Positions 1-35,564 of a stretch of DNA of 35,564 bases are shown here, piece by piece. Positions within the stretch are counted from its first letter, which is position 1. Every line of letters begins with the position of its first letter. The notes beneath the pieces were generated by a model. That model was not told the DNA's origin. It was given only the letters and a program-made list of their open reading frames with translations, and made no database searches. The position numbers were made by a program, and so were the translations under genes. Source of the DNA: a virus; the IMG/VR virus record IMGVR_UViG_3300042868_004356, positions 1 through 35,564 of that record. The stretch is one strand, 5' to 3'.

Positions 1-113
1 CAATTGGTGGCAACCAGCGCAAAGCCAGCCGCCAAGTCCAAAGGCGAGTCTTGCGTATTCAGGCCAAAGAATCCTGGCGCTGAAATGCTAGCAGTCTGGA
101 GGGCTTGGCTCAT
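1..113 (-). CDS. gp10-like tail stabilisation protein, 5' fragment (cut by contig end)
   Basis: Only the first 37 codons lie here, beginning MSQALQTASIS at 113. The ATG overlaps the stop of the upstream 215-aa gene as ATGA. The same N-terminus opens the complete 519-aa gene at 33557-35116, so this is the variant copy of that gene cut by the contig end and not a second gene. When the circle is closed it should be merged with the full copy. Confidence 0.9.
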   Translation of the reverse strand, partial: MSQALQTASISAPGFFGLNTQDSPLDLAAGFALVATN

Positions 114-561
114 ATCGCTACAAACTCTTGGTTTTCTGGGTAACGAGTGCCTTCCAGTGCAATCTGGTCAGACAGCATGGCACGGTAAAGCTGGTAAGCC
201 TCAGATGAACTCAAACCGCCATCCTCGCCGCGCTCCACCAGCGCACGGGCGTAGGCGTTTTGCACCACTAGAGAGTCAGGGACAAGTACAGATGTGCCAT
301 CAGCTGCTAATGTAGCTTGAGGTACTGTCAACGAAAACGGGATGTTGAAGACCCCATCAGGTCGAGGGTACAGCACCACCTTGGTGTCGCCATTGCCGTC
401 CACGCCGTCAAATGCGTAATATTGAGGGATGCCGTTTGTTGTTGGAACAAGGTTTTGATAGCGGTTCATCTCCACAAAACTGATGTTTTGCAGACCAATG
501 TTTGATGTAGTGTTGATCGCGTCTTGCACTTGGAACTTTTGTCCCGCGCCCGTCATGGAGT
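1..561. repeat. Left copy of near-identical contig-end repeat
   Basis: This stretch aligns without gaps to 35004-35564 and differs at about 24 of 561 positions by my count. It covers the start of the gp10-like gene and most of the gp4-like gene. Nearly all differences are silent; one Ser/Thr change is visible. The pattern fits two population variants of one locus overlapping at the ends of a circular assembly better than a true terminal repeat, whose copies would normally be identical. Confidence 0.95.
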
Positions 562-757
562 AGACATAGGTCGCCGCCACCGTGGTAATGGTGACTGTCT
601 GACCCAGCACGTTCCAGCTAAAGGCGTCCTCAATCTGGCGCTTGGCATCGTTGACAAACAGACCGATCAGGGTTGAATAAGTTGTCTCGTTATTGGTAGA
701 GACTTGCGTCTCACGCAAACGAATCAGCACGTTGTTTATCAGTTGTAGGTAGGTCAT
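110..757 (-). CDS. Putative head-tail adaptor (P22 gp4 / T7 gp11-like position)
   Basis: The 215-aa protein opens MTYLQLINNVLIRLRE, a helical start typical of phage head-completion adaptors. Beta-rich sequence follows, and the C-terminus is helical with an AYARALVERGED segment. These features and its place just before the gp10-like stabilisation protein suggest the adaptor that binds the portal after DNA packaging, as gp4 does in P22. It overlaps both neighbours by four bases. A 5'-truncated variant of the same gene lies at 35113-35564 and differs by one residue (Ser versus Thr). The family match is by pattern and gene order only, so the exact type (gp4-like or gp11-like) is open. Confidence 0.65.
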   Translation of the reverse strand: MTYLQLINNVLIRLRETQVSTNNETTYSTLIGLFVNDAKRQIEDAFSWNVLGQTVTITTVAATYVYSMTGAGQKFQVQDAINTTSNIGLQNISFVEMNRYQNLVPTTNGIPQYYAFDGVDGNGDTKVVLYPRPDGVFNIPFSLTVPQATLAADGTSVLVPDSLVVQNAYARALVERGEDGGLSSSEAYQLYRAMLSDQIALEGTRYPENQEFVAI

Positions 758-1089
758 ATTCTTTGCGCTCCCTCAACCTCAAAGGTTGCTATAAAACTGA
801 ATGTACTTCCCGCTTGCGTAGTAATTTGAATCTTGTCGCCTTCTTCCAAAACTATATACGCATTGCCATCAAACTGAAGATACGCTTTTGAAGTAAAGTC
901 GTAAGTAGTAAGAATGTCATAACTGGTTGCAGTGCTAGCGTCGTACCAAGCAACAGTGATGTGCTTTGTTGATCCACCAGTGTTGTGGATGTACATCACA
1001 GTAAATTTAGCGTAATAACCCGTCGGCACTGTGTAGACAGTGGTCAATACCGCCGCAGCAGGGCTAACTCCAACGGATGATGGCCTCAT
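754..1089 (-). CDS. Small beta-rich virion protein, function unknown
   Basis: The 111-aa protein is rich in Thr, Ser, Val and Tyr with alternating hydrophobic stretches, as in small beta-sandwich virion proteins. No enzymatic motif or membrane segment is visible. It sits between the small basic proteins and the head-tail adaptor, with ATGA overlaps at both ends, which argues for co-translation with virion genes. A head or tail decoration role is possible but is inferred only from position and composition. Confidence 0.6.
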   Translation of the reverse strand: MRPSSVGVSPAAAVLTTVYTVPTGYYAKFTVMYIHNTGGSTKHITVAWYDASTATSYDILTTYDFTSKAYLQFDGNAYIVLEEGDKIQITTQAGSTFSFIATFEVEGAQRI

Positions 1090-1376
1090 TTGTTCCTCTT
1101 AGAGATAGCTTTGGCTTTCGCCTTTGCGTCTTCCTTGGACGTTGCGCCCCATGCTCTAAGAGAAAGTAAAAGTCGGGTAGGCTTTCCATCTTTCATCTCA
1201 GCGCCAGGCATATTGCCCATTCGTGCTAAAAAGGATGCCCTACGAGGGTTGTCTCCCGACTTGACTGGGGCTTTGAGATTGCCACCAGTCTCTGCATTAT
1301 AAGATGAACGACCCTTTGCGTTCAAGCCCCCAGCCTTGGCTTGGCCTTCTTTTCGCTGCCAAGCTGGCGTTTTCAT
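1086..1376 (-). CDS. Basic phage protein, DUF6321-like
   Basis: The 96-aa protein starts MKTPAWQRKEGQAKAGGLNAKGR and is strongly basic. The PAWQRKEG...GGLNAKGR signature and the later SFLARMGNMPG segment recall a family of small phage proteins that I associate with DUF6321, whose function is not known. It is the last of a chain of lysine-rich reading frames joined by ATGA overlaps. High charge and a position next to head genes suggest nucleic-acid or capsid-interior association, but nothing proves this. Confidence 0.65.
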   Translation of the reverse strand: MKTPAWQRKEGQAKAGGLNAKGRSSYNAETGGNLKAPVKSGDNPRRASFLARMGNMPGAEMKDGKPTRLLLSLRAWGATSKEDAKAKAKAISKRNK

Positions 1377-1522
1377 TTCTTTGCCTTCTTTGGTGGCGTG
1401 TGCGTAAGGTTGCGGCTCTTTGCAGTGTGCTTTACACCAGTCATCAAAACGCCGCCTTCTTTGTGAATCGGCCCTTTGTAGACTTTGCCATCAGGCAAAT
1501 AGTGTGCGGCAGCTTTGCTCAT
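1373..1522 (-). CDS. Tiny basic protein (49 aa), unknown
   Basis: Reading from the ATG at 1522 gives 49 residues: MSKAAAHYLPDGKVYKGP at the start and a PPKKAKK end. The start overlaps the upstream stop and the stop overlaps the next start, both as ATGA. That is strong evidence for translation despite the small size. The first half looks like a short beta hairpin (HYLPDGKVYKG) and the tail is lysine-rich. Function is not recognised. Confidence 0.7.
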   Translation of the reverse strand: MSKAAAHYLPDGKVYKGPIHKEGGVLMTGVKHTAKSRNLTHTPPKKAKK

Positions 1523-1665
1523 TTCTTTTTCGCTGTCTTAGCCGCCTTCTTAAAGTCGGCAGCGGTAGGCGCGGCTTTAGAGCCGACCTTGTTCATCTTT
1601 TCGCCAGAGCCAGCTTTGATACGAGCCTGTTTGGCATTAATATTTGCGTAAAGTCCGGTTTTCAT
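1519..1665 (-). CDS. Tiny basic protein (48 aa), conserved phage type
   Basis: The frame starts MKTGLYANINAKQARIKAGS, contains an EKMNKVGSKAAPTAADFK segment and ends in lysines. The LYANINAK...AGSGEKM...GSKAAPTA pattern is familiar from small proteins of uncharacterised tailed phages. It lies in the ATGA-overlapping basic cluster. No domain with known function is visible. High Lys content suggests binding to DNA or to an acidic capsid surface, by inference only. Confidence 0.75.
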   Translation of the reverse strand: MKTGLYANINAKQARIKAGSGEKMNKVGSKAAPTAADFKKAAKTAKKK

Positions 1666-1805
1666 TTCTTCTTTACCTTTGCTTGTGACAACGCAATAGC
1701 CAATGCTTGCTTAGGATTCTTGACCACCTTTTTGTTGGTGGTCAATTCACCAGCCTTGAACTCACGCATGACCTTGCTAATTTTCTTCTCGGCCTTGGTT
1801 TTCAT
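1662..1805 (-). CDS. Tiny basic protein (47 aa), DUF6496-like
   Basis: The 47-residue product opens MKTKAEKKISKVMREFKAG and continues with a KNPKQALAIALSQAK helix. This resembles the DUF6496 family of short phage and bacterial proteins (KVMREFKAG followed by KQAIAIALS), recognised by eye. It overlaps the 105-aa gene upstream and the next basic gene downstream by ATGA. Function of the family is unknown. Two short amphipathic helices linked by a basic loop are likely. Confidence 0.75.
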   Translation of the reverse strand: MKTKAEKKISKVMREFKAGELTTNKKVVKNPKQALAIALSQAKVKKK

Positions 1806-2119
1806 ATCAACTCAGTCACAGAAAATGTAGACGTAGTAATCGCAGCATCTTTGATAACAGCAATCTTTTGACCAGGGCTGACCCGAATAATTTCAGAAAA
1901 GTTATTGGGCATCATGGGCGATGTTGTAAGGCTTGCTGTTGGGTTTGTGCCGACTTGGAAATGGCAATGCCCTTGTGAGCAAGACAGCCGAACCATCGTA
2001 GTAGACGCGCCAAAAGCCGTTGATTGAACGCTAGAAGTGGTAACAGTAAACACTTGCGTCACCCCCAAACTGGGGACGCCAAGCGCCACTTGGTTGGGGT
2101 CAAGTTGAAAGGTAGACAT
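1802..2119 (-). CDS. Beta-rich small virion protein, unknown
   Basis: The 105-aa protein is Ser/Thr-rich with regular beta-strand-like segments and a VSPGQKIAVIKD turn. It resembles the many small capsid-surface or tail-associated beta proteins of phages, although no named family was recognised. The ATG at 2119 shares a base with the TAA of the upstream 45-aa gene (TAATG), and the stop overlaps the DUF6496-like start. A structural role is inferred from its neighbours. Confidence 0.6.
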   Translation of the reverse strand: MSTFQLDPNQVALGVPSLGVTQVFTVTTSSVQSTAFGASTTMVRLSCSQGHCHFQVGTNPTASLTTSPMMPNNFSEIIRVSPGQKIAVIKDAAITTSTFSVTELI

Positions 2120-2256
2120 TACTTGCCTCTTTTAGCTTTAGTTGCCATGTTAGTGGCAGTGCGCTGACCACGCTTAGGCATAGCTTTTGGCTTGCCAACG
2201 GCCACAACAATAGTCATGGGCATTGCTTTTTTATCAGACATTTTTTTACCGTACAT
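2119..2256 (-). CDS. Tiny basic, Met-rich protein (45 aa)
   Basis: The frame reads MYGKKMSDKKAMPMTIVVAV, then a lysine/arginine-rich tail ending KAKRGK. It contains six methionines. Its stop overlaps the next start as TAATG. The upstream gene ends only three bases before its ATG, and the GGA just ahead serves as a weak ribosome site. Several neighbours share the pattern of a short hydrophobic centre between basic ends. No family is recognised. Confidence 0.65.
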   Translation of the reverse strand: MYGKKMSDKKAMPMTIVVAVGKPKAMPKRGQRTATNMATKAKRGK

Positions 2257-2259
2257 GAT

Positions 2260-2439
2260 TTATCCTTTTGATTTACGAGGCCGACCCATCTTCTTAACTG
2301 GTATGGGCAAAGGTTTGATTTCAGGCACAACTTGCTCGTCCAAACGCACATAGCCTTGATGACCGCGCATCGAGTCAATGTCCACTGGCTGAGTAAAAGT
2401 TACAGTGTTACCAGATTGCAAACAGCGGAAAGTTGCCAT
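2260..2439 (-). CDS. Small conserved phage protein (59 aa), unknown
   Basis: The 59-aa product starts MATFRCLQSGNTVTFTQP and contains MRGHQGYVRLDE, ending in a basic KKMGRPRKSKG tail. An AGGA ribosome site lies about six bases ahead of the ATG, directly after the hairpin terminator at 2448-2477. The first 35 residues look like a compact beta domain; the tail carries a GRPRK stretch like an AT-hook. That short motif may contact DNA, but the evidence is thin. Confidence 0.65.
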   Translation of the reverse strand: MATFRCLQSGNTVTFTQPVDIDSMRGHQGYVRLDEQVVPEIKPLPIPVKKMGRPRKSKG

Positions 2440-2447
2440 GATTATCC

Positions 2448-2477
2448 TAAAAAAACAGGGAGCCGAAGCCCCCTGTT
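2448..2477 (-). terminator. Rho-independent terminator with TTCG loop
   Basis: Read on the minus strand there is a stem AACAGGG/CCCTGTT (2477-2471 with 2460-2454) around a GC-rich centre with a CTTCGG loop, followed by a run of seven T. It lies just past the stop of the 107-aa gene. Readthrough is needed for the downstream virion genes, so it probably acts as a partial terminator or a messenger-end stabiliser. Confidence 0.85.
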
Positions 2478-2479
2478 AA

Positions 2480-2803
2480 TTAGACCGCCCGAGCCACAAT
2501 AAGTGACAGGGTAGTCGATGCCAAGTCCACAGCATCTGCTGTTGGATTGTATGTCACGATAGTCACAGTGTTAGCGGCTGAAACATAGGCTCTACGAACC
2601 AAGCCAGCCTCGCTTACACCAATTGCCATACCGATAACCATATCGCCCAAAGCAACGCCTGGGACAGTCACTGTATCTGTAGCGGTAGATACGGTAGCTA
2701 CTGATGCGCTATTCAGAGTACAGGAAACGTCCCAAGTGTCTGTAAATAGACCACGGAACTGGTCATTGCCTCTGCGTGAGGTAACTGCTGTTGCTGCTGC
2801 CAT
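2480..2803 (-). CDS. Putative capsid decoration or head-stabilising protein
   Basis: The 107-aa protein is Ala/Val/Thr-rich, with predicted beta strands and no charged core. It follows the major capsid gene directly, in the slot where many phages carry a decoration or head-fibre protein. A good ribosome site (AAGGAG) precedes the ATG. Hairpin terminators flank the gene on both sides (2816-2843 and 2448-2477), suggesting that its level is set apart from the rest of the operon, as expected for a high-copy capsid component. The assignment rests on position, size and composition. Confidence 0.55.
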   Translation of the reverse strand: MAAATAVTSRRGNDQFRGLFTDTWDVSCTLNSASVATVSTATDTVTVPGVALGDMVIGMAIGVSEAGLVRRAYVSAANTVTIVTYNPTADAVDLASTTLSLIVARAV

Positions 2804-2815
2804 TTTCTAACTCCT

Positions 2816-2843
2816 TAAAAATAATGCCCCCATTGCTGGGGGC
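2816..2843 (-). terminator. Rho-independent terminator after the capsid gene
   Basis: On the minus strand the sequence just downstream of the capsid stop forms a perfect stem GCCCCC/GGGGGC with a six-base AGCAAT loop, followed by ATTATTTTT. This is a strong hairpin but the T-run is interrupted, so partial readthrough into the 107-aa gene is likely. Confidence 0.85.
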
Positions 2844-2849
2844 TTGGGG

Positions 2850-3812
2850 TTAGGCTGGCACTGCCAACGCATAGGCGCTAGAAGACAGCGCTGCACCAGT
2901 AGTAGCGGCTGCACGAAGTGCGGCAACGCCGTACAGGGTGTCCGATGTAAACAAAGTGGCAAGGTAGTCTTGCTTATACTGTGTTTGTGAACGGATACCG
3001 ATTTGCTCAACCAGAACCATAGCGTCTTTGTGGCCCATCAAGCAGATACGATCTGTCGTAGAGTTACCAGCACCAGTATCAGCATTGCTAGATGTGAACA
3101 CAGGGATGCCATACAGATTACCGATTTCACCAGTACGGATCGCATTGCCATTGCCCACAAAAGCCTGTTCCGTGTAACGGCTCAGACCCATCAGCGTGTT
3201 ACGGCTAGATGGAGGGATCAGGAAAAAGCGATTGTCCATAGGAGTATCGTTATCGTCCAAACGCTGAATAGTGCGGCGAATAGCAGCATCAGTCAGGGCA
3301 GCAGCATTGGAAGTCGTGCTGTTGTAAGCAGTTGTGCCATCAGAGCCGATGAAAGCCTTGGTGGATGTGTTGCTTGTTGCATAGTCGTTAGTGCCGACAG
3401 TAGCACCGTTAAACGCACGACCCAATTGGATCAAGCTAGTGTCTACTTGCTTGGCAAGCGCATAGCCAGCGTCAGAAGTGTAGAACTGGCGCAAGCTGTT
3501 CAGGGCTTGTGCTTCAACGATGTCCTCAATGAAACGTGAATATTCAAAGTGCTTGTTAATGTCCACTTTAATCTCTGTTTCAGTATCGGCAATCAGAGTG
3601 ACGGCAGTAGATGCTGCTTTCGCTGAAGCTGAACCACGGGTAGGTGCAGGGATGTGAACCGCATCGCCCTTCTTACCTTTGAAGTTCATCTTCATTACGA
3701 TGTTAGCCAGTACAAGATTTTTCTTGTAGGCTGCGATGATTTCATCACTCCAGATTTCGGGGATGAACGTTGCTGCGGTGGTTACTGTTACCGCTGGGGT
3801 AGGATATGCCAT
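2850..3812 (-). CDS. Major capsid protein
   Basis: The 320-aa protein forms the phage head lattice. Supporting features are its length, its place right after the scaffold-type gene, and a composition typical of HK97-fold coat proteins. The N-terminal region includes EIWSDEIIAAYKKNLVLANIV. A middle segment has helix-rich VDTSLIQLGRAFNG and the P-domain-like PMDNRFFLIPPSSRNTLM. A late segment GNLYGIPVFTSSN is the kind of beta motif often found in phage coat proteins of this class. A strong terminator lies at its 3' end. I am confident of the role; the fold is inferred from family resemblance. Confidence 0.88.
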   Translation of the reverse strand: MAYPTPAVTVTTAATFIPEIWSDEIIAAYKKNLVLANIVMKMNFKGKKGDAVHIPAPTRGSASAKAASTAVTLIADTETEIKVDINKHFEYSRFIEDIVEAQALNSLRQFYTSDAGYALAKQVDTSLIQLGRAFNGATVGTNDYATSNTSTKAFIGSDGTTAYNSTTSNAAALTDAAIRRTIQRLDDNDTPMDNRFFLIPPSSRNTLMGLSRYTEQAFVGNGNAIRTGEIGNLYGIPVFTSSNADTGAGNSTTDRICLMGHKDAMVLVEQIGIRSQTQYKQDYLATLFTSDTLYGVAALRAAATTGAALSSSAYALAVPA

Positions 3813-3830
3813 GTTAATTCTCCAGTTAAA

Positions 3831-4562
3831 TTATCGAACACGACCCTCGGCATAAGCTGCCAGTATTTCATCGTTTAACGATTCATACCTTGAAGGGTCA
3901 GTCATTTTGAGACGAATAAGGTCAGCCCGTCGATAAACCCGTTTTGAACTCTCGCCAGAGCCACCAACATCAACTTGCGCTGCTTTCATGGTCTTGGTTC
4001 GTGCAGCAGTCTCTGCTTGCCCCGATTCCTTGGCCTTGATGCCACGCAATTCTTTGTAAGTAGACAACAATTCATTGGCCGAATCGAAATCAAAATCACC
4101 ATCTGCTCGTGCATAAAGTCCCAAACGAATAGGTGAAGACTTCACCCACTCCTGAAACCCAGTATCGTTGACCACTTGAGAGTAGTCAGGATGCTCTGCG
4201 TTAAGCCTTTGCTGAATCTGCATCTTTTTGAAATCTTGACCCGCTTGTCGGGCCGCGAGAACATCTGGATGTTTATCAATCGTCGTTTGAACTGCTTTTT
4301 GAGGGTTCTCAAAAAAGTCAACTTCCGGTTCAACCTCTACTTGTTGCTGCTTAGAACTGAGGTTTTGCTTTAGTAATTCGTCAGCGAGTTTCCGTACTTC
4401 GCCCACTTCCTGGGCTTGCTTGCCAATCAGCTTTTCAGCTTCTTGGTGCATCCGTACAACTTCTTCCAAACTTTTTGTCCTGTACTTGTCAGGAAGTTCA
4501 GTAGATTTTTTTTCCTCGATTTCGAGTTCACCTAGCGGCTCTTGTTCTTCGTCAATCAACAT
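3831..4562 (-). CDS. Putative scaffolding protein
   Basis: The 243-aa protein is acidic at its N-terminus (EEQEPLGELEIEEKK) and strongly helical and charged throughout, with likely coiled-coil segments around residues 30-75. Its C-terminus is a compact basic end (RRADLIRLKMTDPSRYESL then AYAEGRVR). This layout, with the C-terminal helix able to bind coat protein, is usual for scaffolds. The gene lies immediately upstream of the major capsid gene, the classical place. No protease motif was seen, so it probably leaves intact or through host proteolysis. Confidence 0.75.
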   Translation of the reverse strand: MLIDEEQEPLGELEIEEKKSTELPDKYRTKSLEEVVRMHQEAEKLIGKQAQEVGEVRKLADELLKQNLSSKQQQVEVEPEVDFFENPQKAVQTTIDKHPDVLAARQAGQDFKKMQIQQRLNAEHPDYSQVVNDTGFQEWVKSSPIRLGLYARADGDFDFDSANELLSTYKELRGIKAKESGQAETAARTKTMKAAQVDVGGSGESSKRVYRRADLIRLKMTDPSRYESLNDEILAAYAEGRVR

Positions 4563-4611
4563 ATTATGTTCCTGCCAAAACGGTTGTAGGATAATTCAAC
4601 TCGGCTTGCGC

Positions 4612-4839
4612 TTATGAGTTGGCTTTACGCTCTGCATTTAACTTTTCTCGGTGCTTTCTCTCGAACCTTCCATGCGATGATGGAAACGTCCCAGACCACC
4701 CCTCCAAGTTAAACGACGGAGCGCTTATGACACGGGAGGAAAACCCCCCGCATCTGCACAGCACACTGTCCGTCTCATAATCGGTCAGTGCCTCTGTGCG
4801 TTGTCCGCAATCGCAGACAAATTCATACATTCTTTTCAT
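4612..4839 (-). CDS. FmdB-like zinc-ribbon protein
   Basis: The 75-aa product begins MKRMYEFVCDCGQRTE and carries a second Cys pair in VLCRCGG, giving a C-x-C / C-x-C zinc ribbon at about residues 9-31. The following VISAPSFNLEGWSG stretch is typical of phage members of the FmdB-type zinc-ribbon family. It overlaps the preceding 79-aa gene by 17 bases. Its place just before the scaffold gene is common in phage genomes, but the role in head formation or regulation is not established. Confidence 0.75.
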   Translation of the reverse strand: MKRMYEFVCDCGQRTEALTDYETDSVLCRCGGFSSRVISAPSFNLEGWSGTFPSSHGRFERKHREKLNAERKANS

Positions 4840-5062
4840 TCAAGTCCTCGTATGCTTTTTCGCTAACGCTTTTAAGCGTTTGTAGCCAAATCAGAATAGA
4901 AATCTCGCCTTTGCGAAATTGTAGTCTTTTTTCGTCCACAATTGTAGAGACATTGTTTAGCTGAATGAGCATGTTGTCAACATCCTCCATCAAGTCAGCC
5001 CAGCCTTGGCGCGAGAACAGATCAAACCGATCTTCATAGTATTTTTGCAATTCTGGGTTCAC
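4823..5062 (-). CDS. Small helical protein (79 aa), unknown
   Basis: The product starts MNPELQKYYEDRFDLFSRQGW and is almost entirely helical and charged, with LMEDVDNMLIQLNN and a later KAYEDLNEKNV end. The start overlaps the stop of the 202-aa membrane protein by ATGA, so translation is coupled. No domain was recognised. Position in the accessory stretch between the tail-fibre and capsid modules suggests an assembly accessory, without further evidence. Confidence 0.65.
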   Translation of the reverse strand: MNPELQKYYEDRFDLFSRQGWADLMEDVDNMLIQLNNVSTIVDEKRLQFRKGEISILIWLQTLKSVSEKAYEDLNEKNV

Positions 5063-5667
5063 TGTTTACTCCTAGCTAACATGGTTGCGGCGATTTGAAG
5101 CATTGCCTTTGCTTGATCAAGGTCTTCAGGCTGGGCAGCCCAACCGACTGTAATCTGTCCTACAAAACGCCCTGGCTCCGGCGGGACACTAATACGGCAT
5201 GTATAGGAAACTCCTCTGGCAATATACCAAAGCCCCATTTCGGACTGGGCTGACTTGTATTCGCTGCACGGGATTTCATTCGCCATCAGTTTGACCACAT
5301 CGGCATTATTGGCTGCGTTCTGGGTAAAAAGCCCGACATCTAGGCCGTCGTTGGTCTTGTCCCTGCCGTTTTTGCCATACGCCCTATACAAAACTCTAGT
5401 CCCAAACATTGAGTTGACTTTAAAGACCGCAACAATCAAAGCGCCAGATTGTTTAAAAAGGTGGGCGGCAGCGTCTTCAACCCTGTCTTCAGCAATTGTG
5501 GGTATCTTCTTTGACTCTTTATATGCCCCAATCAACAACTCTTGATTTGTATAGACAAAATACCCTGAAAAGGTCAAAACCGCCATCAAAACCATTGCAA
5601 ACAGCCTGAAAGGACTGCTGACATACGCCAGCACCTTGTCCACTAGGCTTAACTGCTCGGCGCTCAT
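5059..5667 (-). CDS. Single-pass inner-membrane protein (202 aa)
   Basis: The protein has a short cytoplasmic N-terminus (about 18 residues) and one membrane segment around residues 19-40 (FRLFAMVLMAVLTFSGYFVY). A soluble domain of about 160 residues follows, probably periplasmic, with two cysteines able to form a disulphide. There is no lysozyme or amidase motif. It is co-translated with the upstream coiled-coil membrane protein. Function is unknown; superinfection exclusion, or a spanin-like or membrane-sensing role in lysis, are possibilities raised only by topology. Confidence 0.7.
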   Translation of the reverse strand: MSAEQLSLVDKVLAYVSSPFRLFAMVLMAVLTFSGYFVYTNQELLIGAYKESKKIPTIAEDRVEDAAAHLFKQSGALIVAVFKVNSMFGTRVLYRAYGKNGRDKTNDGLDVGLFTQNAANNADVVKLMANEIPCSEYKSAQSEMGLWYIARGVSYTCRISVPPEPGRFVGQITVGWAAQPEDLDQAKAMLQIAATMLARSKQ

Positions 5668-6053
5668 CTTTGTTGCCCAAGGATGCCGAGGCTGAAATAA
5701 ATGATAGCGCCGACCAAGATGAAGAAGACACTTGCCATCAGCACAAGTTCAATGACCTCATCCATCTCTTTTTTATGCTTTGCCGCAGCTTCTTTTTCAC
5801 GCCGCGCATCATGGGCAGACTCCACATCCATTGCCGCTGCTCTGGACTTGATTTTGTTCCAGACATCAACCTTGCCTGACTGCATAAACAGCAGCTGCAA
5901 CTCATCTTCAAAACGCTTGGCCTGATCCAGAGCCATCTCAATCTGGATAGCAGTACCCATTGAGGACTTAGACTTCTTGGCTTGAACAACAGCTTTGGTA
6001 GCGGTGGACTTTGCATCAAAGTACTTGCCCAGCACAGGGCCAAGCGAAGACAC
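5664..6053 (-). CDS. Coiled-coil membrane protein; true start probably upstream (to about 6140)
   Basis: The GTG at 6053 gives 129 aa: a charged helical region of about 100 residues with REKEAAAKHKKEMDE, then a membrane segment near residues 104-125 (VLMASVFFILVGAIIYF). The reading frame stays open upstream to a stop at about 6146 and encodes IDPLTALAGIQAAVALIKKV, which looks like genuine protein of this family. No ATG or GTG lies there; the only candidates are ACG at 6140 or ATT at 6134/6131. Either a non-standard start or a mutated or variant base is possible. Function is unknown; a phage membrane accessory or lysis-associated role is conceivable. Confidence 0.65.
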   Translation of the reverse strand: MSSLGPVLGKYFDAKSTATKAVVQAKKSKSSMGTAIQIEMALDQAKRFEDELQLLFMQSGKVDVWNKIKSRAAAMDVESAHDARREKEAAAKHKKEMDEVIELVLMASVFFILVGAIIYFSLGILGQQR

Positions 6054-6126
6054 ATCGTCAACAGTCTTGCTGACCTTTTTGATCAGGGCGACTGCTGCTT
6101 GGATACCCGCTAGGGCCGTGAGTGGA

Positions 6127-6282
6127 TCAATAATTTTCGTTCTCCACTACTTTTTTGGGTTCAGGTTTGCCTTTCTCACGCCACTTTAAGCACCAGACCT
6201 GAAGCCTATCAGATGACCATGACCACCTGACGCACTCGATCGCTGGCGCTTGAACTACGGGAGTCGGTGGCAAGGCATCCAT
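6127..6282 (-). CDS. Small protein (51 aa), unknown
   Basis: The ATG at 6282, two bases past the stop of the 66-aa gene, opens a clean 51-codon frame. It reads MDALPPTPVVQAPAIECVRW, with a Trp-rich centre (RWSWSSDRLQVWCLKW) and a charged C-terminus. The dense packing with its neighbours supports it. The two Cys and five Trp suggest a tightly packed or membrane-peripheral fold. No family was recognised. It overlaps the likely 5' extension of the next gene. Confidence 0.6.
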   Translation of the reverse strand: MDALPPTPVVQAPAIECVRWSWSSDRLQVWCLKWREKGKPEPKKVVENENY

Positions 6283-6284
6283 AA

Positions 6285-6485
6285 CTACATCAGGATTTTT
6301 TTGAGCAGTTCAGCGGCAAAGCCTGGCCCAAGCAGCGTGACAGCAATCAAGGCATACAAGATGTACTCAATGCGGCTCATGCGCTTGCTTCCTGATTCAA
6401 AGCTCTTTTGGATCGCTTCGTATCTTAAGGCGCAGATTTCCTCATGCGTAGCTAGCTTGGCATCTGTAGCGTCTATCTGGTTCAT
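6285..6485 (-). CDS. Small C-terminal-anchored protein, XhlA/holin-like
   Basis: The start is the ATG at 6485, which overlaps the stop of the HNH gene as ATGA; a longer upstream reading has no support. The 66-aa product has a charged helix of about 38 residues, then a single hydrophobic segment (YILYALIAVTLLGPGF) and a short basic tail. This layout resembles XhlA-type haemolysin accessory proteins and class III-like holins. The main holin-endolysin pair is elsewhere (27712-28535), so this may be a second lysis-related or membrane protein. Confidence 0.6.
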   Translation of the reverse strand: MNQIDATDAKLATHEEICALRYEAIQKSFESGSKRMSRIEYILYALIAVTLLGPGFAAELLKKILM

Positions 6486-7111
6486 TCTGCGGCCTCTGGC
6501 GTGTTGCCCTCTGCCAGCGCACGATGGGTTGTCCAACCATAACGCAAACGGCTGCGTAATTTATCTGGTTTCATTCCAAGCTCCTTTGCCCATTGGGTCA
6601 CAGTTTGGGTTTTGCCGTTGTATTCCAAAAACACATTGGCTCGCGTATTGTTGGCTTGCTGCTCACGGGTTGCCCAGCGGCAGTTGGCTTTCTCGTAGTT
6701 GCCGTTGACATCAATGCGGTCAAGGCTCATGCTGCTGGGCGCTTCACCCATGTCTGACAAAAAGTTTGCAAAGTCATCCCAACGATTATCGTAAGTGATA
6801 CCCCTGCATGAGTAGTCTTGGTTAATGCGATTGCACCTATTTCGCAGGGCTTGCCAAATTCTGTAGGTTTTAGTTTTGGTCATGCCGTGCGTCTGATTGG
6901 CAACCGCAATCCTCTTGCCATGTTCACAGCCACAAGACTTAACTTTACCTTGCACTATATCGGTTGACGGGATGTTCTTTTGTGTACCGCAATCACATAG
7001 GCACAGCCACCAAGCACCATTGGTTGAGCGTTGCTTTTCACCCAACTGCAAAACAGTCAAGCTACCAAAGCGAAAGCCTTGAAGATTATTAAGCGGCTTG
7101 CCCATTGTCAT
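6482..7111 (-). CDS. HNH endonuclease (free-standing, homing-type)
   Basis: The 209-aa protein has an N-terminal Cys cluster (LCLCDCG near 36-42 and SCGC near 59-62) likely to bind zinc. The HNH core at about 128-150 reads SLDRIDVNGNYEKANCRW, typical of phage homing-type HNH enzymes. A C-terminal NUMOD-like DNA-recognition helix region follows (TQWAKELGMKPDKLRSRL). Such genes cut related phage DNA and spread by homing. It lies between a tail protein and membrane genes and overlaps the 58-aa gene by 23 bases; an alternative ATG at 7105 reduces this. It has no evident virion role. Confidence 0.88.
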   Translation of the reverse strand: MTMGKPLNNLQGFRFGSLTVLQLGEKQRSTNGAWWLCLCDCGTQKNIPSTDIVQGKVKSCGCEHGKRIAVANQTHGMTKTKTYRIWQALRNRCNRINQDYSCRGITYDNRWDDFANFLSDMGEAPSSMSLDRIDVNGNYEKANCRWATREQQANNTRANVFLEYNGKTQTVTQWAKELGMKPDKLRSRLRYGWTTHRALAEGNTPEAAE

Positions 7112-7265
7112 CTGCTGGTAGTGGCTGACCGCCTTCTTCCAAGAATTTTAAATATTGCTGGTAGTCGGTGTTGTCGGGGTCGAAGGGGATGCAAGCACCG
7201 TCTGTTGTGCGGGTAATTGCAGTTGGGTTAATAACGCCGTTTGAATTTTTACATTGTTTGTACAT
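7089..7265 (-). CDS. Small tail-associated protein (58 aa)
   Basis: The ATG at 7265 directly abuts the stop of the receptor-binding-like gene. The 58-residue product has AITRTTDGACIPFDPDNTDY followed by QQYLKFLEEGG and PLPAD. This signature is common in short phage proteins found beside or fused to tail-fibre genes, where it may act in fibre assembly. It was recognised by pattern only. The C-terminal 23 bases overlap the HNH gene, consistent with that gene being a later arrival. Confidence 0.75.
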   Translation of the reverse strand: MYKQCKNSNGVINPTAITRTTDGACIPFDPDNTDYQQYLKFLEEGGQPLPADDNGQAA

Positions 7266-8354
7266 TTATAACTCCGCAGTAAAGGTTAATTTCCCGCCAG
7301 TTGTTAGCAGTGCTAATGGCCTTCCCGCTGTAAAACCAGAAAAATTTATGGTATACACATTAAACGCTTCTGGAGTAATCCCATTGGTTGTTGTTGTTAT
7401 ATTTGCGCTTGATTGGGTTCTTGTAGCAACCCCAATTTCATCAACCGATAATGCAGCAGACACCGCGCATGTTGGAGATGCTCTCATCTGTACTGGAAAT
7501 GCTTGCCCCCAGTTAGCGGCAGTTGTACTGTATGTAACACCTAAAGCACCGCCCGTAATTTGCTGGTAATACCGCTGACACAAATTAAACTCCGTCCCAT
7601 AAGGCCGATAGTCAAACGATGTGGCTGTGCTGCCTTTTTCAAGCTGTACGCCTGTGATGTAGAAGGTTGCTCCGGTGGTTGCACTTAATTGAACATCCCC
7701 TGTTACGCCCCGTTTATCTCCAGAAGCCCATGCTCCAGCAGTTCCAAGCAAATCAGACCCCATACCAATGTCAAACGTCAAACAGATTCCCCGACTATTA
7801 TTAGTTAACCAAGTTCCTGAAGTGTCGCCGGGAATTGTTATGGTCTCATACTCCCAAGTGTTGGCGGCTGAGATTGTGTATGTAAAGGGGTAGCTGCGAT
7901 CTTGTGCACTATTTTGTAACGCAGCGCCGAATTGCCCAGTTAATGAACTACGCACCCAAAATGACAGTGTTACTGAAGCAGCGTTTGCTGTACCCCATTT
8001 TAAATCGGAAACATTAAAACCCTCAATAAATTGAGCAAACTGAGACCTAGTTGCCGCTGACGGGGCCGCGCCAGTTGTGGTTGTGATTAATACCGAATTG
8101 GCAAACCCAGCGGTTGACGGAACAGTTGTACTCTGCTGAACAGAAAACACCATTGAGCCGTTTTCAAATATCGACCATCTATCTACTGTATAAATTTCTG
8201 CCCCTGCTGTACTTACACTCGCCCCAGCGTTCCTCTGGTCAATCACCATCGCGCCGTTGATGATGCGGTTCTTGAAGCCGAAGCCCGTGGCAGCGGTGGT
8301 CTGTACGCTGCTGTCTGCAAAGGTGATGCTCTCACCGCTTACTGCTACGGTCAT
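7266..8354 (-). CDS. Tail fibre / receptor-binding protein with carbohydrate-binding-like domain
   Basis: The 362-aa protein begins with a short beta segment (SGESITFADSSVQTTAA) followed by GFKNRIINGAMVIDQRNAGA, a hallmark of a large class of phage tail-fibre proteins. The middle (about 30-235) is a jelly-roll-like carbohydrate-binding-type domain ending ITGVQLEKGSTATSFDYRPY. The C-terminal part, about 120 residues, is beta-rich and may be the receptor tip. It is coupled to the 53-aa gene by an ATGA overlap. It likely contacts host surface glycans; the ligand cannot be read from sequence. Confidence 0.8.
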   Translation of the reverse strand: MTVAVSGESITFADSSVQTTAATGFGFKNRIINGAMVIDQRNAGASVSTAGAEIYTVDRWSIFENGSMVFSVQQSTTVPSTAGFANSVLITTTTGAAPSAATRSQFAQFIEGFNVSDLKWGTANAASVTLSFWVRSSLTGQFGAALQNSAQDRSYPFTYTISAANTWEYETITIPGDTSGTWLTNNSRGICLTFDIGMGSDLLGTAGAWASGDKRGVTGDVQLSATTGATFYITGVQLEKGSTATSFDYRPYGTEFNLCQRYYQQITGGALGVTYSTTAANWGQAFPVQMRASPTCAVSAALSVDEIGVATRTQSSANITTTTNGITPEAFNVYTINFSGFTAGRPLALLTTGGKLTFTAEL

Positions 8355-8512
8355 GCTAGTTGCTCCTCAGTGGGTCGTGCCAGCGTTGGGTGCTCCCACT
8401 TGGCTATGTATGCACCCTTGCCGTCAGAGTCGTTCTGCAAGCGGATGGTGGTCAGGAAGTCGCTGTCTGTCAGCGCGGGGTACAGCGCCATGATCTTGTC
8501 GTAGAGTGTCAT
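8351..8512 (-). CDS. XkdW-like small tail protein (53 aa)
   Basis: A 53-codon frame from the ATG at 8512 to TGA at 8351 has ATGA overlaps at both ends. The product opens MTLYDKIMALYPALTDSDF and contains IRLQNDSDGKGAYIAKWEHP, ending RPTEEQLA. The pattern YPxLTDxDF...LQNDSDG...IAKWEHPxLxRPT is typical of the XkdW-type phage tail family. It is probably a fibre-assembly or linker protein; its molecular role is not established. Confidence 0.8.
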   Translation of the reverse strand: MTLYDKIMALYPALTDSDFLTTIRLQNDSDGKGAYIAKWEHPTLARPTEEQLA

Positions 8513-9075
8513 ACTGCGCTCCTTACCAATGCACCGTTAAAGTAGTTATATGGGCCAGAAGCAGTAATTGTGTTTATTGAACCACCAGAGTTTTGAAAAG
8601 TGTACAACTCTACATAATCGGTTGAACCGTTTAGATAAACAACACCTGAAACATTTGCTTGTGTGAAGCCAGTATTCAAAGCAGCAGAACTACCAGAATA
8701 GAAATTACCACCGTTTTTATAAATTGAAACTGCAACAATACCTAAAGCAGCAGCCAAGGCTACATGCCCATTAATTTGATAGTAGCCAGCTACTGTTGGT
8801 GTAAATCGGTAATTTGTTGCGTTGTCGTAATTTGAATTAGTGTCAAAAACTTCAAAAGAACAAGCTAATTTTGTAAAAGTGTTGTTAGCGATAGCTTGAT
8901 TGGAATTATAAGCACTAAACGCTGGCCCATTGACAGGCACACCAGCCGTGGCAGTGGACAGCATAGTGCCAGTAGCATCAGGCAAAGTGATTGTGCGATC
9001 TGAGTTTGTGACAGGGGCAACCAAAGACACTGTACCCGTGCCAGAGGCTGAGGCCGTTACTGCAATGCTGCTCAT
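8509..9075 (-). CDS. Tail fibre protein with C1q/TNF-like beta domain
   Basis: The 188-aa protein begins with a repeat-type fibre stalk (TVSLVAPVTNSDRTITLPDATGTML is the kind of segment seen in such fibres). At about residues 50-185 a C1q-like jelly roll follows, with PAFSAYNSNQ, then FEVFDTNSNYDN and RFTPTVAGYYQINGHV. Such trimeric domains commonly form fibre tips. It overlaps the 85-aa and XkdW-like genes by ATGA. It is one of four fibre-type genes clustered between portal and scaffold. Confidence 0.78.
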   Translation of the reverse strand: MSSIAVTASASGTGTVSLVAPVTNSDRTITLPDATGTMLSTATAGVPVNGPAFSAYNSNQAIANNTFTKLACSFEVFDTNSNYDNATNYRFTPTVAGYYQINGHVALAAALGIVAVSIYKNGGNFYSGSSAALNTGFTQANVSGVVYLNGSTDYVELYTFQNSGGSINTITASGPYNYFNGALVRSAV

Positions 9076-9329
9076 TTTGGGAACTCCTGTTTAACTGCGG
9101 TGATTGCGGCCTTCCAGGCGTCCATGCCGCCGTGGTAGAGCAGATCAAGCTGGTCTTGGATTGATGGGTAGGCAGCGGCGCGTTTGTACTTGTACGCATT
9201 GGGGTCTACCCAAGCTGCAACAGCCGCTTCATCAATGATGACTTGATTGCCTTGTGCATCTCTTGCACCATCAGCGTCATCAATCGTCACAGCGCTTGGA
9301 TAGAGCGCGTAAATTGCTTTGTGGTTCAT
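9072..9329 (-). CDS. Conserved tail-cassette protein (85 aa)
   Basis: The product reads MNHKAIYALYPSAVTIDD at its start and AAYPSIQDQLDLLYHGGMDA towards its end. The latter motif is widespread in small phage proteins next to tail-fibre genes, including those of marine and freshwater phages. It often occurs near XkdW-like proteins, as here. Function is not known; a fibre chaperone or adaptor role is plausible. ATGA overlaps join it to both neighbours. Confidence 0.75.
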   Translation of the reverse strand: MNHKAIYALYPSAVTIDDADGARDAQGNQVIIDEAAVAAWVDPNAYKYKRAAAYPSIQDQLDLLYHGGMDAWKAAITAVKQEFPK

Positions 9330-9859
9330 GCTGCAATCTCCATGACTGTGATTGACGATACTGTTCTTGGAAACGCACTAACATCTGTATCGGTAGCTGT
9401 TCGGTTCACATAAACAGTATCCGCAGAGCCTACCCTTACTTGTACTTTATAAGTTGTTGCGGATGTTGTTGCTGGGCTATCTAAAAAAGTTACAGAAACA
9501 GTTTCAATGTTGTCTGCGCTTGCTGTTCTCATTCCAGCAAAACTTGGGCTTCTGTTAGAGGCAGCAGCGCCAGCAGAAATTACAGTGGAATCCCGCAACA
9601 ATCTAGCTGCGTTGATGTCATTGCCACTTGACCCCCAGTTAAGGTTTGAGATTACTAGAATTTTTGATGTGGCTGAGGTTGGCGTTATTGAAACACTTAA
9701 ACCAGTAACATCGCCAAAAGTTGTAGATGACATTGAAAATGTATCTGTCTTGGTTGTGCTTACAACTTGCAACACAGTACCCGCTGGAAGATCAGAAGTC
9801 GTTACCGCACCAGCCTGTACAGCCGATACACCCGTTGTTCCGTCAATAGTGACTGCCAT
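9326..9859 (-). CDS. Tail fibre-like beta protein (177 aa)
   Basis: The N-terminus MAVTIDGTTGVSAVQAGAV with SDLPAGTVLQVV is a standard tail-fibre opening that forms the stem before a receptor domain. The remainder alternates short beta strands and Ser/Thr-rich loops and ends ISSITVMEIAA-like (SSITVMEIAA). It has no catalytic motif. The gene follows the collagen-like fibre by ten bases and is coupled to the 85-aa gene. It likely makes a short fibre or an alternative tip. Confidence 0.75.
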   Translation of the reverse strand: MAVTIDGTTGVSAVQAGAVTTSDLPAGTVLQVVSTTKTDTFSMSSTTFGDVTGLSVSITPTSATSKILVISNLNWGSSGNDINAARLLRDSTVISAGAAASNRSPSFAGMRTASADNIETVSVTFLDSPATTSATTYKVQVRVGSADTVYVNRTATDTDVSAFPRTVSSITVMEIAA

Positions 9860-9868
9860 ATATTTCCT

Positions 9869-11614
9869 CTAGACTACGACCCAGCGTGAACCGCTGGAGA
9901 CTGTTACGACAATGCTTGCGCTAATTGTTACAGGGCCAGCGCTCATGGCGTTGTCGCCTGTAGCAATGGTGTAGTTCTCTGCAATCGTGGCGCTGTTAAC
10001 CACAATGCCGTTTGAAGCCCGTGGTGCTTTGACGCTCAACTCACCAGTAGAAGGCTTGTATAAATACTGGGCATTGCTTGTAAAGATTGTTGTCGGCACA
10101 CCGCTTGTTGCAGATGCAAACAAGGGAAAGAGATTGCTTGCCGTGGTGGTGTCGTTGCTAATTGTTGCACCAGCAGTCCCGTTGGCGGCAGCAGTGATCA
10201 GACCCTTGGCATTGACCGTAATGTTTGCCGCAGTGAACGAGCCGACGTTGGAATTGACAGTAGCCAGTGTGCCAGCAGCAGTAACATTGGTTGATCCGTC
10301 AAATGACGGGCTGGTGTAGGCCAAGTCACCCGTAACTGCAATCGTGCGGCCAGTGGTAAGGGTAGCTGCGCTGCCGGTGGTGCTTTGATTAAGCGTAGGA
10401 ATGTCAGCCGCAACAACAGCGCGGAATGTCGGTACACCCGCAGTGCCGTTAGGTGCAGCCAGCACAAAGTTGGCCGTCTTGCTGGCGTAAGGGTTGAGCG
10501 TGTCACCGTAACCCGATGCCAAGCTGATAGCAGGGGTCGTACCTCCGCTTGAGGCAACAGGTGATGTTCCAGTAACCGAGGTAACAGTGCCGACAAACTG
10601 GTCAGCAGATGAAATTGTAAAGTTAGGGTAAGTACCAGTGATGGTGGTTGTGCCGCCTTGGGTCAAGGCCACCGTTTGATCTGGCGCTGTGTTAGTAATA
10701 GTCAACGTGCCAGAAGTTGTAATCGGGCTGCCTGAAACACTGATGCCCGTGCCGCCAGTAGCTGCCACGCTTGTGACGGTTCCAGACCCACCGCTTGCGT
10801 TAATTGTCTGATTAGGCCAACTGCCTGTTATCGAGGTGATGTTTGTACCAGCGACTAAACTGGGCGTTGCTGTACCTGTACCACCGCTTGCAACCGCAAG
10901 AGTCCCGCCCAAGGTAATCGTGCCGGTTGTGGTGATTGGCCCACCACTTGTGGTCAAACCTGTGGAGCCACCCGATACAGCGACACTTGTCACTGTTCCT
11001 GTTCCAGCACTCACGTTGACCGTGACATCATCACCAGAATTGGTAGCGGTAACAGTCGCGCCAACAAAGTTGATGTTCTTCACACCCGTGGAGATCGAGC
11101 TGCCCTCGTCACTAATGCCCACCGCCCCGTTGGTAGACATGGTGCTGATAACTTGTATCTTTTGAGCCAATTCTTGCGAGACAACCTCACCAACATTCAA
11201 TTCGCGTCCGTCTGACAAGGTAATGATCAAGCTGCCGTCAAAGTCAATATTTGCATTGACAACCGACACCCCGTCTTCACCATCAATACCGTTGCTGCCG
11301 TTCAGCCCGTCAATACCGCGAGCACCTGGCAACCCATCACGACCTGGCCTTCCGTCCTTACCTTTTTGCCCATCTACACCGTCTTGCCCATCACGACCAT
11401 CTTTGATATTGGCAACCCGCTTCTCAATTGCTTTGCCGGTTTCGTCGTACCGCGCCCGAATGTCGGACTCCATCTTCTTTAGAGCTTGCAGCACCAAATT
11501 AACATTGACCGCAATCTTTTGCTTTTGGACTTCCTTGCTTTCAGCAATTGACTTGTGGATCGACTCAAGCGCCGCTAGCTTGTCGTCGTCAGACATTGAA
11601 TCAAGATCAATCAT
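9869..11614 (-). CDS. Collagen-like tail fibre protein
   Basis: The 581-aa protein has an N-terminal helical region (about 1-70) likely to form a trimeric coiled coil. A Gly-X-Y stretch at about 72-114 follows, with GRDGQDGVDGQKG and GLPGARGIDG. A long run of repeated beta-structured units then extends to the C-terminus, with recurring GTVTSVAVSGG-type motifs. The layout fits a long trimeric fibre. The ATG overlaps the portal stop as ATGA, so it is expressed with the head genes. The end near ASIVVTVSSGSRWVV is typical of tail-fibre subunits. The target receptor is unknown. Confidence 0.82.
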   Translation of the reverse strand: MIDLDSMSDDDKLAALESIHKSIAESKEVQKQKIAVNVNLVLQALKKMESDIRARYDETGKAIEKRVANIKDGRDGQDGVDGQKGKDGRPGRDGLPGARGIDGLNGSNGIDGEDGVSVVNANIDFDGSLIITLSDGRELNVGEVVSQELAQKIQVISTMSTNGAVGISDEGSSISTGVKNINFVGATVTATNSGDDVTVNVSAGTGTVTSVAVSGGSTGLTTSGGPITTTGTITLGGTLAVASGGTGTATPSLVAGTNITSITGSWPNQTINASGGSGTVTSVAATGGTGISVSGSPITTSGTLTITNTAPDQTVALTQGGTTTITGTYPNFTISSADQFVGTVTSVTGTSPVASSGGTTPAISLASGYGDTLNPYASKTANFVLAAPNGTAGVPTFRAVVAADIPTLNQSTTGSAATLTTGRTIAVTGDLAYTSPSFDGSTNVTAAGTLATVNSNVGSFTAANITVNAKGLITAAANGTAGATISNDTTTASNLFPLFASATSGVPTTIFTSNAQYLYKPSTGELSVKAPRASNGIVVNSATIAENYTIATGDNAMSAGPVTISASIVVTVSSGSRWVVV

Positions 11615-13629
11615 TTCAATGCTCCCGACAGTTGGTCAAGGAACTCGTTCTCTACTGAGCGCAAATTCTCTTGTTTGTTTGCCATTTGCAACTCAACAAT
11701 CTTGGACTTGTTCTTGATGTCAGCTTCTTTAAGCATCAACTCCGCAATCTTGACCCGTTTGTCAAACTCTTTGCCTTCGTTATCATCTGGCAGATTCTTT
11801 GTCAGCGCGGCCATAGTTTTAGCTTGTGATTCTTGCGGCATAAGCTGGGTTTCGGTCATCAGCTTCTGTGCCTCTGCCCGATTCTGCTCGGCTTGCGTAG
11901 TCTGTACTGCAATCTGAGCCTGTGCTGCTTGCAATGCCAGTTGTTGCTGGGCTTGTTCCAGTTGCTGCGCCTCTGGGTTGGGCTGGCTCATCTGATCCAA
12001 GGCCGCAATCATTTCATACCTGTTAGACAGGCTGGAATTGGCAAAAATGCCCTTCAAGATAATCGGCAGCACTGGCGTATTCGGGCCAAGAGTTTGCAAC
12101 AGACCAACAAACTGCTGCTGCTCGTACTCTCTAGCAATGATGCCCAGCGTGGCCGTCGGTATAAACTTCATGTCCACCGATGGATAACGCTCTGGGTCAA
12201 ACTGCATGTATCTGAACGCCGCCTTTTGAATGAACGGGATCAAGAAATCTTCTTGGAAGTTCACCAGTGTGCGTTTGTACTTCTTGATGATCGTAGCCAC
12301 TGCCATTGACATGCCAGCGCCGTCCCGATTGCCTTGGCTAACCATGCCTTGACCATCCATCGTGCCAGTGGCTTGGAGCAACATGCGCTCAAACTCTTTG
12401 GCCGTGTTTAGATTGTTGAGACTTGTCTCGCCAAACTTGAACGGGTAGAGAATCTCAGCAGGGTTGCCGTTGACCAAGAACGCTTTGCCAGGTTTCACCT
12501 CAAACTTAGCGCCCCTTGGAAGTCGGGAAGCATCCAAACCGATCATTGGGCTGGTGGTCAGCGCCAGTGAGTCCAGATGGCTACGCACTTGAGCGTCAAT
12601 AGCCTTCTGCATGTTGTAGGACTTCTCCACAGTCCCTCGACCTAAGAGCCGATTCGGGACAGTATCGTCCTGATAAGACAGAACTGGCCTGTCCTTCATC
12701 ATGTACGGGTTTTCTTCTGCTTTTAACAGCAAACCCTCGTTGGCAATCACCACAATGGCTTCCACCATGTTAGAGTAATCATCAGCAACCGAGTCTTCTG
12801 GGAATAGTTCTTCTATTTCCTCGTCCTTCTCGGTCAGGTACTCCCTTGGCACAAGGCCGTAGTACGTCAGCAGCCGCACCTTTCCGTCTCTGTACTGGCT
12901 AACTTCTTGGGTTGGCTCAAGATCAGTGTCCTCGTCACCAGTGGTGATGTTTACCTTGCGGTAGATGCCCTTTTCGATGCCTTCGACTACTTTGTGTATG
13001 CTGACAAACTTCTCAATCGCTACGCCCATGCAGTCATCAATAGATGTTCCATTGGGGTCGAACAAGAAATTCTTAGGGTTAACCGGCGTAATCTTGACCG
13101 CAATGCGGCTTTTCTCCACAACACCAATAGCAGCTTGACCCATCTGGCCTGGTATCGGCTGGGTGGCTGGCTCAAAGATTTTTTCAGTCTTTACCACGAT
13201 CTCGCCAATGCCAGTGCCATAGATTTCAGCCATCAACTCGATCTGGTCGATAGCTTTTCTAATCTTGTCTTGCTTAAAGTCTTCCATCAACTGGGCTTTA
13301 AGCGCCTCGACATCTAACGGATTGCCGTTGACATCTTTAAGATCGTCTTCAATGTCAAAGAACTCGCCTTGACCAAAGATGGCTTCCATGATCTCAGCGT
13401 GGCGTGTCTCTACTGCTTGCTGAGTAGCAGGGGTCACGATGCGTGATCGCTCAGACTCTCGTGTCTTATCCTCAGCAGCCCATTCACCACGGAAGATGCG
13501 CTCGTATTCTAGATAGTCGGGTAGAAAGTTCGTGTCGCGCCAGTCGCGCCAGCGGTCACAGTGGTCAATGACAAAGGAGGTTAGCTCTTTGTCGTTTTCT
13601 GTTGGTTCGTCGAACTCATTTTGATCCAT
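11611..13629 (-). CDS. Portal protein (P22 gp1-type)
   Basis: The 672-aa protein forms the dodecameric ring at the head vertex through which DNA is packaged and ejected. Length is near the P22 class (about 725 aa). An N-terminal acidic region contains FRGEWAAEDKTR, SRIVTPATQQAVETRHAEI and EIYGTGIGEIVVK, matching portals of podoviruses with a P22-like gene set. The central stem region includes RLLGRGTVEKSYNMQKAID, and a Gln-rich coiled-coil barrel-type tail lies at about 555-625. It lies downstream of the terminase and a Gln-rich gene and is coupled to the fibre gene. Confidence 0.88.
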   Translation of the reverse strand: MDQNEFDEPTENDKELTSFVIDHCDRWRDWRDTNFLPDYLEYERIFRGEWAAEDKTRESERSRIVTPATQQAVETRHAEIMEAIFGQGEFFDIEDDLKDVNGNPLDVEALKAQLMEDFKQDKIRKAIDQIELMAEIYGTGIGEIVVKTEKIFEPATQPIPGQMGQAAIGVVEKSRIAVKITPVNPKNFLFDPNGTSIDDCMGVAIEKFVSIHKVVEGIEKGIYRKVNITTGDEDTDLEPTQEVSQYRDGKVRLLTYYGLVPREYLTEKDEEIEELFPEDSVADDYSNMVEAIVVIANEGLLLKAEENPYMMKDRPVLSYQDDTVPNRLLGRGTVEKSYNMQKAIDAQVRSHLDSLALTTSPMIGLDASRLPRGAKFEVKPGKAFLVNGNPAEILYPFKFGETSLNNLNTAKEFERMLLQATGTMDGQGMVSQGNRDGAGMSMAVATIIKKYKRTLVNFQEDFLIPFIQKAAFRYMQFDPERYPSVDMKFIPTATLGIIAREYEQQQFVGLLQTLGPNTPVLPIILKGIFANSSLSNRYEMIAALDQMSQPNPEAQQLEQAQQQLALQAAQAQIAVQTTQAEQNRAEAQKLMTETQLMPQESQAKTMAALTKNLPDDNEGKEFDKRVKIAELMLKEADIKNKSKIVELQMANKQENLRSVENEFLDQLSGALK

Positions 13630-13666
13630 AGCGTTACCTCGTTGTGTCGGCTATTGTATTGGCAAT

Positions 13667-14329
13667 TTATAGCGGTCGATAGGCAAGGCTATCAAAAAAT
13701 GCCGGTATTTGTGGGCTCAATTGCTGTTGCTGTTGGAGTTGTTGCGGAGGTGGCATCAAATAGCCTGATCCACGGTATTGATTTATAACGTTTTGTTGCT
13801 GCCCAAATAAACCACCAAAATTTTGAGCACCGCTAAATCCCATTAGCGGGTTATAAAATTGTGGCTGTTGCATCATCAAGTTTTGGAATTGCCCACCAAA
13901 TAGCCCAGCGCCAATTGATTGCGGCGCATATCCCGAATTTTGCTGTTGCGGGGCTACTTGGCTTCCACCAAACAATATGTTTGGCCCGACCTCCGGAATC
14001 TGATCGGCTAGTCCAACTGCAGGGGCAGAGAGTGGTACTTGTTCGGCTAACCCAGCTGCTGGTATCTGCCCAGCCAGTGAGTTTTTGTATTGCATGTAGG
14101 CGGCGTCTTGCGCTCTGCCTATTGAGCCAGAACCCATTTGCCCAAAGTACGGGGAGTTGTAGACATCCATCGTACCCGTCATGTTCGATGGGTTGTTTTG
14201 AAAGGCTTTGTATTCAGGCGACTGGTAGAAGGCGTCTTCTTTAGATACAGACCCACTTAGATTCGGTTTGAAAGGAATTGGCGCAACTCCAATCGCTGCG
14301 GGTTGAATTAAAAACTTACTGAAAGGCAT
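13667..14329 (-). CDS. Gln/Pro/Gly-rich protein of unknown function
   Basis: The 220-aa protein has low complexity: runs of Gln (QQLQQQQQLSPQ near 205-215), repeated PAVGLADQIPE/AAGLAEQVPL units around 95-120, and FGGLFGQQQN-type Phe-Gly segments. There is no transmembrane segment. It begins MPFSKFLIQPAAIG, right after the terminase stop, and ends 38 bases before the portal start. It might be a flexible linker or internal head protein. The repeat units differ by only a few residues, so internal duplication has occurred. I recognised no family. Confidence 0.65.
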   Translation of the reverse strand: MPFSKFLIQPAAIGVAPIPFKPNLSGSVSKEDAFYQSPEYKAFQNNPSNMTGTMDVYNSPYFGQMGSGSIGRAQDAAYMQYKNSLAGQIPAAGLAEQVPLSAPAVGLADQIPEVGPNILFGGSQVAPQQQNSGYAPQSIGAGLFGGQFQNLMMQQPQFYNPLMGFSGAQNFGGLFGQQQNVINQYRGSGYLMPPPQQLQQQQQLSPQIPAFFDSLAYRPL

Positions 14330-14330
14330 A

Positions 14331-15590
14331 TCACACCCCCGAAATTACGTCCATCGGCTCCCACGCATCGTCATCGTCTTGCTCAAAGTAGCTTGTCACG
14401 GCCAATTGGTCGATATATGACAGCGCATCCGGCAAGTCATCATGCACACCCTGCGAGGGATACATCAGAAGTTGGTCAATAAAATAATACCAGTCTTCTT
14501 CGCTGTTCAGGATGACTCGGCCATGCTCGAATCTTCCTTGAAGCGACCAGATGATTCTATCTGTTTTCTTACGGTTGCCGTGAGTTAAATCGACAATGTG
14601 GCTGTAGACATTGTTTTTTCTCATCAAATCACTCAGATACGGCAGAACAGCGTTCTTCAGCGCCCCCTTCTCAATGCCGATAGACAAAGGCCGGTATTCC
14701 CGCATCGCCATCAAAATCTTGGAGGCTGTCTCTCGGATATCCCAGCGTCCGTGTTCTATCGATTTGACCCACCATTTGCCATCTTCCGTTACCTTGACCA
14801 CCGCAATGGCTGACTCATCCAGCCGCTTCTTAGCATTGGCAGCCTGTTTAGCGACCTCCTCGAAGCCAGCCAAGTCTACTGCCACGAAATAGCTGCCATG
14901 CTCAGGCTCGACCCCGTACTTGATCCACTCCTCTTTAAAAACATCCGCGCCAGCATTGGAGAAAGACGCCATGTATTCTTGCTTAAACGAGAAGGAAGAC
15001 AGGGTTTTCTTGGCTGACTCAATCTCCGTTGGGTCGATCAAGGGGTTGTCGGCAGTGGTGAAGTGCCAGGACTTCCATTCAGGATCAGTACCGTCTTGCC
15101 CTAAGTTGTACAAGTCAAAGAACCAGTTGCGCCCTTTCGGAGTGCCGATCATCATGCAACGGCCTTTCCTGTCGGATAGAGAAGCACGAATAACTTGTTC
15201 CCAAGCCTCGGGTTTGATGTCGGCTACCTCGTCCAGAACGGCATAGGTTAAGGAGACTCCACGAAGGGTATCCGGTCTATCAGCCCCACGGACGTAGATT
15301 CTCGCTCCGTTTATCAGGGTAATGTCCAAGTTGTTTACATGGCTAGACTGGATGACCTCTCTGCCCAAGTCTAGAAGCAAGTCCCAGATGATCTGTCTGG
15401 ACTGTCCCATCGTGGGGCTGACGTACAGCACCGCCGAGCCTTGTGGACAGCTTAGACCCTCAATGATTAAGGTAGTAGCCGCTAACCTAGACTTGCCACA
15501 CCGCCGTCCGGCTGCGATTACCTTAAACCGAGTCTGGTCTGTATAGACCTCTTGTTGCCAAGGAAGGAGAGAGAAGTTGAGATCAGACAT
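14331..15590 (-). CDS. terL: Terminase large subunit
   Basis: The 419-aa protein pumps DNA into the head and cuts concatemers. Walker A is GRRCGKS at residues 28-34, Walker B is YAVLDE near 116-121, and a motif III-like IGTPKGRNW lies near 148-156. The nuclease domain shows the acidic residue in YFVAVDLAG (D239) and the late acidic pair in VHDDLPDALSYID (near 389). The sequence is complete and lies straight after the small terminase-like gene with a short overlap. Headful (pac-type) cutting is likely from the P22-like gene set, but the packaging mode cannot be read with certainty. Confidence 0.95.
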   Translation of the reverse strand: MSDLNFSLLPWQQEVYTDQTRFKVIAAGRRCGKSRLAATTLIIEGLSCPQGSAVLYVSPTMGQSRQIIWDLLLDLGREVIQSSHVNNLDITLINGARIYVRGADRPDTLRGVSLTYAVLDEVADIKPEAWEQVIRASLSDRKGRCMMIGTPKGRNWFFDLYNLGQDGTDPEWKSWHFTTADNPLIDPTEIESAKKTLSSFSFKQEYMASFSNAGADVFKEEWIKYGVEPEHGSYFVAVDLAGFEEVAKQAANAKKRLDESAIAVVKVTEDGKWWVKSIEHGRWDIRETASKILMAMREYRPLSIGIEKGALKNAVLPYLSDLMRKNNVYSHIVDLTHGNRKKTDRIIWSLQGRFEHGRVILNSEEDWYYFIDQLLMYPSQGVHDDLPDALSYIDQLAVTSYFEQDDDDAWEPMDVISGV

Positions 15591-15918
15591 CCGTAATATC
15601 CTCTACAAGTGGTGTAGGCGCTCCAAGACCCGTAATGTTGATCGTCACTGCTGACCTCTGAGACTTGTCCTTCTCAAACATAGACATAGGCAACGTCCGG
15701 TCAAGACACATCTTCAACGCCGCCATCTGACCAGGATGATCATCATTCAAAGCAATCTCAATCACCTTCTCAGCAACATCCTTACCCCCAGAACGAATCA
15801 TCAGCTCTTTAAGCTCCCTTAGACGCTGTGTATCAGTCTTAGGTAAAACCGCAGGTGGGTTCTCCGCATATCGTTGTATCGTCATCTTGATCGGACGGCC
15901 ACGCTTCTTCTTTTCCAT
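15583..15918 (-). CDS. Putative terminase small subunit
   Basis: The 111-aa protein has a basic start (MEKKKRGRPIKMTIQRY) like an AT-hook. Helices follow, including LRELKELMIRSGGKDVAEKVIEIALNDD, and its end overlaps the large terminase start by eight bases. Gene order, size, basic N-terminus and coupling to terL point to the DNA-recognition subunit that selects the packaging site. No clear helix-turn-helix is visible, so the assignment is by context. It is the first gene of the late minus-strand block; the repeat array at 16014-16268 lies just upstream. Confidence 0.7.
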   Translation of the reverse strand: MEKKKRGRPIKMTIQRYAENPPAVLPKTDTQRLRELKELMIRSGGKDVAEKVIEIALNDDHPGQMAALKMCLDRTLPMSMFEKDKSQRSAVTINITGLGAPTPLVEDITDV

Positions 15919-15974
15919 ATTCGCCTTTTAGCTTTTTAAGAGGGTGGGATGCTCCTGTAAATATTACAACACAA

Positions 15975-15993
15975 CCCGACCCCTCCCCCCCCC
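15975..15993 (-). other. G-quadruplex-type G-tract
   Basis: The minus strand reads GGGGGGGGG, A, GGGG, TC, GGG. This fits the four-tract G3+N1-7 pattern when the first run of nine supplies two tracts. It lies 57 bases ahead of the small terminase start and 21 bases from the repeat array. The region from 15919 to 16316 has no other convincing gene. Confidence 0.6.
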
Positions 15994-16013
15994 ATGTGAC
16001 CACCAACCAACAA

Positions 16014-16268
16014 GTCAGTGAGCGCTTACTTACAACCAGGTGAGTGAGCATTCACATCTAAGTCAGTGACCGCTAACCTCTATGTTAGTGACCGCTCATA
16101 TATAAGTTAGTGCTTGCTAACATCAAGGTTAGTCAGTGCTCACTTACAAGGCCAGGTCAGTGAGTGTTCACTTACATCCAGGTTGGCGAGTGCTCACTTC
16201 GATGTTAGTGGGCGCTGACATCAGGCTAAGTTAGTGGCTGCTGACTTGCTAAGTTAGTGGTCGCAAAC
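16014..16268. repeat. Iteron-like array of 11 imperfect palindromic repeats
   Basis: Eleven units begin at 16014, 16040, 16062, 16084, 16106, 16128, 16156, 16182, 16204, 16230 and 16253. Spacing is 22 bp for five of ten steps and 23-28 bp for the rest. Each has a 16-bp core close to GTTAGTGAGCGCTNAC, itself an imperfect palindrome (GTTAG/CTAAC arms). One copy has fully matched arms (GTTAGTGCTTGCTAAC) and another, GTGAGTGAGCATTCAC, has a matched GTGA/TCAC pair. Multiple binding sites for one dimeric protein are implied. The function could be replication origin, terminase packaging site or operator array. No gene overlaps it. Confidence 0.85.
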
Positions 16269-16316
16269 ATGTGAGAGGGCGATGCACCATTTCAGGGCTA
16301 CCTAAATAAATCTCAC

Positions 16317-16523
16317 CTATACATCTTTTCCGGAATAGATCACCAGATCGAAATCTTGATCCGGCCTGTACCCTTGGCGATGCACATGCGCGTAAAGCTC
16401 TAACAGCTTATGCCATCCTCTAGATAGATCACCCTCTCCTGCTGTGAGAATGATTTGTCGCTCTGCATCGTTTAATGTTCGATCAAGTCGCTTGGTGTCG
16501 ATTTTGCAGGGTCTACCATTCAT
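16317..16523 (-). CDS. Small basic protein (68 aa), possible DNA-binding regulator
   Basis: The ATG at 16523 has an AGGA ribosome site eight bases ahead. The product begins MNGRPCKIDTKRLDRTLND, and later ERQIILTAGEGDLSRGWHKL recalls small phage proteins with a ribbon-helix-helix-like or related short helical fold. It lies divergently from the first early plus-strand gene and beside the repeat array, so it could be the protein that binds these repeats or an early regulator. This is position-based inference; no family was firmly recognised. Confidence 0.6.
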   Translation of the reverse strand: MNGRPCKIDTKRLDRTLNDAERQIILTAGEGDLSRGWHKLLELYAHVHRQGYRPDQDFDLVIYSGKDV

Positions 16524-16549
16524 AGCTTAATCCTATCAAAAATTCAAAT

Positions 16550-16593
16550 TGTATAGATTTAATTGTCTTGTGTATTGTGTAGAAGCCTATACA
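16550..16593. promoter_or_regulatory. Inverted repeat in divergent promoter region
   Basis: TGTATAG at 16550-16556 and CTATACA at 16587-16593 form a 7-bp inverted repeat in the divergent region between the minus-strand 68-aa gene and the plus-strand early operon. Each arm contains TATACA read outward, close to a -10 hexamer for transcription in either direction. No good -35 is visible at normal spacing, so exact promoters are uncertain. Confidence 0.45.
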
Positions 16594-16625
16594 TTAGATA
16601 CATCAACAACCACAGGAGCAACGAT

Positions 16626-16805
16626 ATGACACATCAAGACATCAAGCAAAGCAAGGCCGCGGGTAACAGCAATTGGGAGATCTTAGGCCAAGTAATCGCC
16701 TCTGGATACGACTATGCCGATGCGGTCTATAGGGTATCCGTAGCCTTACGCATGGCCTCAGATGAACGACAGTGTATGGAGCAAGACTATGAGCAGTGCT
16801 ACTAA
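16626..16805 (+). CDS. First gene of early microprotein operon (59 aa)
   Basis: The ATG at 16626 is chosen because AGGAG lies nine bases ahead; an open reading upstream to 16563 lacks a ribosome site. The product MTHQDIKQSKAAGNSNWEI continues as a helical protein with a SGYDYADAVYRVSVALRM core and an acidic C-terminus. The SGY-(D/E)YxDAVxRVxxAL pattern resembles the 49-aa gene at 16956 (GIELDDALTKAATRL). These two small proteins may share an origin. Function is unknown. Confidence 0.7.
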   Translation: MTHQDIKQSKAAGNSNWEILGQVIASGYDYADAVYRVSVALRMASDERQCMEQDYEQCY

Positions 16806-16821
16806 TCAAAGGGGCAACGAC

Positions 16822-16959
16822 ATGCAAGCGAAAACGATAGAGAAAAGCATTTTTTGGCAACAGCAAGTTATCAAGCAAAGCCGCGATCCGGTGCAGATAG
16901 CTAGATGCAAAGCCGCGATTCAACGACTGCAAGATCAACTCAAAGGGGCTACAGCATGA
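16822..16959 (+). CDS. Helical microprotein (45 aa), unknown
   Basis: The ATG at 16822 follows AAAGGGG at seven bases; an upstream reading to 16762 would overlap the previous gene heavily. The product MQAKTIEKSIFWQQQVIKQ, with a second helix QIARCKAAIQRLQDQLKG, is a pair of amphipathic helices. Its stop overlaps the next ATG. The single Cys and the charge pattern suggest a small helical hairpin. No family was recognised. Confidence 0.65.
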   Translation: MQAKTIEKSIFWQQQVIKQSRDPVQIARCKAAIQRLQDQLKGATA

Positions 16960-17105
16960 CTTACAACCCAATGACCGAAGCACTTGATTTTGTCTTGTGG
17001 CTTATGGGTGATGGCATCGAATTAGACGATGCGCTAACCAAAGCCGCTACGCGTCTCCATGTCGAGCGTGACGCGCTCGCGCTTGCATATCACCAGAAAG
17101 GCTAA
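16956..17105 (+). CDS. Small helical protein (49 aa), unknown
   Basis: The start at 16956 overlaps the previous stop as ATGA and has AAAGGGG ahead. The protein (MTYNPMTEALDFVLWLMGDG, then ELDDALTKAATRLHVERDAL) is helical, and ALTKAATRLHVERDALA has the spacing of a helix-turn-helix-like segment. A short DNA-binding role is possible but not shown. It is tightly packed in the early operon. Confidence 0.6.
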   Translation: MTYNPMTEALDFVLWLMGDGIELDDALTKAATRLHVERDALALAYHQKG

Positions 17106-17107
17106 CC

Positions 17108-17254
17108 ATGACCCGCTATTACATACACATCCCACAATGGATTCATGTCGCCATGACAACCTACGGCACAAGCCGTAAAGATGCCATTGCACGATTTAAA
17201 CACCAGCACGGGCTAATTCGCATGCCTAGTGGCTATGGCATTTGGGAGGCTTGA
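17108..17254 (+). CDS. Small protein (48 aa), unknown
   Basis: A 48-codon frame starts two bases after the previous stop: MTRYYIHIPQWIHVAMTTYG with a later KDAIARFKHQHGL. Strand-turn-helix layout with a basic helix (SRKDAIARFKHQH) is the visible structure. The ribosome site is weak (AAGGCTAACC ahead of ATG). It is supported mainly by the dense operon; the family is unknown. Confidence 0.55.
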   Translation: MTRYYIHIPQWIHVAMTTYGTSRKDAIARFKHQHGLIRMPSGYGIWEA

Positions 17255-17257
17255 GCA

Positions 17258-17386
17258 ATGACCCGCAACATTTTCACACGGCGCGGCCGCTTAATGCTCG
17301 CTATCGTCAACACAGCCGGCGCGCTATTTTTTGTGGCATGCCTGTTAGTGCTCATGCTGGCCTACTTCGACGTGCTCACAAAATAA
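17258..17386 (+). CDS. Single-pass membrane microprotein (42 aa)
   Basis: The 42-aa product has a basic N-terminus (MTRNIFTRRGRLM) and one long hydrophobic segment (about 14-36) ending in FDVLTK. GGGAGG in the preceding gene is a good ribosome site, ten bases ahead. A second early gene at 24461 ends in the near-identical FDVLVK after a similar membrane segment, so the two are probably paralogues. Such peptides may alter the host membrane or serve as early holin-like or exclusion factors; no direct evidence exists. Confidence 0.65.
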   Translation: MTRNIFTRRGRLMLAIVNTAGALFFVACLLVLMLAYFDVLTK

Positions 17387-17396
17387 GGGGATCGAC

Positions 17397-17597
17397 ATGA
17401 TATTTTTTATCCGTGACTGTAACGGCCGCATTGTTGGCAACCCTAAAGGGTATGCAACCATACGCGGCGCCGAAGCACAGCGCGATATGCACGGCTCACC
17501 CGCAAATCGCGCAATTTGGGAGGCATTTTGGGCTAGCGACAAAAAACTACCCAACGGCTCGATTTTGCATATTTCCAGCATCAGATTAGAGGGCTAA
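17397..17597 (+). CDS. Small conserved-looking protein (66 aa), unknown
   Basis: The protein opens MIFFIRDCNGRIVGNPKGYA and contains EAQRDMHGSPANRAIWEAFW, then PNGSILHISSIRLEG. It has a beta-rich start, a central helix and a final strand, the layout of a small alpha/beta fold. AAGGGG lies seven bases ahead of the ATG. It is next to the GP88-like gene, three bases apart, so both are probably expressed together. The function is not known. Confidence 0.65.
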   Translation: MIFFIRDCNGRIVGNPKGYATIRGAEAQRDMHGSPANRAIWEAFWASDKKLPNGSILHISSIRLEG

Positions 17598-17600
17598 ACC

Positions 17601-18248
17601 ATGCCAAAAATTAGCATTACCTCAAAACTCGACGGGATTCGCTCGTGGTCTTTGCAAGCCCTAGACACATGTCCAGGGTCTATTTCATCGCCTGGTGTGC
17701 TGGTTGACGCCTGTCGCGGGTGCTATGCGACGACAGGAAATTACCGGTTTGCCAATGTGCGCGCGCCAAGGGAGTTCAATCGCACGGATTGGGAGCGGTT
17801 CGAATGGGTTAACGAAATGGTGCAGGAATTAGAACGGGATCGCTATTTTAGGTGGTTTGATTCGGGTGACATGTATAGCCTCGCGCTAGCGGAGAAAATG
17901 CTTGAGGTAATGATCCGCACACCTTGGTGTAAGCATTGGCTACCTACCCGCATGCACAAATTCCCGAAATTCGCTATGGTGCTGCGCGAAATGCAAGCAT
18001 TGGATAACGTTATGGTGCGCCCGTCGTCGGATTCGATTGTCGGGGTTTTTACGCCTGATCTGCACGGATCCGTTATCGTTCCCGATTCTAGGGTTAACCC
18101 TGACATGGTCACATTGTGCCGTGCATACGAAAACGACGGGAAATGCTCTGGTTGCCGTGCCTGTTATGACAAAACTGTCCCTGTTATCGCATACCCTGCA
18201 CATGGCAAAACAATGGCAAAAGTGATCAGAATTAAAGTGGCGGGTTAA
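17601..18248 (+). CDS. GP88-like cysteine-rich protein
   Basis: The 215-aa protein resembles the phage "gene product 88" family. Cysteines sit at 24 (LDTCPGS), 38 and 41 (DACRGCYATTGNYRF), then 172 and 181/184/187 (KCSGCRACYDK), enough to hold an iron-sulphur or zinc cluster. The central region has the conserved-looking YFRWFDSGDM and HWLPTRMHKFP. The family's biochemical role is unknown; nucleic-acid modification or redox chemistry has been considered by analogy. It is followed by a Cys-rich zinc-type protein, suggesting a paired function. Confidence 0.8.
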   Translation: MPKISITSKLDGIRSWSLQALDTCPGSISSPGVLVDACRGCYATTGNYRFANVRAPREFNRTDWERFEWVNEMVQELERDRYFRWFDSGDMYSLALAEKMLEVMIRTPWCKHWLPTRMHKFPKFAMVLREMQALDNVMVRPSSDSIVGVFTPDLHGSVIVPDSRVNPDMVTLCRAYENDGKCSGCRACYDKTVPVIAYPAHGKTMAKVIRIKVAG

Positions 18249-18251
18249 ACC

Positions 18252-18548
18252 ATGCAAAACAACACTTATCCAAAATTTGACACTCATGCGGCCGCTACAT
18301 GTTTTCATTGTGCCGCGCCAATTGGTCGCGAAAAACCGCTTTTCTATGGTTTTCCGGCCGGTGCATATGGTATTTGGTGCGACACATGCAAACTTCGCAC
18401 CTATTACGATACGCCGGATAAATCGGTCAAATTCGACGTTAAAGGCGATCCACTAACGCCAACATGCGGGTGCGGCTGCACTACGCCACGAAATCAATGG
18501 GGCGCGCGCGACGGCTGGCCTGAGTGCCCCGATTGTGGCATGGTTTGA
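18252..18548 (+). CDS. Cys-rich zinc-ribbon-like protein (98 aa)
   Basis: The protein has several Cys pairs: CFHC near 17-20, CDTC near 43-46, CGCGC near 72-76 and CPDC near 92-95. These suit two zinc-ribbon-type sites. Basic and aromatic residues lie between them. It starts three bases after the GP88-like stop, so expression is coupled. It may be a nucleic-acid-binding or partner protein of the GP88-like product. No specific family was recognised. Confidence 0.65.
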   Translation: MQNNTYPKFDTHAAATCFHCAAPIGREKPLFYGFPAGAYGIWCDTCKLRTYYDTPDKSVKFDVKGDPLTPTCGCGCTTPRNQWGARDGWPECPDCGMV

Positions 18549-18613
18549 TTTTCAGTGCATGCGGCCGTTAATGGCTGCATGTGCGGACAATCCGTCCGGC
18601 AAAAGGGGAAACC

Positions 18614-18829
18614 ATGAAAACAGCAGAACATTTTGCACTTAACCAGTGGCTTACGGAATATCCCGACAACCTTACTTATGCGGAAGTCATCGCGCTTTTG
18701 CAAGACCCTGAGAACACATGGCGCGCGGAAAGCATTTCCGTATGGGAAGCTGCCGAAAGTTTCCCGTTGGAACATGTCGCACAATTCATCAACGATACAA
18801 AATCACATTTTGAAAGAGTTACAGCATGA
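18614..18829 (+). CDS. Small acidic helical protein (71 aa)
   Basis: The ATG at 18614 follows AAAAGGGG at about six bases; an upstream reading to 18581 is unlikely. The product, MKTAEHFALNQWLTEYPDN, then YAEVIALLQDPENTWRAES, is acidic and helical and might be a small protein-protein interaction module. It is coupled to the next gene by ATGA. No family is known. The 65 bases before it hold no gene. Confidence 0.65.
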   Translation: MKTAEHFALNQWLTEYPDNLTYAEVIALLQDPENTWRAESISVWEAAESFPLEHVAQFINDTKSHFERVTA

Positions 18830-19086
18830 TCAAAATTAAAACTACGCGGCCGGTTGGCGCACAAATTGCAGAGATTGGCGCAAATGGGCGCGAATACAAC
18901 ATAAGGAATTTAGATATGCAAACCAATAGTTATTTAGAAACTATTCAATCAGCGCTTTTTTGCGCTTATGACTTACGCAACGCCATGACTAGCGAAGATA
19001 AACGACGCCCAACGGAAAACGATAACTTTGGCGACACCATAGCTGAATTGATCGCGCATCTTGAAGCCTTAGAGGTGGCAGCATGA
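18826..19086 (+). CDS. Small protein (86 aa), unknown
   Basis: The ATG overlaps the previous stop. The N-terminal half (MIKIKTTRPVGAQIAEIGAN) is beta-rich and the rest is helical (YLETIQSALFCAYDLRNAM, then DTIAELIAHLEALEVAA). No motif suggests an enzyme. It joins the 55-aa gene downstream by ATGA. An internal ATG at 18916 with AAGGA ahead might make a shorter form. Confidence 0.6.
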   Translation: MIKIKTTRPVGAQIAEIGANGREYNIRNLDMQTNSYLETIQSALFCAYDLRNAMTSEDKRRPTENDNFGDTIAELIAHLEALEVAA

Positions 19087-19250
19087 CCCAGACACAAGCA
19101 CTCACTCGCGCTCTGGTATTGGCGCTCTGCGCTCCCACTGACGCAAAAGCGCAACAAGCGGCCGAACTAGCGGAACAATTCGCGCAGGGTCTAAGCGATG
19201 CCACTGTTGAACAATGCAAAGCCGATGCCTTAGCGGAGCGTGACCGATGA
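19083..19250 (+). CDS. Small helical protein (55 aa), unknown
   Basis: The frame MTQTQALTRALVLALCAPTD, then QQAAELAEQFAQGLSDATVEQ, is helical and Ala-rich. The beginning (ALTRALVLALCAPTDAKA) looks a little like a signal peptide, but the Thr/Arg interior and the lack of a long hydrophobic core make this doubtful. ATGA couplings lie at both ends. No family was recognised. Confidence 0.6.
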   Translation: MTQTQALTRALVLALCAPTDAKAQQAAELAEQFAQGLSDATVEQCKADALAERDR

Positions 19251-19300
19251 TTTATGCTGCCATTGCCCTGCTCATTCGAATATTGACAGGAAAACGATAA
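19247..19300 (+). CDS. Candidate 17-aa hydrophobic micropeptide
   Basis: An ATG overlapping the previous stop (ATGA) starts a 17-codon frame MIYAAIALLIRILTGKR ending at TAA, three bases before the operon terminator. It would be a short hydrophobic peptide with a basic end, able to insert in membrane. Such overlaps occur by chance, so it is a candidate only. Confidence 0.35.
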   Translation: MIYAAIALLIRILTGKR

Positions 19301-19303
19301 CTT

Positions 19304-19325
19304 AGGGGCTTTTGCCCCTTTTTTA
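19304..19325 (+). terminator. Terminator of early plus-strand operon
   Basis: Stem AGGGGC/GCCCCT (19304-19309 with 19314-19319), TTTT loop, then a T-run through about 19324. It ends the operon that began at 16626 and lies back to back with the opposite-strand terminator at 19331-19358. Confidence 0.9.
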
Positions 19326-19330
19326 CGCCC

Positions 19331-19358
19331 AAAAAAAACCCATCGCGCTAACAATGGG
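19331..19358 (-). terminator. Terminator of minus-strand replication operon
   Basis: On the minus strand CCCAT/ATGGG (19358-19354 with 19343-19339) is followed by eight T. It lies 29 bases past the stop of the YbcO-like gene and faces the plus-strand terminator, keeping the two convergent operons apart. Confidence 0.85.
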
Positions 19359-19386
19359 CAAGGCTGGCAACTGCTTGTCAGCGCCT

Positions 19387-19704
19387 TTATTCTAGCTCAG
19401 GCACAGGTATGCCCACCGGCCATTGACCCGCGTCTAGTAGGCTTTGCACTGTCTTTATGTGCGCTTTTGTCCAGGCGTCTTGCCTCTCTGCCCTAGACAT
19501 TTTCGCGCCTTGGTCAATCTCAAAATGGCAGGTTTGGCAGAGTGCCGCAGTGTATTCGTCGCTGGCTTTAATGCTCTTACCCTTGCCATGTTGCGCCATG
19601 TTGGAGTGCGCTGCTTGCACTTGTGACCCACTGCCACAGCGCTGGCAATCGAGGCTGGCAACCAGTTTTAACAGCGGTTTGCTCCGAATGTACCTTTGTT
19701 TCAC
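19387..19704 (-). CDS. YbcO/DUF1364-like HNH-type protein
   Basis: The 105-aa protein has a Cys pair in DCQRCGSG near 19-25, a central AAHSNMAQHGKGKSIKASDE and a second pair in ALCQTCHFEIDQG near 54-66. This is the arrangement of the DUF1364/YbcO family of small HNH-fold phage nucleases near replication genes (C..C...AH...GKG.K..D...C..CH..ID.G). It is last in the operon with RusA. It likely acts on DNA during recombination; activity is inferred. Confidence 0.75.
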   Translation of the reverse strand: MKQRYIRSKPLLKLVASLDCQRCGSGSQVQAAHSNMAQHGKGKSIKASDEYTAALCQTCHFEIDQGAKMSRAERQDAWTKAHIKTVQSLLDAGQWPVGIPVPELE

Positions 19705-20030
19705 TGGTGCGCTCTGTCTTGCATTCGGTTAGTGGCTTCGCGTGTTCTAAAAATCTCAATGTCTAGTCTGGCGGCTTCCATTTCCCACTTTAGAACTTCC
19801 TCCGCTTCAATGGCCGCTGCCAAACCCTTTAGCAATTCCGTGTAACTGGGGTCGGCGTAAGCCTCGCGCTCTTGTGCGCTGGTGGTTTTTATGCCATTTT
19901 GGTGCGCTTTAGACATCAAAAGCGCCTTTTTTGTCTTTCTATATTCCTCAATGTACACCCGCTGACCCTTGGCTTTGCCATAGGCGGGTGCGTTGTCTCT
20001 AATTGTCTGGGCTGCTTCTTCGGGTTTCAT
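19701..20030 (-). CDS. Conserved-looking helical protein (109 aa), unknown
   Basis: The product opens MKPEEAAQTIRDNAPAYGKA and is rich in charged helices, with YIEEYRKTKKALLMSKAH and a C-terminal KWEMEAARLDIEIFRTREA. This type of small protein is familiar beside replication or recombination genes in phages of proteobacteria, but no function is known. It is ATGA-coupled to RusA and to the YbcO-like gene, suggesting a part in DNA recombination. Confidence 0.65.
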   Translation of the reverse strand: MKPEEAAQTIRDNAPAYGKAKGQRVYIEEYRKTKKALLMSKAHQNGIKTTSAQEREAYADPSYTELLKGLAAAIEAEEVLKWEMEAARLDIEIFRTREATNRMQDRAHQ

Positions 20031-20449
20031 TTGACCTCCATCACCATGACATCAACACCCGCATTTGATGCGTAAACCTTGGTTACATGGGCGTCCACGA
20101 TCTGCGTGTCATCCAGGTAAACGATACCATTCATGGCATCACAGATCGATTTCGACACATTGTCCCAGTCTGGCTTCTTTGTTGGGCGCTCCAAACCGCT
20201 TAAACAGGCTTCAGTGCGTTTTTTAGAGTACGACTGAGGGACTGCATGCCTGATGTATAAAAAAACGCTTACAGGCGTTTCTAGCGGGTCGGTGCTGCCC
20301 ATTGCTTCCGCTGCAAAAGACTTGATAAGGGTTTCGTAATCCAGTGTTTGCTTATCGGTGTAAACCCTAGTAAATTTCCCAGCGCGGCTGAAGCGTGGTC
20401 GCCCCTTGCCTTTCGGGTCGCCCTCAACTTGAAAGTGAATTTGCATCAT
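20027..20449 (-). CDS. rusA: RusA-family Holliday junction resolvase
   Basis: The 140-aa protein opens MMQIHFQVEGDPKGKGRPRF, the typical RusA start. The catalytic acids are in KPDWDNVSKSICDAMN (D94, D96) and YLDDTQI (D113, D114), matching the Asp triad of RusA. The enzyme cuts four-way DNA junctions produced by recombination or replication. Its first ATG overlaps the stop of the upstream 91-aa frame; a second ATG follows directly. It also overlaps the 64-aa gene by 26 bases. The length is slightly above the usual 120 residues. Confidence 0.93.
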   Translation of the reverse strand: MMQIHFQVEGDPKGKGRPRFSRAGKFTRVYTDKQTLDYETLIKSFAAEAMGSTDPLETPVSVFLYIRHAVPQSYSKKRTEACLSGLERPTKKPDWDNVSKSICDAMNGIVYLDDTQIVDAHVTKVYASNAGVDVMVMEVK

Positions 20450-20618
20450 GTTGCTGCCTGTTCATTTCGTTTGTCAAGATATCGGCTGTAGCCTGGCCAC
20501 GAATCCGAATGATGTCGTCCTTCACTCCTAACCACCATGTCCGTGCTTTCACTTTGCCCAATAATTTCACTTTCTGGGCATAACGCTGTTTCCATTCCAT
20601 GCTTTCGCATTGGATCAT
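20424..20618 (-). CDS. DUF7696-like small protein (64 aa) in a frame overlapping its neighbours
   Basis: The frame from the ATG at 20618 reads MIQCESMEWKQRYAQKVKLL, then ARTWWLGVKDDIIRIRG and DILTNEMNRQ. This matches the pattern (CExxEW..RY, AWW, DI..RRG, MNR) of a family I recall as DUF7696. It lies almost wholly within another frame (20446-20721) and runs 26 bases into RusA. Protein-like composition makes this frame the more credible one over its length. A start further upstream at 20714 would need a GTG and has poor sequence. Confidence 0.55.
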   Translation of the reverse strand: MIQCESMEWKQRYAQKVKLLGKVKARTWWLGVKDDIIRIRGQATADILTNEMNRQQHDANSLSS

Positions 20619-20721
20619 GTAGATCGCCAGTGGCGTACAGGGCGGCGCTGATTTGTTCAAAACTGTATCTTTTGCCATCGCGCGCTTTGTCCAAAAGTTT
20701 GTTTGCAAGTTCACGATTCAT
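20446..20721 (-). CDS. Small protein (91 aa) with credible N-terminus, tail overlapped
   Basis: The first 40 or so residues (MNRELANKLLDKARDGKRYS, then FEQISAALYATGDL) are a convincing helical start, and its ATG overlaps the upstream gene. From about residue 43 the translation becomes low in order and runs out of frame over the 64-aa gene. The stop falls at the RusA ATG (ATGATG). Either the gene really has an overlapped tail or a frameshift has extended it. Function is unknown. Confidence 0.5.
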   Translation of the reverse strand: MNRELANKLLDKARDGKRYSFEQISAALYATGDLHDPMRKHGMETALCPESEIIGQSESTDMVVRSEGRHHSDSWPGYSRYLDKRNEQAAT

Positions 20722-21097
20722 GCAATGCCCCGCGCCATGCTTTCTGCTGTAGGTTGCTCAAAACTTCACCGGCCAGCTCACGGGCCTTTAGTTTTTTTGC
20801 CCACAATTTGTAATCAGTAGGCGCACTCGCTAGCTTGGTCAAGTTGGCTATGGCTTGCATTTTTTCATCCATGCTCATTGGCTCTACCGGCTTTGGCTCT
20901 ACAGGCGCTGACCGTCTTGCGAATGCTTGCAATTCGCGGGTTGTAATCATTGACCAATTCTTCGGCTCTGCCCATGCATGCGCCCCGCATAGCATTTGGC
21001 TTGACACCGACCAACGATTCGGGCATTCGTGCGCTTTGCACATCAAATCCCGATCATCCTGAACAGGGGCTTGGGTCTTGAAGTTGTTAAGCGCCAT
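20711..21097 (-). CDS. Cys-containing replication-operon protein (128 aa)
   Basis: The ATG at 21097 gives MALNNFKTQAPVQDDRD; an ATG at 21112 would overlap the previous gene more. A zinc-type motif appears at about 20-45 (LMCKAHECPNRWS then MLCGAHAW: CxxxxCx(n)CxxH). The rest is helical, with DEKMQAIANLTKLAS. It follows the DUF1376-type replication gene and may load or bind replication DNA or helicase. No family was confirmed. Confidence 0.6.
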   Translation of the reverse strand: MALNNFKTQAPVQDDRDLMCKAHECPNRWSVSSQMLCGAHAWAEPKNWSMITTRELQAFARRSAPVEPKPVEPMSMDEKMQAIANLTKLASAPTDYKLWAKKLKARELAGEVLSNLQQKAWRGALHES

Positions 21098-21851
21098 GAT
21101 ATTTTCCCTCAATGATTTTGGCGAAGTTAGATGGCTTCAAAATCCACTCAAGATCGGCAGCAAATGACCGTCCGTCCTTGGAGTTCACCTTTCCGGTCAA
21201 AAACTTGGATTGGCCGATATGCCGGAAAAAGTCTGCCCACCATGCTAGGACATCGTTGGCATCAATGGCCTTGGTCTGAACCAGTTCGGTAGCCACCTCA
21301 CGCCATCGTTGTCTGAGATAGCCCTGTCTAGCGGCATTCCAGACCTCAACCTTTCGCAGTGTTGGCAGGTGGTGGTGGTACAGGCTGATGACTTCCGTGT
21401 GTTTGCAATCAGGAATTTTGGACTCAGGTTCACCGGCAGGTGGACATATATAGGTATTTAATTGGTTATTGGTTCTTGGTTCTTGGTTAGCATCAATAAC
21501 AGGTGCATCCGCATTGCGTTCGGTATGCGTTCGCATTGGATTCGCATTGCTCCACCTTGCGTTTGCACTGTTTGCTGCCTTTTCCTTCTTGCCATGAAAG
21601 TCAGCAATCTCCTTGTCGCATCGGTTGTGCCGCCATCCATCCTCTTGCAAAACAAAGAAATGGCGCAGGATTAGATGCACTGTTTTTTCATCCGAACGCA
21701 TAGCAAACGCAATGCTTTCGCAATCGTTGTGCAATGGCTTTTCGTCTAAGTAGTATTTCCAGAGCATCCGTAGGTAGATGCCCATCTGGTCATTGCTAAG
21801 ATGCCCAGTGTCTTTTAAAAAGTCACCGATATGGTGTCGGTAGTAGTGCAT
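21087..21851 (-). CDS. DUF1376-domain replication protein
   Basis: The 254-aa protein begins MHYYRHHIGDFLKDTGHLSN, with LRMLWKYYLDEKPL close behind, the signature of the DUF1376 (YdaU-type) N-terminal domain found in phage replication initiation proteins. Residues 80-150 are a linker rich in Asn and Ala. The C-terminal third (about 160-250) is helical, like a helicase-loader interaction region. It probably acts at the origin to recruit host replication proteins. It is the second gene of the Cro-led operon; no phage polymerase or helicase is visible, so host enzymes would be needed. Confidence 0.75.
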   Translation of the reverse strand: MHYYRHHIGDFLKDTGHLSNDQMGIYLRMLWKYYLDEKPLHNDCESIAFAMRSDEKTVHLILRHFFVLQEDGWRHNRCDKEIADFHGKKEKAANSANARWSNANPMRTHTERNADAPVIDANQEPRTNNQLNTYICPPAGEPESKIPDCKHTEVISLYHHHLPTLRKVEVWNAARQGYLRQRWREVATELVQTKAIDANDVLAWWADFFRHIGQSKFLTGKVNSKDGRSFAADLEWILKPSNFAKIIEGKYHGA

Positions 21852-21911
21852 TGTTTACCCTTTTACGCACCCTTAAAAGAAACTGCGGCAGGGGAGGGTG
21901 TAACCCTTTTC

Positions 21912-21933
21912 GGCTGAGAGATCAGGCTCAGCC
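21912..21933. other. Hairpin in leader of replication gene
   Basis: GGCTGAG (21912-21918) and CTCAGCC (21927-21933) form a seven-bp stem with an eight-base loop. There is no T-run, so it is not a clear terminator. It lies between cro-like and DUF1376 genes on the minus-strand transcript and could be an attenuator, processing site or protein-binding site. Confidence 0.45.
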
Positions 21934-21952
21934 TAGCCGTGTTTCAAAAAAA

Positions 21953-22111
21953 TTATAGCTTATTAAACCATTCTGGTCTGATGACCATCAACTGATACAT
22001 CCGCCCCTGCGGTAGAGCTGTCCACTGAAAGACCGCACCCCTGGTCACGCCCAACAGCCTTGCCAACTTGGACTGTGAACCGGCTTTATCAATCGCTTCT
22101 TGTTTTGTCAT
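21953..22111 (-). CDS. Cro-like repressor (P22 Cro type)
   Basis: The 52-aa product, MTKQEAIDKAGSQSKLARLL followed by GVTRGAVFQWTALPQG, has a helix-turn-helix at about 13-31 (QSKLARLLGVTRGAVFQW). It matches the size and layout of the short Cro repressors of the P22 type, which keep residual early transcription low. No CI-like partner was found in the window. The putative promoter places the start at the ATG, so the transcript would be leaderless. It lies at the head of the minus-strand replication operon, facing the plus-strand early operon. Function as Cro is inferred. Confidence 0.8.
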   Translation of the reverse strand: MTKQEAIDKAGSQSKLARLLGVTRGAVFQWTALPQGRMYQLMVIRPEWFNKL

Positions 22112-22117
22112 TAGTCG

Positions 22118-22146
22118 ATTCTACTACACAATAAATTTGTTGCTAA
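22118..22146 (-). promoter_or_regulatory. Putative minus-strand promoter for cro-like gene
   Basis: TTAGCA (22146-22141) and TAGAAT (22123-22118) on the minus strand are 17 bp apart. Transcription would begin about seven bases downstream, at or next to the ATG at 22111, giving a leaderless or near-leaderless messenger. No ribosome site precedes the ATG, which fits. Confidence 0.55.
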
Positions 22147-22155
22147 CGAGGGAAA

Positions 22156-22229
22156 ACCCCTACAAAAAAGGCTTGACGGGTGTTTAGTGGCCTCTACAAT
22201 CACCGCATGCCCCAACATTTCGTAGGGGT
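22156..22229. promoter_or_regulatory. Inverted repeat flanking early promoter, possible operator pair
   Basis: ACCCCTACAAAA begins at 22156 and its near inverted copy (ACCCCTACGAAA read on the minus strand) ends at 22229. They share 11 of 12 bases. The arms bracket the sigma70 promoter at 22173-22200. Two inverted sites flanking a promoter suggest protein binding with possible looping; the Cro-like protein is an obvious candidate. Confidence 0.6.
22173..22200 (+). promoter_or_regulatory. Sigma70-type early promoter (plus strand)
   Basis: TTGACG (22173-22178) and TACAAT (22195-22200) are separated by 16 bp. Transcription would begin near 22207 and read into the operon starting at 22246. It is the best sigma70 promoter seen in the window. 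Confidence 0.8.
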
Positions 22230-22245
22230 CTTTTTGGGAGATAGC

Positions 22246-22461
22246 ATGAATGTAGTTTTCGACGAAATGATAGACGGCTTTCGCTTCACCGGCCTTGCGG
22301 AAAAAGAAATCGGTGAGGAAGCCACAGAGATCAGCCCTAGCTGGCCGACCTTTTACACAGTCTTTGCCCTGCACATCGATGGGTCACACAAAGACTTTAT
22401 GGACATCATCAACCCCGCAATTATTCAACGCATTGAAACAATGCTTGCGGAGGATGTATGA
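22246..22461 (+). CDS. First gene of right early operon (71 aa), unknown
   Basis: The start is the ATG at 22246 with GGGAG six bases ahead; a longer frame upstream would begin before the promoter's start site. The product MNVVFDEMIDGFRFTGLAEK contains EEATEISPSWPTFYTVFAL and a C-terminal helix. It has an alpha/beta look and an acidic charge. It might be an early host-takeover protein, but no family was recognised. ATGA overlap links it to the next gene. Confidence 0.65.
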   Translation: MNVVFDEMIDGFRFTGLAEKEIGEEATEISPSWPTFYTVFALHIDGSHKDFMDIINPAIIQRIETMLAEDV

Positions 22462-22685
22462 ACCGCGATGAAATTCTAAAACTTGCAGAACGTGCTGAGT
22501 TGGTAAGCCTTGGCAGAACTAAAAGTGCCGCACACAACGCACTTAAAGAAACAATTGAGAATCAGTGTTTGCATTTTGCTGAATTGCTTCTTGAGGCTCA
22601 TACCGAAACCCAAAATCATTTGCTGGAAACCACACAACAAGAACTTGCCCTACTTTTAATTGAACTTACACAGGAAAAATCATGA
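22458..22685 (+). CDS. Helical acidic protein (75 aa), unknown
   Basis: The product starts MNRDEILKLAERAELVSLGR and is one long set of helices, with LHFAELLLEAHTETQNHLLE. It could form a small helical bundle or coiled coil. It is located just ahead of the ERF gene and coupled to it by ATGA, so it may be a partner of the recombination system. No known family was seen. Confidence 0.65.
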   Translation: MNRDEILKLAERAELVSLGRTKSAAHNALKETIENQCLHFAELLLEAHTETQNHLLETTQQELALLLIELTQEKS

Positions 22686-23245
22686 AAAATATCGCCACCG
22701 CACTGGTCAAGGCTCAAAAAGCCTTTGGCCCTGCCCTTAAAAGCAGCACAAACCCGCACTTTCGTTCGCGCTACGCCGACCTGTCAGCTTGCGTTGAGGC
22801 AGTGATTGAAGGATTAAACGGGGCTGGCATTGCCCTTGTCCAGAGAACTAGCGAAGACCTTACTGGCGTGACTGTGGAAACAGTGTTTATCCACGAATCA
22901 GGCGAAATGCTGGAATGCGGCAAGCTGCATGTTCCCGCGTCAAAACAAGACCCGCAGGGATACGGATCAGCTTTGACATACGCAAGGCGGTATTCCCTGA
23001 TGGCCGCTTGCGGAATTGCACCAGAAGACGATGACGGAAATGCCGGTAGCCGCCGCCCAGAGGTAAAGACACCAGACATCACTGATCACCTGTTAGCAAT
23101 TGAAGGCAGTGGCAATAGTGATGAATTGGCAAAAGTCTACAAAGATGCATTAGAGGCTTGCGAAGGCAATCAGGCACTTCAAGCCAAAGTCATCCAAGCC
23201 AAAAAAGCACGGGTTGAGCGTGCCAAACAGGAGAAAACAGCATGA
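22682..23245 (+). CDS. erf: ERF-family single-strand annealing protein
   Basis: The 187-aa protein begins MKNIATALVKAQKAFGPALK, with NPHFRSRYADLSACVEA. It carries the hallmark QDPQGYGSALTYARRYSL at about 89-105, all typical of ERF recombinases. These anneal single strands made by a 5'-3' exonuclease during phage recombination. The C-terminal part is a charged linker and helix. It pairs with the YqaJ exonuclease gene downstream, coupled by ATGA. Together they allow genome circularisation or concatemer formation. Confidence 0.93.
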   Translation: MKNIATALVKAQKAFGPALKSSTNPHFRSRYADLSACVEAVIEGLNGAGIALVQRTSEDLTGVTVETVFIHESGEMLECGKLHVPASKQDPQGYGSALTYARRYSLMAACGIAPEDDDGNAGSRRPEVKTPDITDHLLAIEGSGNSDELAKVYKDALEACEGNQALQAKVIQAKKARVERAKQEKTA

Positions 23246-23877
23246 GCGAAGAGCAAGGGACTGAGGCATGGCAAAGCGCCAGATGTGGAAAAGTAACCGC
23301 CAGCCGCTTGGCTGATGTCCTTGCCAAAACAAAGACAGGATACAGCGCCAGCCGCACCAATTACATGACTCAACTTGTATTGGAGCGCGTCACCCAGACC
23401 AGAGGCGAGTCTTACTCTAATGCCGCCATGATTTGGGGTACGGAGCAAGAACCTTTTGCTAGGGCTGCTTACGAGGCTCATACGGGGCAGATGGTTGAGG
23501 AGGTGGGGTTTGTATCTCACCCCGACATTGAGGCCGCTGGAGCATCACCCGATGGCCTGGTGGGTGACGATGGAATGGTGGAGATCAAATGTCCATCATC
23601 CAGCACTGCTCTGGAATGCTGGCTGTCTTACTCTCAGGGAGCTAATCCTGTAGATGCCAAGTACTACGCACAGATGCAGTGGCAGATGCGTTGCGCTGAC
23701 CGCTCTTGGTGTGACTATGTTGTATTCGATCCAAGAATGCCAGCCAAGGCACAGTTGTTTGTTTACAGAGTTGAGCGCAATGCAGACTGGCTCAGAATCA
23801 CCGAAGAAGAAGTCCTGAAGTTTTTGGCAGAAGTGGACGCCAAAGTTATCGCCCTTAAATCAATCATTGGAGAGTAA
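23242..23877 (+). CDS. YqaJ/lambda-exonuclease-type recombinase nuclease
   Basis: The 211-aa protein has the YqaJ fold signature: a TASRLADVLAKTKTG start region, the acidic WGTEQEPFAR (E70), then ASPDGLVGDDGMVEIKCP with D104, E114 and K116 that bind metal in the lambda exo superfamily. A late QMQWQMRCADRSWCDYV helix also fits. It chews one strand from ends to expose tails for ERF. Length is usual for this family. It is followed by the SSB-like gene. Confidence 0.93.
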   Translation: MSEEQGTEAWQSARCGKVTASRLADVLAKTKTGYSASRTNYMTQLVLERVTQTRGESYSNAAMIWGTEQEPFARAAYEAHTGQMVEEVGFVSHPDIEAAGASPDGLVGDDGMVEIKCPSSSTALECWLSYSQGANPVDAKYYAQMQWQMRCADRSWCDYVVFDPRMPAKAQLFVYRVERNADWLRITEEEVLKFLAEVDAKVIALKSIIGE

Positions 23878-23880
23878 AAA

Positions 23881-24129
23881 ATGTCAAAAGTAGTCAAAGA
23901 AATATCGTGCATCGTTGGTGAATACCGCAACAGCGAGGGTCAGACAAAGAAGCGTTATCAGCGTATCGGGTCTGTGATCGACACAAAGAACGGCCCAATG
24001 CTAAAGATTGATGTGATCCCGTTACGCGAAGGCGGGTGGGATGGCTGGGCATACATGAATGACCCAAAGCCGCAAGATGAGCGCCGGACACGGCAGACCG
24101 ATCAGCCTGATGATGACATGAACTTTTGA
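23881..24129 (+). CDS. Putative single-stranded DNA-binding-like protein (82 aa)
   Basis: The protein reads MSKVVKEISCIVGEYRNSEG, then TKKRYQRIGSVIDTKNGPML and KIDVIPLREGGWDGWAYM. It ends with a hydrophilic linker and an acidic tip, PDDDMNF. The tail looks like the DDDIPF end of bacterial SSB, which docks partner proteins. A short beta domain before it and its place after ERF and YqaJ suggest a small non-canonical SSB. No OB-fold can be confirmed by eye, so the assignment is inferred. Confidence 0.6.
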   Translation: MSKVVKEISCIVGEYRNSEGQTKKRYQRIGSVIDTKNGPMLKIDVIPLREGGWDGWAYMNDPKPQDERRTRQTDQPDDDMNF

Positions 24130-24137
24130 GGTGGCTT

Positions 24138-24464
24138 ATGAAAACCTATGATCTTTTTGAGCGTATTTTTGGTACTCATCCCAAAAAACTTGTTCGTACC
24201 GATGACCCAGATACAAGTCATGCTGCCGCTAACTCTGTTGACACTAGCCAACTAGAGTCAATGGTTTATGAGGTTATCAGCAAATACCCTGATGGTTGCA
24301 TTGCTGATGATGTTGAAAGAGAACTTGCCCACCTACGCAGTCATTCAATTACGCCAAGGTTTAAGCCTTTAATGCGTAAAGGTTTTATTTTTGATACAGG
24401 AGAACGCCGAATTGCATCATCTGGCCGATCTCAACGGGTTGTTAAAGTTACGGAGGCAAAATGA
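24138..24464 (+). CDS. Winged-helix-like protein (108 aa), unknown role
   Basis: The ATG at 24138 with GAGGTGG ahead is preferred over a TTG at 24126. The protein begins MKTYDLFERIFGTHPKKLVR and has RTDDPDTSHAAANSV, then ISKYPDGCIADDVERELAHL and RFKPLMRKGFIFDTGERRIA. The segment after residue 50 resembles a winged helix used for DNA binding in phage proteins of this kind. It may be an early regulator or restriction-related protein. The next gene overlaps by ATGA. Confidence 0.65.
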   Translation: MKTYDLFERIFGTHPKKLVRTDDPDTSHAAANSVDTSQLESMVYEVISKYPDGCIADDVERELAHLRSHSITPRFKPLMRKGFIFDTGERRIASSGRSQRVVKVTEAK

Positions 24465-24595
24465 AACAGACCTACTTTACACAGCAAAACCATGATCAAG
24501 CCCGATCCTTGTTGATCAGCTTTTTGGGCGCAGTCCTTCTGGTCTGCTTTGGCGTGATCTTCCTGTTGGCTACCTTTGATGTTTTGGTGAAATGA
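24461..24595 (+). CDS. Single-pass membrane microprotein (44 aa)
   Basis: The ATG overlaps the previous stop; GGAGG lies about five bases ahead. The product MKQTYFTQQNHDQARSLLIS is followed by one hydrophobic segment (about 18-38) and ends FDVLVK. The same tail form, FDVLTK, closes the 42-aa protein at 17258. They share size, topology and end, so are probably paralogues in two early operons. A membrane role against the host or competing phages is possible. Confidence 0.65.
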   Translation: MKQTYFTQQNHDQARSLLISFLGAVLLVCFGVIFLLATFDVLVK

Positions 24596-24792
24596 TGTTT
24601 AAGTACATGTGGACAGAATTTAGGTCAACCCTCAAGATGCTGCCGCCAGCACAAACTGCCGCGCACGAATTGCTTCACGCAGAACATGATTTGCTACGGG
24701 CAGAGGCTGGCGTGGAATACGCGCAAGCAATGGTTGTTTGCCAGAAACAGCGAATCAAGCGCCTGAAGGCGTATCTGGAGGCGGCAACATGA
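24592..24792 (+). CDS. Helical protein (66 aa), unknown
   Basis: The frame starts ATGATG at the previous stop; the first ATG is assumed. The product MMFKYMWTEFRSTLKMLPPA leads to HELLHAEHDLLRAEAGVEYA and QKQRIKRLKAYLEAAT, typical of a two-helix coiled coil. It is coupled to the next gene. No family was recognised; it may be a small structural scaffold for host protein interaction. Confidence 0.65.
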   Translation: MMFKYMWTEFRSTLKMLPPAQTAAHELLHAEHDLLRAEAGVEYAQAMVVCQKQRIKRLKAYLEAAT

Positions 24793-25049
24793 TCAGGCAA
24801 TGCGACACAGGTGGCATCTGCCCACACACACCTCAATGCGATCACTTTTGCCACTTCACCAATGCAGAGAACGAGCCAGAGACGCGCAAGGTTAAGGCTT
24901 ATCCGGCAGTGCCTGATGACATTGAGCCAGTGCCGCAAGCGTGGCAGATGGCTGCTAGCGTAGTGGTTGGCTTTGTACTGGTCGTGCTGGTGGTGATAGC
25001 GGTTCTGTTTTTCTTTACCGGCCTTTGGATTTGGAGTTTACTGATATGA
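24789..25049 (+). CDS. Cys-cluster plus membrane segment protein (86 aa)
   Basis: The ATG at 24789 overlaps the previous stop; a start at 24738 would overlap more. The product has CDTGGICPHTPQCDHFCHF at about 5-23, a Cys/His set that may bind zinc. A linker follows, then one strong membrane segment (about 55-83, VVVGFVLVVLVVIAVLFFF). It may face the cytoplasm with its metal domain. No family was recognised; the topology suggests a membrane-anchored regulator. Confidence 0.65.
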   Translation: MIRQCDTGGICPHTPQCDHFCHFTNAENEPETRKVKAYPAVPDDIEPVPQAWQMAASVVVGFVLVVLVVIAVLFFFTGLWIWSLLI

Positions 25050-25294
25050 CACAAGACGAAATACTTCAGACGTTGCGTGAGGTGATTGCAGAGGCCGAAA
25101 ACTTCACTACATGGACAGTATCAACCCCGCACTTGGTGGAGTTGGTTAAACGCGCAGTCGAGGCAGAGCGTGAGGCGTGTGCGAAGCTGGCACAAAACAG
25201 GATGCTGGCCGATGAAAACAAAAATAAAAGAATTGGTCACCACCATGCTTGCAAGTCAATTGCAATAGACATCCGAGCAAGGGGACAAGCATGA
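25046..25294 (+). CDS. Small helical protein (82 aa), unknown
   Basis: The ATG at 25046 follows TTGGAG and overlaps the upstream stop. The product begins MTQDEILQTLREVIAEAENF, with PHLVELVKRAVEAEREACAK and a His-rich HHHAC near the end. Helix-rich, with an EREACAKLA motif common in small phage proteins of unknown role. ATGA links it to the next gene. Confidence 0.65.
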   Translation: MTQDEILQTLREVIAEAENFTTWTVSTPHLVELVKRAVEAEREACAKLAQNRMLADENKNKRIGHHHACKSIAIDIRARGQA

Positions 25295-25599
25295 CACAAG
25301 AGGAAGCACTGAAGCAGGCGCTGGGATATGTGGAGCGTAATTGCCCTGCTCTTGTATTTGGAGAAATCAAAGAAGCCTTGGCACAGCCAGAGCAGGAACC
25401 GGTAGGTAGCGTGGTGCGTTGGCTTGATGGCTCGTTGGTACATGGGTGGTTTTCTGATCCCCCACCTGAAGGAACCCTTCTCTATATCACCCCACCCGCA
25501 GCACAGCCAGAGGAACGCAACTTCTGCCCAAGGTGCGGCAAGCGCACTGCTGACCCGACCACGATTCACACATGCACACCACCACAGGAGAACACATGA
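25291..25599 (+). CDS. Zinc-ribbon-ended early protein (102 aa)
   Basis: The ATG at 25291 overlaps the previous stop. The protein starts MTQEEALKQALGYVERNC, has a Pro-rich central part (PPPEGTLLYITPPAAQPEER) and ends with NFCPRCGKRTADPTTIHTC, a CPxCGKR half zinc ribbon with one more Cys. The MTQEEALKQAL start and AQPEQEPVGSVV pattern are familiar in small early phage proteins. Function is unknown; protein or nucleic acid binding is likely. Confidence 0.68.
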   Translation: MTQEEALKQALGYVERNCPALVFGEIKEALAQPEQEPVGSVVRWLDGSLVHGWFSDPPPEGTLLYITPPAAQPEERNFCPRCGKRTADPTTIHTCTPPQENT

Positions 25600-25745
25600 C
25601 TTATATTTTAATTTTTTGGACAGCCGTTGCTTCCACCGCTAAGTACGATTGGCGACCTTTGGCCGAGTTTTCAAGCGCAACAAAGTGTGAAGAAGCTGCA
25701 AAGCAATTAAACCTAGAGCAGCGATACCGCTGCGTACAAAAATGA
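25596..25745 (+). CDS. Short protein (49 aa), unknown
   Basis: The frame reads MTYILIFWTAVASTAKYDWR and ends KQLNLEQRYRCVQK. A hydrophobic first ten residues and AVASTAK recall an uncleaved or short signal-like segment. Both ends are ATGA-coupled. The two Cys (about 31 and 46) could form a disulphide if exported. No family was recognised. Confidence 0.65.
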   Translation: MTYILIFWTAVASTAKYDWRPLAEFSSATKCEEAAKQLNLEQRYRCVQK

Positions 25746-26035
25746 GCAACACACTAGAAGAACGCGATGCAATGATCGACATGGCGATGGGGGCTGGCTA
25801 TCACATCACTTATATCTCACACATCATTGACTACATGGTAGATTTTGACAAGGCAACCAAAGGCATGCCACGGGACAAGAAATTAAAGCTACTGGAAGAA
25901 GATCGGTGGCTAGGCAACGAGGATTTCAAACGCTATGACGCGCATCTTTCCTGGCTAGATATTCTTGACATGGACAAAGACGAGTGGAACAAGATCATGG
26001 ATCAAGTTAAGGAAATGCGAAAGGAGATGAAATGA
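25742..26035 (+). CDS. Acidic helical protein (97 aa), unknown
   Basis: MSNTLEERDAMIDMAMGAGY starts a helical, acidic protein with HIIDYMVDFDKATKGMPRDK and a WLDILDMDKDEWNKIMDQ end. It could mimic DNA through its charge or bind host proteins; there is no metal or catalytic motif. Translation is coupled at both ends. Confidence 0.65.
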   Translation: MSNTLEERDAMIDMAMGAGYHITYISHIIDYMVDFDKATKGMPRDKKLKLLEEDRWLGNEDFKRYDAHLSWLDILDMDKDEWNKIMDQVKEMRKEMK

Positions 26036-26310
26036 TGGAATGGCAACCAATAGGAATTACACCTTTTAATGGAAATTTTGATGGAAAAAAAACGCCCCCT
26101 TGGGATGAAAGGTATGTACTTGTTGATGTAAATGGAGAAGTGGGGGCGGCTTTTTATGTAAATTATGTACATGAGCAGAGGAAGATGAGAGGTGTTTTAA
26201 AGCCTATGGGGTGGCGGTGGCTACATGAGGAAGGTGACTGCACTTATGGAAAAGAAATCTTTCCTACCCATTGGATGCCTTACCCGCCGCCTGTGGCGAG
26301 CATTGCATGA
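26032..26310 (+). CDS. DUF551-like small protein (92 aa)
   Basis: The product begins MMEWQPIGITPFNGNF, contains ERYVLVDVNGEVGAAFYV and ends HWMPYPPPVASIA. The W.PI...P..G...VLV...HWMPLPEPP layout matches DUF551 family proteins, widespread in phages and of unknown function. It may start at the second ATG (26035). It is coupled to its neighbours. Confidence 0.75.
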   Translation: MMEWQPIGITPFNGNFDGKKTPPWDERYVLVDVNGEVGAAFYVNYVHEQRKMRGVLKPMGWRWLHEEGDCTYGKEIFPTHWMPYPPPVASIA

Positions 26311-26477
26311 CAGAGCAAGAATGGAAATCCTTGTCAGTTGAAGACAAGATAGCGATAACCAATATCGTCATTGGCGCAGTCAGGAAATCTGGACATATGT
26401 GCCTGAATAGACCGTTGCGTTATCCTATTCGGCTTACGCCAGAAGCTGACTTATTTGTTAAGGAAAAGAAGAAATGA
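26307..26477 (+). CDS. Small protein (56 aa), unknown
   Basis: The frame opens MTEQEWKSLSVEDKIAITNI and ends PEADLFVKEKKK. ATGA overlaps at both ends. An N-terminal helix with acid groups and a basic tail are visible; no family was recognised. A reading that begins at 26271 is less likely because it overlaps the DUF551-like gene and has no ribosome site. Confidence 0.6.
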   Translation: MTEQEWKSLSVEDKIAITNIVIGAVRKSGHMCLNRPLRYPIRLTPEADLFVKEKKK

Positions 26478-26866
26478 CAGAACACCGAATTTTTTGTGAC
26501 TGCGTAGATTGCCTGAAAAAGAAAATTGCCAGTTTAAACACAGAGACTGCTGCGCTGCATAAACTGTTGGAAAAACGAAGGCTAGAAACGTGGGCAACAA
26601 TGCAGCCTAAAGAATTGTTGGACTTGTGGACGATTTGCCAAATTACTTCACATCTAGAAACGCCAGATAACGTAGCGGTGCGATTTGGCAAGGCTGTGTG
26701 TTTCCGGCTTCTTGAACTCAACTGGGAGGCATTTTGCGCGGAAGGCCGTTCCATAACCACATTAGTTGCAGCCGCACCCGAGGCTTTTTACGGATTTCCT
26801 CATGGTGCGGTAAGTGCGTCCAAAGTCGGCGGCAATGACTTGACTGCTGGAGAGACAGCACCATGA
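26474..26866 (+). CDS. Helical Cys-containing protein (130 aa), unknown
   Basis: MTEHRIFCDCVDCLKKKIAS has a CDCVDC cluster at about 8-13, followed by a coiled-coil helix (LNTETAALHKLLEKRRLETW). A further helical region and a Gly/Ala-rich end follow. The Cys cluster with the helix could bind metal. It is the longest of the late genes in the right early operon and is coupled to the HTH protein downstream. Confidence 0.62.
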   Translation: MTEHRIFCDCVDCLKKKIASLNTETAALHKLLEKRRLETWATMQPKELLDLWTICQITSHLETPDNVAVRFGKAVCFRLLELNWEAFCAEGRSITTLVAAAPEAFYGFPHGAVSASKVGGNDLTAGETAP

Positions 26867-27036
26867 CCCACGGCGGCAAGAGAGCCGGTGCTGGCAGACC
26901 GCCCAAGGACATCTCAGCCAGCCGAGTCTATTCTTTGTACGATTCCGGTATAGACATGAAAGAGATAGCGCGGCGGTTAAATGTCAGCGCTCCCGTGATC
27001 AGCAGACTAATTAAGAAACGCAATGCCAAACTTTAA
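26863..27036 (+). CDS. Small helix-turn-helix protein (57 aa)
   Basis: The ATG at 26863 overlaps the upstream stop. The product opens MTHGGKRAGAGRPPKDISAS, a basic leader common in small phage DNA-binding proteins and terminase small subunits, then SGIDMKEIARRLNVSAPVIS and a basic KKRNAKL end. The segment MKEIARRLNVSAPVISRLI is a clear helix-turn-helix. It is a candidate late or operon regulator. Its tail overlaps the next gene by 14 bases. Confidence 0.75.
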   Translation: MTHGGKRAGAGRPPKDISASRVYSLYDSGIDMKEIARRLNVSAPVISRLIKKRNAKL

Positions 27037-27187
27037 GACTTGGACGCAAGAAAACCTAGCCCAGTTCGCCGAGGAAGCAAACACTAAGATGCTTGAGCAG
27101 AACGAGAGGATTCAGCAGCTTCAATGCGATCTCAAAGACGCCATTGAAGCGTATCGGGCGCTTATGCGAAAGGCCGAAAGTTCCTGA
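27023..27187 (+). CDS. Coiled-coil protein (54 aa)
   Basis: The frame MPNFKTWTQENLAQFAEEAN continues with KMLEQNERIQQLQCDLKDA and ends MRKAESS. It is an almost ideal coiled coil by heptad pattern. It overlaps the HTH gene by 14 bases and ends just before an extended -10 promoter for the HNH gene. A dimeric helical partner is likely; the function is unknown. Confidence 0.72.
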   Translation: MPNFKTWTQENLAQFAEEANTKMLEQNERIQQLQCDLKDAIEAYRALMRKAESS

Positions 27188-27188
27188 C

Positions 27189-27197
27189 TGGTATAAT
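27189..27197 (+). promoter_or_regulatory. Extended -10 promoter for the HNH-AP2 gene
   Basis: TGGTATAAT at 27189-27197 has the exact TGnTATAAT extended -10 form. It starts just past the coiled-coil gene's stop and lies 24 bases before the ATG at 27221. No strong -35 is seen, which extended -10 promoters can tolerate. Confidence 0.7.
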
Positions 27198-27220
27198 GCT
27201 TGTAAATGATGAGGATTTTT

Positions 27221-27715
27221 ATGTACAAAACTGATAGCCATTTTACAAAAGAGCAATTGCAATCTTTGTTTACATACGCCGATGGCAATTTGTATTGGAG
27301 AGAACGCAAAGGTCGCCGTTTGGCTGGAACATTGGCTGGTACTGCATCACATCATTACCATCAAATTTGCATAAACTACGTACTTTATAGAACGCACCGG
27401 CTTATCTGGGCGTATCACTACGGGCCGTCTGAACATATCATAGACCACGCCAATAACAATTCTTTTGACAACCGCGTTGAGAATTTGCGAGAATGTTTTC
27501 ACTCACAAAATAGTCAAAACAGTTGTGTGCCAAAATCAAATACATCCGGCGTTAAAGGTGTTGCTTGGTGTAAACGAAAAAACAAATGGCGAGCGCGGAT
27601 TATTGTTGATGGGAAAGAACATCACATTGGTTTTTTTGATAATTTGCAAGCTGCCAAAAAAGTCATGAATTTAAAACGCATAGTACTTCATGGCATCTTT
27701 GCTAGAAGCAGTTAA
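27221..27715 (+). CDS. HNH endonuclease with AP2 DNA-binding domain
   Basis: The start is placed at 27221 because GAGGA precedes it at a proper distance; an ATG at 27206 would add five residues. The 164-aa protein has an N-terminal ICINYVLYRTHRLIW strand-helix, an HNH core near 59-92 (HRLIWAYHYG, then IDHANNNSFDNRVENLR) and an AP2 domain from about 109 (SGVKGVAWCKRKNKWRARI then FFDNLQAAKKV). It is a free-standing selfish nuclease type with its own promoter. Its stop overlaps the endolysin stop from the other strand. Confidence 0.9.
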   Translation: MYKTDSHFTKEQLQSLFTYADGNLYWRERKGRRLAGTLAGTASHHYHQICINYVLYRTHRLIWAYHYGPSEHIIDHANNNSFDNRVENLRECFHSQNSQNSCVPKSNTSGVKGVAWCKRKNKWRARIIVDGKEHHIGFFDNLQAAKKVMNLKRIVLHGIFARSS

Positions 27716-28128
27716 GAAAATGGGCGCGTTGATTGCTTGTCAATGATCAGCGCTTGACGGCGGGGCGTTGGGCTGATGCTGATGTGAGTCCAAGCGTCGA
27801 ACTCACGGATAACCTGATCAAAGGGTAGGTCTGAGGCCACCAAAGCCCTCACCACGGCGTCTGGAGACATGCCTGGCACTCTGATGTCAGCCGCGCTGCC
27901 CGTGCGGTGCTGGCTGGTGTCCTTGCTGCCTACGCTGTCATTGACTTGCTTTGACCGGAAGGCGCTGTTGATCATAATTGGCTTGCCGTCCAGCAGCGCT
28001 TTGACCTCCTCCAAGAACTCAGCCAGCTTTTGCAAGTTGGCTAGTTCTGCCTCGTTAGGGGTGTTGTCAAACTCGCGGTGGCTGGTGGTGGTCAGTTCTT
28101 CTAGCGAAAAGTGTTCGGTAAGGTTCAT
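27712..28128 (-). CDS. Endolysin, peptidase M15 family
   Basis: The 138-aa protein degrades cell-wall peptide bonds during lysis. The zinc-binding set of M15 is visible: SQHRTGSAADIRV (H74, D81) and WTHISI (H115), with an upstream INSAFRSKQVN. It matches the short M15_3-type phage endolysins without a signal peptide, so release needs the holin encoded just upstream, coupled by ATGA. It is the final late gene and faces the HNH gene, sharing overlapped stop codons. Confidence 0.92.
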   Translation of the reverse strand: MNLTEHFSLEELTTTSHREFDNTPNEAELANLQKLAEFLEEVKALLDGKPIMINSAFRSKQVNDSVGSKDTSQHRTGSAADIRVPGMSPDAVVRALVASDLPFDQVIREFDAWTHISISPTPRRQALIIDKQSTRPFS

Positions 28129-28535
28129 TTCTTAGCCTTCATATCCATGATTTTCTCAAGAGTGCGGCCACCAAAGTAAAAACTCATCACCAGCATGCCC
28201 CACTGGCCCAGCAAGGTTACATAGACTTCGTTGGCATCCAGCTTGAAGGCAGACATCATGGCAAACACAAAGTAGCCGATAAAGATGGCAACCAGTGTCA
28301 TGGGGCGAATGTTCTTGGACAGCCAAGAGTCTGAGGCCATGTCGGCAGTGTGCCGTTGACTCAGGTTGTTTTGCTCTGCTTTGTACAACTCGGTGTCGTT
28401 TGCCATCTTTGCCAACTCACCGTCCTGCGCCATCTTAGCCAGGTCAAGTTGCGCCTTAGCTTTGGCCTGTGGATCAGGGATGAGCTTCTCGATGAGCTTA
28501 CCGCCAACTTCAAGTAGGGCTGTTAGTGGGAACAT
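28125..28535 (-). CDS. Putative holin (3TM / GTA-type holin family)
   Basis: The 136-aa protein opens MFPLTALLEVGGKLIEKLIP. A charged helix follows (QAKAKAQLDLAKMAQDGELA), then two or three membrane segments in the C-terminal half (PMTLVAIFIGYFVFAMMS, then LLGQWGMLVMSFYFGGRT). This layout resembles the GTA_holin_3TM family. It lies right before the endolysin and overlaps it by four bases, a strong lysis-gene arrangement. Confidence 0.82.
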   Translation of the reverse strand: MFPLTALLEVGGKLIEKLIPDPQAKAKAQLDLAKMAQDGELAKMANDTELYKAEQNNLSQRHTADMASDSWLSKNIRPMTLVAIFIGYFVFAMMSAFKLDANEVYVTLLGQWGMLVMSFYFGGRTLEKIMDMKAKK

Positions 28536-28545
28536 GCTTTACTCC

Positions 28546-30204
28546 TTAACGTGTGCGCTCAGATCGGTTGTATTGGCTCAGGGCGCTAGGCGCAATAACG
28601 CTACCTATTGGCGCGGATTGTTGCGACAACATGCCGCCCAATTGTTTAGCTAGTTCAGGCCGTGAACGCAAAATGGCATCAATAATTGCTTGACCACCTG
28701 GACTGTATGCGCCTGGCACTGCAACCATTGCAGGAATAGCAATTTGAGGTTGCGAAAGTAGCCCAAAACCGCCGCCAACTGAAGCTGCAACACGGCCTAA
28801 AGTGCTTGCGTTTGTTGGGTCGCCTAACACTTCTACCGCCGCGTCAGATATTTCTTGACCTCTTGCAAGGCCTTTGGCAAACGATGTCTTGCGCCGAGTT
28901 TGATCTTGCTGACGCACAGCAGTCGAAAATTGTTTGGGGGTAAACACGCCGCTACTTGCGCCGGAATTTGCCGCAGCTACGTTAATTACCGCCAAGTCGC
29001 CGTATGCGCTGTCAATACGCCGCAGCTTTGACGTCTGCTTCGGGTTTTGCGAGTACAGTTCCTTTTTCAGAACACCCAAAACATCTGTTAAAGCATCACC
29101 AATTTCTCTTTCTGAAGCGGTTGCACTATTGACGTAATTTCCTGCTTTTTTGCGTAAATCAGACTCAAGACCCTTGTATGTTTGCCCATCAATCTTTTGA
29201 CCGGCAAACTTTCCAAACACAATGTCGTTTAAAGTTTCAGTAACTTTTTGTCTTTGGTTGGCATCCAACCCTTTGGCTTTACTTAAAGAAGTAAGAATAT
29301 CGCTAGTCGTCTTAAAATCTAGATCAAAAGACATTTTTGACAAAACATCGTCATACTGCGCTCCCACCTGATCAGACGCGTAAGCAATCGCATCACGGCC
29401 AATGACATTGGCGGGTAACTTATCTTCTACTTTACCCAATGCTTTGTTGATGACGCCTTTGTTAAAATCAAACAGCACACGTTGGCGCGCGTTTTCAATG
29501 CTTGACCCAATTAAAGGTAGGTTTTGTGCGAATTCTTCAAGTGTCTTAAACTGACCACCCATTGTTTGACCGGTTGTTGGCGTGATGCCAAGATCGCGCA
29601 TGGTCTTCTCAGCCTTGGATACCAAAGGATTTAACACGCGACCTACGCCGCCAACTACCTTTTCTCCAATCGGGCCAGCGACTGCTCCTTGAACAACCTG
29701 TTCTGTCTTCTGCTCACCAAAAGTTCCGTCTCCAACAACAGGCTGCATGGCACCGCCAACAGCACCCGCTGCTGCGGCTTGACCTATAGTATTCACACCC
29801 CTAGCACGTGCCAATTGCCCAACTCTCGCAGCTGGAACGATGCTGGCTGGGTTTAAGATGTTTCCTGCTAGACGCGCTGGGTCAAAGCCTGACCCGCCCT
29901 GCGCTTGGCGTTGCGTTTGATACGCCTGTTCTTCCATCCGCGCCATTTCGTCAACTCGTTTGGCTTCTTCAGAAAAGAACTGGCTAACAGGATTAGGTGC
30001 AATGCCGCCCAAACTTGTAACGCCAGCTAATGCACGGGGCAACAGTTGAGCGCCGCCAGTTATAGGGTCTTTAAGGCCCATCAAAAACCCAGACGACGGA
30101 GGCGTAACAGCAGGCCCACCCGAGAGTGCTTGCGCTATTTGCGCGTCCGACATGTCATCTGGAAATTCAACAACGTCGCTGCCTACTTGGATGTATTTGG
30201 GCAT
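28546..30204 (-). CDS. Putative internal virion/DNA ejection protein (large)
   Basis: The 552-aa protein begins MPKYIQVGSDVVEFPDDMS and continues DAQIAQALSG, a pattern seen at the start of internal virion proteins. It is rich in Ala/Gly and helices, with hydrophobic stretches near 105-185 and a final helical domain. In P22-type order (gp7, gp20, gp16) this is the third ejection protein, and would be packaged in the head and delivered into the host cell with DNA. No enzymatic motif was seen. The role is inferred from order and composition. Confidence 0.68.
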   Translation of the reverse strand: MPKYIQVGSDVVEFPDDMSDAQIAQALSGGPAVTPPSSGFLMGLKDPITGGAQLLPRALAGVTSLGGIAPNPVSQFFSEEAKRVDEMARMEEQAYQTQRQAQGGSGFDPARLAGNILNPASIVPAARVGQLARARGVNTIGQAAAAGAVGGAMQPVVGDGTFGEQKTEQVVQGAVAGPIGEKVVGGVGRVLNPLVSKAEKTMRDLGITPTTGQTMGGQFKTLEEFAQNLPLIGSSIENARQRVLFDFNKGVINKALGKVEDKLPANVIGRDAIAYASDQVGAQYDDVLSKMSFDLDFKTTSDILTSLSKAKGLDANQRQKVTETLNDIVFGKFAGQKIDGQTYKGLESDLRKKAGNYVNSATASEREIGDALTDVLGVLKKELYSQNPKQTSKLRRIDSAYGDLAVINVAAANSGASSGVFTPKQFSTAVRQQDQTRRKTSFAKGLARGQEISDAAVEVLGDPTNASTLGRVAASVGGGFGLLSQPQIAIPAMVAVPGAYSPGGQAIIDAILRSRPELAKQLGGMLSQQSAPIGSVIAPSALSQYNRSERTR

Positions 30205-30205
30205 C

Positions 30206-31456
30206 TCAATCTCCAGATATAGTTTCTATTTTGCGTGTCTGCGGGTTGTAGCGCTTTGTCGGTGCGGGTGCGGCAGCAGGCGTTACTGGCCCAATTGGCA
30301 GTGGAGCGCCAGTAGTCCCAGCAGCAGTTTGAGCTTGCAAACGGGCCAAATTTTTCTGCACTTTCTTTTCAGCGCTGACAAGGATGCGTTTTACCGCTTC
30401 TGGCTCAAGACGTTGATCACCAGCAACCACTTTTTGCAAATACTTCAGTTCTTCGTTAGAGTCGTTGCCGCCAAACTGTACCAGTCTAGGGATGACAATC
30501 TCGCCAATATTGGCTAGGAACACTTCGGTGTTTTCTACCTTTTTAGGGTCACCTACACCAACAAATTTAGCTAAAAATTGTTTTTCTGGCCCATACGCGC
30601 CGCCATAAATTCCGTCACCTAATATGGTAAGTGCATCTTTAAACGCAGTCCCTAAAGCATATTGTTGTTCAACATTAGCTACATTTCCACCAATTATCTT
30701 GCCAGCTTCTTTAGCCGCCGCGCCAGTATCGACCGATATTGCGCCAATTGTGACGTTCCCAGTGCCTTTAGCCGCGCCTTTGCTTTTGCTGGTGACGTAT
30801 TCGAGCATCCGTTTTTGGAACGGTTCAGTGCCAGGGGTTAAACCGGCGTCGATAAGCTCTTGTGCAAAAGCCGAAAACTTATCAGGTTTTGAGCCTTCAT
30901 AAATTGGCTGCCCAGTTGATTTAGAGACCAAAGCATTGCCAACAACAACAACGTCATCTTTAGTTTTTTCCAACAACTCTAGCTGACTAACGTCGCCGCT
31001 TTGGCGATATGTAGCCAAACTTGCTGGCGTGTACTTTCCTGTACGAACAAGTTGCTCAAACGGATCAGCAGCTTGACGCTCACGCGATAATTTTGTAGTT
31101 TCTGCGCGGGTCTTTTCTTGGTTTAGAAAAATCTGTTGTAACTGCATTGCGCCTTGGCTGTCACCGGCTTGCGATAGCGCGGCAATGCCCCGTTTCATAG
31201 ACGCCTCGTCGTTGTAGTCAATCTGCCCAGCTATCTGCTGGCGCATTGTGATGCGCTGCAACTCAGGGTCTTGCCCACCCAGAGCGCCGCCAATAGCACC
31301 TGCCAAGCCAGAAGCACCGCGCCCAATGGCGTAGTTGGCTTGCTGGAACGGGTCGAGTTTGGCGTACTGCAACGCTTGCGCGTCCATACGGTCTTGCTGT
31401 GCTTGCTGGTATGACTCAGGCGTCACACCAAAAAGGGATTGAACGATTTCAGCCAT
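30206..31456 (-). CDS. Putative internal virion/DNA ejection protein (middle)
   Basis: The 416-aa protein opens MAEIVQSLFGVTPESYQQAQ and contains many Gln-rich helices (AQALQYAKLDPFQQANYAIG), then a Gly/Ala stretch. It resembles ejection-type proteins by composition and by its place between the 347-aa and 552-aa proteins. A Pro/Ala/Thr-rich end (APLPIGPVTPAAAPAPTKRY) looks flexible. It lies one base from the next start. The specific counterpart (gp20-like) is inferred. Confidence 0.65.
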   Translation of the reverse strand: MAEIVQSLFGVTPESYQQAQQDRMDAQALQYAKLDPFQQANYAIGRGASGLAGAIGGALGGQDPELQRITMRQQIAGQIDYNDEASMKRGIAALSQAGDSQGAMQLQQIFLNQEKTRAETTKLSRERQAADPFEQLVRTGKYTPASLATYRQSGDVSQLELLEKTKDDVVVVGNALVSKSTGQPIYEGSKPDKFSAFAQELIDAGLTPGTEPFQKRMLEYVTSKSKGAAKGTGNVTIGAISVDTGAAAKEAGKIIGGNVANVEQQYALGTAFKDALTILGDGIYGGAYGPEKQFLAKFVGVGDPKKVENTEVFLANIGEIVIPRLVQFGGNDSNEELKYLQKVVAGDQRLEPEAVKRILVSAEKKVQKNLARLQAQTAAGTTGAPLPIGPVTPAAAPAPTKRYNPQTRKIETISGD

Positions 31457-31466
31457 GATTTAGTCC

Positions 31467-32510
31467 TTAAGTCCAATAACCTGGGTTTGAATATTCACCC
31501 GTTGCGTATGGGTTACCAGCAGGGTTGGCAGCAATGTCAGCACTAGCGTTATAACCACCAAACAGGTTACTCACGCCTCGGCCAAACGCTGGATTCTGAC
31601 CAGCTTGTGTCAGCGCAGTGGCAAACGGATTGTAGGCATCGGCCGCGCCCCTTGTTTGCGCCGCAGCCATGCCACCACTTAACAACGCTTGCGCCGCGCC
31701 AGTACTTTGCCCCTTTGCACCAATGTTAATGCCCAGATCAAGCGGCTGCTGACCAAGGGCCTCAAGCTGCTTCATTTGCGCCAGATAAGCCTCGTATGGG
31801 CCAAGCGCTGAGGCTTGTAAACCATAATTTTGAGTTCCTAAATTGCCACCAAGACGGTACAAATCTGCGCCAAACAGAGATTGGCGTTGCCCGGCTTCCG
31901 TAGCCCCAGCTGCTAGTTGAGCATCCTGTTGGGCAATAGCGTTGTAGTAGGCTTCTAGTTCTGGGGTAGAAGCACCGAGGCCACCACCACCGCCTGGTCG
32001 CGTTCCAGTAGCGCCAACAGACAAACCAGTTCTACCCGTGTTAAACAAATTAGTTCGTATGCCAGCCAGTTGACGCTCTCGGCTTGGTGCAACTAAATCC
32101 TGCTGACCAAGCATGTACTTTTGTGCAGCTTGCTCTGGCGACTCTGCAATATACTGACCCCCAAGTTTAAAAAGACCTTGAGCCGCGCCAGTTAAAGGAG
32201 CATATTGTCCTTGCGCTTGTTCGGCTTGGGACAGACCGCCACCGGCTAAACCCATAAACCGATCTTGATAGGCACGAAGGGCAGGGTCTAGCGAGTAGTT
32301 AGCCCCAATGACGCGACCATTTGCATCAGTCTGGAAATCTGACGTACCAAATCGAGTTGTAATGCCTACCGGACGGAAACGCGCCTCTTCAGCCGCAAGC
32401 TGCGCGGCTCTCATTTCTGAATCGGCTCGTGTACGGGCTGCGCGTTCAGCAGACCTACCGCCTAGCAAACCGCCCAGTAAACTAGCCCCCGCCGTGATAA
32501 ATGCTGGCAT
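31467..32510 (-). CDS. Putative internal virion/DNA ejection protein (small, gp7-like position)
   Basis: The ATG at 32510 (MPAFITAGASLLGGLLGGRS) is preferred over one at 32522 because it follows GGAG at normal spacing and avoids the cupin end. The 347-aa protein has a Gly-rich hydrophobic start that could be membrane-active, then Ala/Gln-rich helices and Gly-rich loops (GTRPGGGGGLGA). It follows the cupin and precedes two larger ejection proteins, matching the P22 gp7-like slot. No motif shows catalytic function. Confidence 0.65.
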   Translation of the reverse strand: MPAFITAGASLLGGLLGGRSAERAARTRADSEMRAAQLAAEEARFRPVGITTRFGTSDFQTDANGRVIGANYSLDPALRAYQDRFMGLAGGGLSQAEQAQGQYAPLTGAAQGLFKLGGQYIAESPEQAAQKYMLGQQDLVAPSRERQLAGIRTNLFNTGRTGLSVGATGTRPGGGGGLGASTPELEAYYNAIAQQDAQLAAGATEAGQRQSLFGADLYRLGGNLGTQNYGLQASALGPYEAYLAQMKQLEALGQQPLDLGINIGAKGQSTGAAQALLSGGMAAAQTRGAADAYNPFATALTQAGQNPAFGRGVSNLFGGYNASADIAANPAGNPYATGEYSNPGYWT

Positions 32511-32511
32511 A

Positions 32512-32805
32512 TCAAACTCCAATCAAAATTTCGTCCACTTTAGACGGGTCTTTCTCGTCAGTGGCGTGAATACAAAACCAAACGCAATCAGTGATGGCCT
32601 TGACGCCATGCGTCATTCCAGCCTTAATTTCAATGCAAGCTGGAGCGTCAACAATGTCAATCTCTGTGCCTCGCAACACCGCAACCTTGCCTTTTGCAAG
32701 AATAGACAAGTGGCTAAAGTCATGCGTATGCTTCAGGATGGCTGTGCCAGCCGCAAATGCGGTTTCTTTGGCATACAAACCATCGCTGAAGTGGTGCGTG
32801 ATCAT
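32512..32805 (-). CDS. Cupin-fold protein (97 aa)
   Basis: The start is the ATG at 32805, which overlaps the upstream stop as ATGA; an ATG at 32820 is possible. The 97-aa protein has the first cupin motif LKHTHDFSHLSIL (H26, H28, H32), GKVAVLRG, and the second motif KAGMTHGVKA (H66). Such domains bind a metal and fold as a small barrel. The context (tail-fibre and ejection genes) is unusual for a cupin enzyme, so it may be structural or a virion assembly factor. Its substrate is unknown. Confidence 0.8.
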   Translation of the reverse strand: MITHHFSDGLYAKETAFAAGTAILKHTHDFSHLSILAKGKVAVLRGTEIDIVDAPACIEIKAGMTHGVKAITDCVWFCIHATDEKDPSKVDEILIGV

Positions 32806-33560
32806 GCAGTGCGCTTCCATAGATACACTGTAATGTACGGCTGGTAGTTGGCGTTTGTGCCGCTTGTGCCAGCGGATGCGTTAGTCGTGGCGACTGTAAT
32901 CCCAGTTGAAGAAGTTTGAATAAAATTTTCGCCCCCAGTAGGGGCTGTTTGTATATAACCTCGTGAAGCAGTAGCGTCACCGCCTTGGACATTTCGTGTC
33001 ACTGATTCAGAAAGTCCCCTTGTTGTACCCGTGCTAGCTGCGCCCATCAAAGCATGTGTGTGGCTTGGGTCAGTAACAGTAGAAGTCGCCGTGTGCGTGT
33101 GGCTTGGCAGCGTAGCATCCGCAGCACCGCCAGTTTCTTCAGCCGCATCAAACAAAGCGTTGCCAGAGTCAAAGCCCACCATGACCCGCCCAGCGCCAAA
33201 GGCCGTCCAAGTGCCAAAGCCAAGCAAAGTGCCAGGATTGGTGGCTACAGAGCTGTTAGTGTAAATAGAGCCAACAGGAAACAGGGCGGCTTTTATAGCG
33301 TCTGCCACATCTTGAACAAATGCTGTGGTAGCCAGTTTAGTGCTGTCATCCGATGAGGATTGCGTAACCGCAATCGTACCAGTTGGTAAGGTTGGCGTTC
33401 CAGTAAAAGTAGGCGAAGCCAAGTCAGCCTTGGTTGCAATAGCCACCGAAATGTTCACAAACTCGGTGTTGATCTCCGTGCCTTTGACAATCTTTAGCGG
33501 GTCGCCAGAAGTTAACGCATCTTTAGTAGCGAAGTTAGTGCTCTGTGTATAGTTACTCAT
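32802..33560 (-). CDS. Tail fibre / collar-type protein (252 aa)
   Basis: The product starts MSNYTQSTNFATKDALTSGD and contains the repeat-like ASPTFTGTPTLPTGT. At about 95-130 the FPVGSIYTNSSVATNPGTLL and GFGTWTAFGAGRVMVGFD segments are typical of phage tail-collar/short-fibre proteins. A His-rich LPSHTHTATSTV / DPSHTHALMG part may bind metal ions in a trimeric tip. The C-terminus ends in a beta strand. It follows the gp10-like gene, where P22 encodes gp26 needle, so it may plug or cap the tail. Confidence 0.75.
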   Translation of the reverse strand: MSNYTQSTNFATKDALTSGDPLKIVKGTEINTEFVNISVAIATKADLASPTFTGTPTLPTGTIAVTQSSSDDSTKLATTAFVQDVADAIKAALFPVGSIYTNSSVATNPGTLLGFGTWTAFGAGRVMVGFDSGNALFDAAEETGGAADATLPSHTHTATSTVTDPSHTHALMGAASTGTTRGLSESVTRNVQGGDATASRGYIQTAPTGGENFIQTSSTGITVATTNASAGTSGTNANYQPYITVYLWKRTA

Positions 33561-35116
33561 ACTGTCTTCCCGTCCTTTGATTGGATTTCAATCCGCTGAA
33601 TAGACAGCGCCGCGCCATCAATGTCAGCCTCATAGCCCGTTTGCACGATTTTACCGCTACCAGAGGCAGACACGCTTAAAGTTTGTAAAGCTACACCGTT
33701 GGCGTATTGAGCAAGCACAGTGGCATTTGCGCCGTACTCAGCCGTTCCGTACTCAGAAACTGCTTGTGTCGGAATTTGTGCATTGGTTGACAGATAGTTG
33801 GCGCTAAAGTCAAAGCCCCACTTTAGCGTTACAAACTGGTTTGTGCCGCCGATCACAATCACCTTCAACCGCTTGAGCAGCGAGGTGACATTGGCATTGC
33901 CTAGATCAGCGTGGTTGGTGTAGTACAGCAGCCGATATGCCGAAGTGTCATCTTGTGAGCCGGTGTACTTGGCAACATAACTTGTCTTGCCAAGTAGCAG
34001 ATCGCCATTGCGCCTTGAGAGTAACGCTGTAGGCTCAATAGAGTCCCAAGTGGTGACTCTGAACGATCCATCTTGTAACTGCCCACGGGTGTCAAAGCAA
34101 AACACCTCTTTAACAAAGGGCAGGGTTATCAGATAGAACGCTTCAGTTTCAGAGTAGACCGACTTGATGTTTGCCAGTGTTTCACCAGCAACGATGTTCA
34201 TAAAGTCACTACGCACATTCTTGGACAAGTCGCCAATCGGCACAGACTTCTCAATCACAGTCCGCGCAAATGACCGAACACCAGAATTAGACAAAAACAA
34301 AACATCCTTGCCAGTGCTTTGAATCGAATCTCTGGCAATGCAGCCAATACCCGCAACAGTGTCTGCCAGTGTGATTGTCGAAGGTGTAGTCGCACCCGAA
34401 TAGACCAGAATCTGACGCTGACCAAAGATGATCAGGAAGTTGTTATGCGCCGCCAAGCCGGTGATGTTGTCCGCACCGTTAGGCCAAACCTGATTGATAT
34501 TTAACGAACCAGATGTGCCGCCCGTCCAAACATGACCGGATAGAAGATCAGAGAAAAAGACCGTAGTGTTGTCGGTTGCCGTATCTGCCACCCACAAGCG
34601 GCCATAGGCGCTGATAGCTATGTTGCCCGAGGGTACAGTCCCCGCATAGCCAGTCTTCTCACTAACGCGCCTGAAGGTCGTGGTGCTGACAGCAGGGTCA
34701 AAGATCAGCGGATCGTGGCCTGTTTGAAAGAAGTAAGTAATGCCGTTAAGCGAGGCGCAAGCCCAGTTATTTGCCGTAATCGTAGGTGCTGTGCCGCCAC
34801 CGCCATAGGTCAATTCAACCACGGCGTTGCTGCTGTCTAGCTTAAACAGCTTGTTGTTTCCAGCAAAAAGAATGGTCAGAGTGCCGTCAGTCTGCACTAG
34901 CTCGTGAATCACAGCAGGGGCATTAGCACCCAAAGCACCAGCAGATGCGTTGACCCTAGCCCAGCCCTTGCGTGAGCCGATGCGCCCAAACTGGTCAATC
35001 ACGCAATTGGTGGCAACCAGCGCAAAGCCAGCCGCCAAGTCCAAAGGCGAGTCTTGCGTATTCAGGCCAAAGAACCCTGGCGCTGAAATGCTAGCAGTCT
35101 GGAGGGCTTGGCTCAT
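33557..35116 (-). CDS. gp10-like packaged-DNA stabilisation protein (tail hub)
   Basis: The 519-aa protein is beta-rich, with repeated segments like GRLWVADTATDNTTVFFSD and AAHNNFLIIFGQRQILVYSG that resemble the beta-propeller-type tail protein of P22 gp10 and T7 gp12. It sits downstream of the gp4-like adaptor and upstream of a fibre gene, the P22 order. It closes the portal channel and forms the tail. Its first 37 codons are repeated at 1-113 as a variant copy of the contig end. The assignment is from order and general pattern. Confidence 0.72.
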   Translation of the reverse strand: MSQALQTASISAPGFFGLNTQDSPLDLAAGFALVATNCVIDQFGRIGSRKGWARVNASAGALGANAPAVIHELVQTDGTLTILFAGNNKLFKLDSSNAVVELTYGGGGTAPTITANNWACASLNGITYFFQTGHDPLIFDPAVSTTTFRRVSEKTGYAGTVPSGNIAISAYGRLWVADTATDNTTVFFSDLLSGHVWTGGTSGSLNINQVWPNGADNITGLAAHNNFLIIFGQRQILVYSGATTPSTITLADTVAGIGCIARDSIQSTGKDVLFLSNSGVRSFARTVIEKSVPIGDLSKNVRSDFMNIVAGETLANIKSVYSETEAFYLITLPFVKEVFCFDTRGQLQDGSFRVTTWDSIEPTALLSRRNGDLLLGKTSYVAKYTGSQDDTSAYRLLYYTNHADLGNANVTSLLKRLKVIVIGGTNQFVTLKWGFDFSANYLSTNAQIPTQAVSEYGTAEYGANATVLAQYANGVALQTLSVSASGSGKIVQTGYEADIDGAALSIQRIEIQSKDGKTV

Positions 35117-35564
35117 ATCGCAACAAACTCTTGGTTCTCTGGATAGCGAGTGCCTTCCAGTGCAATCTGGTCAGACAGCATGGCACGGTAAAGCTGGTAT
35201 GCCTCAGATGAACTTAGACCGCCATCCTCGCCGCGCTCCACCAGCGCCCGTGCGTAGGCGTTTTGCACCACCAGAGTGTCAGGGACAAGCACAGATGTGC
35301 CATCAGCGGCCAATGTAGCTTGGGGTACTGTCAGCGAAAACGGGATGTTGAAGACACCATCAGGTCGGGGGTACAGCACCACCTTGGTGTCGCCATTGCC
35401 GTCCACACCATCAAAAGCGTAATATTGAGGGATGCCGTTTGTCGTTGGAACTAGGTTTTGATAGCGGTTCATCTCCACAAAACTGATGTTTTGCAGACCA
35501 ATGTTTGATGTAGTGTTGATCGCGTCTTGCACTTGGAACTTTTGTCCCGCGCCCGTCATGGAGT
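35004..35564. repeat. Right copy of near-identical contig-end repeat
   Basis: This copy pairs with 1-561. It spans the start of the gp10-like gene and the 3' part of the gp4-like gene. The last 93 bases or so match exactly; substitutions are spread over the remainder. The end of the window lies within the gp4-like gene. Confidence 0.95.
35113..35564 (-). CDS. gp4-like head-tail adaptor, 3' part (cut by contig end)
   Basis: The reading frame continues to the window's right edge, giving the last 150 or so residues of the adaptor. It lacks the N-terminal 65 residues present at 110-757. The visible protein differs from that copy by one residue (Thr for Ser in VLVPDTLVVQ). It is the second population variant of the same gene and not a paralogue. 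Confidence 0.9.
   Translation of the reverse strand, partial: SMTGAGQKFQVQDAINTTSNIGLQNISFVEMNRYQNLVPTTNGIPQYYAFDGVDGNGDTKVVLYPRPDGVFNIPFSLTVPQATLAADGTSVLVPDTLVVQNAYARALVERGEDGGLSSSEAYQLYRAMLSDQIALEGTRYPENQEFVAI

Follow-up and report, generated by a model that had tools for sequence, protein, structure and literature searches.

A GP88-family gene and its cysteine-rich neighbor in a freshwater phage as a candidate modular two-gene cassette

Two adjacent genes of a freshwater phage raise the question of whether a protein of the GP88 family and the small cysteine-rich protein encoded beside it form a two-part system, and what such a pair might do. The genes lie 3 bases apart in the window, our term for the whole 35,564-nucleotide stretch of an IMG/VR virus record analyzed here. 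An earlier reading made from the letters alone (the sequence-only reading) had proposed an uncharacterized two-part enzyme system in the early operon, with a radical-SAM-like or Fe-S fold to be looked for. Both genes are real, and ORF calls place them exactly where that reading had them (Table 1). Placement in an early operon could not be substantiated, as the genes sit within a short plus-strand stretch flanked by two minus-strand blocks, and no promoter-like sites above expectation were found around them. The locus is a variable stretch rich in small unknown genes, and a literature search found no useful paper on GP88, DUF7227, DUF5131, or the radical SAM mobile pair.

Two conserved cysteine-rich proteins

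The 215-aa protein matches the Pfam family PF17338 (“Gene product 88”) with 96.5 bits against a curated cut-off of 24.4, confirming its designation as GP88-like; it also matches DUF7227 more weakly (3.9e-9) and falls within PHROG 1392, a family of unknown function. It contains eight Cys in total, at positions 24, 38, 41, 110, 173, 182, 185, and 188. The sequence-only reading had listed seven, with the first group correctly numbered, each residue of the second group one position too low, and C110 missed. Across 56 GP88 homologs (members below 88% identity), C24, C38, C41, C173, C182, C185, C188, and H201 are invariant, whereas C110 is not conserved. When the set is widened to 103, the C24 column is blurred, which we attribute to a gapped alignment of its loop, and the other seven of these Cys/His positions remain invariant. 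Homologs down to about 26% identity keep the seven Cys and H201, and query patterns for GP88 matched at least 600 stretches in one collection of viral contigs. Given this conservation across both sets, the 3 + 4 arrangement of Cys with a His is a real GP88 signature.

Predicted strand 1 (residues 14–16) is followed by a loop, proposed here to bind a cluster, that carries the N-terminal Cys group, and the WFDSGD motif lies just past predicted strand 2 (residues 82–85), where its position would match that of the SAM-binding GGE motif in radical-SAM enzymes. The C-terminal Cys/His group may be a second metal or cluster site. Further invariant residues are R84, D87, W113, P115, T116, N136, R140, and S142; judged from sequence conservation, the invariant non-Cys positions look more like an active site than like part of a bare structural zinc protein.

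The 98-aa partner has nine Cys, all of them invariant among 7 aligned homologs. The four Cys pairs attributed to it were nearly right: three are CxxC motifs, but the fourth is a CxCxC with three Cys (72/74/76). In both proteins, the clusters thus exceed what chance would give, on conservation grounds. The motifs suggest that the partner is likely of a double zinc-ribbon type. It matched no family in Pfam, PHROGs, or NCBIfam; queries with two different members found it in none of 50,697 phage records; and comparison with solved structures gave a single chance-level match (E 1.1).

Table 1. Features of the GP88 locus, in window coordinates
Feature	Position	Strand	Evidence
GP88-family gene, 215 aa	17601..18248	+	PF17338 2.8e-27; AlphaFold2 pLDDT 91.2, pTM 0.89; Cys/His conservation
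N-terminal Cys group C24-x13-C38-x2-C41-Y-A, codons	17670..17723	+	56/56; C38 and C41 103/103
W85-F-D-S-G-D90, codons	17853..17870	+	D87, G89, and D90 in at least 102/103; secondary structure
C-terminal group C173-x8-C182-x2-C185-x2-C188 ... H201, codons	18117..18203	+	All five residues 103/103
One-gene presence/absence segment, approximate extent	18246..18545	+	Comparison with L002
98-aa partner gene	18252..18548	+	C17xxC20, C43xxC46, C72xCxC76, C92xxC95; likely two zinc ribbons
Terminator-like hairpin at the end of the plus-strand stretch	19304..19319	+	

Fold and superfamily of GP88

An AlphaFold2 model of GP88, built on 95 homologs, shows strands alternating with helices in a partial barrel, and the order of its elements, with the Cys loop after strand 1, fits a partial (beta/alpha)6 barrel. 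The model is confident, but its direct Foldseek comparison with the PDB is not significant (best E 0.078, with an implausible superposition). The highest-probability matches in that comparison (0.51) include the radical-SAM proteins NifB and BlsE, over ∼80 residues at E 0.42–0.47. Sequence searches against solved structures, with the single protein and with a profile, gave no match. Among viral predicted structures, the model matches other GP88 and DUF7227 proteins, archaeal viruses included, as well as one “Gp37/Gp68-like” structure (6.5e-5), and because of this last match DUF5131 (the Gp37/Gp68 family) was compared with GP88.

The Pfam GP88 model matches 33 of 63 viral DUF5131 proteins at E ≤ 0.1 (best 3.6e-7) and a bacterial DUF5131 protein (L279) at 4.8e-5; the window's own genome has no PF07505 (DUF5131) match. 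In hhalign comparisons, GP88 reached probabilities of 62–78% with DUF5131, 78–88% with DUF7227, and 18–59% with PHROG 2554; nine unrelated phage families used as controls gave no more than 2.8%. By these sequence comparisons, GP88 joins a superfamily with DUF7227, PHROG 2554, and DUF5131, with Cys motifs in common.

DUF5131 in turn has a match of 1.5e-26 to the NCBIfam model TIGR04471 (“radical SAM mobile pair protein A”), which falls below that model's own cut-off. The top PDB matches of its AlphaFold2 model (pLDDT 89.6) are spore photoproduct lyase (probability 0.96–1.00, E 0.0035 or worse), a radical-SAM DNA repair enzyme. With DUF5131 as an intermediate, these results support a radical-SAM-like origin of GP88 and a distant relation to both TIGR04471 protein A and the lyase. 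The chain falls short of proving GP88 to be a radical-SAM enzyme, because the canonical radical-SAM motif CX3CX2C is absent from it and replaced by C-x13-C-x2-C, and because direct hhalign comparison of GP88 or DUF5131 with spore photoproduct lyase proteins was negative (at most 0.5%). The 215-aa protein also has no match, radical-SAM or other, in NCBIfam. The radical-SAM-like guess is thus borne out indirectly, through DUF5131, but not by the signature motif.

Set against described families, the window protein is a regular member of PF17338 and PHROG 1392 with an identical Cys plan, and a zinc-type partner is not described for that family. DUF7227 (PF23872) and PHROG 2554 share with GP88 the 3 + 4 Cys plan and the C-terminal C.A...C..C..C...H pattern, and occupy the slot upstream of the same partner; they lie outside the GP88 branch and have an N-terminal spacing of C-x3-C-x5-C-Y, unlike that of GP88. 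DUF7227 occurs in about 180 phage records, mostly from Pseudomonas, and in the one Pseudomonas record examined the partner was absent next to the DUF7227/PHROG 2554 gene. DUF5131 has a barrel region homologous to GP88 but lacks its C-terminal four-Cys group. TcmP (TIGR04474) adjoins DUF5131 in five of six loci tested (L279, L280, L284, L287, and L289), consistent with a conserved pair that sets a precedent for a neighbor gene accompanying a three-Cys barrel. TcmP does not match the 98-aa partner and was rejected as a partner of GP88, being found in 0 of 39 GP88 records, the window's genome included.

The pairing seen from either gene

Viewed from GP88, the partner is optional. Among 80 close relatives (73–100% identity), some of whose loci end soon downstream, only one (L001) carries the 98-aa gene beside GP88, and there both proteins are identical to those of the window. 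L002, with a GP88 of 97% identity, cleanly lacks the partner, and there the end of GP88 joins sequence that aligns to the window from 18546 onward (98.6% identical). A generic Cys-rich gene downstream of all GP88s was likewise rejected, since an ORF with two CxxC motifs immediately follows GP88 in 7 of 259 loci, about the same rate as the background (84 of 4816).

Several other neighbors of GP88 were recorded. A 55-aa two-CxxC ORF overlaps the gene by 4 bases in L005. In L212 and L251, the end of GP88 is overlapped by 14 bases by another small protein with two CxxC motifs (CDRCLREYLLELM...LCIRCFN type), which may represent a separate sort of partner. Directly after GP88, a Manatee Spring phage has an ArdC-type antirestriction gene with ArdcN and zincin-like metallopeptidase domains (L086:5701-6549). 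A small protein that ends in a conserved CIDAPCCGCCTI tail, the only part matched by PHROG 5664 and 2656, recurs near GP88-superfamily genes (L386:3369-3623 and L064:4957-5208). In Pelagibacter phages (cluster 5), GP88 is directly followed by a gene whose product is of low complexity and implausible as a partner. In a Cellvibrionales MAG contig (L197:1244-4711), a long bacterial-looking ORF continues in frame into a GP88 protein, probably through an assembly chimera.

Viewed from the partner, the association is much tighter. Two pattern-based scans of viral contigs, a sampling that favors close relatives, yielded 19 partner-coding loci with products 60–100% identical, and every one has a superfamily gene upstream on the same strand. 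The distance between the two genes is −1 to +84 bases in 17 loci, and 220 and 413 bases in the other two. The upstream gene belongs to GP88 in 4 loci, to DUF7227 in 8, to PHROG 2554 in 6, and to a segment-permuted DUF7227-like form in 1; one of the four GP88s is only 30% identical to that of the window. The 19 loci are not independent events, since upstream flanks are syntenic among many partner-bearing phages.

Exchanges between branches are stronger evidence than this count. On the partner tree, the branch label of the upstream gene (slot 1) changes 7 times, where the minimum would be 3; most inner branches are weak, and the sister relationship of L389 (PHROG 2554) and L402 (GP88) is strongly supported. 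Identity between the flanks of these two loci is about 87% on the upstream side and 86% on the downstream side, where similarity begins 12 bases ahead of the slot-1 gene's end; inside that gene there is no similarity (L389:2246-3001 vs L402:2159-2842). The slot-1 branch was therefore exchanged in place while the partner was kept. Co-occurrence across phages, the test named for the two-part idea, accordingly fails from the side of GP88 and succeeds from that of the partner.

Slot 1 also varies internally. In the permuted DUF7227-type protein, a block corresponding to residues 34–92 of normal members, which includes both the third Cys (CYA) and the G-D motif, has moved to the C-terminus. The form occurs in two phages (L400:2285-2986 and Phage DSL-LC04, L414:3001-3696; 66% identity over 98% of the length), making an assembly error unlikely.

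A candidate cassette and its alternatives

We tentatively prefer to read the locus as a modular two-gene phage cassette, with a radical-SAM-like GP88 protein in slot 1 and a double zinc-ribbon accessory protein in slot 2. The two proteins probably work together, given that in public viral contigs the partner was only ever found beside a superfamily member. The two-part idea thus survives in part, as a modular locus whose partner is never found without a superfamily protein but is itself optional. Slot 1 would hold a small beta/alpha-barrel-like protein of the GP88/DUF7227/PHROG 2554/DUF5131 superfamily that most likely works in a radical-SAM manner, with a cluster held by the three-Cys loop after strand 1, the G-D motif after strand 2 placed for contact with SAM, and the C-terminal four-Cys group holding a second cluster or zinc. 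The zinc-ribbon protein would probably recruit substrate for, or stabilize, any slot-1 superfamily member; we favor this accessory role because the partner tolerates different slot-1 proteins. As a first guess, the substrate may be nucleic acid, since DUF5131 resembles spore photoproduct lyase. A bolder version, which we regard as rather doubtful, would make GP88, DUF7227, PHROG 2554, and the segment-permuted form interchangeable catalytic subunits acting on nucleic acid or host defense, with the zinc-ribbon partner dictating a common substrate.

The chief alternatives are an adaptor that binds only zinc, and simple hitch-hiking in a mosaic genome. GP88 might be a non-redox, zinc-stabilized barrel whose seven conserved Cys and H201 all serve as zinc ligands; having lost SAM chemistry, it would act as a binding adaptor, for example in counter-defense. 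The non-canonical spacing of its N-terminal Cys, the conserved His beside the four C-terminal Cys, which suits zinc, its small size, its location among small unknown genes, and the antirestriction gene following it in the Manatee Spring phage would all fit this reading; against it, the conserved G-D motif together with R84, W85, D87, W113, T116, N136, and R140 suggests an active site, and GP88 is related to the radical-SAM-like DUF5131. We consider an adaptor of this kind unlikely, yet a serious contender. A similarly unlikely case, ranked slightly lower, is that the two genes are neighbors without functional significance, the partner hitch-hiking in a conserved locus and the slot-1 swaps reflecting ordinary phage mosaicism. 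This would explain the rarity of the partner among close GP88 relatives, the syntenic upstream flanks, and the near-background rate of two-CxxC ORFs after GP88; it accords poorly with a superfamily gene from one of four branches preceding every partner, and with the L389/L402 swap having brought in another branch of the same superfamily rather than an unrelated gene.

A role of the pair in making or protecting a modified base of the phage's DNA appears improbable. Radical-SAM enzymes include nucleic-acid modifiers and repairers, and the nearest solved fold of DUF5131 is a DNA repair lyase, both of which speak for it; the neighbors common to GP88 phages, however, show no modification pathway, and there is no independent sign of modification.

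For the modular cassette, natural variation already offers ready-made genetic comparisons in the L389/L402 swap and the empty site of L002. Of the phage families without known function, GP88 and DUF7227 belong to the commoner ones, and they have predicted relatives in archaeal viruses; with an enzyme class that can be put to the test and a first candidate for a partner, these DUFs would become open to assay.
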